This document shows, piece by piece, positions 1 through 37,125 of a DNA stretch of 37,125 nt. The notes under the pieces were generated by a model. That model saw only the letters and a program-made list of their open reading frames with translations. It was not told the origin of the DNA and did no database searches. This DNA comes from Streptomyces sp. 13-12-16 (GTDB lineage: Bacteria > Actinomycetota > Actinomycetes > Streptomycetales > Streptomycetaceae): positions 1 through 37,125 of the forward strand of contig NZ_NCTE01000200.1 of assembly GCF_002114215.1 (NCBI RefSeq). Reading direction: 5' to 3'. Positions within the stretch are counted from its first letter, which is position 1, and every line of letters starts with the position of its first letter. Position numbers and translations under genes: made by a program.

Positions 1-3
1 GGG

Positions 4-40
4 CGGGGCCGCCGCCGGCGGAGACAGGGCGGCGGCCCCG
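4..40. terminator. strong GC hairpin at left edge
   Basis: A 13-bp perfect inverted repeat (4-16 with 28-40, arms CGGGGCCGCCGCC and GGCGGCGGCCCCG) has an 11-nt loop. It lies downstream of the leftward gene at 153-665 and is a plausible rho-independent-like terminator. Actinobacterial terminators often lack a U-tract, as here. Confidence 0.55.
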
Positions 41-152
41 CCGTACAGGCGGCGCGCGCCCGCGCCGTGCGCGGGCCTCGAACCGGTGGAGAAGGTTTGG
101 ATCACGCTCCGATGCCTTGGCCGGCACGGTGGAGCGACCGCCGGTGAACGGG

Positions 153-665
153 TCACCTGAACAGGGCGATCAGTCCGTTCACCCAGATTCCCAGCATCAC
201 CAAGACCACGGCCAGGCAGCCGGCTCCTGCCAGGAACCCGCTGAACTTACCGGTGCCGGCGTCTGGTTCGTCGTCCGGGGCGGAAGGTATCGAGTCCCAG
301 TCCACCGGGCGCCCCAAGGCTTCGGAGCAGGCGGTTCGTACCGCTGTCAGCTGCTCCACGGCGAACTTGGACGGGGCGAGGGACTCGGGACCACGCCACG
401 CGAGTGCCCTCATGCGTTCTTGGGGTGTCCGGTGCCTCGCTTCGAAGGAGGAGGTCTCCTCCGCGTTCCGGTCCTCCTCGAGGTACATCCAGCGCCCCGC
501 TTCCGCGGGCTCTCCGTACAGCCGGTACACCTCTGCCAGGCGACGGCGGAGGGTCAGGTCGTTGGGGTAGGAGGAGACCAGTCCGCGTAGGCGTTGACGT
601 GCCATGGGCACACGACCGGCTGCCAGATCCGCGTCGACTCGGGCGAGGGTGGCTGTCAGTGGCAT
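153..665 (-). CDS. DUF6584 family protein with C-terminal membrane segment
   Basis: This 170-residue protein resembles the actinobacterial DUF6584 family, whose role is unknown. The N-terminal half reads like TPR-type helices (DADLAAGRVPMARQRLRGL, then LRRRLAEVYRLYGEPAEAGRW), which suggests a protein-interaction surface. The C-terminus (roughly residues 145-168, GCLAVVLVMLGIWVNGLIAL) is a single hydrophobic helix, so the protein is probably a tail-anchored membrane protein. The ATG at 665 is the only good start near the family-like N-terminus. It is transcribed leftward toward the hairpin at 4-40. It lies outside the att-bounded elements and represents the left chromosomal flank. The family assignment is from memory of the sequence pattern. 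Confidence 0.7.
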   Translation of the reverse strand: MPLTATLARVDADLAAGRVPMARQRLRGLVSSYPNDLTLRRRLAEVYRLYGEPAEAGRWMYLEEDRNAEETSSFEARHRTPQERMRALAWRGPESLAPSKFAVEQLTAVRTACSEALGRPVDWDSIPSAPDDEPDAGTGKFSGFLAGAGCLAVVLVMLGIWVNGLIALFR

Positions 666-737
666 AGCTGCATGATCGGTCAGGAGTGTGGGACGTCTCG
701 ACTCCTTTTCGGCGGGTGACCGGTCGACCCCGGTTCA

Positions 738-965
738 GTGGGACGGGAGGGCCCGGTTGCCGCCCGCTGGTGGTGTGGGACCCCGGGGGCCACGAAGACG
801 TACGAGCCGCTGCACGCCGGGCTGCTGCCGGCGGGGACCCGTGCCTACACGGACACCACGGCCGTGCGGGGGACCACGCACTTCTACACGCTGGAAGCGG
901 TGCGCGCCGACGGCGGCGTCGCGGGCACGCACGTGTGGAGCTGCGTCTTCCAGGACCGCGTCTAG
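738..965 (+). pseudogene. remnant of a fibronectin type III-like domain
   Basis: The frame ending at the TAG at 963-965 encodes GTPGATKTYEPLHAGLLPAG, then a segment with THFYTLEAVRADGGVAGTHV. This has the look of the last strands of a fibronectin type III domain (xxYTDTxxxxGTxHFYxLEAV). No credible ribosome binding site or N-terminus precedes it and the upstream frame has no domain pattern. I read it as the 3' remnant of a larger secreted or surface protein, probably cut when sequences were inserted or lost beside the tRNA locus. It could also be chance coding in GC-rich DNA. Confidence 0.4.
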
Positions 966-1134
966 CCGGCACAGGGGCGGTGGAGTCTCGATGGGCGGGC
1001 CAAGCCCCGTCGAGCGCGAGCAGTGGCCGAAGAAGTGGCGGGTCGGGGTCCTGACCTGCGGCCGTGCACTCGATAGCGCGTCCGGGGGCTTCTGAGGCAC
1101 ACCCACAGACCCCCTGACGAACCCTGAAACGCTG

Positions 1135-1176
1135 AAGGGCCGGCCCGGGAGGAAACCCCTCCCGAGCCGGCCCTTC
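1135..1176 (-). terminator. terminator copy A attached to tRNA remnant A
   Basis: A long hairpin (about 18-bp arms around a short GAAAC-type loop, starting AAGGGCCGGCCCGGGAGG) lies immediately 3' of the tRNA-Arg remnant at 1179-1224 on the minus strand. A near-identical copy occurs at 3305-3346. It looks like the ancestral terminator of the tRNA-Arg(CCU) gene, left behind when elements inserted into the tRNA 3' end. Confidence 0.65.
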
Positions 1177-1178
1177 TC

Positions 1179-1224
1179 GCTGTGCCCCCAGCAGGATTCG
1201 AACCTGCGACACCCGCTTCAGGAG
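1179..1224 (-). repeat. att site A: diverged 3' end of tRNA-Arg(CCU)
   Basis: These 46 bp match the 3' half of the intact tRNA gene (23462-23507) with two mismatches, at 1190 and 1219. They hold the acceptor 3' strand, T arm, variable loop and the anticodon-stem end, but no 5' half, so no tRNA can be made. Together with copy B this is a 92-bp direct repeat (1135-1226 and 3305-3396, three mismatches, period 2170 bp). It is best read as the outer attL of a tandem insertion. Confidence 0.85.
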
Positions 1225-1348
1225 TTCGGTCTGACCACCTGTCCACCCGTGTTGCGCGGGGCGGCCGTGGCCGTGTCAGACCGCACGACGCCGCCGCTGT
1301 CCGCGGTCGTCGATGTCAGCCATGGATGTCACCTCACACCGGCTGGGG

Positions 1349-1525
1349 TCACTTGCGCCGCTTGCGTGTCTTCGCCTTGCGTTCGGCTTCCTTGCGCTTC
1401 TTGATGGTGTACGACGACCACTCGCCACGGTGCAGGTTGCATCGCGACGCACCGACCATCGCCAGCCGCCGGCACCGAGTGCCCTTCTCCGTGAGCGCTC
1501 CACACCTGGACTGCGTACGAGCCAC
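1349..1525 (-). CDS. small Cys/His-rich basic protein, putative zinc binder
   Basis: The 58-residue product begins VARTQSRCGAL and has the spacing CGALTEKGTRC, then SRCNLHRGEW. Three cysteines and one histidine in a C-x7-C-x8-C-x2-H arrangement suggest a single zinc site. The C-terminal third is strongly basic (KKRKEAERKAKTRKRRK), suggesting nucleic-acid binding. I recall similar short proteins near actinobacterial phages and integrative elements, but their function is not known. The GTG at 1525 is preceded by a GGTGGGAG ribosome-binding-site-like run and starts right at the conserved part; a longer frame extends upstream without a recognizable pattern. It is the gene closest to att site A. 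Confidence 0.55.
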   Translation of the reverse strand: MARTQSRCGALTEKGTRCRRLAMVGASRCNLHRGEWSSYTIKKRKEAERKAKTRKRRK

Positions 1526-1841
1526 GTCTCCCACCCCCGGTCTCGGCCGTCGTGCGGACCAGTGCAGGATTGCCGGGCACATGTCCTCTGTGGAAGGCGC
1601 ACTGCTCCGCGCAGCGGTGCACGACGGCCCAAGGAGGTTGCTCTGGGGCGCACGCTTTCCAACTGTGTCGGTGGGGTGGTGGACGTCGTTCGGGGGCGTT
1701 CACCTGCGTTCATTCCCGTGCGGATGGTGAGACGACCCTTGCATCCGACTCTGCCTGAACGACGGTGGACGCCGGTGAACGAGACGGAAACTGAGACGGT
1801 GCCAGTGGGTCAGGTGCTCATGCTCCCGCCCCCGGGGCCGC

Positions 1842-2735
1842 TCAGCTTCCCTGCGCGCCGTCCGCGAGAGCGGTGGTGTCCTCGGGCAGCGGGGTCTCGA
1901 TGGACACGGGTTGATTGATGTCGAGGAAGGTGATGGTCAGGTCCAGTGGCCCGCCGCCGGTGCTGGCCTGCTTGTCGTTGGGCTCGGCTCGCATGCGGAA
2001 CTGCTTGGCATGGTCGTCACCGTCGATCCACAGGTCCATGGTGAGTGTGTCGGAGACGCCCAGCCCCATGAACTGATCGAGGCTCTCGATCAGGCGCTCC
2101 CGGGTCGCTTCGTCCACGGCGCCTTTACGGGCGGCAAGCAGACTGCCGCTGGTGACCGTTCCTTTGTAGTGCCTGGTCCTGGTGCCGTCGACCGTCTCAG
2201 TCCCGATCATCTGCAGGTCCTTGGACCCGGTCAGGAGTGTGGACTGCACGACGGGGCTTCCCTCGATCTGACGAGGGAGTACGCCATAGGACTTGTTGTC
2301 CACTGCGCCGTGACCCCATGCGGCAGGGTCAGCTCTGAACCAGCTCTTGCCGTCCAGCTTCTCGGAGTCGACCGCACTCCCGCCGACGTACATCACCTCG
2401 TTGACGAACCGGACCTCCAGATGGCTGTCCCCGTCCTGGTCGGCAACGGTCATCTTCATACTCATGGTCAGCGGTTCCGTGTTCATGGATGCCTCGGCCT
2501 CCAGACGGCCCTTCTCCGGCACGGTCCCGGTGATCCGATAGTGGAGCGACCTGATGTCCTCGGAGTTCGTCGCCGCCTTCGCCACGGCCGTCGCGGGTGT
2601 CACCTTGGGCGGGTCTTCATTCGCGGAATCACTCTCGGCGCCTCCGCAGGCAACCGTTCCCCCAGCGAGCAGCACGGCGGCGAACGCCACGCTCGTCACT
2701 CTGCGTGGTACGGAACCACGCGCTGAAACCCTCAC
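1842..2735 (-). CDS. secreted lipoprotein, LppX/LolA-like fold candidate
   Basis: The 297-residue protein starts at GTG 2735 behind GGGGGAATC. A basic N-terminus and hydrophobic stretch (about residues 12-29) end in TVAC at Cys30, a type II lipoprotein signal peptide. The mature part has the alternating strand pattern of actinobacterial LppX/LprG or LolA-like lipoproteins: VAKAATNSEDIRSLHYRITG, then TMDLWIDGDDHAKQFRM. Such proteins sit on the outer face of the membrane and bind hydrophobic ligands, but no specific ligand can be read here. It is transcribed leftward alone, inside the small att-flanked segment. A longer frame upstream to 2867 lacks a signal-peptide logic and was not used. Confidence 0.7.
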   Translation of the reverse strand: MRVSARGSVPRRVTSVAFAAVLLAGGTVACGGAESDSANEDPPKVTPATAVAKAATNSEDIRSLHYRITGTVPEKGRLEAEASMNTEPLTMSMKMTVADQDGDSHLEVRFVNEVMYVGGSAVDSEKLDGKSWFRADPAAWGHGAVDNKSYGVLPRQIEGSPVVQSTLLTGSKDLQMIGTETVDGTRTRHYKGTVTSGSLLAARKGAVDEATRERLIESLDQFMGLGVSDTLTMDLWIDGDDHAKQFRMRAEPNDKQASTGGGPLDLTITFLDINQPVSIETPLPEDTTALADGAQGS

Positions 2736-2963
2736 GATTCCCCCGGAATTGGGCGGCTGGCCCCTGGCTGACCCATGCCAAGGCTGCGAGCGTACCCCGG
2801 CATGTGTCCTGTGATCCGCTGGGTTCATGTGAGGCACGCGAGACAGACCACACACGTCTGCCCGCACGAACTTCTGCGGCGTTGGACTTCCAGCTTGGGA
2901 AGCTGCGGAACGTTGGAACCAGCTAGGGCGCTGAACTGGGCGAACGGTGCCCCTGCTGTCTCT

Positions 2964-3146
2964 TCAGGCTGGTCCCTCTTCGCTATGGCTCCCCGATGTT
3001 CCCCGCTCGATCCGGTGCGCTTGTGGTGCGGCTTCCGATGTGCGGGGCAGCACGTCATCGGTTGCTGATTCGGATTCGTGCAGCGCGACAAGTTCCTTCA
3101 GGTCGTTCGCGGCCATGACCTGTGCGAGACGTCCGGCGATTTTCAC
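2964..3146 (-). CDS. small hypothetical protein
   Basis: A possible 60-residue product from GTG 3146 begins VKIAGRLAQVMAANDLKELV, an amphipathic helix, followed by a low-complexity polar tail. The first 30 residues have normal coding bias, but no clear ribosome binding site is visible and I recognise no family. It ends 3' of repeat B, within the small att-flanked segment, and could be the degraded end of a longer gene. Treat as a weak call. Confidence 0.25.
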   Translation of the reverse strand: MKIAGRLAQVMAANDLKELVALHESESATDDVLPRTSEAAPQAHRIERGTSGSHSEEGPA

Positions 3147-3304
3147 GGGCCCGAGGGTAGCGGCAGCTCGCGGAACAGTGCCGATACCGGGACGTCGCCC
3201 GTCTCCTCGGGACCATGATCCGCGAGGGTGGGAGGGACCCGGCCAGGAGATGCGGATTCCGCGTGGATGTGGTGGCACGCCTGGGGCACGGCGTCCGGAA
3301 CGAC

Positions 3305-3346
3305 AAGGGCCAGCCCGGGAGGAAACCCCTCCCGAGCCGGCCCTTC
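3305..3346 (-). terminator. terminator copy B attached to tRNA remnant B
   Basis: This is the second copy of the long hairpin found at 1135-1176, with one base difference in the left arm (3312 A versus 1142 G). It directly follows, on the minus strand, the tRNA 3' remnant at 3349-3394. Before the larger element inserted, this would have terminated the tRNA transcript; the intact tRNA now uses an unrelated hairpin at 23413-23449. Confidence 0.65.
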
Positions 3347-3348
3347 TC

Positions 3349-3394
3349 GCTGTGCCCCCGGCAGGATTCGAACCTGCGACACCCGCTTTAGGAG
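3349..3394 (-). repeat. att site B (attL of the large element): 3' end of tRNA-Arg(CCU)
   Basis: All 46 bp are identical to 23462-23507, which spans the 3' part of the intact tRNA-Arg(CCU). Identity stops abruptly on both sides: left of 3349 versus 23462, and right of 3394 versus 23507. That is the signature of a site-specific insertion whose core is the tRNA 3' half including the T arm and part of the anticodon arm. It marks the left end of the 20-kb element. Confidence 0.92.
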
Positions 3395-3594
3395 TTTCCC
3401 CTGAGTGGGGCCTTGACCTGCGAAAACGTCCGTCGTGGGGTGCCTGGCCACGGGAAACACGTCTCTGCGGTTCTCACGTGTTCACGGGGTTTCCCGGCTT
3501 CATGTGTGCTGAATGCGTGTCGGCGGGTGCCGCCCGGCGTAGGCGCGGGTCGCTCGGGAGAGGCCGACGAGCGGTCCGAGCCAGGTGCGTCTTG

Positions 3595-4041
3595 TCAGAC
3601 CTTCTCGACTCGCACGGGGCGGCCTGCGAGAAGCTGATGCAGATCGTCGGTGTCCGAGGTGAAGACGGTTGCCTGGGCTCCCTGCGCGGCTTCCCGTGCG
3701 GCCACGGCAGCCAGGACGGCGTCGATGGCGTACTTGTGCCCGTGCAGGCCGGCGGTCTTCAGCATGTCCCGTGCCGTGGCGATCACCTGGTCGTCCGTGT
3801 GCACGATGCGAATCCGGGACAGCGTCCAGTTCCACAGCGCCTGCCTCGACGTGTCGCTGGGGTTCCATGCTTCCAAGGTGGTGAGCGCCGAGGTGACGAT
3901 GGGGATGTCGAGTCGCGGAGCCGCCTTGACCAGCGCGGTCATCTCCCGGTCACCCTGAATCGCCTTGGAAAGGGCCTCGGAGTCGAACACGAAGACGCGC
4001 TGCCGCGGCTGGTGCAGCTTTGCTCGGGAGGTACGGCTCAC
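3595..4041 (-). CDS. PIN-domain ribonuclease toxin (VapC-like)
   Basis: The 148-residue protein has the PIN nuclease pattern: VFVFDSEALSKA with Asp20, TTLEAW with Glu57, AIDAVLAAVA with Asp107 and TSDTDDLHQL with Asp130/132. These acidic residues bind the Mg2+ or Mn2+ used to cleave RNA. The GTG start at 4041 overlaps the stop of the upstream antitoxin gene by four bases (GTGA), which is typical translational coupling in vapBC-type operons. Length fits the family. Its place next to attL suggests that it stabilises the element against loss, an inference from position. The exact RNA target cannot be read from sequence. Confidence 0.85.
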   Translation of the reverse strand: MSRTSRAKLHQPRQRVFVFDSEALSKAIQGDREMTALVKAAPRLDIPIVTSALTTLEAWNPSDTSRQALWNWTLSRIRIVHTDDQVIATARDMLKTAGLHGHKYAIDAVLAAVAAREAAQGAQATVFTSDTDDLHQLLAGRPVRVEKV

Positions 4042-4304
4042 GCGGCCGCACCGGGATGCGATCGCTGCTCGTCGTGCCAGTCGTCGATGGCAGCGATGCG
4101 GTCCAGTGCCGCCTGCTGCTCGTCGTCCGTCACGGCACCGTGCTCTTCCTCCAGACGCTCGGCCAACTCGCGCAGCCGGTCCATGGCGTCCTGATGAGCG
4201 GCGGCAGCCGCGATGTAACTGGACACTCCGCGTGCGTCGACGCGTTCCTTGATCGATTCCACTAGCTCTTCCGGCACGGTGATGGTGATCTTCCGAGTTG
4301 CCAT
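4038..4304 (-). CDS. ribbon-helix-helix antitoxin (VapB-like)
   Basis: The 88-residue protein begins MATRKITITVPEELVESI, a ribbon followed by helix as in CopG/RHH repressors, and continues with an acidic helical tail (ELAERLEEEHGAVTDDEQQ) suited to wrap and neutralise the toxin. It is the first gene of a two-gene operon with the PIN protein, overlapping it by four bases. The start codon lies inside a perfect palindrome at 4300-4318, so autorepression by the RHH dimer is likely. With a CATACT -10-like box only a few bases before the ATG, the transcript may be nearly leaderless. Confidence 0.85.
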   Translation of the reverse strand: MATRKITITVPEELVESIKERVDARGVSSYIAAAAAHQDAMDRLRELAERLEEEHGAVTDDEQQAALDRIAAIDDWHDEQRSHPGAAA

Positions 4305-4318
4305 ACTCCAAGTATGGC
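4300..4318 (-). promoter_or_regulatory. palindromic operator of the toxin-antitoxin operon
   Basis: GCCATACT-CCA-AGTATGGC has perfect 8-bp arms (4300-4307 and 4311-4318). The antitoxin ATG (complement of 4302-4304) lies in the left arm, and on the minus strand the box CATACT resembles a -10 element. Binding of the RHH antitoxin here would block both promoter and start. Confidence 0.7.
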
Positions 4319-4480
4319 AGATGCTGTGTCGGATGACCTGGCTCTCTCGCGAATCTGGCCCGGAAATCCCGTGCTGTGTGGCGTTGTTCTGCCTGATCAG
4401 GGGGTCGCGGCATGGGGATGAGGATCAGCGCGTGACGGCTCGTCTCACGTCGTCCGCTCACGCATCGCTCACACGCACAG

Positions 4481-4505
4481 GCGCCGGCTCACCTCAGGCC
4501 GGCGC
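4481..4505 (-). terminator. hairpin downstream of the desaturase gene
   Basis: Arms GCGCCGGC (4481-4488) and GCCGGCGC (4498-4505) are perfect, with a 9-nt loop. The site is about 50 bases beyond the desaturase stop codon in the 252-bp gap before the antitoxin promoter and probably terminates the desaturase transcript. Confidence 0.5.
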
Positions 4506-4556
4506 GCTTCCAGCAGGTCCGACTGGAGGACCCATGCTCCACCTCATGGTCACCGG

Positions 4557-5627
4557 TCACTCCGCCGAGGGATGCGCACGCGCCTGGGTGGGGACGCGGG
4601 CGTGCCGGAGTGGTGCTCCGGCCTGATGGAGACTGGCGAGGGCCAGCCGGTAGGAGGTGATCAGCCCGGTTTCCACGTAGTCCAGACCCAGTTCCTGGCA
4701 GTGGCGCCGGACGATGGTCCGGGCCTTGCGCAGGTTGGGGCTGGGCATGCTGGGGAACAGGTGGTGCTCGATCTGGTGGTTCAGCCCGCCCAGTGCGATG
4801 TCGGTGAGCCTGCCGCCGCGCACGTTGCGTGAGGTGAGCACCTGGCGACGGAGGAAGTCCGGGCGGTCCTCGCCTGTCAGGATCGGCATGCCCTTGTGGT
4901 TGGGCGCGAAGAGGGAGCCCAGGTAGACGCCGAACAGGCACTGGTGGACGGCGAGGAAGGCGATCGCCATGCCGGGCGGCAGCAGCCACAGCAGCACGGT
5001 CAGGTAGAGCACGAAGTGCGCGAACAGCAGGACGCCGTCGAGCGTGCGGTGCTTGAGCGAACGATTGGCCAGTGCCTTCACGCTAGACACGTGCAGGTTG
5101 AAGCCCTCCAGGGTGAGGAGCGGGAAGAACAGGAACGCCTGCCAGCGGCCGATCAGGCGGGGGAGCCCCTTGGCGGCCCGCGCCTGGTCCTGGGACCAGA
5201 CCAGCAGGTCGGGGTCGAGGTCGGGGTCGAGTTCCTCGTGGTTGGGGTTGGCGTGGTGGCGGGTGTGCTTGTCCTGCCACCAGCCGTAGCCCATCCCGAT
5301 ACCGGCACCGGCGATCCGTCCGGACACCTCGCTGGCCCGGCGTCGGCGGAACACCTGGCGGTGCGCCGCGTCATGGGCGAGCAGGGCGACCTGGCCGAAC
5401 ACGACGCCGAGGAAGGCGGCGACCGCCAGAGTCCACCAACTGTCGCCGATGAGCGCGACGGCGGCCCACCCACTGACGTAGAGCCCGGCCACCACCGTGG
5501 TCCGCAGCGCGTAATAGCCGGGACGGCGCTCCAGCAGCCCGGCGGCGGCGATCTTTCTCGACAGGCGGGCGAAGTCACTTCCGGACGCCTCCGAGGACGG
5601 GGGGCGGACCGTGGTGTTACTGCTCAT
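4557..5627 (-). CDS. membrane fatty-acid desaturase
   Basis: The 356-residue protein is a membrane-bound di-iron desaturase that would introduce a double bond into acyl chains of membrane lipids. The three histidine boxes are all present: HDAAH at residues 85-89, HTRHH at 121-125 and HQIEHH at 284-289. Hydrophobic pairs flank them (about 42-84 and 165-245), and the box order matches DesA3-like actinobacterial acyl-lipid or acyl-CoA desaturases. The ATG at 5627 begins just before the first conserved region; the frame runs open to 5807 but upstream sequence looks like leader. It stands alone, leftward, in the element cargo. A SigB-like promoter at 5810-5834 would give a 180-nt leader containing a hairpin. 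Regiospecificity and electron donor are not evident; no ferredoxin or reductase gene is adjacent. Confidence 0.88.
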   Translation of the reverse strand: MSSNTTVRPPSSEASGSDFARLSRKIAAAGLLERRPGYYALRTTVVAGLYVSGWAAVALIGDSWWTLAVAAFLGVVFGQVALLAHDAAHRQVFRRRRASEVSGRIAGAGIGMGYGWWQDKHTRHHANPNHEELDPDLDPDLLVWSQDQARAAKGLPRLIGRWQAFLFFPLLTLEGFNLHVSSVKALANRSLKHRTLDGVLLFAHFVLYLTVLLWLLPPGMAIAFLAVHQCLFGVYLGSLFAPNHKGMPILTGEDRPDFLRRQVLTSRNVRGGRLTDIALGGLNHQIEHHLFPSMPSPNLRKARTIVRRHCQELGLDYVETGLITSYRLALASLHQAGAPLRHARVPTQARAHPSAE

Positions 5628-5941
5628 GATGGTGAAACTCTTTCCGAAGAAGGCCGGTCGGCTCGGCGCCGCCCCGGGAGCCGCTGGGACCGGGCCGCAG
5701 GCAGAGCCTTTCGTCCTCCGTGGTTGCGGACACATCACGCGACCACGGAGCTGGGAGGCGTCTGCTTCGTCCGTCAGCGGCTGCTGCGCAGGCCCTCTGT
5801 TTCTCACGGGTACCCCGCCGCGGGCGTCTCACACCGTGTCAGACGGGGCTTCCGGAGCGGTCCGCGTGCATGTCGGCAGAACCGACTCCGTCCGGTGAAG
5901 CGGATCCGCTGATGGCTGATGAGTGCTCGATGCCTGGCCGG
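5628..5941. other. 314-bp intergenic leader and promoter region of the desaturase
   Basis: No gene is credible here. The region contains a perfect 9-bp inverted repeat CTCCGTGGT/ACCACGGAG (5716-5724 with 5742-5750), placed inside the presumed 5' leader of the desaturase, and a SigB-like promoter at 5810-5834. Confidence 0.5.
5810..5834 (-). promoter_or_regulatory. candidate SigB-type stress promoter of the desaturase
   Basis: On the minus strand GTGT (5834-5831), a 15-nt spacer and GGGTAC (5815-5810) fit the Streptomyces SigB-family pattern GNNT-N14-16-GGGTAC/T. The -10 lies 183 bases before the desaturase ATG. The motif is short and chance matches occur in GC-rich DNA, but placement and strand are right for a stress-induced desaturase. 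Confidence 0.4.
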
Positions 5942-6727
5942 TCAGGCCGCGGTCTCGGTGATGAGGACGGCAACGGTGACCGGGCCCGGGGCGTCGGTGG
6001 CCGTTGCGGCGGTCACGGCGGCCCGGACGGCGTGCGCGACTTCCAGGGGATGGTGTCCGGGGGAGACCGCGAGGTGGACCTCGACACGCCGGTCGGGTGG
6101 GTCGGCATGGTCCTCCATCTTGACCGGGCGGCTCCCCAGCACGGTGGTGAGGCCGGCGACGCCCGGAACACCCGTTGCGACGTCCGCCAGATCCCCGACG
6201 GGCCCTCTCGGGGAGCCCGCTCCGGTCACGGGGAGCGAGCTCCGTGCGGCTGCGGTCGTTGCTGCGGCTGTGCTGTGCGGCGTGAGCCTCATGGATCTCG
6301 CAACGGTCCGCGCCTTCGTACCTGTCTGCGGGACCTCATGGACATCCGTGACGCGCAGGTCGGCTGTCACGGTGGCCAGACCGAGCCGTCGAGCGGCCGC
6401 GTCCAGCAGTCTGCTCCTCAACTGGTCGGCGGTTTCGGGCAGTGGCTCCCCGAGTGATGCCGAAAAGGCGGTTTCGATCCTGAGCGGGCCCGGCAGCATC
6501 GCGCCGGCCGGCGGACGGACGGCCGGCTCGGACACGGATTCGAGCGGCGCCGGCCCGATGCGCAGAGACTCCAGCCGCACCCCGGGAATCTCGTTCGCGG
6601 CCCGCCCGAGGGCCTGGACGGCCGCTTGCTCGGTGATCCATGTCCCGTCGGCGGGCCCGCCCAGCGGGAGCAGCCGACCCTGGCCGAACCGGTGCCGTAC
6701 CACCTGCGTCCCTGCTTCGGTCTTCAC
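5942..6727 (-). CDS. nucleopolyhedrovirus P10-family / Asp23-associated protein
   Basis: The 261-residue product matches my memory of a Streptomyces family annotated as nucleopolyhedrovirus P10-like, regularly found beside Asp23 genes. The N-terminal part has VVRHRFGQGRLLPLGGPADG followed by WITEQAAVQALGRAA, and the C-terminal part (VEVHLAVSPGHHPLEVAHAV, then VTVAVLITETAA) reads like the end of an Asp23/Gls24 domain. GTG 6727, preceded by GTGAGAGG, is chosen because the family pattern starts right after it; a longer frame to 6793 adds residues without pattern. It is transcribed divergently from the Asp23 operon with a 132-bp shared control region. The role is presumably in the same cell-envelope stress complex, but no biochemical function is known to me. 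Confidence 0.65.
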   Translation of the reverse strand: MKTEAGTQVVRHRFGQGRLLPLGGPADGTWITEQAAVQALGRAANEIPGVRLESLRIGPAPLESVSEPAVRPPAGAMLPGPLRIETAFSASLGEPLPETADQLRSRLLDAAARRLGLATVTADLRVTDVHEVPQTGTKARTVARSMRLTPHSTAAATTAAARSSLPVTGAGSPRGPVGDLADVATGVPGVAGLTTVLGSRPVKMEDHADPPDRRVEVHLAVSPGHHPLEVAHAVRAAVTAATATDAPGPVTVAVLITETAA

Positions 6728-6784
6728 CGGCCTCTCACCCTCTCTCAGGCGACTTGTCAGACCCTCGTGCCTCGCAGCGTTCAA

Positions 6785-6814
6785 TTCCCGCAATGCATGC
6801 TAAGTAAATATAAT
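6785..6814 (+). promoter_or_regulatory. candidate promoter of the Asp23 operon
   Basis: A perfect TATAAT (6809-6814) sits in an unusually AT-rich island (6796-6822), 46 bases before the Asp23 ATG. The hexamer TTCCCG 18 bases upstream (6785-6790) is only a weak -35 match. The GGGAGG ribosome binding site follows at about 6844-6849. Confidence 0.5.
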
Positions 6815-6859
6815 GGGACAAATGAGGGCCAGATGGACCTCTGAGGGAGGAATATCCCG

Positions 6860-7285
6860 ATGACCGAGGACACCGGTGCAAGGCGCGGTGGCGCTCCCGC
6901 TTCTCGTGGCCGGACGACGGTCGCCGATGTGGTGGTGGAGAAGATCGCCGGAATGGCGGCACGGGACGTGCCCGGCGTCCATGCCCTGGGCGGCGGTTTC
7001 GCCCGCTCGATGGGGACCATGCGGGAGCGGATGCCCGGCGCCGGCAGCGGCAAGTCCGTCGCACGCGGGGTCAGCGTCGAGGTCGGAGAGCTGCAGGCGG
7101 CCATCGACCTGGAGATCGTCGTCGACTACGGCGTCTCGATCACGGACGTGGCCGGTGAGGTGAGGGAGAGCGTGATCTCCGCGGTGGAGCGGATGGCGGA
7201 TCGCGAAGTCGTGGAAGTCAACATCACGGTCAGCGATGTGAAGCTCCCCGACGAGGAGGACGAAGAACGGCAGCGGATCCAGTAG
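6860..7285 (+). CDS. Asp23/Gls24 family envelope stress protein
   Basis: The 141-residue protein carries a complete Asp23/Gls24 domain: TVADVVVEKIAGMAARDVPG, the variable glycine-rich middle, then VSVEVGELQAAIDLEIVVDY and IRESV-like helix, ending with NITVSDVKL. Known Asp23 proteins are small, abundant, membrane-peripheral proteins anchored by AmaP and linked to cell-envelope stress. The ATG at 6860 has a strong GGGAGG site nine bases upstream. It is the first of five tightly packed rightward genes (to 9293). The acidic C-terminal tail (DEEDEERQ) is usual in actinobacterial members. Confidence 0.88.
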   Translation: MTEDTGARRGGAPASRGRTTVADVVVEKIAGMAARDVPGVHALGGGFARSMGTMRERMPGAGSGKSVARGVSVEVGELQAAIDLEIVVDYGVSITDVAGEVRESVISAVERMADREVVEVNITVSDVKLPDEEDEERQRIQ

Positions 7286-7320
7286 CCGGGGCGCAGCAGT
7301 CCGCGTGAGCGAAGGAGCGC

Positions 7321-7551
7321 GTGATGAGCAGAGCCGTGGTGGGGCTGATGGCCGGGATGGCGCTGGGTTTCGCCGCGTATTTCGGTGACTTCTGGGCGTT
7401 TCTGCTGGTTCTCGGGCTGGGCGTCGTCGGACTCGTGGTCGGGCGGTTCACGGAAGGCGATCTCGAACCGGGCGATTTCATCCGCCGCCGGGACCGGCAG
7501 GAGCGGATCCGCGATGACCGGCGACGGGTTCGGGGAGATTGGCGGCAGTGA
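7321..7551 (+). CDS. small membrane protein, DUF2273-like
   Basis: This 76-residue protein has two closely spaced hydrophobic segments (about residues 4-20 and 23-41) followed by a highly charged tail (GDFIRRRDRQERIRDDRRR). Size, topology and place directly after Asp23 match DUF2273 membrane proteins of firmicute and actinobacterial Asp23 operons. GAAGGAG at 7312-7318 is a good ribosome binding site for the ATG at 7321. Its stop overlaps the GTG start of the next gene (GTGA at 7548-7551), indicating translational coupling. It probably helps anchor Asp23-type proteins to the membrane; this is inference from context. Confidence 0.7.
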   Translation: MMSRAVVGLMAGMALGFAAYFGDFWAFLLVLGLGVVGLVVGRFTEGDLEPGDFIRRRDRQERIRDDRRRVRGDWRQ

Positions 7552-7994
7552 CCGGTGAAGCCGATCGGCGTCCGGGCACTGCCAGCGGGGAGCGCGGAGC
7601 GATCGCCGTCGCCGACCGGGTCGTTGTGAAGATCGCTTCCCACGTGGCGCGCGAGGCGCTGAGCCGGTTCCCCGAGTCGGTGGGCCACGTACCGCCGGGC
7701 CGCCGGACGCCCCACGTGACCACCTCCGTGCGGCGGGCACCGGAGCGGCAGACCGCAGGGCGGGACGGCGAGTCCGCCGCCGGACGGCAGGCGGCGGTCG
7801 GCGAGGCACGGCTGCGCATCACCGTCGAGCTCGGCTGTCCGTCCGACATCGGGGCGCAGTGCGCCGCGGTGCGCAGGGAGGTCACCGAACGGCTCAGGAC
7901 ATGGTCCGGCATGGACGTGTCACATCTCGTGGTGTCGGTCGGGCGACTGCACTCGGCGCATACGCGGCACGCGGGCGAGGAGAGGGTGAGATGA
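7548..7994 (+). CDS. second Asp23/Gls24-like protein
   Basis: The 148-residue product from GTG 7548 has the split Asp23 pattern: IAVADRVVVKIASHVAREAL early, a long Arg/Ala-rich insert, then LRITVELGCPSDIGAQCAAV and MDVSHLVVSVGRLH at the end. The insert between the two halves is longer and more hydrophilic than in the first Asp23 protein. It is coupled at both ends, by GTGA with the upstream membrane-protein gene and ATGA with the downstream gene. A paralogue of the 6860 gene that may form mixed assemblies with it is the simplest reading. Confidence 0.75.
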   Translation: MTGEADRRPGTASGERGAIAVADRVVVKIASHVAREALSRFPESVGHVPPGRRTPHVTTSVRRAPERQTAGRDGESAAGRQAAVGEARLRITVELGCPSDIGAQCAAVRREVTERLRTWSGMDVSHLVVSVGRLHSAHTRHAGEERVR

Positions 7995-8689
7995 GCGCGA
8001 ACACCCGTCGGCGGCCGGCCGGTGACAGCGACCTTCCCCCCGGACTCGGGAAGGCGGACCCGCCCGCGGACGGCAGCCGGGGCAAGGACGCGACGACAGC
8101 CGACTCGACACCGGCGGTCGAGGCATCGGACCGGCGGGCGCGCCGCTTCTGGTCGACGCGGCGGATTCCCGCGGTCTTGGTGGCCCTGTTGACCGCCGCG
8201 GTCACCGGACTGCTCCTGTACGACGTGGTCTCCGTCCGGGCGGGCCGGCCCGCGATGCGCTGGCGGCGGCGGCTCGCGGAGGAACTGGCCACCCGGCCAC
8301 TGGACGACGTCTGGATGATCGCCGGGGCCGCGGTCGCGATGGCCCTCGGCCTGTGGCTTTTCCTGCTGGCGGTGACGCCGGGACTGCGCAGGCTGCTGCC
8401 CATGCGGCAGCCCGCCGGCATGTTCGGGAAAGGGGAGGTGCGCGCCGGGCTCGACCGCCGCGCGGCCGGCCTGGTTCTGCGTGACAGGGCCGTACGGGTG
8501 CCCGGTGTCCAGTCGGCACAGGTTTCCGTCGGACGGCGGAAGGTCAAGGCCCGGGCGCGCGCCCATTTCCGGGATCTGGAGGAGGTCCGCGCGGACCTGG
8601 ACGCCACGCTGGGCGAAGCCGTGACGTTCTTGGGTCTCGCTCGGCGGCCCACGCTGACCGTGCGCGTCCGGCGCCCGAAGAAGGGCTGA
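7991..8689 (+). CDS. DUF6286 domain membrane protein
   Basis: The 232-residue protein has a disordered, Pro/Asp-rich N-terminus (1-50), two transmembrane helices (about 60-81 and 107-130) and a C-terminal soluble domain (about 145-230) with VRVPGVQSAQVSVGRRKVKA, the arrangement of DUF6286 proteins in actinobacterial Asp23 clusters. The C-terminal domain resembles the AmaP/Asp23-type small alpha-beta unit. The ATG at 7991 overlaps the previous stop (ATGA). It is probably a membrane partner of the Asp23 proteins. No enzymatic motif is visible. Confidence 0.75.
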   Translation: MSANTRRRPAGDSDLPPGLGKADPPADGSRGKDATTADSTPAVEASDRRARRFWSTRRIPAVLVALLTAAVTGLLLYDVVSVRAGRPAMRWRRRLAEELATRPLDDVWMIAGAAVAMALGLWLFLLAVTPGLRRLLPMRQPAGMFGKGEVRAGLDRRAAGLVLRDRAVRVPGVQSAQVSVGRRKVKARARAHFRDLEEVRADLDATLGEAVTFLGLARRPTLTVRVRRPKKG

Positions 8690-8690
8690 G

Positions 8691-9293
8691 GTGATCCTGA
8701 TGCTCAAGGCGGTGAACCGGGTGCTGCTGGGGCTTCTCGGCCTTGGACTGTTCGCCCTGGGCGGCGGTGTGCTGCTGGGCGGGCTGGACCTGCCGCGCCG
8801 CTGGGACTTCGGCATGCCGGGCTGGTGGCCCTTCCGCGGGCCCGACGACGTGGTGCTGGGAACCGAGGGACGCACCCGGTGGCGGGAGGAAGGCTGGTGG
8901 TGGCCGACCGTCATCGCGGTGCTCGCCGTGCTGCTGGCCCTGCTGCTGTGGTGGCTCCTCGCCCAGCGCAGGCACCGCCTGGGCGGCGTCCTCGTCGAAA
9001 GCGGGGACAGCGCGGCGGCCCGGCTCGACGGCCGTGCACTGGAGGACGTGATCGAGGAAGAGGCACGGGACCTGGACGGAGTCGCACGGGCTCATGTACG
9101 ACTGACGGGCCGAAGCACCGCTCCGGCCGCGCGCGTACGGCTGGTGCTGGAGCCGCACGCCGATCCGGCGCGGACGCTGGGGCGACTGAGCCGGGAAACA
9201 CTCGCGCACGCGCGGGACTCGGCCGGCCTGGACAGCCTCCCCTCGAAGGTCCGGCTCAAAGAAGTCCGCCACCACGCACGACGCGTCGACTGA
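8691..9293 (+). CDS. alkaline shock membrane anchor protein (AmaP-like)
   Basis: The 200-residue protein has two transmembrane helices (about 10-32 and 70-91) joined by a Trp-rich loop, followed by a cytoplasmic domain from about residue 95 (LEDVIEEEARDLDGVARAHV). This topology is that of AmaP, which in Staphylococcus recruits Asp23 to the membrane. The GTG at 8691 comes two bases after the upstream stop, with GGGCTGAGG as ribosome binding site. It closes the coupled operon 6860-9293. The gene symbol is withheld because actinobacterial members are distant from the characterised protein. Confidence 0.75.
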   Translation: MILMLKAVNRVLLGLLGLGLFALGGGVLLGGLDLPRRWDFGMPGWWPFRGPDDVVLGTEGRTRWREEGWWWPTVIAVLAVLLALLLWWLLAQRRHRLGGVLVESGDSAAARLDGRALEDVIEEEARDLDGVARAHVRLTGRSTAPAARVRLVLEPHADPARTLGRLSRETLAHARDSAGLDSLPSKVRLKEVRHHARRVD

Positions 9294-9427
9294 TCCCCGG
9301 GGCCGGACTCCCGACGGGGGACCCGGTCAGCCCTTCCGAGGGAGAGAGACCTGGCCCGCAGCGCAGGTCTTCACGAGTGCCCCGGAGCCATCCACGCCGC
9401 GGTTTCCCTCAAGGGAGGCATCTCGCC

Positions 9428-9598
9428 ATGGCCCTCTTCCTGGCCCTGCTCGTCGCCGGAATTGCTCTGGTCGCCATCGGGGCGGGCGTCGACGGCATGC
9501 TCTATCTGTCCTCCGCCGGTGTACTGCTCCTCATCGCCGATCTGCTCTACCTGGCGGCCCGCTCCGTGTGGCGATCTCCTCGGCGCCCAGCCCGCTGA
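9428..9598 (+). CDS. small two-helix membrane protein
   Basis: The 56-residue protein starts at ATG 9428 with a good AAGGGAGG site. It is nearly all hydrophobic: helix 1 at about residues 2-20, helix 2 at about 24-44, then a short basic tail (WRSPRRPAR). Similar short proteins follow stress operons in Streptomyces, but I recognise no named family. Its last 52 bases overlap the 3' end of the convergent STAS gene. It may be the last gene of the Asp23 transcript, 134 bp downstream. Confidence 0.6.
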   Translation: MALFLALLVAGIALVAIGAGVDGMLYLSSAGVLLLIADLLYLAARSVWRSPRRPAR

Positions 9599-9933
9599 GG
9601 CCGCGCCCCTCCTGGCCTCGTCGTACGGAGCAGACGGTCGGAGCCCGTGTCCATGAACAGTCGTTCGGTCTGCGGGGAGGGGTGGTGCAGCCGCAGGGAC
9701 GCGTGGGTCTCGGCGGCGTGCCGTGACACGTCGAGGAAGACGCGCAGGCCGCTGTTGTCACAGCGGTCGACGGTGGTCAGATCGACGTCGATGAGGGTGA
9801 TGCCGTCCCGCAGGCACCGCTCCAGAACGGCGCGCACCTGGGGCGCGGTGGCGGGGTCGATCACGCCGGCCAGGGTGACCAGTGCCCGCCTGTCCCGGTC
9901 GTGCCGGTAGATGTTCAGCTGCGGAAGAGTCAT
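9547..9933 (-). CDS. STAS-domain anti-sigma factor antagonist
   Basis: The 128-residue protein has a full STAS domain (residues 5-105): ALVTLAGVIDPATAPQVRAV, then LIDVDLTTVDRCDNSGLRVF. Ser61 in DNSGL is the residue phosphorylated by anti-sigma kinases in SpoIIAA/RsbV-type antagonists. In the unphosphorylated state such proteins bind and sequester the anti-sigma factor. The ATG at 9933 is right before the conserved start. It is the last gene of a leftward series that includes a SpoIIE/PP2C phosphatase (11141-12349), a natural enzyme to dephosphorylate it. No kinase (RsbW type) is encoded nearby, so the partner must lie elsewhere. The Arg-rich C-terminal 20 residues are extra to the domain and overlap the convergent membrane-protein gene. 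Confidence 0.85.
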   Translation of the reverse strand: MTLPQLNIYRHDRDRRALVTLAGVIDPATAPQVRAVLERCLRDGITLIDVDLTTVDRCDNSGLRVFLDVSRHAAETHASLRLHHPSPQTERLFMDTGSDRLLRTTRPGGARPQRAGRRGDRHTERAAR

Positions 9934-9955
9934 GACGCCTCGGTTCAGATGTTGC

Positions 9956-10252
9956 TCAGATGCCCCGGTCCACGGGTCCCGGCCCCCCCGCCCGGTCCAG
10001 GGCCCGGGTGTACGCCCCGGCACGCGTCGCCGCGGTCTGAGCCGACGGTTCCGAGGCGCGGACGGGTGTCCGGATGATCACTCGTGGTGCGTAGTACGGC
10101 TGCGGCACGCAGCGGCCGCGGCGGCCGGGCCGGGGTGCGCCGTACCGGTACGCGGCGATTCTTTCGGCGTGCTGGAGGTTGAGCCGGTGGATCACGTACG
10201 CCGCCACTGCGACGAGGACCAGGAAGGCGGCGGCTGTCAGGAAGGCGTTCAT
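9956..10252 (-). CDS. small membrane protein with basic tail
   Basis: A 98-residue protein begins MNAFLTAAAFLVLVAVAAYV, one N-terminal transmembrane helix (about 4-22), followed by a basic, Tyr/Pro-rich cytoplasmic tail without recognised domain. The start at ATG 10252 has GAGGTGG seven bases upstream; an alternative ATG at 10261 lacks this spacing. It sits between a DUF5994 gene (11 bp upstream) and the STAS gene (22 bp downstream), so it is likely co-transcribed. The function is unknown. Confidence 0.6.
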   Translation of the reverse strand: MNAFLTAAAFLVLVAVAAYVIHRLNLQHAERIAAYRYGAPRPGRRGRCVPQPYYAPRVIIRTPVRASEPSAQTAATRAGAYTRALDRAGGPGPVDRGI

Positions 10253-10262
10253 GGCGGCCACC

Positions 10263-10859
10263 TCACATACCGATGATCAGCCGGCTGGCCCGGCCGGGCG
10301 GGCCGGTCTGTCGGGGAACGGCTGCGGCCACCGCGGAGGCGCCGCCCTCGTACTCCCATGCCTCGTCCGCGTCCAGTGGCTGGTCGGCCGCCAAGACGCC
10401 GTGCCGGGCCTCGTCCGCGGCGACGAGCGCGCTCGCGGTCAGGGGCGGGCCGTCGTGGTCGGACGCGGCAGCCATCAGCCGGGCCGCAGACTCCGCCCCG
10501 GTCTCGGGCGGGATGACCAGGAGATCCCAGCGGCCGGTGCCGTAGGAGAGCAGCAGCAGCTTGTGCGGGTCGATCTCCGGGGTGAACCAGCCGACCTTGA
10601 CGATGTGGCCGTCCACGGGAACCGTGCGGGGGATGACCGGCCAGTGTTCCGGGTTTACGGCGATGCGGGTGATGCGGCCCCACAGAGGATCCAACACATC
10701 CGTGAGTGCCGGCAGTTCGCTCAGCAGATCACGGGAACGGGGCCACCAGGCTCCGTCCAGGAGTCCGCGGGAGGGGCCGTCGGTCTTCAGTGCGAGACGC
10801 GCGGCCGGGGCTGCGACGGGCTCGGCGTGCGGCAGGGGCGGAAGCAAGGTCGCCGACAT
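10263..10859 (-). CDS. DUF5994 family protein (copy 1)
   Basis: The 198-residue protein contains the family hallmark LLDGAWWPRSRDLLSELPAL, then RITRIAVNPEHWPVIPRTV and WDLLVIPPETGAESAARLM. DUF5994 proteins are widespread in Streptomyces and often lie beside STAS and phosphatase genes, but their biochemical role is unknown. The ATG at 10859 begins MSATLLPPL. The C-terminal part beyond the domain (ADQPLDADEAWEYEGG and after) is less conserved. A second copy is at 12458-12970. Upstream sequence (10853-10975) is repeated at 14267-14388. Probably forms an operon with the small membrane protein and STAS gene that follow. Confidence 0.75.
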   Translation of the reverse strand: MSATLLPPLPHAEPVAAPAARLALKTDGPSRGLLDGAWWPRSRDLLSELPALTDVLDPLWGRITRIAVNPEHWPVIPRTVPVDGHIVKVGWFTPEIDPHKLLLLSYGTGRWDLLVIPPETGAESAARLMAAASDHDGPPLTASALVAADEARHGVLAADQPLDADEAWEYEGGASAVAAAVPRQTGPPGRASRLIIGM

Positions 10860-10975
10860 GATGCGGACCCGTCTCCGGGTCGCCTCTGCGGCGGCCCGGG
10901 TTTCATCTTTCGCCGGGGACGACCCGGCGTGGAAGCCGGTGTGCGAGATGCCCTCGGTACTGTCCACACTACTCC
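10853..10975 (-). repeat. upstream-region repeat R1
   Basis: About 115 bp covering the start codon and upstream region of DUF5994 copy 1 resemble 14267-14388 (roughly 75-80 percent by eye). Shared landmarks in the plus-strand reading are GACATGATGC, CCCGTCTCCG, GGACGACCCGGCG and CCCTCGGTACT. On the minus strand the last reads TACCGAG, which also precedes DUF5994 copy 2, so it may be a common promoter element. Confidence 0.65.
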
Positions 10976-11140
10976 GCGTTTCGTTGCGGCGCGGAGCAGC
11001 GGCCCCATGGAGTGGAGTACCGGCCGGATGATCTCCCGGCAGTGCCTCGGCGCGTGCCGGGAGTCCCCGTCCTTCGGGCTGAAGGGCCGTCGCCGCCGGG
11101 CGCGGCCGGCACAACGGTGTCGGATGGCGGGGGCGAGAGG

Positions 11141-12349
11141 TCAGCCGGGCCACTCGACCATGAGCAGCGTCGCGTCATCGCTGGTCCGTCCGCCCCTCGC
11201 CTGCTTGAGCGTGTGGGACAGGGATCGCGTCACCGCCCGGATGCCGCGCCCGGTCCTCTCCAGATGGTTCACACAGTCGATCAGCTGGTCCTCTCCGAAC
11301 TCCTCCCCACCGCTCCTGTGCTCCTCGACCAGTCCATCGGTGAAACAGAGGACGCGGTCCCCGCGCACCAGCCCCAGCTCACTGATCCGGGGCACCGGAC
11401 CGCCCAGGCCGACGGGAAGGGTCGTCGGGGCGACCAGACGCCGTGCGACGCGGTGGTCGCGGACGAGGATCGGTGACGGGTGCCCGGCGTTGACCCACTG
11501 CATCCGCCCCGTCGTCGTGTCCAGCTGCATCATCTGCGCGGTGACGAAGTGCTCGGGACCGAACTGCTCGGCCACGGCGCGGTCCATGAAGTCGTAGATC
11601 TCCGGCAGTCCGATGCCGGAGCGGCGGGCGTGGCGGTAGGCGCCGATGGCCACGGTGGCCATCGTGGCCGCGTCCAGTCCGTGGCCCATCGCGTCGATCA
11701 TGACCAGGTGGAGGACGTCGTCGTTGAGGGCGTAGTCGAAGCTGTCGCCGGCCACGTCGTAGGCGGGTTCCAGGATCCCGGCCACGGCCACCCGGGGCAT
11801 GATCATCGCCAGCGGTGGCAACAGGGACCACTGGATCTCCGCGGCGACGCTCATCGCCTCACCGCGCCGGACGCCGAAGAACAGGTCGGAGTAGCCGTGC
11901 TTGGTCACCAGCAGGTCGGCCACCAGGCCGGAGATCCTGTGCAGCAGGCGGCGGTCGTGGTCGTCGATGCCGTCCAGCGTCACCGCCATGACCCCCACCT
12001 GGTCACCGCCGTCCAGCAGCGGCAGATGAACCCGGACGCCGTCCTCCCGGGGCACCTCCACGGGGACCGCGTCGAGAAAGCAGCGGCCCGCCTCGGAATC
12101 GTCGATCACCTGCGGTTCCCCGCCCGTGAGGCCCTCACCGGGCAGCGGTACGAGCAGCTGCTGGCCGTAGTCCTGCAACAGCACCTGTGGTCGGCGGCCA
12201 CCGAGCCGTTCCACCACGTCGGCGACCAGGGGTCCGATGAGATGGGGCGGCAATTCGTGCGCGCTGTCGAGGATCTCTCCGAGGAGAGCTTCCCCGAAGC
12301 TCTCGGAGCGGTCCGCGCGCCGTCCTGCCGTCATCCCCTCACCCGCCAT
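11141..12349 (-). CDS. SpoIIE/PP2C family serine phosphatase
   Basis: The 402-residue protein has an N-terminal sensory region (about 1-150, GAF-like strand pattern with VMAVTLDGIDDHDRRLLHRI) and a C-terminal PP2C/SpoIIE domain (about 165-400). Metal-binding aspartates appear in YDVAGDSFDYAL, IDAMGHGLDAATMA, CFTDGLVEEH and TSDDATLLM. Such enzymes dephosphorylate STAS antagonists and so release a sigma factor. The two STAS genes in the same cluster are obvious candidate substrates. Start is uncertain: ATG 12349 (MAGEGM), a downstream ATG at 12334, or ATG 12391; I use 12349 because the helix pattern begins shortly after. No transmembrane segment is seen, so it should act in the cytoplasm. Confidence 0.85.
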   Translation of the reverse strand: MAGEGMTAGRRADRSESFGEALLGEILDSAHELPPHLIGPLVADVVERLGGRRPQVLLQDYGQQLLVPLPGEGLTGGEPQVIDDSEAGRCFLDAVPVEVPREDGVRVHLPLLDGGDQVGVMAVTLDGIDDHDRRLLHRISGLVADLLVTKHGYSDLFFGVRRGEAMSVAAEIQWSLLPPLAMIMPRVAVAGILEPAYDVAGDSFDYALNDDVLHLVMIDAMGHGLDAATMATVAIGAYRHARRSGIGLPEIYDFMDRAVAEQFGPEHFVTAQMMQLDTTTGRMQWVNAGHPSPILVRDHRVARRLVAPTTLPVGLGGPVPRISELGLVRGDRVLCFTDGLVEEHRSGGEEFGEDQLIDCVNHLERTGRGIRAVTRSLSHTLKQARGGRTSDDATLLMVEWPG

Positions 12350-12457
12350 GGTCAGGGCGGGCCGGTATGACAAAGGATCTGTCGGTGCCATGGCTCCATC
12401 AAGGGGTCGTGGACGCCCGGGTCCGCCGGGCACGCGTGGCAGGCCGGGGCGGGCTGC

Positions 12458-12970
12458 TTACCTGGGTCCGGCTCCTCCTTCCGACTCCCATGTGTCCTGT
12501 CCGTCGAGGCCGCTCTCGGCGAGTGCCAGCAGGCGCGGGGCGGACAAGGGGTTCTCGGGGTCGGAGGCGGCGGTCAGCAGCAGGGCTGCCGTTCCGGCCG
12601 GTTCGTCCGGTGGGACCACGAGCAGTTCCCAGCGCCCCACGGTGCCGCAGTCCACGGTGATGGCATGCATCTCGGCCGCCCCGTTGCTCAGGGCCACCTC
12701 GATCACATGCCCCGGTGCCATCACCTCCTGCGGGGCATCTGGCCAGGCGGCGGTACCCACGGTCACGCGCGTGACGGTGCCGATGCCCGGATCCAAGGAG
12801 CCGACCAGCGCGGGCAGCTCCAGTTCCAGTGCGTCGCAGCGCGGCCACCATGCGCCGTCCAGCGGGCCATGGCTGACATCCGGCGTGAGGCGCAGCCGGG
12901 GCAAGGGCATCCGGTAGGAGTGTCCGTCACCTGGGGCCGTACCTTTGGCGGACTTGGTGATGGCGTTCAT
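12458..12970 (-). CDS. DUF5994 family protein (copy 2)
   Basis: The 170-residue protein aligns by eye with the product of 10263-10859 over its whole length: PLDGAWWPRCDALELELPAL, GTVTRVTVGTAAWPDAPQEV, then GRWELLVVPPDEPAGTAALL. It lacks the C-terminal extension of copy 1. The start is ATG 12970 (MNAITKSAKG). It lies upstream of the phosphatase gene with a 108-bp gap and downstream of the STAS-GNAT gene. A TACCGAG box is 88 bases before its start, as in the repeat upstream of copy 1. The role is unknown; duplication within one cluster suggests two related partners or a regulatory pair. Confidence 0.75.
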   Translation of the reverse strand: MNAITKSAKGTAPGDGHSYRMPLPRLRLTPDVSHGPLDGAWWPRCDALELELPALVGSLDPGIGTVTRVTVGTAAWPDAPQEVMAPGHVIEVALSNGAAEMHAITVDCGTVGRWELLVVPPDEPAGTAALLLTAASDPENPLSAPRLLALAESGLDGQDTWESEGGAGPR

Positions 12971-13200
12971 CGTGCGATCCCGATCCGGGCGGTTTCCGGC
13001 TGCCCGTGTCTGTCACTCGCCGGGAACGGCGCCGCCGTGGTCGTGCGCCCGACAGTTCTCGGTACCTGTCAGGCTACTCCCGGCTGTGGCGGGCGGCGTG
13101 GCGCGCAGCCATCGCGTCGAGACACGTCCGTACGGCGGACGACGGGTGGCGTGGCGGCCCGGGCCGCGTACGACCGCCGGCTCATCGCTCCTCTGCCGAA

Positions 13201-14175
13201 TCATCGGCGTGCCGAGGGCTGCCCTTCGGAAGACAGGGTCAACACACAGGGGGCGACGGGGCCGGGCAGCCCGACCACCTCGCCCATGTTCTGCCAGCCC
13301 CAGGACGAGAAGGCGGCTTGTCCTGCCTGGTCGGCAGGATGCAGCAGGGTGACCCCGAGGGAGGACCGCAGGTCTGTGAGCAGACGCTGTTGCAGGCGGC
13401 GGGCGATATCACGGTGCTGAGCGTGCGGATGGGCCACGACCTGGGTGAGGACGACGAACCGTGCGCGGGAGGTGAGCCGCTGGATGATCTCCTGGAGCGT
13501 TCCGTCGAACCACCGGCGGTCGGAGCCGTCAGGGTCCACCGGATAACCGAAGGCGCAACCGATCAGCACCGTCGTTTCTGCGACCAGCAGGGCGAAGCGA
13601 GGGCGGTGGGCGGTGACCGCCAAGCGGTGCAGGAAGTCTCCACGGTCGTGGTACGCCTCGCCGGCGGTGCCCGCGACGGACTCCGCAGCCAGGTCCGCGA
13701 TGTCCTCGCGCATGTCTTCTGCCTGCCAGCGGGTCAGCCGTCGAAGGCGGATCCCGTCCCTGAGGACCGGCTGATCCGGCCGACGAGCGGGGTCCTCGGG
13801 CGCCCGCGTCGCGGTACTCATGAGGTCGCCGGATGCGGCGGGCGGCACGGGACTCACGGGGGCCGTAAGGAGCAGCGAAGTCGATCCGGTGGTATCGAGG
13901 AGCCGGGTGATCTGCGCGCACGGATGGTGCAGCCGCAGGCGAGCGTGGACCCGGCTGGCGCGCCGTGATGCCGACAGGAGGACGTCCAAGCCCCTGGCGT
14001 CGCAGGAGCCGACCGTGGTCATATCGATGTCGATCACGGTGACACCGTCCAGCAGACACTGCTCCACTGCGGCCCGCAGCAGCGGCGTCGTGGCCGGCCC
14101 GATGTCGCCGGCAAGCGTGACGAGCGTCCGCTCTCCTCGGTTCCGCCGATGGATGTCCAGCCGGGCAAAGGCCAT
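13201..14175 (-). CDS. STAS domain fused to a GNAT-like acetyltransferase domain
   Basis: The 324-residue protein starts at ATG 14175 behind GAGGGGAGG. Residues 1-110 are a STAS domain closely like that of the 9547-9933 protein (RTLVTLAGDIGPATTPLLRA), but the phosphorylatable serine is lost: CDARGLDVL has Arg61 where the sister protein has Ser61. Residues about 140-324 have a GNAT-like layout: IRLRRLTRWQAEDM, then VVLTQVVAHPHAQHRDIARR as the acetyl-CoA-binding strand-loop-helix, in which the usual glycine of the Q/R-x-x-G-x-G/A motif is Asp, and GWQNMGEVVGLPGP near the end. It is likely a non-switchable antagonist or a docking module that brings an acyltransferase, possibly weakened, to an anti-sigma factor. 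A 32-codon frame overlaps its start. Confidence 0.75.
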   Translation of the reverse strand: MAFARLDIHRRNRGERTLVTLAGDIGPATTPLLRAAVEQCLLDGVTVIDIDMTTVGSCDARGLDVLLSASRRASRVHARLRLHHPCAQITRLLDTTGSTSLLLTAPVSPVPPAASGDLMSTATRAPEDPARRPDQPVLRDGIRLRRLTRWQAEDMREDIADLAAESVAGTAGEAYHDRGDFLHRLAVTAHRPRFALLVAETTVLIGCAFGYPVDPDGSDRRWFDGTLQEIIQRLTSRARFVVLTQVVAHPHAQHRDIARRLQQRLLTDLRSSLGVTLLHPADQAGQAAFSSWGWQNMGEVVGLPGPVAPCVLTLSSEGQPSARR

Positions 14176-14273
14176 CACGCCTCCCCTCGGCGGGGTTGCG
14201 GACCTGCACGGGTGTTCAGCGCGGCCCCTGCCATGATGAGCTTGCGCGGAGTTGCTTCGACCGCGGCGGACAT
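14175..14273 (-). CDS. 32-codon upstream leader frame, DUF5994 start remnant
   Basis: ATG 14273 opens MSAAVEATPRKLIMAGAALN and ends with a TGA that overlaps the STAS-GNAT ATG (ATGA). Its start and upstream DNA match the start of DUF5994 copy 1 (MSATLLPPL). It may be a coupled leader peptide or simply the fossil of a duplicated DUF5994 gene whose body was deleted. Confidence 0.35.
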   Translation of the reverse strand: MSAAVEATPRKLIMAGAALNTRAGPQPRRGEA

Positions 14274-14388
14274 GATGCCGACCCGTCTCCGCGCCGACCA
14301 CTGGGGCGGCCCGGGGTTCGTCTCTCGCCGAGGACGACCCGGCGGGGCGGCCGGAGTGCGTGGTGCCCTCGGTACTTCAACCGTACGT
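14267..14388 (-). repeat. upstream-region repeat R2
   Basis: This is the second copy of the segment at 10853-10975, now in front of the STAS-GNAT gene. The TACCGAG box lies at 14374-14368 on the minus strand, 95 bases before the leader ATG. The repeat suggests that a promoter region was duplicated together with, or recombined onto, different cluster genes. Confidence 0.6.
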
Positions 14389-14619
14389 CGGCCGCAACCG
14401 GAAGCGGCTGCTTCGACGGGCGCGCGGCATGGTAGGGGCCGCATCACCTCACGGGCCGTCCCCACGGTCCGGGCTCTGCCGCGAGTACGAGCGCATGGGT
14501 TCGCGCCAGGCCCGGTTTGCCAAGGCCACCTCCAGCGTGTCCCCTCCCGTAGAGCAGCCTGCAGCGCGGGCGGACTTGCCCCGACGACACGGCGTCTGAA
14601 GATCAGGTTTTGAGACGGC
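14274..14619. other. 346-bp divergent intergenic region
   Basis: Besides repeat R2 this region holds no credible gene. It must contain the leftward promoter of the STAS-GNAT gene and the rightward promoter of the 14620-15362 pair, but I see no convincing -10/-35 pair in 14389-14619. Confidence 0.4.
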
Positions 14620-14811
14620 ATGACCTTCGGCAAGCTCGTCTTCCTCACGACCTGCGGCGCCCCGGCCAGCTACCAGCAGCAGCACGCCGCAGCCCAGGAC
14701 ATCCGCCGTCCCGACGTCCGCAACCTGGTCGCCGACATGGCCGCCCGCGACCGCCGTCGTACCCTGCCGGAACTGCACCACTTCAGCCGCCAACTGGGAG
14801 TCCCCGCGTGA
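14620..14811 (+). CDS. small hypothetical protein coupled to the flavoprotein gene
   Basis: The 63-residue frame from ATG 14620 has strong actinobacterial codon bias: MTFGKLVFLTTCGAPASYQQ, ending with TLPELHHFSRQLGVPA. A stop codon lies in frame only nine bases before the ATG. Its TGA overlaps the GTG of the flavoprotein gene (GTGA at 14808-14811). I recognise no family; the sequence looks helical and may be the C-terminal relic of a longer regulator that commonly precedes this type of flavoprotein gene in actinobacterial elements. There is no HTH. Confidence 0.5.
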   Translation: MTFGKLVFLTTCGAPASYQQQHAAAQDIRRPDVRNLVADMAARDRRRTLPELHHFSRQLGVPA

Positions 14812-15362
14812 CCGAGCCGACCGCTCCGGACAAGAAGCCCTTCCTGTACGTCGTCGTGTGCGCGGCAGGTGTTGCCCGTGACGTCGGCAAGCTCATCACC
14901 ACCGCCCAGGAGGCGCACTGGGACGTCGGCGCCATCGCCACACCGCAGGGACTCGGCTTCATCGACGCCAAGGCGATCGAGGCACAGACCGGCTACCCGA
15001 TCCGCTCCGCCTGGCGATCACCGGGAGACCCGCGCCCCCTGCCTCCGGCGGACGCGATCGCCGTCGCTCCCGCCACGTTCAACACGATCAACAAGTGGGC
15101 CGCCGGGATCTCAGACACCCTCGCCCTGGGCATCCTGTGCGAGGCGTACGGCATGGGCATCCCGACCGTGGCACTGCCCTACCTGAACTCAGCCCAGGCC
15201 GCCCACCCTGCCTATCAGCAGAGCCTGGACCGTCTGCAGGGGATGGGCGTCCTGATCGGCTCGTGCGAACCGCACCGGCCGAGGGCCGGTGGCGCGGCGG
15301 ATCGCTTCCGCTGGGAGGAAGCGCTGGAGTTGCTGGAGCCTCTGGTCAGCACGGTGCGGTGA
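14808..15362 (+). CDS. flavoprotein, EpiD/PPC-decarboxylase-like fold
   Basis: The 184-residue protein has features of the HFCD flavoprotein family (EpiD, Dfp, UbiX-like): FLYVVVCAAGVARDVGKLIT at the N-terminus in place of the classical G-S/T-IAA segment, ADAIAVAPATFNTINKWAAG with the PAxxNTxxKxxxG motif near residues 87-99, then LALGILCEAYGMGIPTVALP. Such enzymes bind FMN and decarboxylate or oxidise small acids or peptides. Stand-alone copies like this one are frequent in Streptomyces integrative elements, function unknown. The start GTG 14808 overlaps the previous stop. It reads rightward toward the convergent relaxase operon. Confidence 0.8.
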   Translation: MTEPTAPDKKPFLYVVVCAAGVARDVGKLITTAQEAHWDVGAIATPQGLGFIDAKAIEAQTGYPIRSAWRSPGDPRPLPPADAIAVAPATFNTINKWAAGISDTLALGILCEAYGMGIPTVALPYLNSAQAAHPAYQQSLDRLQGMGVLIGSCEPHRPRAGGAADRFRWEEALELLEPLVSTVR

Positions 15363-15534
15363 CGCGGTTCCTTCACCGGGGACGGACCGCAGTGATCATC
15401 GTCGACGCCCGTTCGCCAGGCTGCCGACGAGGTCACCGGGGAGCGAGGCAATCACTCCTCCTCGTGCGGACGTGCTGGGCTGCTGCCGAGGCGAGCTGAT
15501 CCGGAAGTAGGAGGGGGTCCCCCGGGCAAAGACC

Positions 15535-15595
15535 GTTCACTCAGGAAACACCAGAGCGTTCACTCAGGAAACGCGCGAATGTTCACTCAGGAAAC
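15535..15595. repeat. three exact 15-bp direct repeats at 23-bp spacing
   Basis: GTTCACTCAGGAAAC occurs at 15535-15549, 15558-15572 and 15581-15595. The 8-bp spacers differ, while starts are exactly 23 bp apart, about two helical turns, so all copies face the same side of the DNA. This is the layout of iterons bound cooperatively by a replication initiator or partition protein. A transcriptional operator is less likely because both flanking genes converge on the region. Confidence 0.85.
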
Positions 15596-15685
15596 CCGCG
15601 CCCGTCGTGGACCGGCCAAGCGCCCGTTGTGTGGTGTCAGCGGTGTGGGAGCCTGGGGGTGAACGGGACAGGTGCCTTCCTCCTG

Positions 15686-15713
15686 CTGACGGCCTCGCGC
15701 GCGAGGCCGTCAG
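15686..15713 (-). terminator. perfect 28-bp palindrome ending the relaxase operon
   Basis: CTGACGGCCTCGCG is followed directly by its reverse complement, with no loop. It lies nine bases beyond the relaxase stop and is a likely terminator of the leftward mob operon; it may also block the convergent flavoprotein transcript. Confidence 0.6.
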
Positions 15714-15721
15714 TGCCGGAA

Positions 15722-17431
15722 TTACCGGTGTCGAGAAGGTGCCGCAGGCCCAGGCTGCGAAGGGCTCGGTGGGGTCTGGCCACGCTGTGCCGTTCGTGCT
15801 GCAACGCTCGTGCGGGCTTGGGCGGCTCGTGCTCGGGCGCTGGGGGCCTGCCGGGCGGCGAGGCGTTGGATGCGCCAGGTGAGGGTCCTGGCGGTGGAGC
15901 GGGCGTCGTCCAGGGTGCGCCGGCGGGCGGCATGCTGGAGGAGCAGCTCGGGATCGTGGCCGGCGGTCTCGGCTTCGGTCAGGGCGGCGGCGAGTGCCGG
16001 CCAGGCGGGGTCGTCGAGGATCTGCTGAGCGTGTTCGGGCACGATCACGAGGATCCGCTGGGCGTGCCGTTCCATGGTGCGGGCCGGTGGTTGGCGCTGG
16101 GCCAGGGCGGCCAGTGGCTCGGCAGCAGCCTGTTGGGAGACGGCCTGCAGGTGGACCAGGGCCTGGTGGGCGGCGGCGACCTGCTGGTCGTGCTGGCGAG
16201 CCTGGTGCCAGCGGGCTGTGGCGAAGATGACGAGCACTGCGATGTCGAGGAACATCGCCAGCCCGGACCCGTCACCGGTGACCGGCACGGTGCGCAGCGC
16301 GCGGACGGCGCCCCGGAGGGCGCGTGCCTGGTCCTGCTGGGCGCGGATGCGGGAGCGGGTGGCGCGTTCGAACGCTGTGGCGGCCTGTTGCAGCTGTGGC
16401 CGCAGGTGGCTGGGGGCGAGCAGCGGCAGGACATCGATGGCTTCGCCAAAGGCTGCGATGTGGGCCTGGGCTGCCGCGTCGTCACCGTGGTCGAGGTGGT
16501 GGGGGATGCGCTCGGCCGCGGCGGTGGCCTGGTACCAGGGGTTGGGCCTGCGCCGGCTGCCCGGCTCCGCTGCGGGCGGAGCCTCGATGGCGGTGAGGCG
16601 TTCGCGGATCTTGGGGAAGGACAGGTCGGGGGCGAGTTTGGCGCCGGAGAACCAGATCGGCTCGCCGGCGGCGTTGGTGTCGCCTGCCACGGCGACCTTG
16701 TACCCGCGTACGTCGCCGGAGGGAAAGTGCTGAACATCGACGAGGACGCCTTCGACGCCGTCGAGCAGGTGGAGGAATTCCTCCGGGCTGGTGGCGATGG
16801 ACACCAGCTGGCGGACGGTGGTGCGCAGGCGCTCGCGGGAGGTCCGAGTCGTGCCGGCGCGGCGGGCTTTCTCCATCTCGGCGCGGGTGGGGCGCTTGGT
16901 GGCGGTGCGGTCGCCGCGCACGACCTGCAGGAGTCCGTATTCCTTCTCGATGGCGGCGAGTTCCTTGTCGGCCTTCAGGTAGTCGTTCCAGTGGCGGGCG
17001 GTGCTCAGGTCTCCTCGGACCTTGGTGGCGGCGATGTGGATGTGGTCGTCGGCGTGGCGTACGGCGACCCAACGGCACCCGTCGGGGTCGCCTTGTGGCG
17101 CGATGCCGGTGGCCGCCACAATGCGGCGCGCGATGTCCGCCCACTCGGCGTCGGTGAGGTGCCGGTCGCCGGGGGCGGCACGTACCGAGCAGTGCCACAC
17201 GTGCCGCTCGGGTACCCGGCCCAGTCGGCGGGCTTGCTTGACCCGCAGGTCGAGGTCGGCCACGAGGCGCTTCTTTGTGGCGTCGAAGTCGTCGGCGCGG
17301 CCTGGGTCGGGTGCGAAGCCGTCCCAGGAGGCGATCAGGTGCGGGTCGGTGTGGTCCTTGGCCTTCTTCGTGTCGAACAGGTACCGGATCAGGCCGGCGG
17401 TGTCCTTGCCGCTGCCGATCTTGGCGATCAC
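15722..17431 (-). CDS. MOBP-type relaxase/mobilization nuclease
   Basis: The 569-residue protein is a HUH relaxase that would nick oriT and stay attached to the transferred strand. Motif I has Tyr17 in TAGLIRYLFD, and the metal-binding histidine motif is HADDHIH (His126, His130, His132). The N-terminal domain (1-250) carries these, and the long helical C-terminus (300-569) contains one hydrophobic segment at about 389-407 (GLAMFLDIAVLVIFATA), which may tether it to the membrane. The tail is Ala/Arg/Pro rich. GTG 17431 overlaps the mobC stop by four bases (GTGA), so the two are coupled. No helicase domain is visible. The class (MOBP, as in MobA/Rlx with MobC) is judged by motif spacing. Confidence 0.88.
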   Translation of the reverse strand: MIAKIGSGKDTAGLIRYLFDTKKAKDHTDPHLIASWDGFAPDPGRADDFDATKKRLVADLDLRVKQARRLGRVPERHVWHCSVRAAPGDRHLTDAEWADIARRIVAATGIAPQGDPDGCRWVAVRHADDHIHIAATKVRGDLSTARHWNDYLKADKELAAIEKEYGLLQVVRGDRTATKRPTRAEMEKARRAGTTRTSRERLRTTVRQLVSIATSPEEFLHLLDGVEGVLVDVQHFPSGDVRGYKVAVAGDTNAAGEPIWFSGAKLAPDLSFPKIRERLTAIEAPPAAEPGSRRRPNPWYQATAAAERIPHHLDHGDDAAAQAHIAAFGEAIDVLPLLAPSHLRPQLQQAATAFERATRSRIRAQQDQARALRGAVRALRTVPVTGDGSGLAMFLDIAVLVIFATARWHQARQHDQQVAAAHQALVHLQAVSQQAAAEPLAALAQRQPPARTMERHAQRILVIVPEHAQQILDDPAWPALAAALTEAETAGHDPELLLQHAARRRTLDDARSTARTLTWRIQRLAARQAPSARARAAQARTSVAARTAQRGQTPPSPSQPGPAAPSRHR

Positions 17432-18078
17432 TGGGCCGCCTTCGCGGAGACAGCGTGGTTCATGGTCTGCGCGATGTCGCCGATCGCGGCGCGGACTGCG
17501 TCCAGGGTGCGCTCGGTCTGCGCGAGGACGGCGGTGTCCACAGGGTGTGGATCCCCTCCGGCGTTGAGGCGGTGGGCGATCTGGTTGACGTTGTTGCCGA
17601 TGCGGGCGACCTCGGCCCGCAGGGCGTCGAGCTTGTCGAGGCAATCATCGAGCTGGGTGCGCTGCCCGGCCAGGCCCACGGTGAGATCGCCATCGAGGTA
17701 GGCCATGATCACGGCGCCGACGAGGTGGGCGCCGGCGATGCCCATCTCACGGGCCCGGGTGAGGATCCGGGTCTTCTCGTCGACGCTGTAGCGGACGTCG
17801 ACACGCTTTTTGCGCTGGACGTCCTCGCGGGAACGGCGGCGGGCGAGACGACGCAAGGTGACTTCGTCGGCGCTGGCGGCGGGCGACTGCTCGGCTGCGT
17901 CGGCGGGTGCCTCCTCCTCGGGCACCCCCTGGTGCCCGAAGCCCTCCGCCACCCCCGGGGCAGAGGTGTCCGCGTTGGACCGGCCCTTGGACGGTCCAAC
18001 GTCATACCTTGCTGGCTGGGTGACGGCGGTGGTCACCTCCTGCTGGCTGGTGGGGAGTTCATTGTGGAGGTCGGGCAT
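17428..18078 (-). CDS. MobC-type relaxosome accessory protein
   Basis: The 216-residue protein has a disordered acidic N-terminus (1-70) and a C-terminal MobC domain: KRVDVRYSVDEKTRILTRA resembles a ribbon-helix-helix start, and VARIGNNVNQIAHRLNAGGD is the characteristic G-N-N-x-N-Q-I-A motif of MobC proteins. These proteins bind oriT, open the nick site and help the relaxase. ATG 18078 has GGAG at a spacing of nine; ATG 18093 is an alternative. It is coupled to the relaxase gene. An inverted repeat 55 bp upstream (18133-18166) may be its target. Confidence 0.85.
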   Translation of the reverse strand: MPDLHNELPTSQQEVTTAVTQPARYDVGPSKGRSNADTSAPGVAEGFGHQGVPEEEAPADAAEQSPAASADEVTLRRLARRRSREDVQRKKRVDVRYSVDEKTRILTRAREMGIAGAHLVGAVIMAYLDGDLTVGLAGQRTQLDDCLDKLDALRAEVARIGNNVNQIAHRLNAGGDPHPVDTAVLAQTERTLDAVRAAIGDIAQTMNHAVSAKAAQ

Positions 18079-18132
18079 AGAGCGGTTCTCCATGTGGTGT
18101 TGCGGTGCGACGGTGACGCGATTCGACGGCTG

Positions 18133-18166
18133 GCTCGTCCCCGTACTGGTCAGCGCGGGGACGAGC
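18133..18166. repeat. 11-bp perfect inverted repeat, candidate oriT
   Basis: GCTCGTCCCCG (18133-18143) and CGGGGACGAGC (18156-18166) are separated by 12 bp in the 131-bp gap between the DUF2637 and mobC genes. Origins of transfer recognised by MOBP relaxases usually lie next to mobC and contain such an inverted repeat beside the nick site. There is no T-tract, so simple termination is less likely, but attenuation cannot be excluded. Confidence 0.5.
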
Positions 18167-18209
18167 GAGAGAAGTCGAGTTCGCAGGGTGGTGGGTGCTG
18201 CTGGGAGCC

Positions 18210-19094
18210 TCAGAGGGCGTTGGCGGGTTCCTTGTCGGGCTCGGCCCGCCACTGGCTGGCGGCCTGGTCGAGTTCGACCTGCACCCAGTCCTTGATCCGG
18301 GTCAGGCGGTCCTTGCCGATGCGGTAGCCGGCGTCTCGTATCGCCGCCTCGATGTTGCGGCGTGACGCGCGGCCTCCGCGTCCCAGCGGTGCCGCGCGGG
18401 CGAGGGCGAGGAGTTCGTCGAAGGTGACGTCGCGTTCGTGGCCCTCTGCCGTGGCGAGCGGTTTCCGAGCCTGCGGCACATTGGCGGCGTCCCGCACCAC
18501 GTCGCGGGGGCGACCGGCCACATCGGGCATCTCTGCTTGCTCTGGCAGACCGGCGTTGCCCTCGGATGACGGAGTCGGCTCGGCGTAGTCGGTGTGGTTG
18601 TGGCCGTAGCCAGGGGCGTTGTGGCTCTTTGTGGTGGCGACCTCTTGAACGTGGCGTGTGGGGTGGCGGCGGATGACCAGGTCAAGGTGGACGGCTCCGG
18701 CCAGTGCCAGCGGGGCGATGGCTGACAGGGCGCCGACGGTGACGTCGTCCAGGTGGAGCCCGGTGGTGTGAGCCTGCTGGTTGAGGCGGACGGCATGCAG
18801 GGCGTTGGCCCAGATGCTGGTGATCGTGGCGATGCCGACGAGTGCCCAGACGTACAGCCGGGAGCGCCAGGGTGCGGTGCGCAGGATGAGCAGGGCGGCG
18901 ACGCCGATGGCGATGAAACCGTCGATCACCAGGGGGAAGGCGTACGTGAGGATTCCGCGGGCGTGGATGGCGACGGCCATCTGCCGCAGAGCGTCGTAGG
19001 AGAGGGCGAAGCCGATCGTGCCGACCAGGGCGACCCCGAGGCGGATCGCTGCGGTCAGTACCGGCGCAGGAGCTTGGGCGGTGCGTGAAGGCAA
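18210..19094 (-). CDS. DUF2637 membrane protein (Spd-like)
   Basis: The protein has four transmembrane helices (about residues 12-33, 50-71, 79-101 and 118-141) in the DUF2637 arrangement, with YAFPLVIDGFIAIGVAALLI as the signature second helix. A long hydrophilic tail follows, ending in SRRNIEAAIRDAGYRIGKDR and RIKDWVQVEL, a helical unit that may bind DNA. DUF2637 proteins are regular parts of actinomycete plasmids and integrative elements, where related genes act in spread of the element. I chose TTG 19094 (TGGAG eight bases upstream, 294 residues). A GTG at 19232 would add 46 residues encoded by the repeat cluster of 19161-19284, which looks non-coding. Confidence 0.75.
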   Translation of the reverse strand: MPSRTAQAPAPVLTAAIRLGVALVGTIGFALSYDALRQMAVAIHARGILTYAFPLVIDGFIAIGVAALLILRTAPWRSRLYVWALVGIATITSIWANALHAVRLNQQAHTTGLHLDDVTVGALSAIAPLALAGAVHLDLVIRRHPTRHVQEVATTKSHNAPGYGHNHTDYAEPTPSSEGNAGLPEQAEMPDVAGRPRDVVRDAANVPQARKPLATAEGHERDVTFDELLALARAAPLGRGGRASRRNIEAAIRDAGYRIGKDRLTRIKDWVQVELDQAASQWRAEPDKEPANAL

Positions 19095-19160
19095 GCGGGG
19101 TACTCCAGGCGGGGAGCGGGTGCCATGGGCACCGAGTGAGGCTGGTGGGAGGGGGTGCGC

Positions 19161-19284
19161 ACTCGTCGCACTCGTCGCGTGCCTGGTCACAGCAGGTACG
19201 GAAGGTTGGCGTGATACGAGTGGACTCGTCACGGCGAGGACACTCGTCGCGGGGCTGACCTGCGACGCGACGAGTGCGACGAGT
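19161..19284. repeat. ACTCGTCGC repeat cluster, candidate replication origin
   Basis: A perfect 20-bp inverted repeat has arms ACTCGTCGCACTCGTCGCGT (19161-19180) and its reverse complement (19265-19284), each arm itself a tandem of two ACTCGTCGC units. Between them lie a 14-bp palindrome ACGAGTGGACTCGT (19216-19229) and another CACTCGTCGCG (19241-19251). At least seven ACTCGT cores occur in 125 bp, all between the DUF3631 stop and the DUF2637 start. Dense repeats next to a replication-type gene suggest an origin or initiator-binding region. Confidence 0.7.
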
Positions 19285-19286
19285 CT

Positions 19287-20546
19287 TTACGAGTGCAGGC
19301 CCGGGCCGGGGGCGGTGCTCTCGTCGCCGCTGTCGGGCGTCGGCTCCTCGGGGCAGTAGCGGGCCCAGGCGTCGGCGAAGCGGAGGCGGGCGAAGCCCTT
19401 GGCCTGCCGGCCGCCTTCAAAGCGGTGAGTGGCGGCCTTGATATCGAAGTCCTTGAGGAGGATGCCCAGGTGGCGTGGGCTCAGGCCGGCGGTGCCGTAC
19501 TCGGCCCACGGCGCCTCCTGGTCCTTGAGGAGCTCGTCCAGCAGGTCCCGGGTGCGCATGATGTCGGGATCACCGCAGCGTGCGAAGGCGCGCCGGATGT
19601 CCTGCAGCAGGCGGGTCTTCAGGTTCGACTCGTCGTCCTTGCCTGCCTCGGCCGCGCACATGGACGCACACGCGGCACGGGCCTCCTCGGGCCAGGTGCC
19701 GCCCGCCAGTTCCGCGACGATTACGAGCGGTTCCCAGGTGTCTGCCGCCCGGTCCTGCACCGGCATCGGCGGTACCAAGTCCGCTGCGGTGTCCATCAGG
19801 GGGCGCAGCCAGGCGGTCAGCCGGTCGCGCAGGCCGTGCAGGGTCGGGATGTCGCGGCGGGAGCGGAACTGCTCGACCCGCTCACCATCCTTGCGGCGCT
19901 GCATGCGGATCACCACCGCCCGGTCCATGACCGTGTCCGGTAGATCCCCGATGCCGGCGAGCGCTGCCATGGCGAAGGTGGGGAACGCCTGAGGCTTGTG
20001 CTCGGGCCCGGAGATGCGCAGGGCGGGCCGGTTGCGCTGGTGGCCGGCATTGAGCAGGCCGCGCAGCTCCTCGTTCTTCTCGGCGGCCTTGATGCTGCCG
20101 AAGATGGTGTCGGCCTCGTCCACCAGCAGGGTGGGCGGGTCATCGCCGATGGCGCGGAAGACGACCGCCGGGCTGGTGTTGACCGTGATCAGCGGCTCGC
20201 GCACGGTCTCCGTGATCACATCCAGCAGGCGGGACTTGCCGCACCGTTTCGCCGGTCCGACCACCGCGAGACGAGGCGCGTGCTGGAGGGCGGGCTGGAT
20301 GTGCGTGGCCGCGACCCACAGTGTGACGGCGGTCAGCGCCTCGCTGCTGGGCAGGATCACGTACCGGGCGATGGCTTCCCGCAGCTCGTCCAGCAAGGCG
20401 GCGCCCTCTGGAGCCTGGGGCGGCTTCTCGTCCTCGGCGGGCGAGGGTTCGGGTATTGCGGGAGCTGCCTGGCCGGGGACGGCGACGGGCGGCCAGGTGG
20501 GCGTCGGGGATGCGGTAGGGGTGGTGGAGGACGTAGGTTCGTCCAC
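19287..20546 (-). CDS. DUF3631 P-loop ATPase, putative replication protein
   Basis: The 419-residue protein starts at GTG 20546 behind GGGAGG. A Pro-rich N-terminus (1-48) is followed by a P-loop ATPase: Walker A GPAKRCGKS (97-105), Walker B TLLVDEAD (139-146), then the DUF3631 region with LRGLLNAGHQRNRPALRISG and a PTFAMAALAGIGDLPDTVMD segment. The C-terminal part (about 290-400) contains RDLLDELLKDQEAPWAEYGT and a winged-helix-like end. DUF3631 proteins accompany excisionase and relaxase genes in actinobacterial elements and resemble plasmid helicase or primase-associated ATPases. It is the likely replication helicase of the excised circle. The repeat cluster just after its stop would be its origin. 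Confidence 0.8.
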   Translation of the reverse strand: MDEPTSSTTPTASPTPTWPPVAVPGQAAPAIPEPSPAEDEKPPQAPEGAALLDELREAIARYVILPSSEALTAVTLWVAATHIQPALQHAPRLAVVGPAKRCGKSRLLDVITETVREPLITVNTSPAVVFRAIGDDPPTLLVDEADTIFGSIKAAEKNEELRGLLNAGHQRNRPALRISGPEHKPQAFPTFAMAALAGIGDLPDTVMDRAVVIRMQRRKDGERVEQFRSRRDIPTLHGLRDRLTAWLRPLMDTAADLVPPMPVQDRAADTWEPLVIVAELAGGTWPEEARAACASMCAAEAGKDDESNLKTRLLQDIRRAFARCGDPDIMRTRDLLDELLKDQEAPWAEYGTAGLSPRHLGILLKDFDIKAATHRFEGGRQAKGFARLRFADAWARYCPEEPTPDSGDESTAPGPGLHS

Positions 20547-20683
20547 AGGTGTTCCTCCCTGGTGGGCCGGACGGGCAAGGCCCGGCCCACCGGATCGGTC
20601 ATTCAGGGGCGATGGGGCAGGGACTGTGCGGCTCTCGGCGGTGGCTCGCCGAGAGCCGTTTCGCTGTCCCTGAAAGGGCGGCG

Positions 20684-20926
20684 TCAGACCACGAGGTCGT
20701 ACGTGGCCTGGGCGTTCAGCCAGGCGTCCACCTCGTGCCAGCGGTAGCGCAGGTGGCGGCCGACCTTGTGCACGTTGGGGCCGACGCCCCGGTACTTCCA
20801 CTGGTAGAGGGTCTTCACCGGCACCCCGAGGTAGGTGGCGACCTCCGCAGGGGTGGCCAGCGGGCCGCGCTGGGCAGCTGCGGTGGCGACAGGGACGTTG
20901 GTACCGCGGGGAGAGGTCTTCGGCAC
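20684..20926 (-). CDS. excisionase-like MerR/AlpA HTH protein
   Basis: The 80-residue protein has a single winged HTH: LATPAEVATYLGVPVKTLYQ, then HLRYRWHEVDAWLNAQ. This is the DNA-binding fold of Xis/AlpA-type excisionases and of helix-turn-helix 17 family proteins that accompany actinobacterial integrases. GTG 20926 has AAAGGAG at proper spacing. It is the first gene of the leftward replication-mobilization series, 137 bp before the DUF3631 gene. It probably bends DNA at att sites to favour excision and may also act as a regulator. Confidence 0.8.
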   Translation of the reverse strand: MPKTSPRGTNVPVATAAAQRGPLATPAEVATYLGVPVKTLYQWKYRGVGPNVHKVGRHLRYRWHEVDAWLNAQATYDLVV

Positions 20927-20996
20927 AGGGCTCCTTTTCGGTGTTGAACAACGGGCCTGGACAACACAGCCACACCGCCCAGGGAAAAGTCCAGAG

Positions 20997-21025
20997 TTAG
21001 TTCTGAAACTCTGTACTAGTTCTCT
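20997..21025. promoter_or_regulatory. operator-like site near the excisionase gene
   Basis: TTAGTTCTGAAACTCT (20997-21012) matches 14 of 16 bases, in inverted orientation, with 21338-21353. A further half-copy CTAGTTCTCT follows at 21016-21025. The site overlaps an imperfect palindrome AGAGTT-N8-AACTCT (20993-21012). It lies 71 bases upstream of the excisionase start, where it could repress or activate the rep/mob operon. Confidence 0.6.
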
Positions 21026-21337
21026 CGGCGTGGCCGGGAGAGACCAAACAGTAAGGGCGGATCCCCGGTTGCCGAAATCGCTCCCGCAGAGCCTGGAATT
21101 TTTCTGTGGCGCAACGGCTGGCAGAGGGGTCGGAATCCGGTACCTCCGCAGCTCAGAGATAGCGCCCAGCAGTCATCAGTGGCGCGGTCAGCCTGCCGGA
21201 CACTATGGCTGATAGTCGCTCAAATCGCCCATCTCCATGACGCGGAGAGAAGATAGCACGGCCTCTCCGCTGAAAAGGCTCGTGATGTACCGGAATTCGG
21301 CGAGACGAACACCGCTTCGCCCCCGGGCGACCTTTAT

Positions 21338-21353
21338 AGAGTTTAAGAACTAG
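21338..21353. promoter_or_regulatory. operator-like site before the XRE-integrase operon
   Basis: AGAGTTTAAGAACTAG, reverse complement CTAGTTCTTAAACTCT, is the partner of the site at 20997-21012. It is 41 bases before the XRE ATG and in the AT-richest stretch, where the promoter should be. A single repressor acting on both divergent operons would explain the pair; the XRE protein is the obvious candidate. Confidence 0.6.
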
Positions 21354-21394
21354 CTCTTGCCATGACGGCCGGATGCAAGTTACAGCTACCTGTC

Positions 21395-21676
21395 ATGGCA
21401 ACCCGACCTGTCGAAATAGGCCCCGCCGGCCTCCACACCGCCCGCGCCATCGAGCACCTACGCCTCGTGCGCAGCCTGACCCAGCACCAGCTCGCCGCCC
21501 GCTGCACCGCGCTGGGCCGCCCGATGTCCAACACCGCCCTCAGCCGAACCGAACGCGCCCACCGACGCTGCGATGTCGACGACCTCGTCGCCATCGCCAC
21601 CGCGCTCGGTGTTCCTCCCATGGCCCTGCTCCTGCCGCTCCCGTCGGTGTCCAGTAATGACCGGAGGGGGTGCTAG
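21395..21676 (+). CDS. XRE-type HTH regulator of the element
   Basis: The 93-residue protein begins MATRPVEIGPAGLHTARAIE, followed by the HTH (LTQHQLAARC, then MSNTALSRTER) and DVDDLVAIATALGVPPMALL. Short XRE proteins of this exact type sit directly before integrase genes in many Streptomyces elements. ATG 21395 is chosen by resemblance to that family; ATG 21362 is also in frame, and neither has a strong ribosome binding site. The TAG stop abuts the TTG of the integrase gene. It probably controls excision and replication through the operator pair at 20997 and 21338. Confidence 0.75.
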   Translation: MATRPVEIGPAGLHTARAIEHLRLVRSLTQHQLAARCTALGRPMSNTALSRTERAHRRCDVDDLVAIATALGVPPMALLLPLPSVSSNDRRGC

Positions 21677-22915
21677 TTGGCGCGGGTCTGGATTGAGGAC
21701 CGCATCGGGCACGGAACGTACGTACGGGCCGTGGCGGAAGCCAAGCGGGCGGGCCGTACGCCGCCGGGGCGGTACCGCGTGCGCTGGTACGACCCCGATG
21801 GCAAGCCGAAGATGAAGACCTTCGCCCGCAAGGTCGACGCCGAGGCGGAGCGGACGAGGATGGAGTCCCGTCTCAACGACGGCTCCTACCGTGATCCGGC
21901 CGCCGCGCGCGTGAAGTTCGCAGAGGTGGCGGAGTCCTGGCTGGCCGCGCAGATCCATCTCAAGCGTTCGACCCGGGGTCGCTATCGCGGCGTTCTCGAC
22001 GTCCACGTGATCCCCAGGTGGGGCACCACACCGTTGGACCGCATCCACTTCGAGGACATCGCCGAGTGGCTCGCGGACCTGCTGTCCGGCGAGGCGGCAG
22101 GCGGCAGGAAGCTCAGCCCTCGGTCGGTCCGCAAGGCGTACGTCGTCCTCAGCCGCGTTCTCGGCTACGCGGTCAAGGCTCGTCGTCTGGCGGTCAACCC
22201 GGCTGTCGGCGTGCCCTTGCCGAAGGCGGCGCCGGCCGACCACGTGTACCTCGATGACATGCAGGTCGACGCGCTGGCCAACGCGTCGGGCGCCTACCGG
22301 GTGTTCATCCTGCTGCTGGCCTACACCGGCCTGCGGTGGGGCGAGGCGTCCGCGCTGAAGGTGGGTCGCGTGGACCTGGACGCCTGCCGAGCGCACATCG
22401 TCGAGGCGTACGCTGAGGACAACGGCAAGCTCTACCTCGACACCCCCAAGAACCACGAGCGCCGGTCGGTACCGATCCCGCGGTTCCTGGCAGAGGAGTT
22501 GAAGCCCCACCTCCAGGGCCGGGGAGATGAGGAGTTGCTCTTCACCGCCCCTCAGGGAGGCCCGCTGCGTGCCCGTAACTTCCGTCAGCGGTTCTTCGCG
22601 CCGGCGGTCGTGAAGGCCGGGCTGGGGCACCTCAAGGTCACCCCGCACAAGCTGCGTCACACGGCGGCCTCGCTCGCCATCGCCAGCGGCGCGGACGTCA
22701 ACGTCGTACAGACGATGCTGGGCCACAAGTCCGCGACCCTGACGTTGGACACGTACGGCCACCTCTTCCCGGACCGTCTGGACGAGGTGTCGAAGAAGAT
22801 GCACAAGCGCCGCGCCAAGCAGTTGGCCAAGGCGAAGGCCAAGCTGGAGAAGGCGGAGAGGAAGGCTCGCGAGGCCGCCGAGACGGTGGCCGCCCTGGAG
22901 GAAGACGCCGCGTGA
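21677..22915 (+). CDS. tyrosine recombinase integrase
   Basis: The 412-residue protein has an AP2-like arm-binding N-terminus (about 1-70, VRWYDPDGKPKMKTFARKVD), a SAM-like core-binding domain (about 78-172) and a catalytic domain (about 190-375). The active site is complete: Arg220 in TGLRWGE, Lys258 in TPKNHERR, His324 and Arg327 in HKLRHT, His350 in LGHKS and Tyr360 in LDTYGH. A basic Lys/Ala-rich coiled tail (375-410) follows. TTG 21677 is preceded by GGAGGGGG. It would recombine the 46-bp tRNA-Arg core at 3349 and 23462. Its orientation toward the tRNA and its position 550 bp from the right end are typical. Confidence 0.92.
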   Translation: MARVWIEDRIGHGTYVRAVAEAKRAGRTPPGRYRVRWYDPDGKPKMKTFARKVDAEAERTRMESRLNDGSYRDPAAARVKFAEVAESWLAAQIHLKRSTRGRYRGVLDVHVIPRWGTTPLDRIHFEDIAEWLADLLSGEAAGGRKLSPRSVRKAYVVLSRVLGYAVKARRLAVNPAVGVPLPKAAPADHVYLDDMQVDALANASGAYRVFILLLAYTGLRWGEASALKVGRVDLDACRAHIVEAYAEDNGKLYLDTPKNHERRSVPIPRFLAEELKPHLQGRGDEELLFTAPQGGPLRARNFRQRFFAPAVVKAGLGHLKVTPHKLRHTAASLAIASGADVNVVQTMLGHKSATLTLDTYGHLFPDRLDEVSKKMHKRRAKQLAKAKAKLEKAERKAREAAETVAALEEDAA

Positions 22916-22950
22916 TGTGTGCCTAATCCGTGCGGGGGAGCCGTAGTCGA

Positions 22951-22990
22951 AGGGGCCGCCCCACCACGCTTTTGCGGTGGGGCGGCCCCT
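22951..22990. terminator. bidirectional terminator after the integrase gene
   Basis: Perfect 15-bp arms AGGGGCCGCCCCACC (22951-22965) and its complement (22976-22990) enclose a loop with TTTT. It lies 35 bases after the integrase stop and before the end of a convergent gene, so it can serve both. Confidence 0.75.
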
Positions 22991-23005
22991 CGCCGCTCCC
23001 TCGGA

Positions 23006-23353
23006 TCAGATGCCGCGCGGTCGGCGGCCTTCCTGCCAGGCCCCGTCAATCGCTGCAGCGGCCGTGTCTCCAGCCAGCTGCTCGATCTCCTCGGGAACCT
23101 CCCGCTCGTCGAGCACAAAGAGCCGGCCACCGACGAGCTGGGTGGTCGCCTTCCAGCCGAGACGACGCCCCGCCTCCCGAGCGGCACGCCGGACGTCCTT
23201 GAGCTCGCCCATCTCCGCGAGATCGTCGCTGCTCAGGATCAGATGCCCGTAGTAGCCCTGGTACTCGGGCTTGAGCGCGGCCCGCATCAGCGACTCAAGG
23301 CGGTCGATCAACTTCTCGTGCCGGCGCCGGGCCAGATCATCCTTGACGGGCAT
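23006..23353 (-). CDS. hypothetical protein of the element's right end
   Basis: The 115-residue protein from ATG 23353 is mainly helical: ARRRHEKLIDRLESLMRAAL, then GHLILSSDDLAEMGELKDVR and GRRLGWKATTQLVGGRLFVL, the last reading like a strand pair. I recall similar proteins beside att sites in Streptomyces elements but no function. It is convergent with the integrase gene and is the last gene before attR. The basic N-terminus and the KATTQL segment would allow DNA binding, but no HTH is evident. Confidence 0.6.
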   Translation of the reverse strand: MPVKDDLARRRHEKLIDRLESLMRAALKPEYQGYYGHLILSSDDLAEMGELKDVRRAAREAGRRLGWKATTQLVGGRLFVLDEREVPEEIEQLAGDTAAAAIDGAWQEGRRPRGI

Positions 23354-23412
23354 CCTGCCAGCTCCCCACCGTCCGCGCGCATGGCATGTGTGCCATATGT
23401 GTGCTGCAAGCG

Positions 23413-23449
23413 CAGGAGCCCTCCCGTCCGCTGGACGGAAGGGCTCCTG
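23413..23449 (-). terminator. element-borne terminator of the intact tRNA-Arg
   Basis: CAGGAGCCCT (23413-23422) pairs with AGGGCTCCTG (23440-23449), and CCGTCC with GGACGG inside it, giving a long stem. It lies 17 bases 3' of the tRNA on the minus strand and differs completely from the terminators at 1135 and 3305. The element therefore brought its own terminator for the reconstituted tRNA. Confidence 0.7.
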
Positions 23450-23461
23450 ACCTGGTGCTTT

Positions 23462-23507
23462 GCTGTGCCCCCGGCAGGATTCGAACCTGCGACACCCGCT
23501 TTAGGAG
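23462..23507 (-). repeat. att site C (attR): tRNA 3' part at the right end of the element
   Basis: This 46-bp segment is identical to 3349-3394 and includes the last 42 bases of the intact tRNA plus four bases beyond it. Integration keeps the tRNA intact because the element supplies the 3' half. Confidence 0.92.
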
Positions 23508-23538
23508 AGCGGTGCTCTATCCCCTGAGCTACGAAGGC
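23466..23538 (-). tRNA. tRNA-Arg(CCU)
   Basis: A 73-nt gene reads GCCTTCG...CGGGGGC plus discriminator A on the minus strand. The acceptor stem pairs 7/7 (two G-U pairs), the D arm has GCTCAGGGGATAGAGC, the anticodon arm is CCGCT-CTCCTAA-AGCGG with anticodon CCT, and the T arm is CGCAGGTTCGAATCCTGCC. It decodes AGG arginine codons. The 3' CCA is not encoded. It is the integration target of both tandem insertions. Confidence 0.95.
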
Positions 23539-23721
23539 GGGGCCTGATCGTGGACGGTCCCGGTCGGGTGTCTCCGTCAAGCCCTGAGCGTCCTGGACCG
23601 GTGGCTGGTGCCTGCCAGGGCGCTCGATCCACAGGGTACCGGATCGGTGCTGCGGCGGGTGGGGGTGGAGTGCCGGGCGGTGAGGAGGCGTCCTTCCGTG
23701 CCGGTGGCCGTGCGGCTCGCG

Positions 23722-23886
23722 TCAGGATTCGCCGAACAGTACCCAGAGCGCCATCAAGGTCAGGAAGCCGGTCACCGCCAGTGCCGGGAGGCCGAGGACC
23801 GCGGCGGCCACCCCCCATCGGGTGCGTCCCCGGGGTGCCTCCGCCGGCCCGCCGGCGTTCGCCGTTGCCTGCTGTGTCTCCGTCAT
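23722..23886 (-). CDS. small single-span membrane protein
   Basis: The 54-residue product from ATG 23886 has a polar N-terminus (MTETQQATANAGGPAEAPRG) and one helix (about 25-50, VAAAVLGLPALAVTGFLTLM). It lies between the tRNA and the metalloprotease gene, transcribed leftward. I know no function. The start could also be ATG 23919. Confidence 0.5.
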   Translation of the reverse strand: MTETQQATANAGGPAEAPRGRTRWGVAAAVLGLPALAVTGFLTLMALWVLFGES

Positions 23887-24004
23887 GAGTCCGCCTGTCG
23901 ATTCGGAACTGCCTTGCACGGCATTTCAGTTGGTACCAGACCGAGGGGGCCGGTGCGGTGATTGTCGTCGATCGTGCCGCGTCGCACCGTCTTCGTCGTC
24001 GGGG

Positions 24005-25297
24005 TCAGCCCGACGACGTACGGGTCACCCGTACCCGGTACTCCTCCGCTCCCGCCGCCGTCACCGCCACCCGGACGCCCGTCCGGCGGTCCACGAAGCT
24101 CTCGCCCGGTGTGAACGTCGCGTCCGAGAGTTCCGCGTGGACGTTGGGGGAGCGGGTGCAGCCGCCGCTGTCACGGCGGGAGTCGAAGACGGTGATCGGG
24201 CCCATGCCCGTGTCGACGTCGGCGTCGACGCGGTAGACGAGGACGCCGGGGCGGCACACGGCCTCGTCGTTGCCGGCGCGGGTGCGCAGTTCGACGGCGT
24301 AGCCGGAGTGGTCGTCCAGGGGGATGAAGACGAGTTTCGGGCCGCCGGCGCGGGCGAGGGAGGTGAGGGCGTACTCCCGTGTGCCGGGGTCCGCCGCGCA
24401 GCCGACCTGGGACGCGTCCAGCCAGCCCAGCTTCCACTTGTGCCAGGCGAGGAGGTCGTTGTTGGCGCCCCAGTCCTCGCTCATGATGTCCCAGTGGCCG
24501 ACCGCGCCGCCGCCCTCGGCGGTGTACAGGTCGGGCAGGCCGAAGACGTGGCCGTTCTCGTGCGGCAGCACGCGGTAGCCGGTGCGGTCGTAGGAGCCGG
24601 AGCCGTCGTCCTGGCGGGAGTAGACGAAGGACGCGTTGGAGACGGGGACGCCGTCCGCGCTCGGGGCCTCCTTGTTGCCGGCGAAGGTGACGGACAGGAC
24701 CGTGTCGAGGGCGGCGGGGCCCGCGTTGGGGGTCACCAGTACGTTCAGCAGGTCGTACGACTGGAAGTCCACCTCGGGATCGGCCTCGGCCACGATGTCG
24801 CGGACCAGGTCGCGGTAGCCGGGGTCGAAGGGGGCGCCGCGCTCTATGCCGTACGCGCGGAACGACTTGGGCATCCGGAGCCAGTCGGGGACGGGGAGTT
24901 CGGGGCGGTAGTCGAGGCGGCCGTAGGAGCTGGTGGCGAACCACTCGCTGGTCTCGGGGAAGAACTCGCGGTAGCGGTCGAGGGCGTCGCCCTCGCCGGG
25001 TGCGTCGGAGAAGTCGATCATCAGGGTGAGGGCGCGGACCGTGCCGGTGGAGCGGGTGTAGCCGGGAGCCGTGGGGATGCCCTCGGACATCTGGACCTCG
25101 CCCTCCGTGCTGATCATGCAGGGGCCGTGCGCGGAGGTGCGGGAGAGGGCGCTGGGTCCGGCGCCGACGGTGGAGGTGCCGGAGGAGAGGCCGCTGTTGC
25201 CGGCCGAGGTGCTGACGGCGAGGGTCAGGACGGTCACCGATGCCAGGGCCGCCAGCCGGCGCGGGGGTATCCGGCGTCGGCTCGGCTGCGGCTGCAT
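24005..25297 (-). CDS. secreted M6-like zinc metalloprotease
   Basis: The 430-residue protein begins with an Arg-rich n-region and hydrophobic core (about 1-32, Sec or Tat-like signal; ATG 25297 with GGAGG). The zinc site is HENGHVFGLPD (His246, Glu247, His250, Asp256), the extended HExxHxxGxxD form found in M6/immune-inhibitor-A-like peptidases. Upstream is VRALTLMIDFSDAPGEGDAL and downstream a DIMSEDWGANNDLLAWHKWK segment, both usual for M6 catalytic domains. The C-terminal 100 residues form a beta-type domain (VLVYRVDADVDTG). Four cysteines may form disulfides. It would act outside the cell on proteins or peptides. It is monocistronic, on the chromosomal side of attR. Confidence 0.85.
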   Translation of the reverse strand: MQPQPSRRRIPPRRLAALASVTVLTLAVSTSAGNSGLSSGTSTVGAGPSALSRTSAHGPCMISTEGEVQMSEGIPTAPGYTRSTGTVRALTLMIDFSDAPGEGDALDRYREFFPETSEWFATSSYGRLDYRPELPVPDWLRMPKSFRAYGIERGAPFDPGYRDLVRDIVAEADPEVDFQSYDLLNVLVTPNAGPAALDTVLSVTFAGNKEAPSADGVPVSNASFVYSRQDDGSGSYDRTGYRVLPHENGHVFGLPDLYTAEGGGAVGHWDIMSEDWGANNDLLAWHKWKLGWLDASQVGCAADPGTREYALTSLARAGGPKLVFIPLDDHSGYAVELRTRAGNDEAVCRPGVLVYRVDADVDTGMGPITVFDSRRDSGGCTRSPNVHAELSDATFTPGESFVDRRTGVRVAVTAAGAEEYRVRVTRTSSG

Positions 25298-25571
25298 GCG
25301 AGGACCTCCGCTCCACACGGCAGCCGCCGGTCTCCGACTGCACCCTCCCGATCACCCTGCGTCGCCGGGTGGACGGGCGCCCGCTGGGAGGTCCGATCGT
25401 GGGGCCGCGCGACCGGTGCGGTGTGAGGCGGGTCACAGGAAAAGAGGGCGGGGGTGGGAAATAACCGGGGATCGTTTCCCCGTTTAGACCTGTGTCCGAG
25501 CGAAACGGGGACTCGCTCCCCGGATCGCGGACATGACACAAGGATCAAGCCACTACGACCAGGAGTGCACC

Positions 25572-26213
25572 GTGCAGACCGCCACCCCCGTACCGCGCAA
25601 GGCGCCCCGGCCCCGCGCCGACGCCCTGCGCAACCGGGAGCGGATCGTCACCGCCGCCCGGGAGATGTTCGTCGAGTTCGGGCCCGAGGTGCCGCTCGAC
25701 GACGTCGCCCGCCGGGCCGGCGTCGGCAACGCCACGGTGTACCGCAACTTCCCCGACCGCGACGCGCTGGTGCGCGAGGTCGTCTGCTCCGTGATGGACC
25801 GTACGGTGCGGGCGGCCGAGCAGGCGCTCAGCGAGACCGGGGACGCCTTCGAGGCACTGGAGCGCTTCGCGCACACGGCCGCCGACGAGCGGATCAGCGC
25901 GCTGTGCCCGATGGTCTCCAGCACCTTCGACCAGCACCACCCCGACCTGGAGGACGCACGCCGGCGCGCCGAGAGCCTCGTCGCGCAGCTCATGGACCGC
26001 GCCAAGGCGGCCGGTCAGCTCCGTACCGACGTGGAGTACGGCGATCTGATGGTGGGCGTCGCCCAGCTGAGCCGGCCCCCGGCCGGTACCGGCTGCGACA
26101 ACGCCGACCGTTTCGTCCACCGCCATCTGCAGCTGTTCCTGGACGGGATGCGGGCCCCGGCCCCGACCGTCCTGCCGGGTTCGGCCGTGACCGTGGAGGA
26201 TCTGCGCCGCTGA
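25572..26213 (+). CDS. TetR-family repressor of the adjacent MFS pump
   Basis: The 213-residue protein has an N-terminal TetR HTH (NRERIVTAAREMFVEFGPEV, then VPLDDVARRAGVGNATVYRN) and a helical ligand-binding domain ending in LEDLRR-type tail. GTG 25572 with AGGAG seven bases upstream is preferred over ATG 25533, which lacks a site. The gene lies 166 bp before, and in the same direction as, an MFS transporter gene, so it probably controls it and itself. The order matches SCO3207/SCO3206 of S. coelicolor as I recall it. The ligand is unknown. Confidence 0.82.
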   Translation: MQTATPVPRKAPRPRADALRNRERIVTAAREMFVEFGPEVPLDDVARRAGVGNATVYRNFPDRDALVREVVCSVMDRTVRAAEQALSETGDAFEALERFAHTAADERISALCPMVSSTFDQHHPDLEDARRRAESLVAQLMDRAKAAGQLRTDVEYGDLMVGVAQLSRPPAGTGCDNADRFVHRHLQLFLDGMRAPAPTVLPGSAVTVEDLRR

Positions 26214-26379
26214 GCGATCTCTGACGCGAACGGGGTTTCCGTACCGGAGCGGGATCCCCGTACCAGAGCAGGACCCGTACCAGCGGCCGCCCCCCGGGGC
26301 GAGTCGTTCCCTTGACGACACCGTTTTTTCATCTCATTTTTCAAGATTTCCGTCACGAACTTCCGAAGTGGGTACCCCC

Positions 26380-27954
26380 ATGTCTGACACAGCCTCAGCG
26401 GCCGGAAAGGTCCAGAGTGCCCGGAGCGCTCCGGACGGCCCGGACGCCAACCGCTGGAAAGCGCTCGTCTTCATCGCGCTCGCCCAGCTGATGGTCGTCC
26501 TGGACGCCACCATCGTGAACATCGCCCTGCCCTCCGCCCAGCAGGACCTGGGCATCTCGGACGGCAACCGCCAGTGGGTGGTCACCGCCTACGCCCTCGC
26601 CTTCGGCGGACTGCTGCTGTTCGGCGGCCGGATAGCCGACCTGTGGGGGCGCAAGCGGGCCTTCGTGCTCGGTCTGGGCGGGTTCGCCGTGGCCTCCGCG
26701 CTCGGCGGCGCGGCCACCAACGAGGCCATGATGTTCGGCGCCCGCGCCCTCCAGGGCGTGTTCGGCGCGCTGCTCGCGCCCGCCGCGCTGTCCCTGCTCG
26801 CGGTGATGTTCACCGACGGCAAGGAGCGCGCCAAGGCGTTCGGCATCTACGGCGCGATCGCCGGTGGCGGCGGTGCCGTGGGGCTGATCCTCGGCGGTTT
26901 CCTCACCGAGTACCTGGACTGGCGCTGGACGTTCTTCGTGAACATCCCGTTCGCCGTGGTCGCCGCGGCCGGCGCGTACTTCGTCATCCGTGAGCCGGCC
27001 GGCCGCAACCGCTCGCCGCTCGACGTCCCCGGTGTGCTGCTGTCCACGGTGGGCCTGGTCGCGCTGGTCTACGGCTTCACCCGCGCGGAGTCCGAGGGCT
27101 GGAGCGACTCGCTGACCGTCGGCATGTTCGTCGCCTCCGCCGTGCTGCTCGCCGCCTTCGTGGCGGTCGAGGCCAAGGTCAAGGCGCCGCTGCTGCCGCT
27201 GCGCGTGGTCACCGAGCGCAACCGCGGCGGGGTCTACCTCTCGCTGGGCCTGGCGATCATCGCGATGTTCGGCCTGTTCCTCTTCCTCACCTACTACCTG
27301 CAGGTCGTGAAGGGGTACTCGCCGGTCAAGACCGGGTTCGCCTTCCTGCCGATGATCGCGGGCATGATCACGGGCTCCACCCAGATCGGCACCCGGCTGA
27401 TGACCCGGGTCGCGCCCCGGCTGCTGATGGGTCCCGGCTTCCTGGTCGCCGCGCTCGGCATGCTCTTCCTGACCCAGATGGAGATCGACTCCTCGTACGC
27501 GGCGGTCCTGCTGCCCGGCATGCTGCTGCTCGGCCTCGGCATGGGTACGGCGTTCATGCCGGCCATGTCGCTGGCCACGCTGGGCGTCGAGCCGCGTGAC
27601 TCCGGTGTCGCCTCCGCGATGGTCAACACCTCGCAGCAGGTGGGCGGCGCCATCGGTACGGCGCTGCTGAACACGATCGCGGCCTCGGCCACCACGTCCT
27701 ACGTCGCCGACCACATCGGTGGCGCCTCGAGCCGGTCCCAGCAGCAGCTGGTCCAGCTCCAGGGGCAGGTGCAGGGCTACACCAGCGCGATCTGGTTCGC
27801 CGTCGGGATCCTGGTGGCGGCCGCGGCCATCGCCCTGACCCTGATCAACGCCGGCCGGCCGGGCGGCACCGCGGTCGCCGGGTCCGCCGGCGGGAACGGT
27901 GAGACCGGCGAGGCCGTGGAGGGCGAGACGGCGGTTCCGGTGGTCATGCACTGA
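26380..27954 (+). CDS. DHA2-type MFS drug efflux transporter
   Basis: The 524-residue protein has 14 predicted transmembrane segments of the DHA2 subfamily. Motif D1 LDATIVNIALP is at residues 41-51, motif A GGRIADLWGRKR at 82-93, and the motif C region GAIAGGGGAVGLILGGFL in the fifth helix. Members export drugs or secondary metabolites with protons. ATG 26380 has only a weak GAAGTGGG site; GTG 26368 is an alternative. A long Gly/Glu-rich cytoplasmic tail follows the last helix. It is cotranscribed with or regulated by the upstream TetR gene and ends at a terminator at 28046. Confidence 0.88.
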   Translation: MSDTASAAGKVQSARSAPDGPDANRWKALVFIALAQLMVVLDATIVNIALPSAQQDLGISDGNRQWVVTAYALAFGGLLLFGGRIADLWGRKRAFVLGLGGFAVASALGGAATNEAMMFGARALQGVFGALLAPAALSLLAVMFTDGKERAKAFGIYGAIAGGGGAVGLILGGFLTEYLDWRWTFFVNIPFAVVAAAGAYFVIREPAGRNRSPLDVPGVLLSTVGLVALVYGFTRAESEGWSDSLTVGMFVASAVLLAAFVAVEAKVKAPLLPLRVVTERNRGGVYLSLGLAIIAMFGLFLFLTYYLQVVKGYSPVKTGFAFLPMIAGMITGSTQIGTRLMTRVAPRLLMGPGFLVAALGMLFLTQMEIDSSYAAVLLPGMLLLGLGMGTAFMPAMSLATLGVEPRDSGVASAMVNTSQQVGGAIGTALLNTIAASATTSYVADHIGGASSRSQQQLVQLQGQVQGYTSAIWFAVGILVAAAAIALTLINAGRPGGTAVAGSAGGNGETGEAVEGETAVPVVMH

Positions 27955-27962
27955 CGGTCCGC

Positions 27963-28053
27963 CCGTCCCGCACCACCCGTTCGATCCGTCCCTCACCACC
28001 TGCTCCGTCCGTCCCGCACCATCCGTTCCGTCCGTCCCTCACCGCCCGTACGG
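27963..28053. repeat. four tandem 23-bp imperfect repeats
   Basis: Units CCGTCCCGCACCACCCGTTC... start at 27963, 27986, 28009 and 28032. Units 1 and 3 share CCGTCCCGCACCA and units 2 and 4 share CCGTCCCTCACC. They lie just past the MFS stop and run into the terminator. Confidence 0.75.
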
Positions 28054-28081
28054 AAGAGGAGGGGACGCCTCCTCCGTACGG
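28046..28081. terminator. bidirectional terminator between MFS and MarR genes
   Basis: CCGTACGG (28046-28053) and the identical palindrome at 28074-28081 form the stem base, extended by GAGGAGG/CCTCCT. It lies between convergent genes. Confidence 0.7.
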
Positions 28082-28111
28082 CTTCCCGGACCTGCCCCGG
28101 CTCCCGCCACG

Positions 28112-28642
28112 TCAGCGGAGCCAGGGCAGGTCCGCGCCCGCTCCGCTCGGCTGAAGTCCCTCGGCGACGATCCGCATGATCTCGCCGAGGGACTTCTGCT
28201 GTTGCGGGGTGAGCCGGTCGAAGACCGCCTGGCGCACGGCGTCCACGTGGCCGGGCGCGTGCCGGCGCAGCACCTCCTGGCCCTCGTCCGTCAGTACGGC
28301 GAACTGCCCCCGCTTGTCGGAGGGGCAGTCCTCACGGCGTACCCAGCCGCTCTTCTCCAGGCGCGCGACGGCGTGCGAGAGGCGGGAGCGGGTGATCTTC
28401 GCGGACATCGCCAGTTCCGTCATCCGCAGCCGGCGGCGCGGGGCCTCGGCGAGCTTGACCAGCAGGCCGTAGTAGACGTGCGGCATTCCCGCGTCACGCT
28501 GGAGCTGTCGGTCGAGGTGGTCCTCCAGGAGGGTGGCGGCCTCGATGTACGAGCGCCAGACGCGCTGCTCCTCGTCGGTGAGCCAGCGGGGCTCGTCGGC
28601 GGACGCCGATGGTGCTGCGGGTGCCGTGTTCATGTACTCCAC
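28112..28642 (-). CDS. MarR-family regulator
   Basis: The 176-residue protein has a MarR winged HTH: HVYYGLLVKLAEAPRRRLRM, MTELAMSAKITRSRLSHAVA and RLEKSGWVRREDCPSDKRGQ with the wing. The start GTG 28642 has AAGGA upstream; ATG 28633 is possible. It is divergent from a LigB-type dioxygenase gene with a 102-bp spacer that contains inverted repeats fit for a MarR dimer, so it probably represses that gene in response to an aromatic or quinone-like compound, as known MarR-dioxygenase pairs do. Confidence 0.85.
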   Translation of the reverse strand: MEYMNTAPAAPSASADEPRWLTDEEQRVWRSYIEAATLLEDHLDRQLQRDAGMPHVYYGLLVKLAEAPRRRLRMTELAMSAKITRSRLSHAVARLEKSGWVRREDCPSDKRGQFAVLTDEGQEVLRRHAPGHVDAVRQAVFDRLTPQQQKSLGEIMRIVAEGLQPSGAGADLPWLR

Positions 28643-28687
28643 TGTACGGCCGTCCTTCTTGAATCTTAAACAAATTCATCGTACAGT
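28641..28687. promoter_or_regulatory. inverted repeats in the MarR-dioxygenase control region
   Basis: Perfect 8-bp arms ACTGTACG (28641-28648) and CGTACAGT (28680-28687) flank an AT-rich stretch with TTGAAT...AATTCA (about 28669 upstream to 28678). A second TTGA-GAC-TTCAA lies at about 28703-28714. Both are typical MarR-like operator shapes. Confidence 0.5.
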
Positions 28688-28744
28688 CGTTGATGGAAGT
28701 TGAGACTTCAAGCAAGTTCGCCTCCTCGGAAGGGAGCCGCCGTC

Positions 28745-29530
28745 ATGACCGCCGCCACTCAGGAGCGCATGCCCGCTCTCTACCTCAGTCACGGCGCCCC
28801 GCCCCTGGCCGACGACCCCGTCTGGCCCGGCGAACTGGCCGCCTGGTCGGCCGGACTGCCCCGCCCGAAGGCGATCCTGGTCGTCTCCGCCCACTGGGAG
28901 GAGGCCCCGCTCGCCCTCGGCGCCACCGAGACCGTCCCCCTGGTCTACGACTTCTGGGGCTTCCCCGAGCACTACTACCGGGTCACCTACGGAGCCCCCG
29001 GCGCCCCCGCGCTCGCCGAGTCCGTGCGCAAGCTGCTGCGCGCCCCCGGCACGCCCGTCCAGGACGTCCCCGACCGGGGGCTGGACCACGGCGCCTACGT
29101 CCCGCTGGTCGAGATGTACCCCGAGGCCGACGTCCCGGTGCTCCAGGTCTCCATGCCGACGCTGGACCCGGTGCGGCTGATGGAGATCGGGCGCAGGCTC
29201 GCGCCGCTGCGCGACGAGGGCGTGCTGATCGTCGGCTCCGGGTTCTTCACCCACAACCTCGCCGCGCTGCGGCAGGGCGGCATCCCCGCCTGGTCGGCGG
29301 AGTTCGACGCCTGGGGGCGGGAGGCCCTGGAGGCGGGCGACGTGGACGCGCTGCTCGACTTCACCCGCAAGTCCCCGGCCGGCCTGCTGGCCCACCCGCG
29401 CACCGAGCACTTCGCCCCGCTCTTCGTGACCATGGGCGCCGCGGACGCCGCCGGGGAGCTCGGGGAACAGAAGTCCGTGATCGACGGGTTCTGGCTGGGG
29501 CTGGCCAAGCGGTCGGTGCAGTTCGGCTGA
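28745..29530 (+). CDS. LigB/DODA-type extradiol dioxygenase
   Basis: The 261-residue protein belongs to the class III ring-cleaving dioxygenases of the YgiD/DODA type. Metal-binding histidines are His16 (YLSHGAPP), His50 (VSAHWE), His170 (FFTHNL) and His222 (EHFAPL), with His115 in LDHGAYVPL as the likely acid-base residue. These enzymes open catechol rings, for example of DOPA-like substrates; the real substrate here is unknown. ATG 28745 has GGAAGGGAG upstream. It is divergent from a MarR regulator and convergent with a GNAT gene. Confidence 0.85.
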   Translation: MTAATQERMPALYLSHGAPPLADDPVWPGELAAWSAGLPRPKAILVVSAHWEEAPLALGATETVPLVYDFWGFPEHYYRVTYGAPGAPALAESVRKLLRAPGTPVQDVPDRGLDHGAYVPLVEMYPEADVPVLQVSMPTLDPVRLMEIGRRLAPLRDEGVLIVGSGFFTHNLAALRQGGIPAWSAEFDAWGREALEAGDVDALLDFTRKSPAGLLAHPRTEHFAPLFVTMGAADAAGELGEQKSVIDGFWLGLAKRSVQFG

Positions 29531-29566
29531 CCTCCGGAGGTACGGGGCTCCTCGTGACCTACGGGG

Positions 29567-30085
29567 CTACAGGGGCTTCTCGTACCAGGCCACGTCCCAC
29601 CAGCGGCCGAACTTGCGGCCCACCTCCCGGTACGTGCCGACGTGCCGGAAGCCGAAACGCTCGTGCAGCCGCGCCGAGGCGTCGTTCGGCTGGGCGACGC
29701 CGGCGTAGGCGCGGTGCAGGTCCTCGCCCGCCAGGGCCTCGAAGAGGGTCTTGTAGAGGAGGGTGCCGATGCCGCGCCGGCCGGCGCCGGGGGCGACGTA
29801 GACCGTCGTCTCCACCGAGGTCGCGTAGGCGGGCTTGGGGCGGAAGGGGCTGGAGGTGGCGTACCCCAGGATCCGCCGCGACCCGGCGCCCGTGGCAACC
29901 ATCAGGCGGTACGGGCCGTCTACAGGGTGGGAGAGCAGCCAGGGGAGGCGCTCCTCCGGAGTGAAAGGCGCCGTGTCGAATGTGATCGCCGTCTCACGCA
30001 CGTAGTGGTTGTACAGGTCGGTGAGGGCCGTCAGATCGCCCTCCGTGCCCGGCCTGACCTGGACCTCTTCGTGCTCCGACGGCAT
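29567..30085 (-). CDS. GNAT N-acetyltransferase, phosphinothricin acetyltransferase-like
   Basis: The 172-residue protein matches the Pat/Bar type: VRPGTEGDLTALTDLYNHYV, RETAITFDTAPFTPEER, then TVYVAPGAGRRGIGTLLYKT with the acetyl-CoA loop GRRGIG, and HERFGFRHVGTYREVGRKFG. The last part is diagnostic for the family that acetylates phosphinothricin, methionine sulfoximine or related amino acids. ATG 30085 has GAGGAGG. It is divergent from hrdD with a 193-bp spacer containing the hrdD promoter. Many chromosomal Streptomyces copies are not true resistance enzymes, so substrate is left open. Confidence 0.85.
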   Translation of the reverse strand: MPSEHEEVQVRPGTEGDLTALTDLYNHYVRETAITFDTAPFTPEERLPWLLSHPVDGPYRLMVATGAGSRRILGYATSSPFRPKPAYATSVETTVYVAPGAGRRGIGTLLYKTLFEALAGEDLHRAYAGVAQPNDASARLHERFGFRHVGTYREVGRKFGRWWDVAWYEKPL

Positions 30086-30146
30086 CGGACCTCCTCGCGT
30101 GGCCCGACAGGATACTGCATGATCAGAAAAATCGGGGGGCGGGTTG

Positions 30147-30172
30147 GGAATTCTGTCCGGATTCCAGTCGTT
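30147..30172 (+). promoter_or_regulatory. SigR-type promoter of hrdD
   Basis: GGAAT (30147-30151), exactly 18 bp, then GTT (30170-30172) is a perfect match to the SigR consensus GGAAT-N18-GTT. It is 107 bases before the hrdD ATG. hrdD of S. coelicolor is a known target of the thiol-oxidative-stress factor SigR. Confidence 0.8.
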
Positions 30173-30278
30173 GTTTCCATCGGATGCAGGGCACTCGACC
30201 AGAGTCCGGAGGGACCTGAGAGACGTGTCAGGCGTCCGCAGGACCACCCGCTGACCTCATCATCGCAAGGGAGCACGC

Positions 30279-31277
<999 letters not shown>

Positions 31278-31861
31278 GAACGAACCGGGTCCGGCCCGGC
31301 GGAGCGACCGCCTGGCCGGACGCGGGAGCGTGACGGCTGGAACGGCGGCGCGGCAGCCGTGCCCGGTGCGGCAGTGCGACCGCCGGGCCGGACGCGGTGG
31401 CGTGAGGGTTCGGGTGGCGCGGTAGCGTGACGGGTGGGCTGTCGGAGGTGAACGTGGCGTTGCTGTCGCCGGGTTCGGCATGGGGGTGCTGATGCCGCCG
31501 TGCGGAGTCCGGGGGAGCGACGGGGGCCGTGCAGGGCCCCGGCCGCGTACGCCGGGTGGCGAAAGACCGCGCAAAACATGGCCGTTCCCCGCCGCTTCAA
31601 CCCGCTGGACCCCGGGAACAAGAATGCAAGGACCAGGAGTTCGTACTTCGGGCCCCTGAGATCCTGGACCCACCGAGCCACGTCCCGACGCACAACCCCC
31701 CCCGGCGCCGGGACTTCCCAAAGCCGGGTCCGGCGCCCTCCCCCCGGGCGCCGGACCCGGCTTCCTCGTGCGTGCCGTCGGCCGGCGGGTCACCCCGGAC
31801 CTGAACCCCGGGGTGGCCCGCCAGATGGCAGATTGTGTCACATGGGCATAGCCTGCCGGGC
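31278..31861. other. 584-bp region between hrdD and a TetR gene
   Basis: There is no convincing gene. A roughly 50-bp unit starting GCGACCGCC is repeated 72 bp apart (31304 and 31376). A very strong hairpin occupies 31721-31763. A small palindrome TGTGTCACA (31834-31842) precedes the TetR start and could be its operator. The middle part (31440-31700) could hide a non-coding RNA, but I see no secondary structure that supports one. Confidence 0.5.
31721..31763. terminator. perfect 18-bp-stem hairpin after hrdD
   Basis: AAGCCGGGTCCGGCGCCC (31721-31738) pairs perfectly with 31746-31763 around a 7-nt loop. It is 440 bp past the hrdD stop and about 100 bp before the next gene, so it probably insulates that gene from hrdD transcription. 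Confidence 0.7.
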
Positions 31862-32575
31862 GTGAGCAGCACCACCCCGACGCCGCCTTCTTCCCCGCTT
31901 CCCGCGGTCTCGCTGACCGAACGGCGCAAGGCCGAGACCCGTATGGAGATCGCCCGCGCGGCGGCCGGTCTCTTCGTCCGGCAGGGCCTGCGGGCCACCC
32001 GTGCAGAGGACATCGCCCAGGCGGCCGGCATCGCCCCGCGCACCTTCTACCGGTACTTCGCCAGCAAGGAAGAGGCCATCGGCCCGCTCTACGCCACCGG
32101 CGCCCAGCGCTGGGTGGCGGCGGTGCGTGCCGCGCCCGCCGAGGTGCCCCTGCCGCAGGTGCTGGAGGACGCCGTGCGCCACACGCTCACCCCCGGCCTC
32201 GGTGTGTCGGCGGCCTCCTGGGACTGGGTGCGCACCCTGATCCGGCTGGCCGAGGCGAACCCCGCCCTGCGCCGGGTGTGGGCCGAGGTGTGCCGGGCGT
32301 CGGAGCGGAGCCTGGCGGAGGCGCTGGCGGAGCGGCTGACGGCCGCTCGGGCCCCGTACGACGCCGACAACGTTGCCGTCCACACCCGGCTGTGCTTCAC
32401 CGCCGCCGTCGCGAGCGCGGCCGTCCGCACGGCCGTGGAGAGCTGGGCGGCCGGCGACGGCCCCGCCGAGGGCCCCCGTGGCCCGGCCGAACTGGCGGTC
32501 GCCAACCTCGCGGCGCTACGGGGCTTCGCGTGGGGGGACTTGGCGGCGGCTGACGACCGTTCCCGAGAGGCCTGA
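31862..32575 (+). CDS. TetR-family regulator (SCO3201-like)
   Basis: The 237-residue protein has a Ser/Thr/Pro-rich N-terminus, then the TetR HTH (TRMEIARAAAGLFVRQGLRA, TRAEDIAQAAGIAPRTFYRY) and an all-helical effector domain. The position directly after hrdD is that of SCO3201, a TetR protein reported to affect antibiotic production and differentiation when overexpressed. GTG 31862 is used; GTG 31835 is in frame but overlaps the TGTGTCACA palindrome. No obvious target gene is divergent, so it may act at a distance. Its 3' end overlaps the first of seven ~33-bp repeats. Confidence 0.78.
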   Translation: MSSTTPTPPSSPLPAVSLTERRKAETRMEIARAAAGLFVRQGLRATRAEDIAQAAGIAPRTFYRYFASKEEAIGPLYATGAQRWVAAVRAAPAEVPLPQVLEDAVRHTLTPGLGVSAASWDWVRTLIRLAEANPALRRVWAEVCRASERSLAEALAERLTAARAPYDADNVAVHTRLCFTAAVASAAVRTAVESWAAGDGPAEGPRGPAELAVANLAALRGFAWGDLAAADDRSREA

Positions 32576-32793
32576 CGCCAGTTCACGGTCCTCCCCGAGG
32601 AGCCTGACGCCGACTCACGGCCGTTCCTGTGAGGTCTGAGGTCAGGTCGTGAGTCCTCCCGTCAGGCTTGATGCAGGGCCATGGGCCTTTTCCGTGAGGC
32701 CTGACGCCGGGGCGTGGGTCCTTCCGGCAGGCATGACGTCGGCTCACGATCGTTCCCGTGAGGCCTGACGTCAGGTCACGGGCCCTTCTGAAG
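32560..32793. repeat. seven tandem ~33-bp imperfect dyad repeats
   Basis: Seven units of 31-33 bp follow each other from the 3' end of the TetR gene to the WYL gene. The best unit, the last, reads CGTGAGGCCTGACGTCAGG followed by TCACGGGCCCTTCT; its centre CCTGACGTCAGG is a perfect palindrome flanked by CGTGA/TCACG. Other units keep GAGGCCTGACGCC-like cores with substitutions. Each could form a small hairpin. The array separates two convergent genes. Confidence 0.75.
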
Positions 32794-32807
32794 GGACCGA
32801 CGCCACG

Positions 32808-33779
32808 TCACCCCGCACCGCCCGCCGCCCGGCTCATCCGCGCGCCCAGCTCCCGTACCGCCTCCACCAGCTCCGCAGGCTCCTGCACCGTGAACTCGTG
32901 CCCCAGCATCGCCAGCCGTACCGCCATCCAGTCCTTGGCGTCGCTCGCCGTCGCGCGCAGCCGGCAGCTGTTCTCGCCGAGCGGCTCGGGCGTGCCCATC
33001 CAGCCCGGCAGGCGGGCCGCGACCGCCCCGGCCGGTGCGGCGAAGGTGACGACCATCTCGTACGACTCCCGCGCGCGGTACATGGACCGGCGCAGGAACT
33101 CCGCCGCGCTCCCCGTCGGCAGTTCCCTCGGCGCGAACCGCGCCCCGGTCGCGAAGGGGTCGCTCACCCGGTCGACGCGGAACGTCCGCCAGTCCGCGCG
33201 GTCGAGGTCGTACGCCACGAGGTACCAGCGCCGCCCGGTCGACACCAGTCGGTACGGCTCGGTCACCCGCCGGGACTCCGTGCCGTCGGCGGCCCGGTAG
33301 GCGAACCGCAGCCGCTCGTGCCCGGCCACCGTGGAGGCCATGACGGTGAGCGTCTCCGGGGCGATCGTCGCACCGTCGCCGCTGGTCAGCGGGGTGGTCG
33401 CGGCCTGGAGCGTACTGACGCGGTGGCGCAGCCTGCCGGGCAGCACCTGCTCCAGTTTCGCCAGCGCCCGCACCGACGCCTCGTCCACGCCCTCCAGCGC
33501 GTGCCCGGCACCGGCCCGCAGTCCCACCGCGATGGCCACCGCCTCCTCGTCGTCGAGCACCAGCGGCGGCATCGCCTTGCCGGCGACGAGCCGGTAACCG
33601 CCGTCCGCGCCCATCGTCGCCTGTACGGGATAGCCGAGCTCGCGCAGCCGGTCGACGTCCCGCCGGACCGTGCGCCGGGAGACCCCGAGCCGGTCGGCCA
33701 GCTCGCCGCCGGGCCATTCGCGGGGCGTCTGGAGGAGGGAGAGGAGCTGGAGGAGCCGGGCCGGAGTGTCCGTCGTCAT
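32808..33779 (-). CDS. WYL-domain transcriptional regulator (YafY-like)
   Basis: The 323-residue protein has an N-terminal winged HTH (ARLLQLLSLLQTPREWPGGE, LADRLGVSRRTVRRDVDRLR) and a WYL domain (about 140-235) with GRRWYLVAYDLDRADWRTFR, followed by a C-terminal extension domain. WYL regulators sense small ligands or nucleic acids. ATG 33779 is the start; the frame stays open across the neighbouring MFS gene, which is only GC-rich shadow. It is divergent from an MFS transporter (63-bp spacer) and very probably controls it through the inverted repeat at 33799-33823. Confidence 0.85.
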   Translation of the reverse strand: MTTDTPARLLQLLSLLQTPREWPGGELADRLGVSRRTVRRDVDRLRELGYPVQATMGADGGYRLVAGKAMPPLVLDDEEAVAIAVGLRAGAGHALEGVDEASVRALAKLEQVLPGRLRHRVSTLQAATTPLTSGDGATIAPETLTVMASTVAGHERLRFAYRAADGTESRRVTEPYRLVSTGRRWYLVAYDLDRADWRTFRVDRVSDPFATGARFAPRELPTGSAAEFLRRSMYRARESYEMVVTFAAPAGAVAARLPGWMGTPEPLGENSCRLRATASDAKDWMAVRLAMLGHEFTVQEPAELVEAVRELGARMSRAAGGAG

Positions 33780-33798
33780 GAGAACGAGGATGCCGCAG

Positions 33799-33823
33799 AA
33801 GTAGGACCTGATCTGACCTACTT
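33799..33823. promoter_or_regulatory. inverted-repeat operator between WYL and MFS genes
   Basis: AAGTAGG (33799-33805) and CCTACTT (33817-33823) are perfect 7-bp arms with an 11-bp spacer in the 63-bp divergent gap. This is the expected binding site of the WYL regulator controlling both promoters. Confidence 0.6.
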
Positions 33824-33842
33824 GGGGAATAGCTTCTGAGAC

Positions 33843-35357
33843 ATGAACTCCACCGACACCCCGCAGGCACCACAGCCCGTCGAGGGCGACCGTCGCCGCT
33901 GGTTCGCGCTGGCGATCGTGATGACCGCGGCCTTCATGGACCTCGTCGACGTCACGATCGTCAACATCGCGATCCCGTCGATCCGGCGCGACGAGGGCGC
34001 GACCTTCAGCCAGATCCAGTGGATCACCGCCGGTTACGCGCTGGCCTTCGCCGCCGGGCTGGTCACCGGCGGCCGGCTCGGCGACATCCACGGCCGCAAG
34101 CGGGTCTTCCTCATCGGCATCGGCGGCTTCACCCTCGCCTCCGCGCTGTGCGGGTTCGCCGTGAACCCCGAGATGCTGGTCGCCTCCCGCATCCTGCAGG
34201 GCGCCATGGCGGCGCTGATGGTGCCGCAGGTGCTGTCGATCGTGCACGCGACCTTCCCGCCGCACGAGCGCGGCAAGGTGTTCGGGCTGTTCGGCGCGAT
34301 CGTCGGCCTTGGCGCGGTGTCCGGGCCGCTGCTGGGCGCGCTGCTGACCGAGTGGAACCTGTTCGGCCTGGAATGGCGGCCGATCTTCCTGATCAACCTG
34401 CCGGTCGGCATCGCGGGCCTGGTCCTCGGCAGCCGCTTCATCACCGAGTCGAAGGCGCCGCGCGCCCTGAAGCTGGACCTGGTGGGCGTCGCGCTGGTGA
34501 CGCTGGGGCTGCTGATGCTGATCTACCCGCTGACCCGCGGGCGTGAGCTGGGCTGGCCGCTGTGGGGGTACGTGTCGATGGCCGGCGCGCTGGTGGTCTT
34601 CGGGGCGCTGGTGGCGTACGAGCGGGTCAAGGGCGCGCGGGACGGCTCCCCGCTGATCGAGCTGTCGCTGTTCAAGGTGAAGAGCTTCGCGGCGGGCATC
34701 GCGGTGCAGACGGTGTTCGGGGTCGGCCTCGGCGTCTTCTTCCTGGTCTGGACGCTGTACATGCAGGAGGGCCTGGGCTGGAGCGCGCTGCGGGCCGGGC
34801 TGACCGGGGTGCCGTTCTCCGTCGCGGTCTCCGCGGCGGCCGGGATGTCGGTGCAGCTGCTGGTCCCGCGTTACGGGCGCAAGGTGCTCCAGGCGGGCGC
34901 GCTGGTGATGGCGGCGGGCGTCCTGCTCTACATCTGGGAGTCCGAGCGCTACGGCATGGGCATCACCTCCTGGCAGATGGCGCTCCCGCTGGTGGTCATG
35001 GGCGTCGGCATGGGACTGATCGTGGCCCCGCTGACCGACGCGGTGCTGTCCGAGGTGCCGCGTGAGCACGCCGGGTCGGCGTCGGGGCTGATCAACACCG
35101 TGCAGCAGATGGGGAACGCGCTGGGGCTCGGCCTGGTGTCGGTGGTCTTCTTCGGGGTGATCGACGAGCGGCTCGCCCCGGCCGAGGTGGGCCCGGCCTT
35201 CGCGGACGGCTTCCAGCACGCGCTGGGCTACGTGGCCGCGGTGATGGGCGCGATCTTCCTGCTGATGTTCGCCCTGCCCAAGCGCCCCGCCCAGCACGTG
35301 GAGGGAGCGGGGGAGGCTCCGGTGGCGGTGGAGAAGGAGCGGGAACTCGTGGCCTGA
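33843..35357 (+). CDS. MFS drug efflux transporter (14-TM type)
   Basis: The 504-residue protein is another DHA2-like exporter: DVTIVNIAIP at residues 36-45, motif A GGRLGDIHGRKR at 76-87, and about 14 hydrophobic segments. It is distinct from the 26380-27954 transporter, with different loops (EWNLFGLEWRPIFLINLPVG). ATG 33843 follows GGGGAATAGC, a weak site. The gene ends at a 20-bp perfect terminator (35370-35414). It is divergent from the WYL regulator. The substrate is unknown. Confidence 0.87.
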   Translation: MNSTDTPQAPQPVEGDRRRWFALAIVMTAAFMDLVDVTIVNIAIPSIRRDEGATFSQIQWITAGYALAFAAGLVTGGRLGDIHGRKRVFLIGIGGFTLASALCGFAVNPEMLVASRILQGAMAALMVPQVLSIVHATFPPHERGKVFGLFGAIVGLGAVSGPLLGALLTEWNLFGLEWRPIFLINLPVGIAGLVLGSRFITESKAPRALKLDLVGVALVTLGLLMLIYPLTRGRELGWPLWGYVSMAGALVVFGALVAYERVKGARDGSPLIELSLFKVKSFAAGIAVQTVFGVGLGVFFLVWTLYMQEGLGWSALRAGLTGVPFSVAVSAAAGMSVQLLVPRYGRKVLQAGALVMAAGVLLYIWESERYGMGITSWQMALPLVVMGVGMGLIVAPLTDAVLSEVPREHAGSASGLINTVQQMGNALGLGLVSVVFFGVIDERLAPAEVGPAFADGFQHALGYVAAVMGAIFLLMFALPKRPAQHVEGAGEAPVAVEKERELVA

Positions 35358-35369
35358 GCGGGCCGACTC

Positions 35370-35414
35370 CGAGGGCCCGGCACCCCATGGAACTCATGGG
35401 GTGCCGGGCCCTCG
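35370..35414 (+). terminator. 20-bp perfect-stem terminator after MFS gene
   Basis: CGAGGGCCCGGCACCCCATG (35370-35389) pairs with 35395-35414 around the 5-nt loop GAACT. It begins 13 bases after the MFS stop and isolates the fruR operon. Confidence 0.85.
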
Positions 35415-35458
35415 GCGTGCAGACGTGCAGACGTGCAGGCGGTGGACGTGCGGACGTA

Positions 35459-35566
35459 CGGGCATGAACGGAAGCCCGCTCATGCCCACATGTGCCCGTC
35501 TCTGTTTACTTCCCGGACATTCGGACGTACTCTGCGAGCGAAACCACACGTTCGGGCATGAACGGA
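35459..35566 (+). promoter_or_regulatory. promoter and operator repeats of the fruR-fruK operon
   Basis: CGGGCATGAACGGA occurs twice as a direct repeat (35459-35472 and 35553-35566), and TCATGCCC (35480-35487) is the inverted form of GGGCATGA. Between them TTTACT (35505-35510), 17 bp and TACTCT (35528-35533) form a plausible vegetative promoter. The second repeat is followed by GGAGG and the fruR ATG. A FruR loop or autorepression from two sites flanking the promoter is likely. Confidence 0.55.
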
Positions 35567-35583
35567 CTCGGAGGCACGCCACC

Positions 35584-36345
35584 ATGTACGCACCGGAACG
35601 CCAGCAGGAGATCCTGCGGCTCGCCCGCGACGGCGGCCGGGTGGACGTGGTCTCGCTGGCCGAGGAGTTCCAGGTGACCGCCGAGACCATCCGCCGGGAC
35701 CTCAAGGCCCTCGACCGCGCCGGCCTGGTCCGCAGGGTGCACGGCGGGGCCATCCCCGCCGGACGCCTCGACTTCGAGCCGGACCTCGCCGAGCGGGAGA
35801 CGACCGCGGCCGACGAGAAGGACCGCATCGCCAGGGCCGCCCTCGCCGAACTCCCGGCCGACGGCACGCTGATCGTGGACGCCGGTTCGACGGCCGCGCG
35901 GCTCGCCGGGATCCTGCCGGCGGAGGCCTCCCTCACCGTCGTCACCCACAGCCTGCCCATCGCGGCCCGCCTCGCCGACCACCCCGGCATCCAGCTCCAC
36001 CTCGTCGGGGGGCGCGTACGGCACCGTACGCGCGCCGCCGTGGACGCCTGGGCGCTGCGCGCGTACGCCGAGATCCGCGCGGACGTGCTCTTCGTGGCCG
36101 CCAACGGGTTCTCCGCCGAACACGGGCTGACCACGCCCGACCTCGCCGAGGCCGCCGTGAAGCGCGCGGCCATGGCCGCAGCCCGCCGGGTGGTGCTGCT
36201 CGCCGACTCCTCCAAGCACGGCCAGGAGCACTTCGCCCGCTTCGGCGACCTGAGCGACGTGGACCTGCTGATCACCGACAGCGGGCTCGGCCCGGACGAC
36301 GCCGCCGCGATCGAGCACGGCGGCACGGAAGTGGTACGCGCATGA
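35584..36345 (+). CDS. fruR: DeoR-family repressor of the fructose operon
   Basis: The 253-residue protein has a DeoR HTH (MYAPERQQEILRLARDGGRV, VSLAEEFQVTAETIRRDLKA) with the RVHGGAIP signature, and a C-terminal sugar-phosphate sensor (DGTLIVDAGSTAARLA, LVGGRVR and ADSSKHG). In Streptomyces FruR represses the fructose phosphotransferase genes and is relieved by fructose 1-phosphate. ATG 35584 has GGAGG. Its TGA overlaps the fruK ATG (ATGA), so both are translated together. Placement before a PfkB-type kinase supports the name. Confidence 0.88.
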   Translation: MYAPERQQEILRLARDGGRVDVVSLAEEFQVTAETIRRDLKALDRAGLVRRVHGGAIPAGRLDFEPDLAERETTAADEKDRIARAALAELPADGTLIVDAGSTAARLAGILPAEASLTVVTHSLPIAARLADHPGIQLHLVGGRVRHRTRAAVDAWALRAYAEIRADVLFVAANGFSAEHGLTTPDLAEAAVKRAAMAAARRVVLLADSSKHGQEHFARFGDLSDVDLLITDSGLGPDDAAAIEHGGTEVVRA

Positions 36346-37125
36346 TCCTCACCGTCACCCCCAACCCGTCCCTGGACCGCACCTACGAGGTCCCCTCGCT
36401 GGACCGCGGCGAGGTCGTCCGGGCCACCGGCGAACGCGTCGACCCCGGAGGCAAGGGCGTCAACGTCTCCCGCGCCGTCACCGCGGCCGGCCGGCGCACG
36501 GTCGCCGTACTGCCCCTGGGCGGCGCACCGGGCGCCCTGGTCGCCGACCTGCTCGACGCCCAGGGCATCGAGGTCGCTCCGGTCCCGGTCGCCGGCGCCA
36601 CCCGCTCCAACATCGCGCTCGCCGAGGCCGACGGCGTACTGACGAAGATCAACGCGCCGGGCCCGGAACTGACCGAGGCCGAACGGGAACTGCTCCTGGA
36701 CACCGTGCGCCGGCAGTCCCCGGGCGCCGACTGGATCGCCTGCTGCGGCAGCCTGCCGCGCGGACTCGCCCCCTCCTGGTACGCCGAACTGGTCACCCGG
36801 GTGCACGCCGCCGGCGTACGCGTCGCGCTGGACACCTCCGGACCGGCGCTGCTCGCGGCCCTGCGCGAACGGCCCGACGTGGTGAAGCCGAACGCGGGGG
36901 AGCTGGCCGAGGCCGTGGGGCGGCCCCTGATCACCGTGGGCGACGCGCTGAAGGCGGCCGAGGAGCTGCGGGGGATGGGCGCCCGGGCCGTCCTGGCGAG
37001 CCTCGGCGCCGACGGGCAGCTCCTCGTGGACGACGACGGCGCCTGGTTCGGCACCGCCGCGGTGGACGCCGTCCGCAGCAACGTGGGCGCGGGCGACTCC
37101 TCGCTGGCCGGGTTCCTCGTCGCCG
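36342..37125 (+). CDS. fruK: 1-phosphofructokinase, truncated by window end
   Basis: The 261 visible codons encode a PfkB-family sugar kinase. MILTVTPNPSLDRTYEV is the typical 1-phosphofructokinase start, GGKGVNVSRA (36-45) binds the sugar phosphate, and GAGDSSLAGF (249-258) holds the catalytic Asp252 and anion hole. It converts fructose 1-phosphate to fructose 1,6-bisphosphate after uptake by the fructose PTS. About 50 residues should be missing beyond the window. ATG 36342 overlaps the fruR stop. A fructose PTS gene (fruA) would be expected next. Confidence 0.9.
   Translation, partial: MILTVTPNPSLDRTYEVPSLDRGEVVRATGERVDPGGKGVNVSRAVTAAGRRTVAVLPLGGAPGALVADLLDAQGIEVAPVPVAGATRSNIALAEADGVLTKINAPGPELTEAERELLLDTVRRQSPGADWIACCGSLPRGLAPSWYAELVTRVHAAGVRVALDTSGPALLAALRERPDVVKPNAGELAEAVGRPLITVGDALKAAEELRGMGARAVLASLGADGQLLVDDDGAWFGTAAVDAVRSNVGAGDSSLAGFLVA

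Follow-up and report, generated by a model that had tools for sequence, protein, structure and literature searches.

Partner switching operates through the reversible phosphorylation of a serine in a STAS protein, while the usual acetyl-CoA loop of GNAT acetyltransferases follows the motif Q/RxxGxG/A. The serines phosphorylated in the two antagonists considered here are S56 in RsbV and S58 in SpoIIAA, according to the available part of PMC11418112. The gene described below, from Streptomyces sp. 13-12-16, resembles RsbV and SpoIIAA in its STAS_2 domain, in its predicted fold (1til, 1th8 and 6m36) and in the Asp and Gly-Leu of the DSxGL loop, but it has Ala-Arg at the positions of the phosphoserine and its neighbour, carries a second domain, and lies on a contig on which no kinase gene was found. 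That second domain resembles the GNAT acetyltransferases (Acetyltransf_1) in predicted topology and fold matches, but falls below the cut-off of PF00583 and has Asp for the loop Gly. Among STAS proteins, the pairing of these two domains is authentic and conserved, and no description of a STAS-GNAT protein, or of DUF5994, was found in the literature searched, which was judged by titles and the opening parts of abstracts and lacks most subscription journals.

Architecture of the fusion gene

The window, i.e. the whole stretch of DNA analysed, comprises 37,125 nucleotides. The fusion gene, its parts and a second STAS gene (the 'sister') are located as follows:

13201..14175, minus strand: STAS-GNAT fusion gene, a single ORF of 324 aa plus stop, without an internal stop
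13864..14175, minus strand: STAS domain, residues 1-104, assigned from its PF13466 match (1.3e-11) and predicted fold
13987..14004, minus strand: switch loop C58-D-A60-R61-G-L63, with A60 at the phosphoserine position and R61 adjoining it
13765..13863, minus strand: variable linker, residues 105-137 (omega 0.86)
13819..13821, minus strand: codon of Met119 within ATGA, a possible relic of an ancestral stop/start overlap
13228..13764, minus strand: predicted divergent GNAT-fold domain, residues 138-316, from a weak PF00583 match, the profile of its relatives and a predicted model
13402..13419, minus strand: acetyl-CoA loop Q253-H-R-D256-I-A258, with Asp in place of the usual Gly
9547..9933, minus strand: sister STAS gene (CDNSGL), PF13466 match 3e-15

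The fusion is real and inherited, its architecture and descent being near certain, and the gene product is probably one stable two-domain protein. A profile search places STAS_2 (PF13466) at residues 19-97 with 44.9 bits, against a curated cut-off of 29.2; the cut-off of TIGR00377 (53.45) is missed both by the fusion protein (38.6 bits) and by the sister (45.1 bits). In the AF2 model of the full protein, residues 1-80 form a block with pLDDT of 70-89. The best Foldseek match of the STAS model is 1til_B (E 3.9e-7, rmsd 1.6 over 98 columns), and the structures closest to it are antagonists from kinase complexes (1til, 1th8 and 6m36). The STAS half is predicted to take the RsbV/SpoIIAA fold, and the STAS assignment made in a preliminary description of this DNA is upheld by both the profile score and the match of the model to 1til_B.

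The C-terminal half is more divergent. PF00583 matches residues 174-276 with 16.7 bits when the full protein is searched and with 18.5 bits when the GNAT domain is searched alone, both below the cut-off of 20.7. E values of 0.01 or better against this profile are reached by 13 of the 28 family members, including the window's protein, the best being 1.6e-9. A profile built from the 28 members, run against the PDB with a limit of E 1, finds 12 sequences, each weakly (E 0.15-0.82), and all 12 are either named acetyltransferases or enzymes that we take to be GNATs. This half is poorly modelled within the full protein (pLDDT below 50 for residues 104-255); modelled alone, the best of five models reaches pLDDT 59.9 and pTM 0.55, and the other four pLDDT 38.8-44.0. 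The model of the isolated domain has GNAT topology; Foldseek matches it to GNAT-fold enzymes at E values starting from 1.3e-6, and VIA Z reaches 10.6. With modest confidence, the C-terminal half is predicted to be a divergent GNAT fold, and the structure prediction that the preliminary description had proposed as a check on its GNAT-like domain has come out in that domain's favour.

Distribution and conservation

Matches to nearly the whole query were found in at least 15 of 199 genomes of the genus, the window's own included, with one genome (G049) matched twice. All 48 public loci that matched are labelled Streptomyces, some encoding proteins 97-100% identical to the window's fusion. Both halves are carried in one frame by 43 of them (L031-L073), a count that includes L057, in which the frame shifts towards the end of the GNAT half; the other five (L074-L078) retain parts of the GNAT half only. 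An order-wide sample of 147 genomes, searched at E up to 1e-12, yielded near full-length matches in five genomes, of which G260 and the 43%-identical G231 were new. Plasmid records gave no match.

The relics without a STAS half, L074-L077, are from S. canus, S. scabiei, S. malachitofuscus and S. mexicanus, and the small relic L078 is from Streptomyces sp. Ag109_O5-1. S. cyaneochromogenes has two fused copies, L032 and L069, which are 100% and 64% identical to that of the window.

Together with L001-L015, the 43 fused public loci give 58 fused ORFs, some of which are the same gene from two collections; these reduce to 49 distinct rows, the window's protein being entered twice, as WIN and L001. 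Many residues are invariant in both the STAS and the GNAT half. The linker is variable, yet the frame is maintained across the fused ORFs. Median pairwise omega across 40 aligned genes is 0.33 for the STAS half, 0.38 for the GNAT half and 0.86 for the linker, values that are possibly biased by saturation at high GC. Both halves are under purifying selection.

The switch position and the acetyl-CoA loop

In the HMMER alignments, D59-A60-R61-G62-L63 of the fusion pairs with D-S-T-G-L of RsbV (6m36), and D-N-S-G-L of the sister pairs both with this sequence and with D-S-S-G-L of SpoIIAA (1auz). As RsbV has Thr in second place in this pair, the phosphoserine must be the first residue after the Asp. 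Furthermore, the SpoIIAA chain common to the kinase complexes 1tid and 1til reads MDASGL, with Ala at the phosphosite, presumably representing the engineered S58A. This chain is like the fusion in having Ala at the phosphosite; however, the Ala of the fusion is natural and conserved, and the following residue is Ser in SpoIIAA but Arg in the fusion. Judged by these alignments, the switch position is residue 60, which is Ala in the fusion and Asn in the window's sister, and R61 replaces the Ser or Thr that neighbours the phosphoserine position.

The preliminary description had read the letters correctly (CDARGL in the fusion, CDNSGL in the sister and AQHRDIA towards the C-terminus), but took position 61 for the switch serine. 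This candidate is ruled out by the RsbV and SpoIIAA alignments and by the MDASGL chain of 1tid and 1til, which place the phosphoserine at residue 60, so that the register was off by one. Nor can the sister serve as the phosphorylatable comparison for which it was used, since in the window's strain it has Asn at the phosphoserine position. What stands is that a STAS domain lacking a phosphorylatable serine, fused to a predicted acetyltransferase fold, is present and conserved; the reasoning about which residue was lost does not.

A phosphorylatable Ser is absent from the switch position of the fusion, which has Ala60, and is found in only four of the 49 rows. C58, D59 and G62 do not vary; position 60 has A in 43 rows, S in 4, D in 1 and P in 1, and position 61 has R in 34, K in 9, G in 4, I in 1 and Q in 1. 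The conservation of Ala60 and Arg/Lys61 implies that they are a trait of the lineage and not a lesion. The sister is present in 11 of the 43 fused loci (14 raw matches minus self-matches in L047, L058 and L072). In 11 related loci its phosphosite is Ser in six and Asp, which could mimic phosphorylation, in five. Ser or Thr is missing from the phosphosite in 8 of the 23 STAS_2 matches in the genome (or in 6 when only the 19 that exceed the Pfam cut-off are counted), while Arg next to the phosphosite is found only in the fusion among these matches. Hence, with a missing serine being common in this genome, it is the Ala-Arg pair that is unusual.

The loop QHRDIA of the fusion keeps the Q and A of the canonical motif, from which it departs by the replacement of Gly by Asp. 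This substitution had been noted in the preliminary description, and is confirmed; position 256 is D in 44 rows, E in 2, A in 2 and H in 1. The loop Gly is present in none of 22 fused rows, 3 of 12 tandem rows, 7 of 9 near-solo rows and 6 of 12 far-solo rows. Its absence from other lineages of this GNAT subfamily means that the loss is not special to the fusion; its absence from all 22 fused genes sampled means that the GNAT half may not bind CoA.

Origin from tandem genes

Separate, neighbouring STAS and GNAT genes occur in other genomes of the genus. These tandem genes (L020, L024, L029, L030, L102-L104 and L106-L108) encode the same halves in the same order, and in some loci have DUF5994, PP2C or Asp23 genes nearby; they differ from the fusion in giving two proteins from overlapping genes, and in having Ser or Thr at the second loop position in ten cases out of ten. 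The TGA stop of the STAS gene overlaps an RTG start of the GNAT gene in 11 of the 12 tandem loci examined. One of the 11, L027, has a broken STAS half, and the sole miss is L028, in which the STAS gene is frameshifted. Such an overlap would be expected to couple the translation of the two genes. In the ancestral arrangement, STAS and GNAT are two genes, the stop codon of the first overlapping the start codon of the second.

All 22 fused rows of the GNAT tree fall into a single clade (100/100), nested in a group of tandem and near-solo genes, with the tandem L102 as the nearest row (100/99). The fused rows are likewise one clade (100/100) in the STAS tree, where long branches are flagged among the outgroup rows; L102 is again nearest, but weakly (92/63), followed by the sister genes. 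The trees and the overlaps show that the halves were joined once, in the ancestor of part of the genus.

A trace of the junction may persist in the linker, where RTGA stands in frame at codon 119 in 17 of 36 aligned fused genes, against a background of 70 in 12700 codons; the 17 genes, those closest to the window, are related and hence not independent. This RTGA may be a relic of the stop/start overlap. The retention of an internal start in all fused genes was also considered, and is rejected because Met119 is not conserved among the deeper rows. A second fusion, L123 (in G231, 1501-2427, minus strand), is of the CDASGL type and has one extra base relative to the tandem loci L024 and L020, just before the stop/start overlap. 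It is the only example, and an error in the sequence may account for it. The overlaps in 11 of 12 loci, along with a separate fusion one base removed from tandem genes, suggest that the two products act together.

A single loss of the phosphoserine preceding the fusion was considered but set aside, given the distribution of Ser60, which is found in 4 of 49 fused, 6 of 11 sister and none of 10 tandem genes; several losses or regains are possible.

Genomic context

The flanking features to which the following counts refer are:

12458..12970, minus strand: DUF5994 gene directly downstream, PF19457 match 6.4e-32
11141..12349, minus strand: SpoIIE-type PP2C phosphatase gene, PF07228 match 1.2e-41, with a weak GAF match
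10263..10859, minus strand: second DUF5994 gene, PF19457 match 1.6e-40
14175..14273, minus strand: 32-codon leader ORF, the TGA of which overlaps the ATG of the fusion (TGATG)
14364..14375, minus strand: upstream box GTACCGAGGGCA, at about -200 from the fusion, found in 32 of 41 upstream regions

The order downstream on the same strand is DUF5994, PP2C, second DUF5994, a small ORF without a Pfam match, and the sister STAS gene. Among the 43 fused loci, some of which are cut by contig ends, the PP2C gene lies downstream on the same strand in 36, as does a DUF5994 gene of type b, the counterpart of the gene at 12458..12970 (39 raw matches minus weak cross-matches in L035, L037 and L058, two of the three being on the other strand), and DUF5994 and PP2C genes are both downstream in 34. 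Within the short flanks of the 12 tandem loci, PP2C is found in three, DUF5994 in four and the Asp23-side neighbour in two. A kinase or anti-sigma gene usually, though not necessarily, adjoins the gene of an antagonist of the RsbV/SpoIIAA type. No match to HATPase_c_2 was found on the window's 37-kb contig; there are 82 such places elsewhere in the genome, not all of them RsbW-like.

Upstream of the fusion, an ATG leader with the same end point is found in 30 of 41 upstream regions, and in 5 of the 11 misses the match started past the start codon. A related box, GTACCGAG, is located approximately 100 bases upstream of both DUF5994 genes, at 13065 and 10960 on the minus strand, and the GTACCGAGGGCA and GTACCGAG boxes are possibly a shared promoter or operator. 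No sigma-B-like pattern was found upstream of the fusion gene, Rfam gave no matches in 9000-16000, and PADLOC gave no families for the four proteins submitted to it.

At 14808-17644, the cluster is adjoined by a flavoprotein-domain gene on the plus strand and a long minus-strand ORF that appears relaxase-like by eye; this is perhaps the edge of an integrative element. The relaxase-like ORF is near the fusion in 5 of the 43 loci and the flavoprotein-domain gene in 4.

Possible functions of the fusion protein

The function tentatively favoured, which is judged to have a little less than an even chance of being correct, is that a phosphorylation-blind STAS module docks on a partner-switching complex and so delivers the GNAT domain to it. 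By analogy with Ser-to-Ala mutants elsewhere, Ala at the phosphosite would leave the partner kinase unable to switch the STAS half off in the usual way. The STAS half would then be a permanently available docking module that tethers the GNAT half to a partner-switching protein. The most plausible partner is an RsbW-like kinase encoded in this genome, or else a complex involving the co-encoded phosphatase system, and the GNAT half might acylate this partner or report acyl-CoA occupancy to it. Consistent with docking are the 58 fused ORFs maintained in frame, the single fused clade in both trees, the constraint on both halves, the conservation of A60 and R/K61, the likeness of the STAS model to antagonists from kinase complexes and the 82 HATPase_c_2 places in the genome. 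The available text of PMC11619594 reports that Ser-to-Ala antagonists bind RsbW more stably, and that of PMC4517449 that unphosphorylatable SypA S56A is active. Against this, RsbV1 S56A, though a better binder of RsbW, was without a phenotype in wild-type Chlamydia, as far as the available text of PMC11619594 goes, and Arg61 might block docking of the kinase. Also weighing against docking are the Ser60 of four rows, the broken copies (L057 and L074-L078), the missed cut-offs of PF00583 and TIGR00377, the modest confidence of the GNAT model, the absence of the loop Gly from all 22 fused genes sampled, and the lack of a HATPase_c_2 match on the contig, because of which no cognate kinase can be named.

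This same lack of a kinase gene on the window's contig favours a different partner, the SpoIIE-type PP2C encoded downstream, on which the unphosphorylatable STAS half would dock as a pseudosubstrate, holding or regulating it, with the GNAT half acting as sensor or modifier. In 36 of 43 loci the phosphatase gene lies downstream of the fusion and on its strand, in 34 of them separated from it by a DUF5994 gene, and a modelled SpoIIE-SpoIIAA interface covers the phosphosite in the part of PMC11418112 available. Nevertheless, no PP2C gene was found near the fusion in seven loci, at least one of which is cut by a contig end, and in two of the three tandem loci with a PP2C gene in their short flanks it is on the strand opposite to the pair. 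This explanation is regarded as unlikely, though credible. If the STAS half alone instead acted as a constitutive anti-sigma sink, it would trap an RsbW-like kinase and free a sigma factor upon expression, the GNAT half being passive or stabilising. The Ala that 43 of 49 rows have at residue 60 fits such a role, as do the more stable kinase complexes described for Ser-to-Ala antagonists in the accessible portion of PMC11619594. It is nonetheless distinctly unlikely, as conservation of the GNAT half is similar to that of the STAS half, Arg61 is unlike the aligned RsbV and SpoIIAA chains, and the Asn, Asp, Cys, Gly and Arg found at the phosphosite in relatives suggest relaxed selection, not selection for Ala.

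Both halves could be scaffold domains that have degenerated, in a gene undergoing slow decay, given the relics without a STAS half (L074-L077), the small relic L078, the late frameshift in L057, the lost loop Gly and the restriction of the fusion to few genomes of the genus, but the purifying selection on both halves, the 58 fused ORFs and the many residues invariant in each make this very unlikely. An artefact of sequencing or annotation, joining two genes, is refuted for the window's gene and has virtually no probability, although it is possible for the lone fusion L123. Separate STAS and GNAT genes, which the preliminary description had named as a sign of such an artefact, do occur in other genomes of the genus, but they represent the ancestral state; the fusion itself recurs in at least 15 of 199 genomes and 43 public loci, and the fused genes form one clade (100/100).

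Implications

A bolder extension of the docking model, rather unlikely as a complete account, is that the STAS loop now serves permanently for docking, control having passed to the attached GNAT domain, which would respond to acyl-CoA. If true, the activity of a sigma factor or phosphatase would be tuned by acetyl-CoA or acylation, not by serine phosphorylation. The series from tandem to fused genes in living genomes, with the same halves both overlapping and fused, makes this idea testable. A conserved lineage without the switch serine, with Arg or Lys adjoining its position and joined to a predicted acetyltransferase fold, points to another kind of input into the partner-switching hub, and the fusion may tie the control of stress genes to metabolism.
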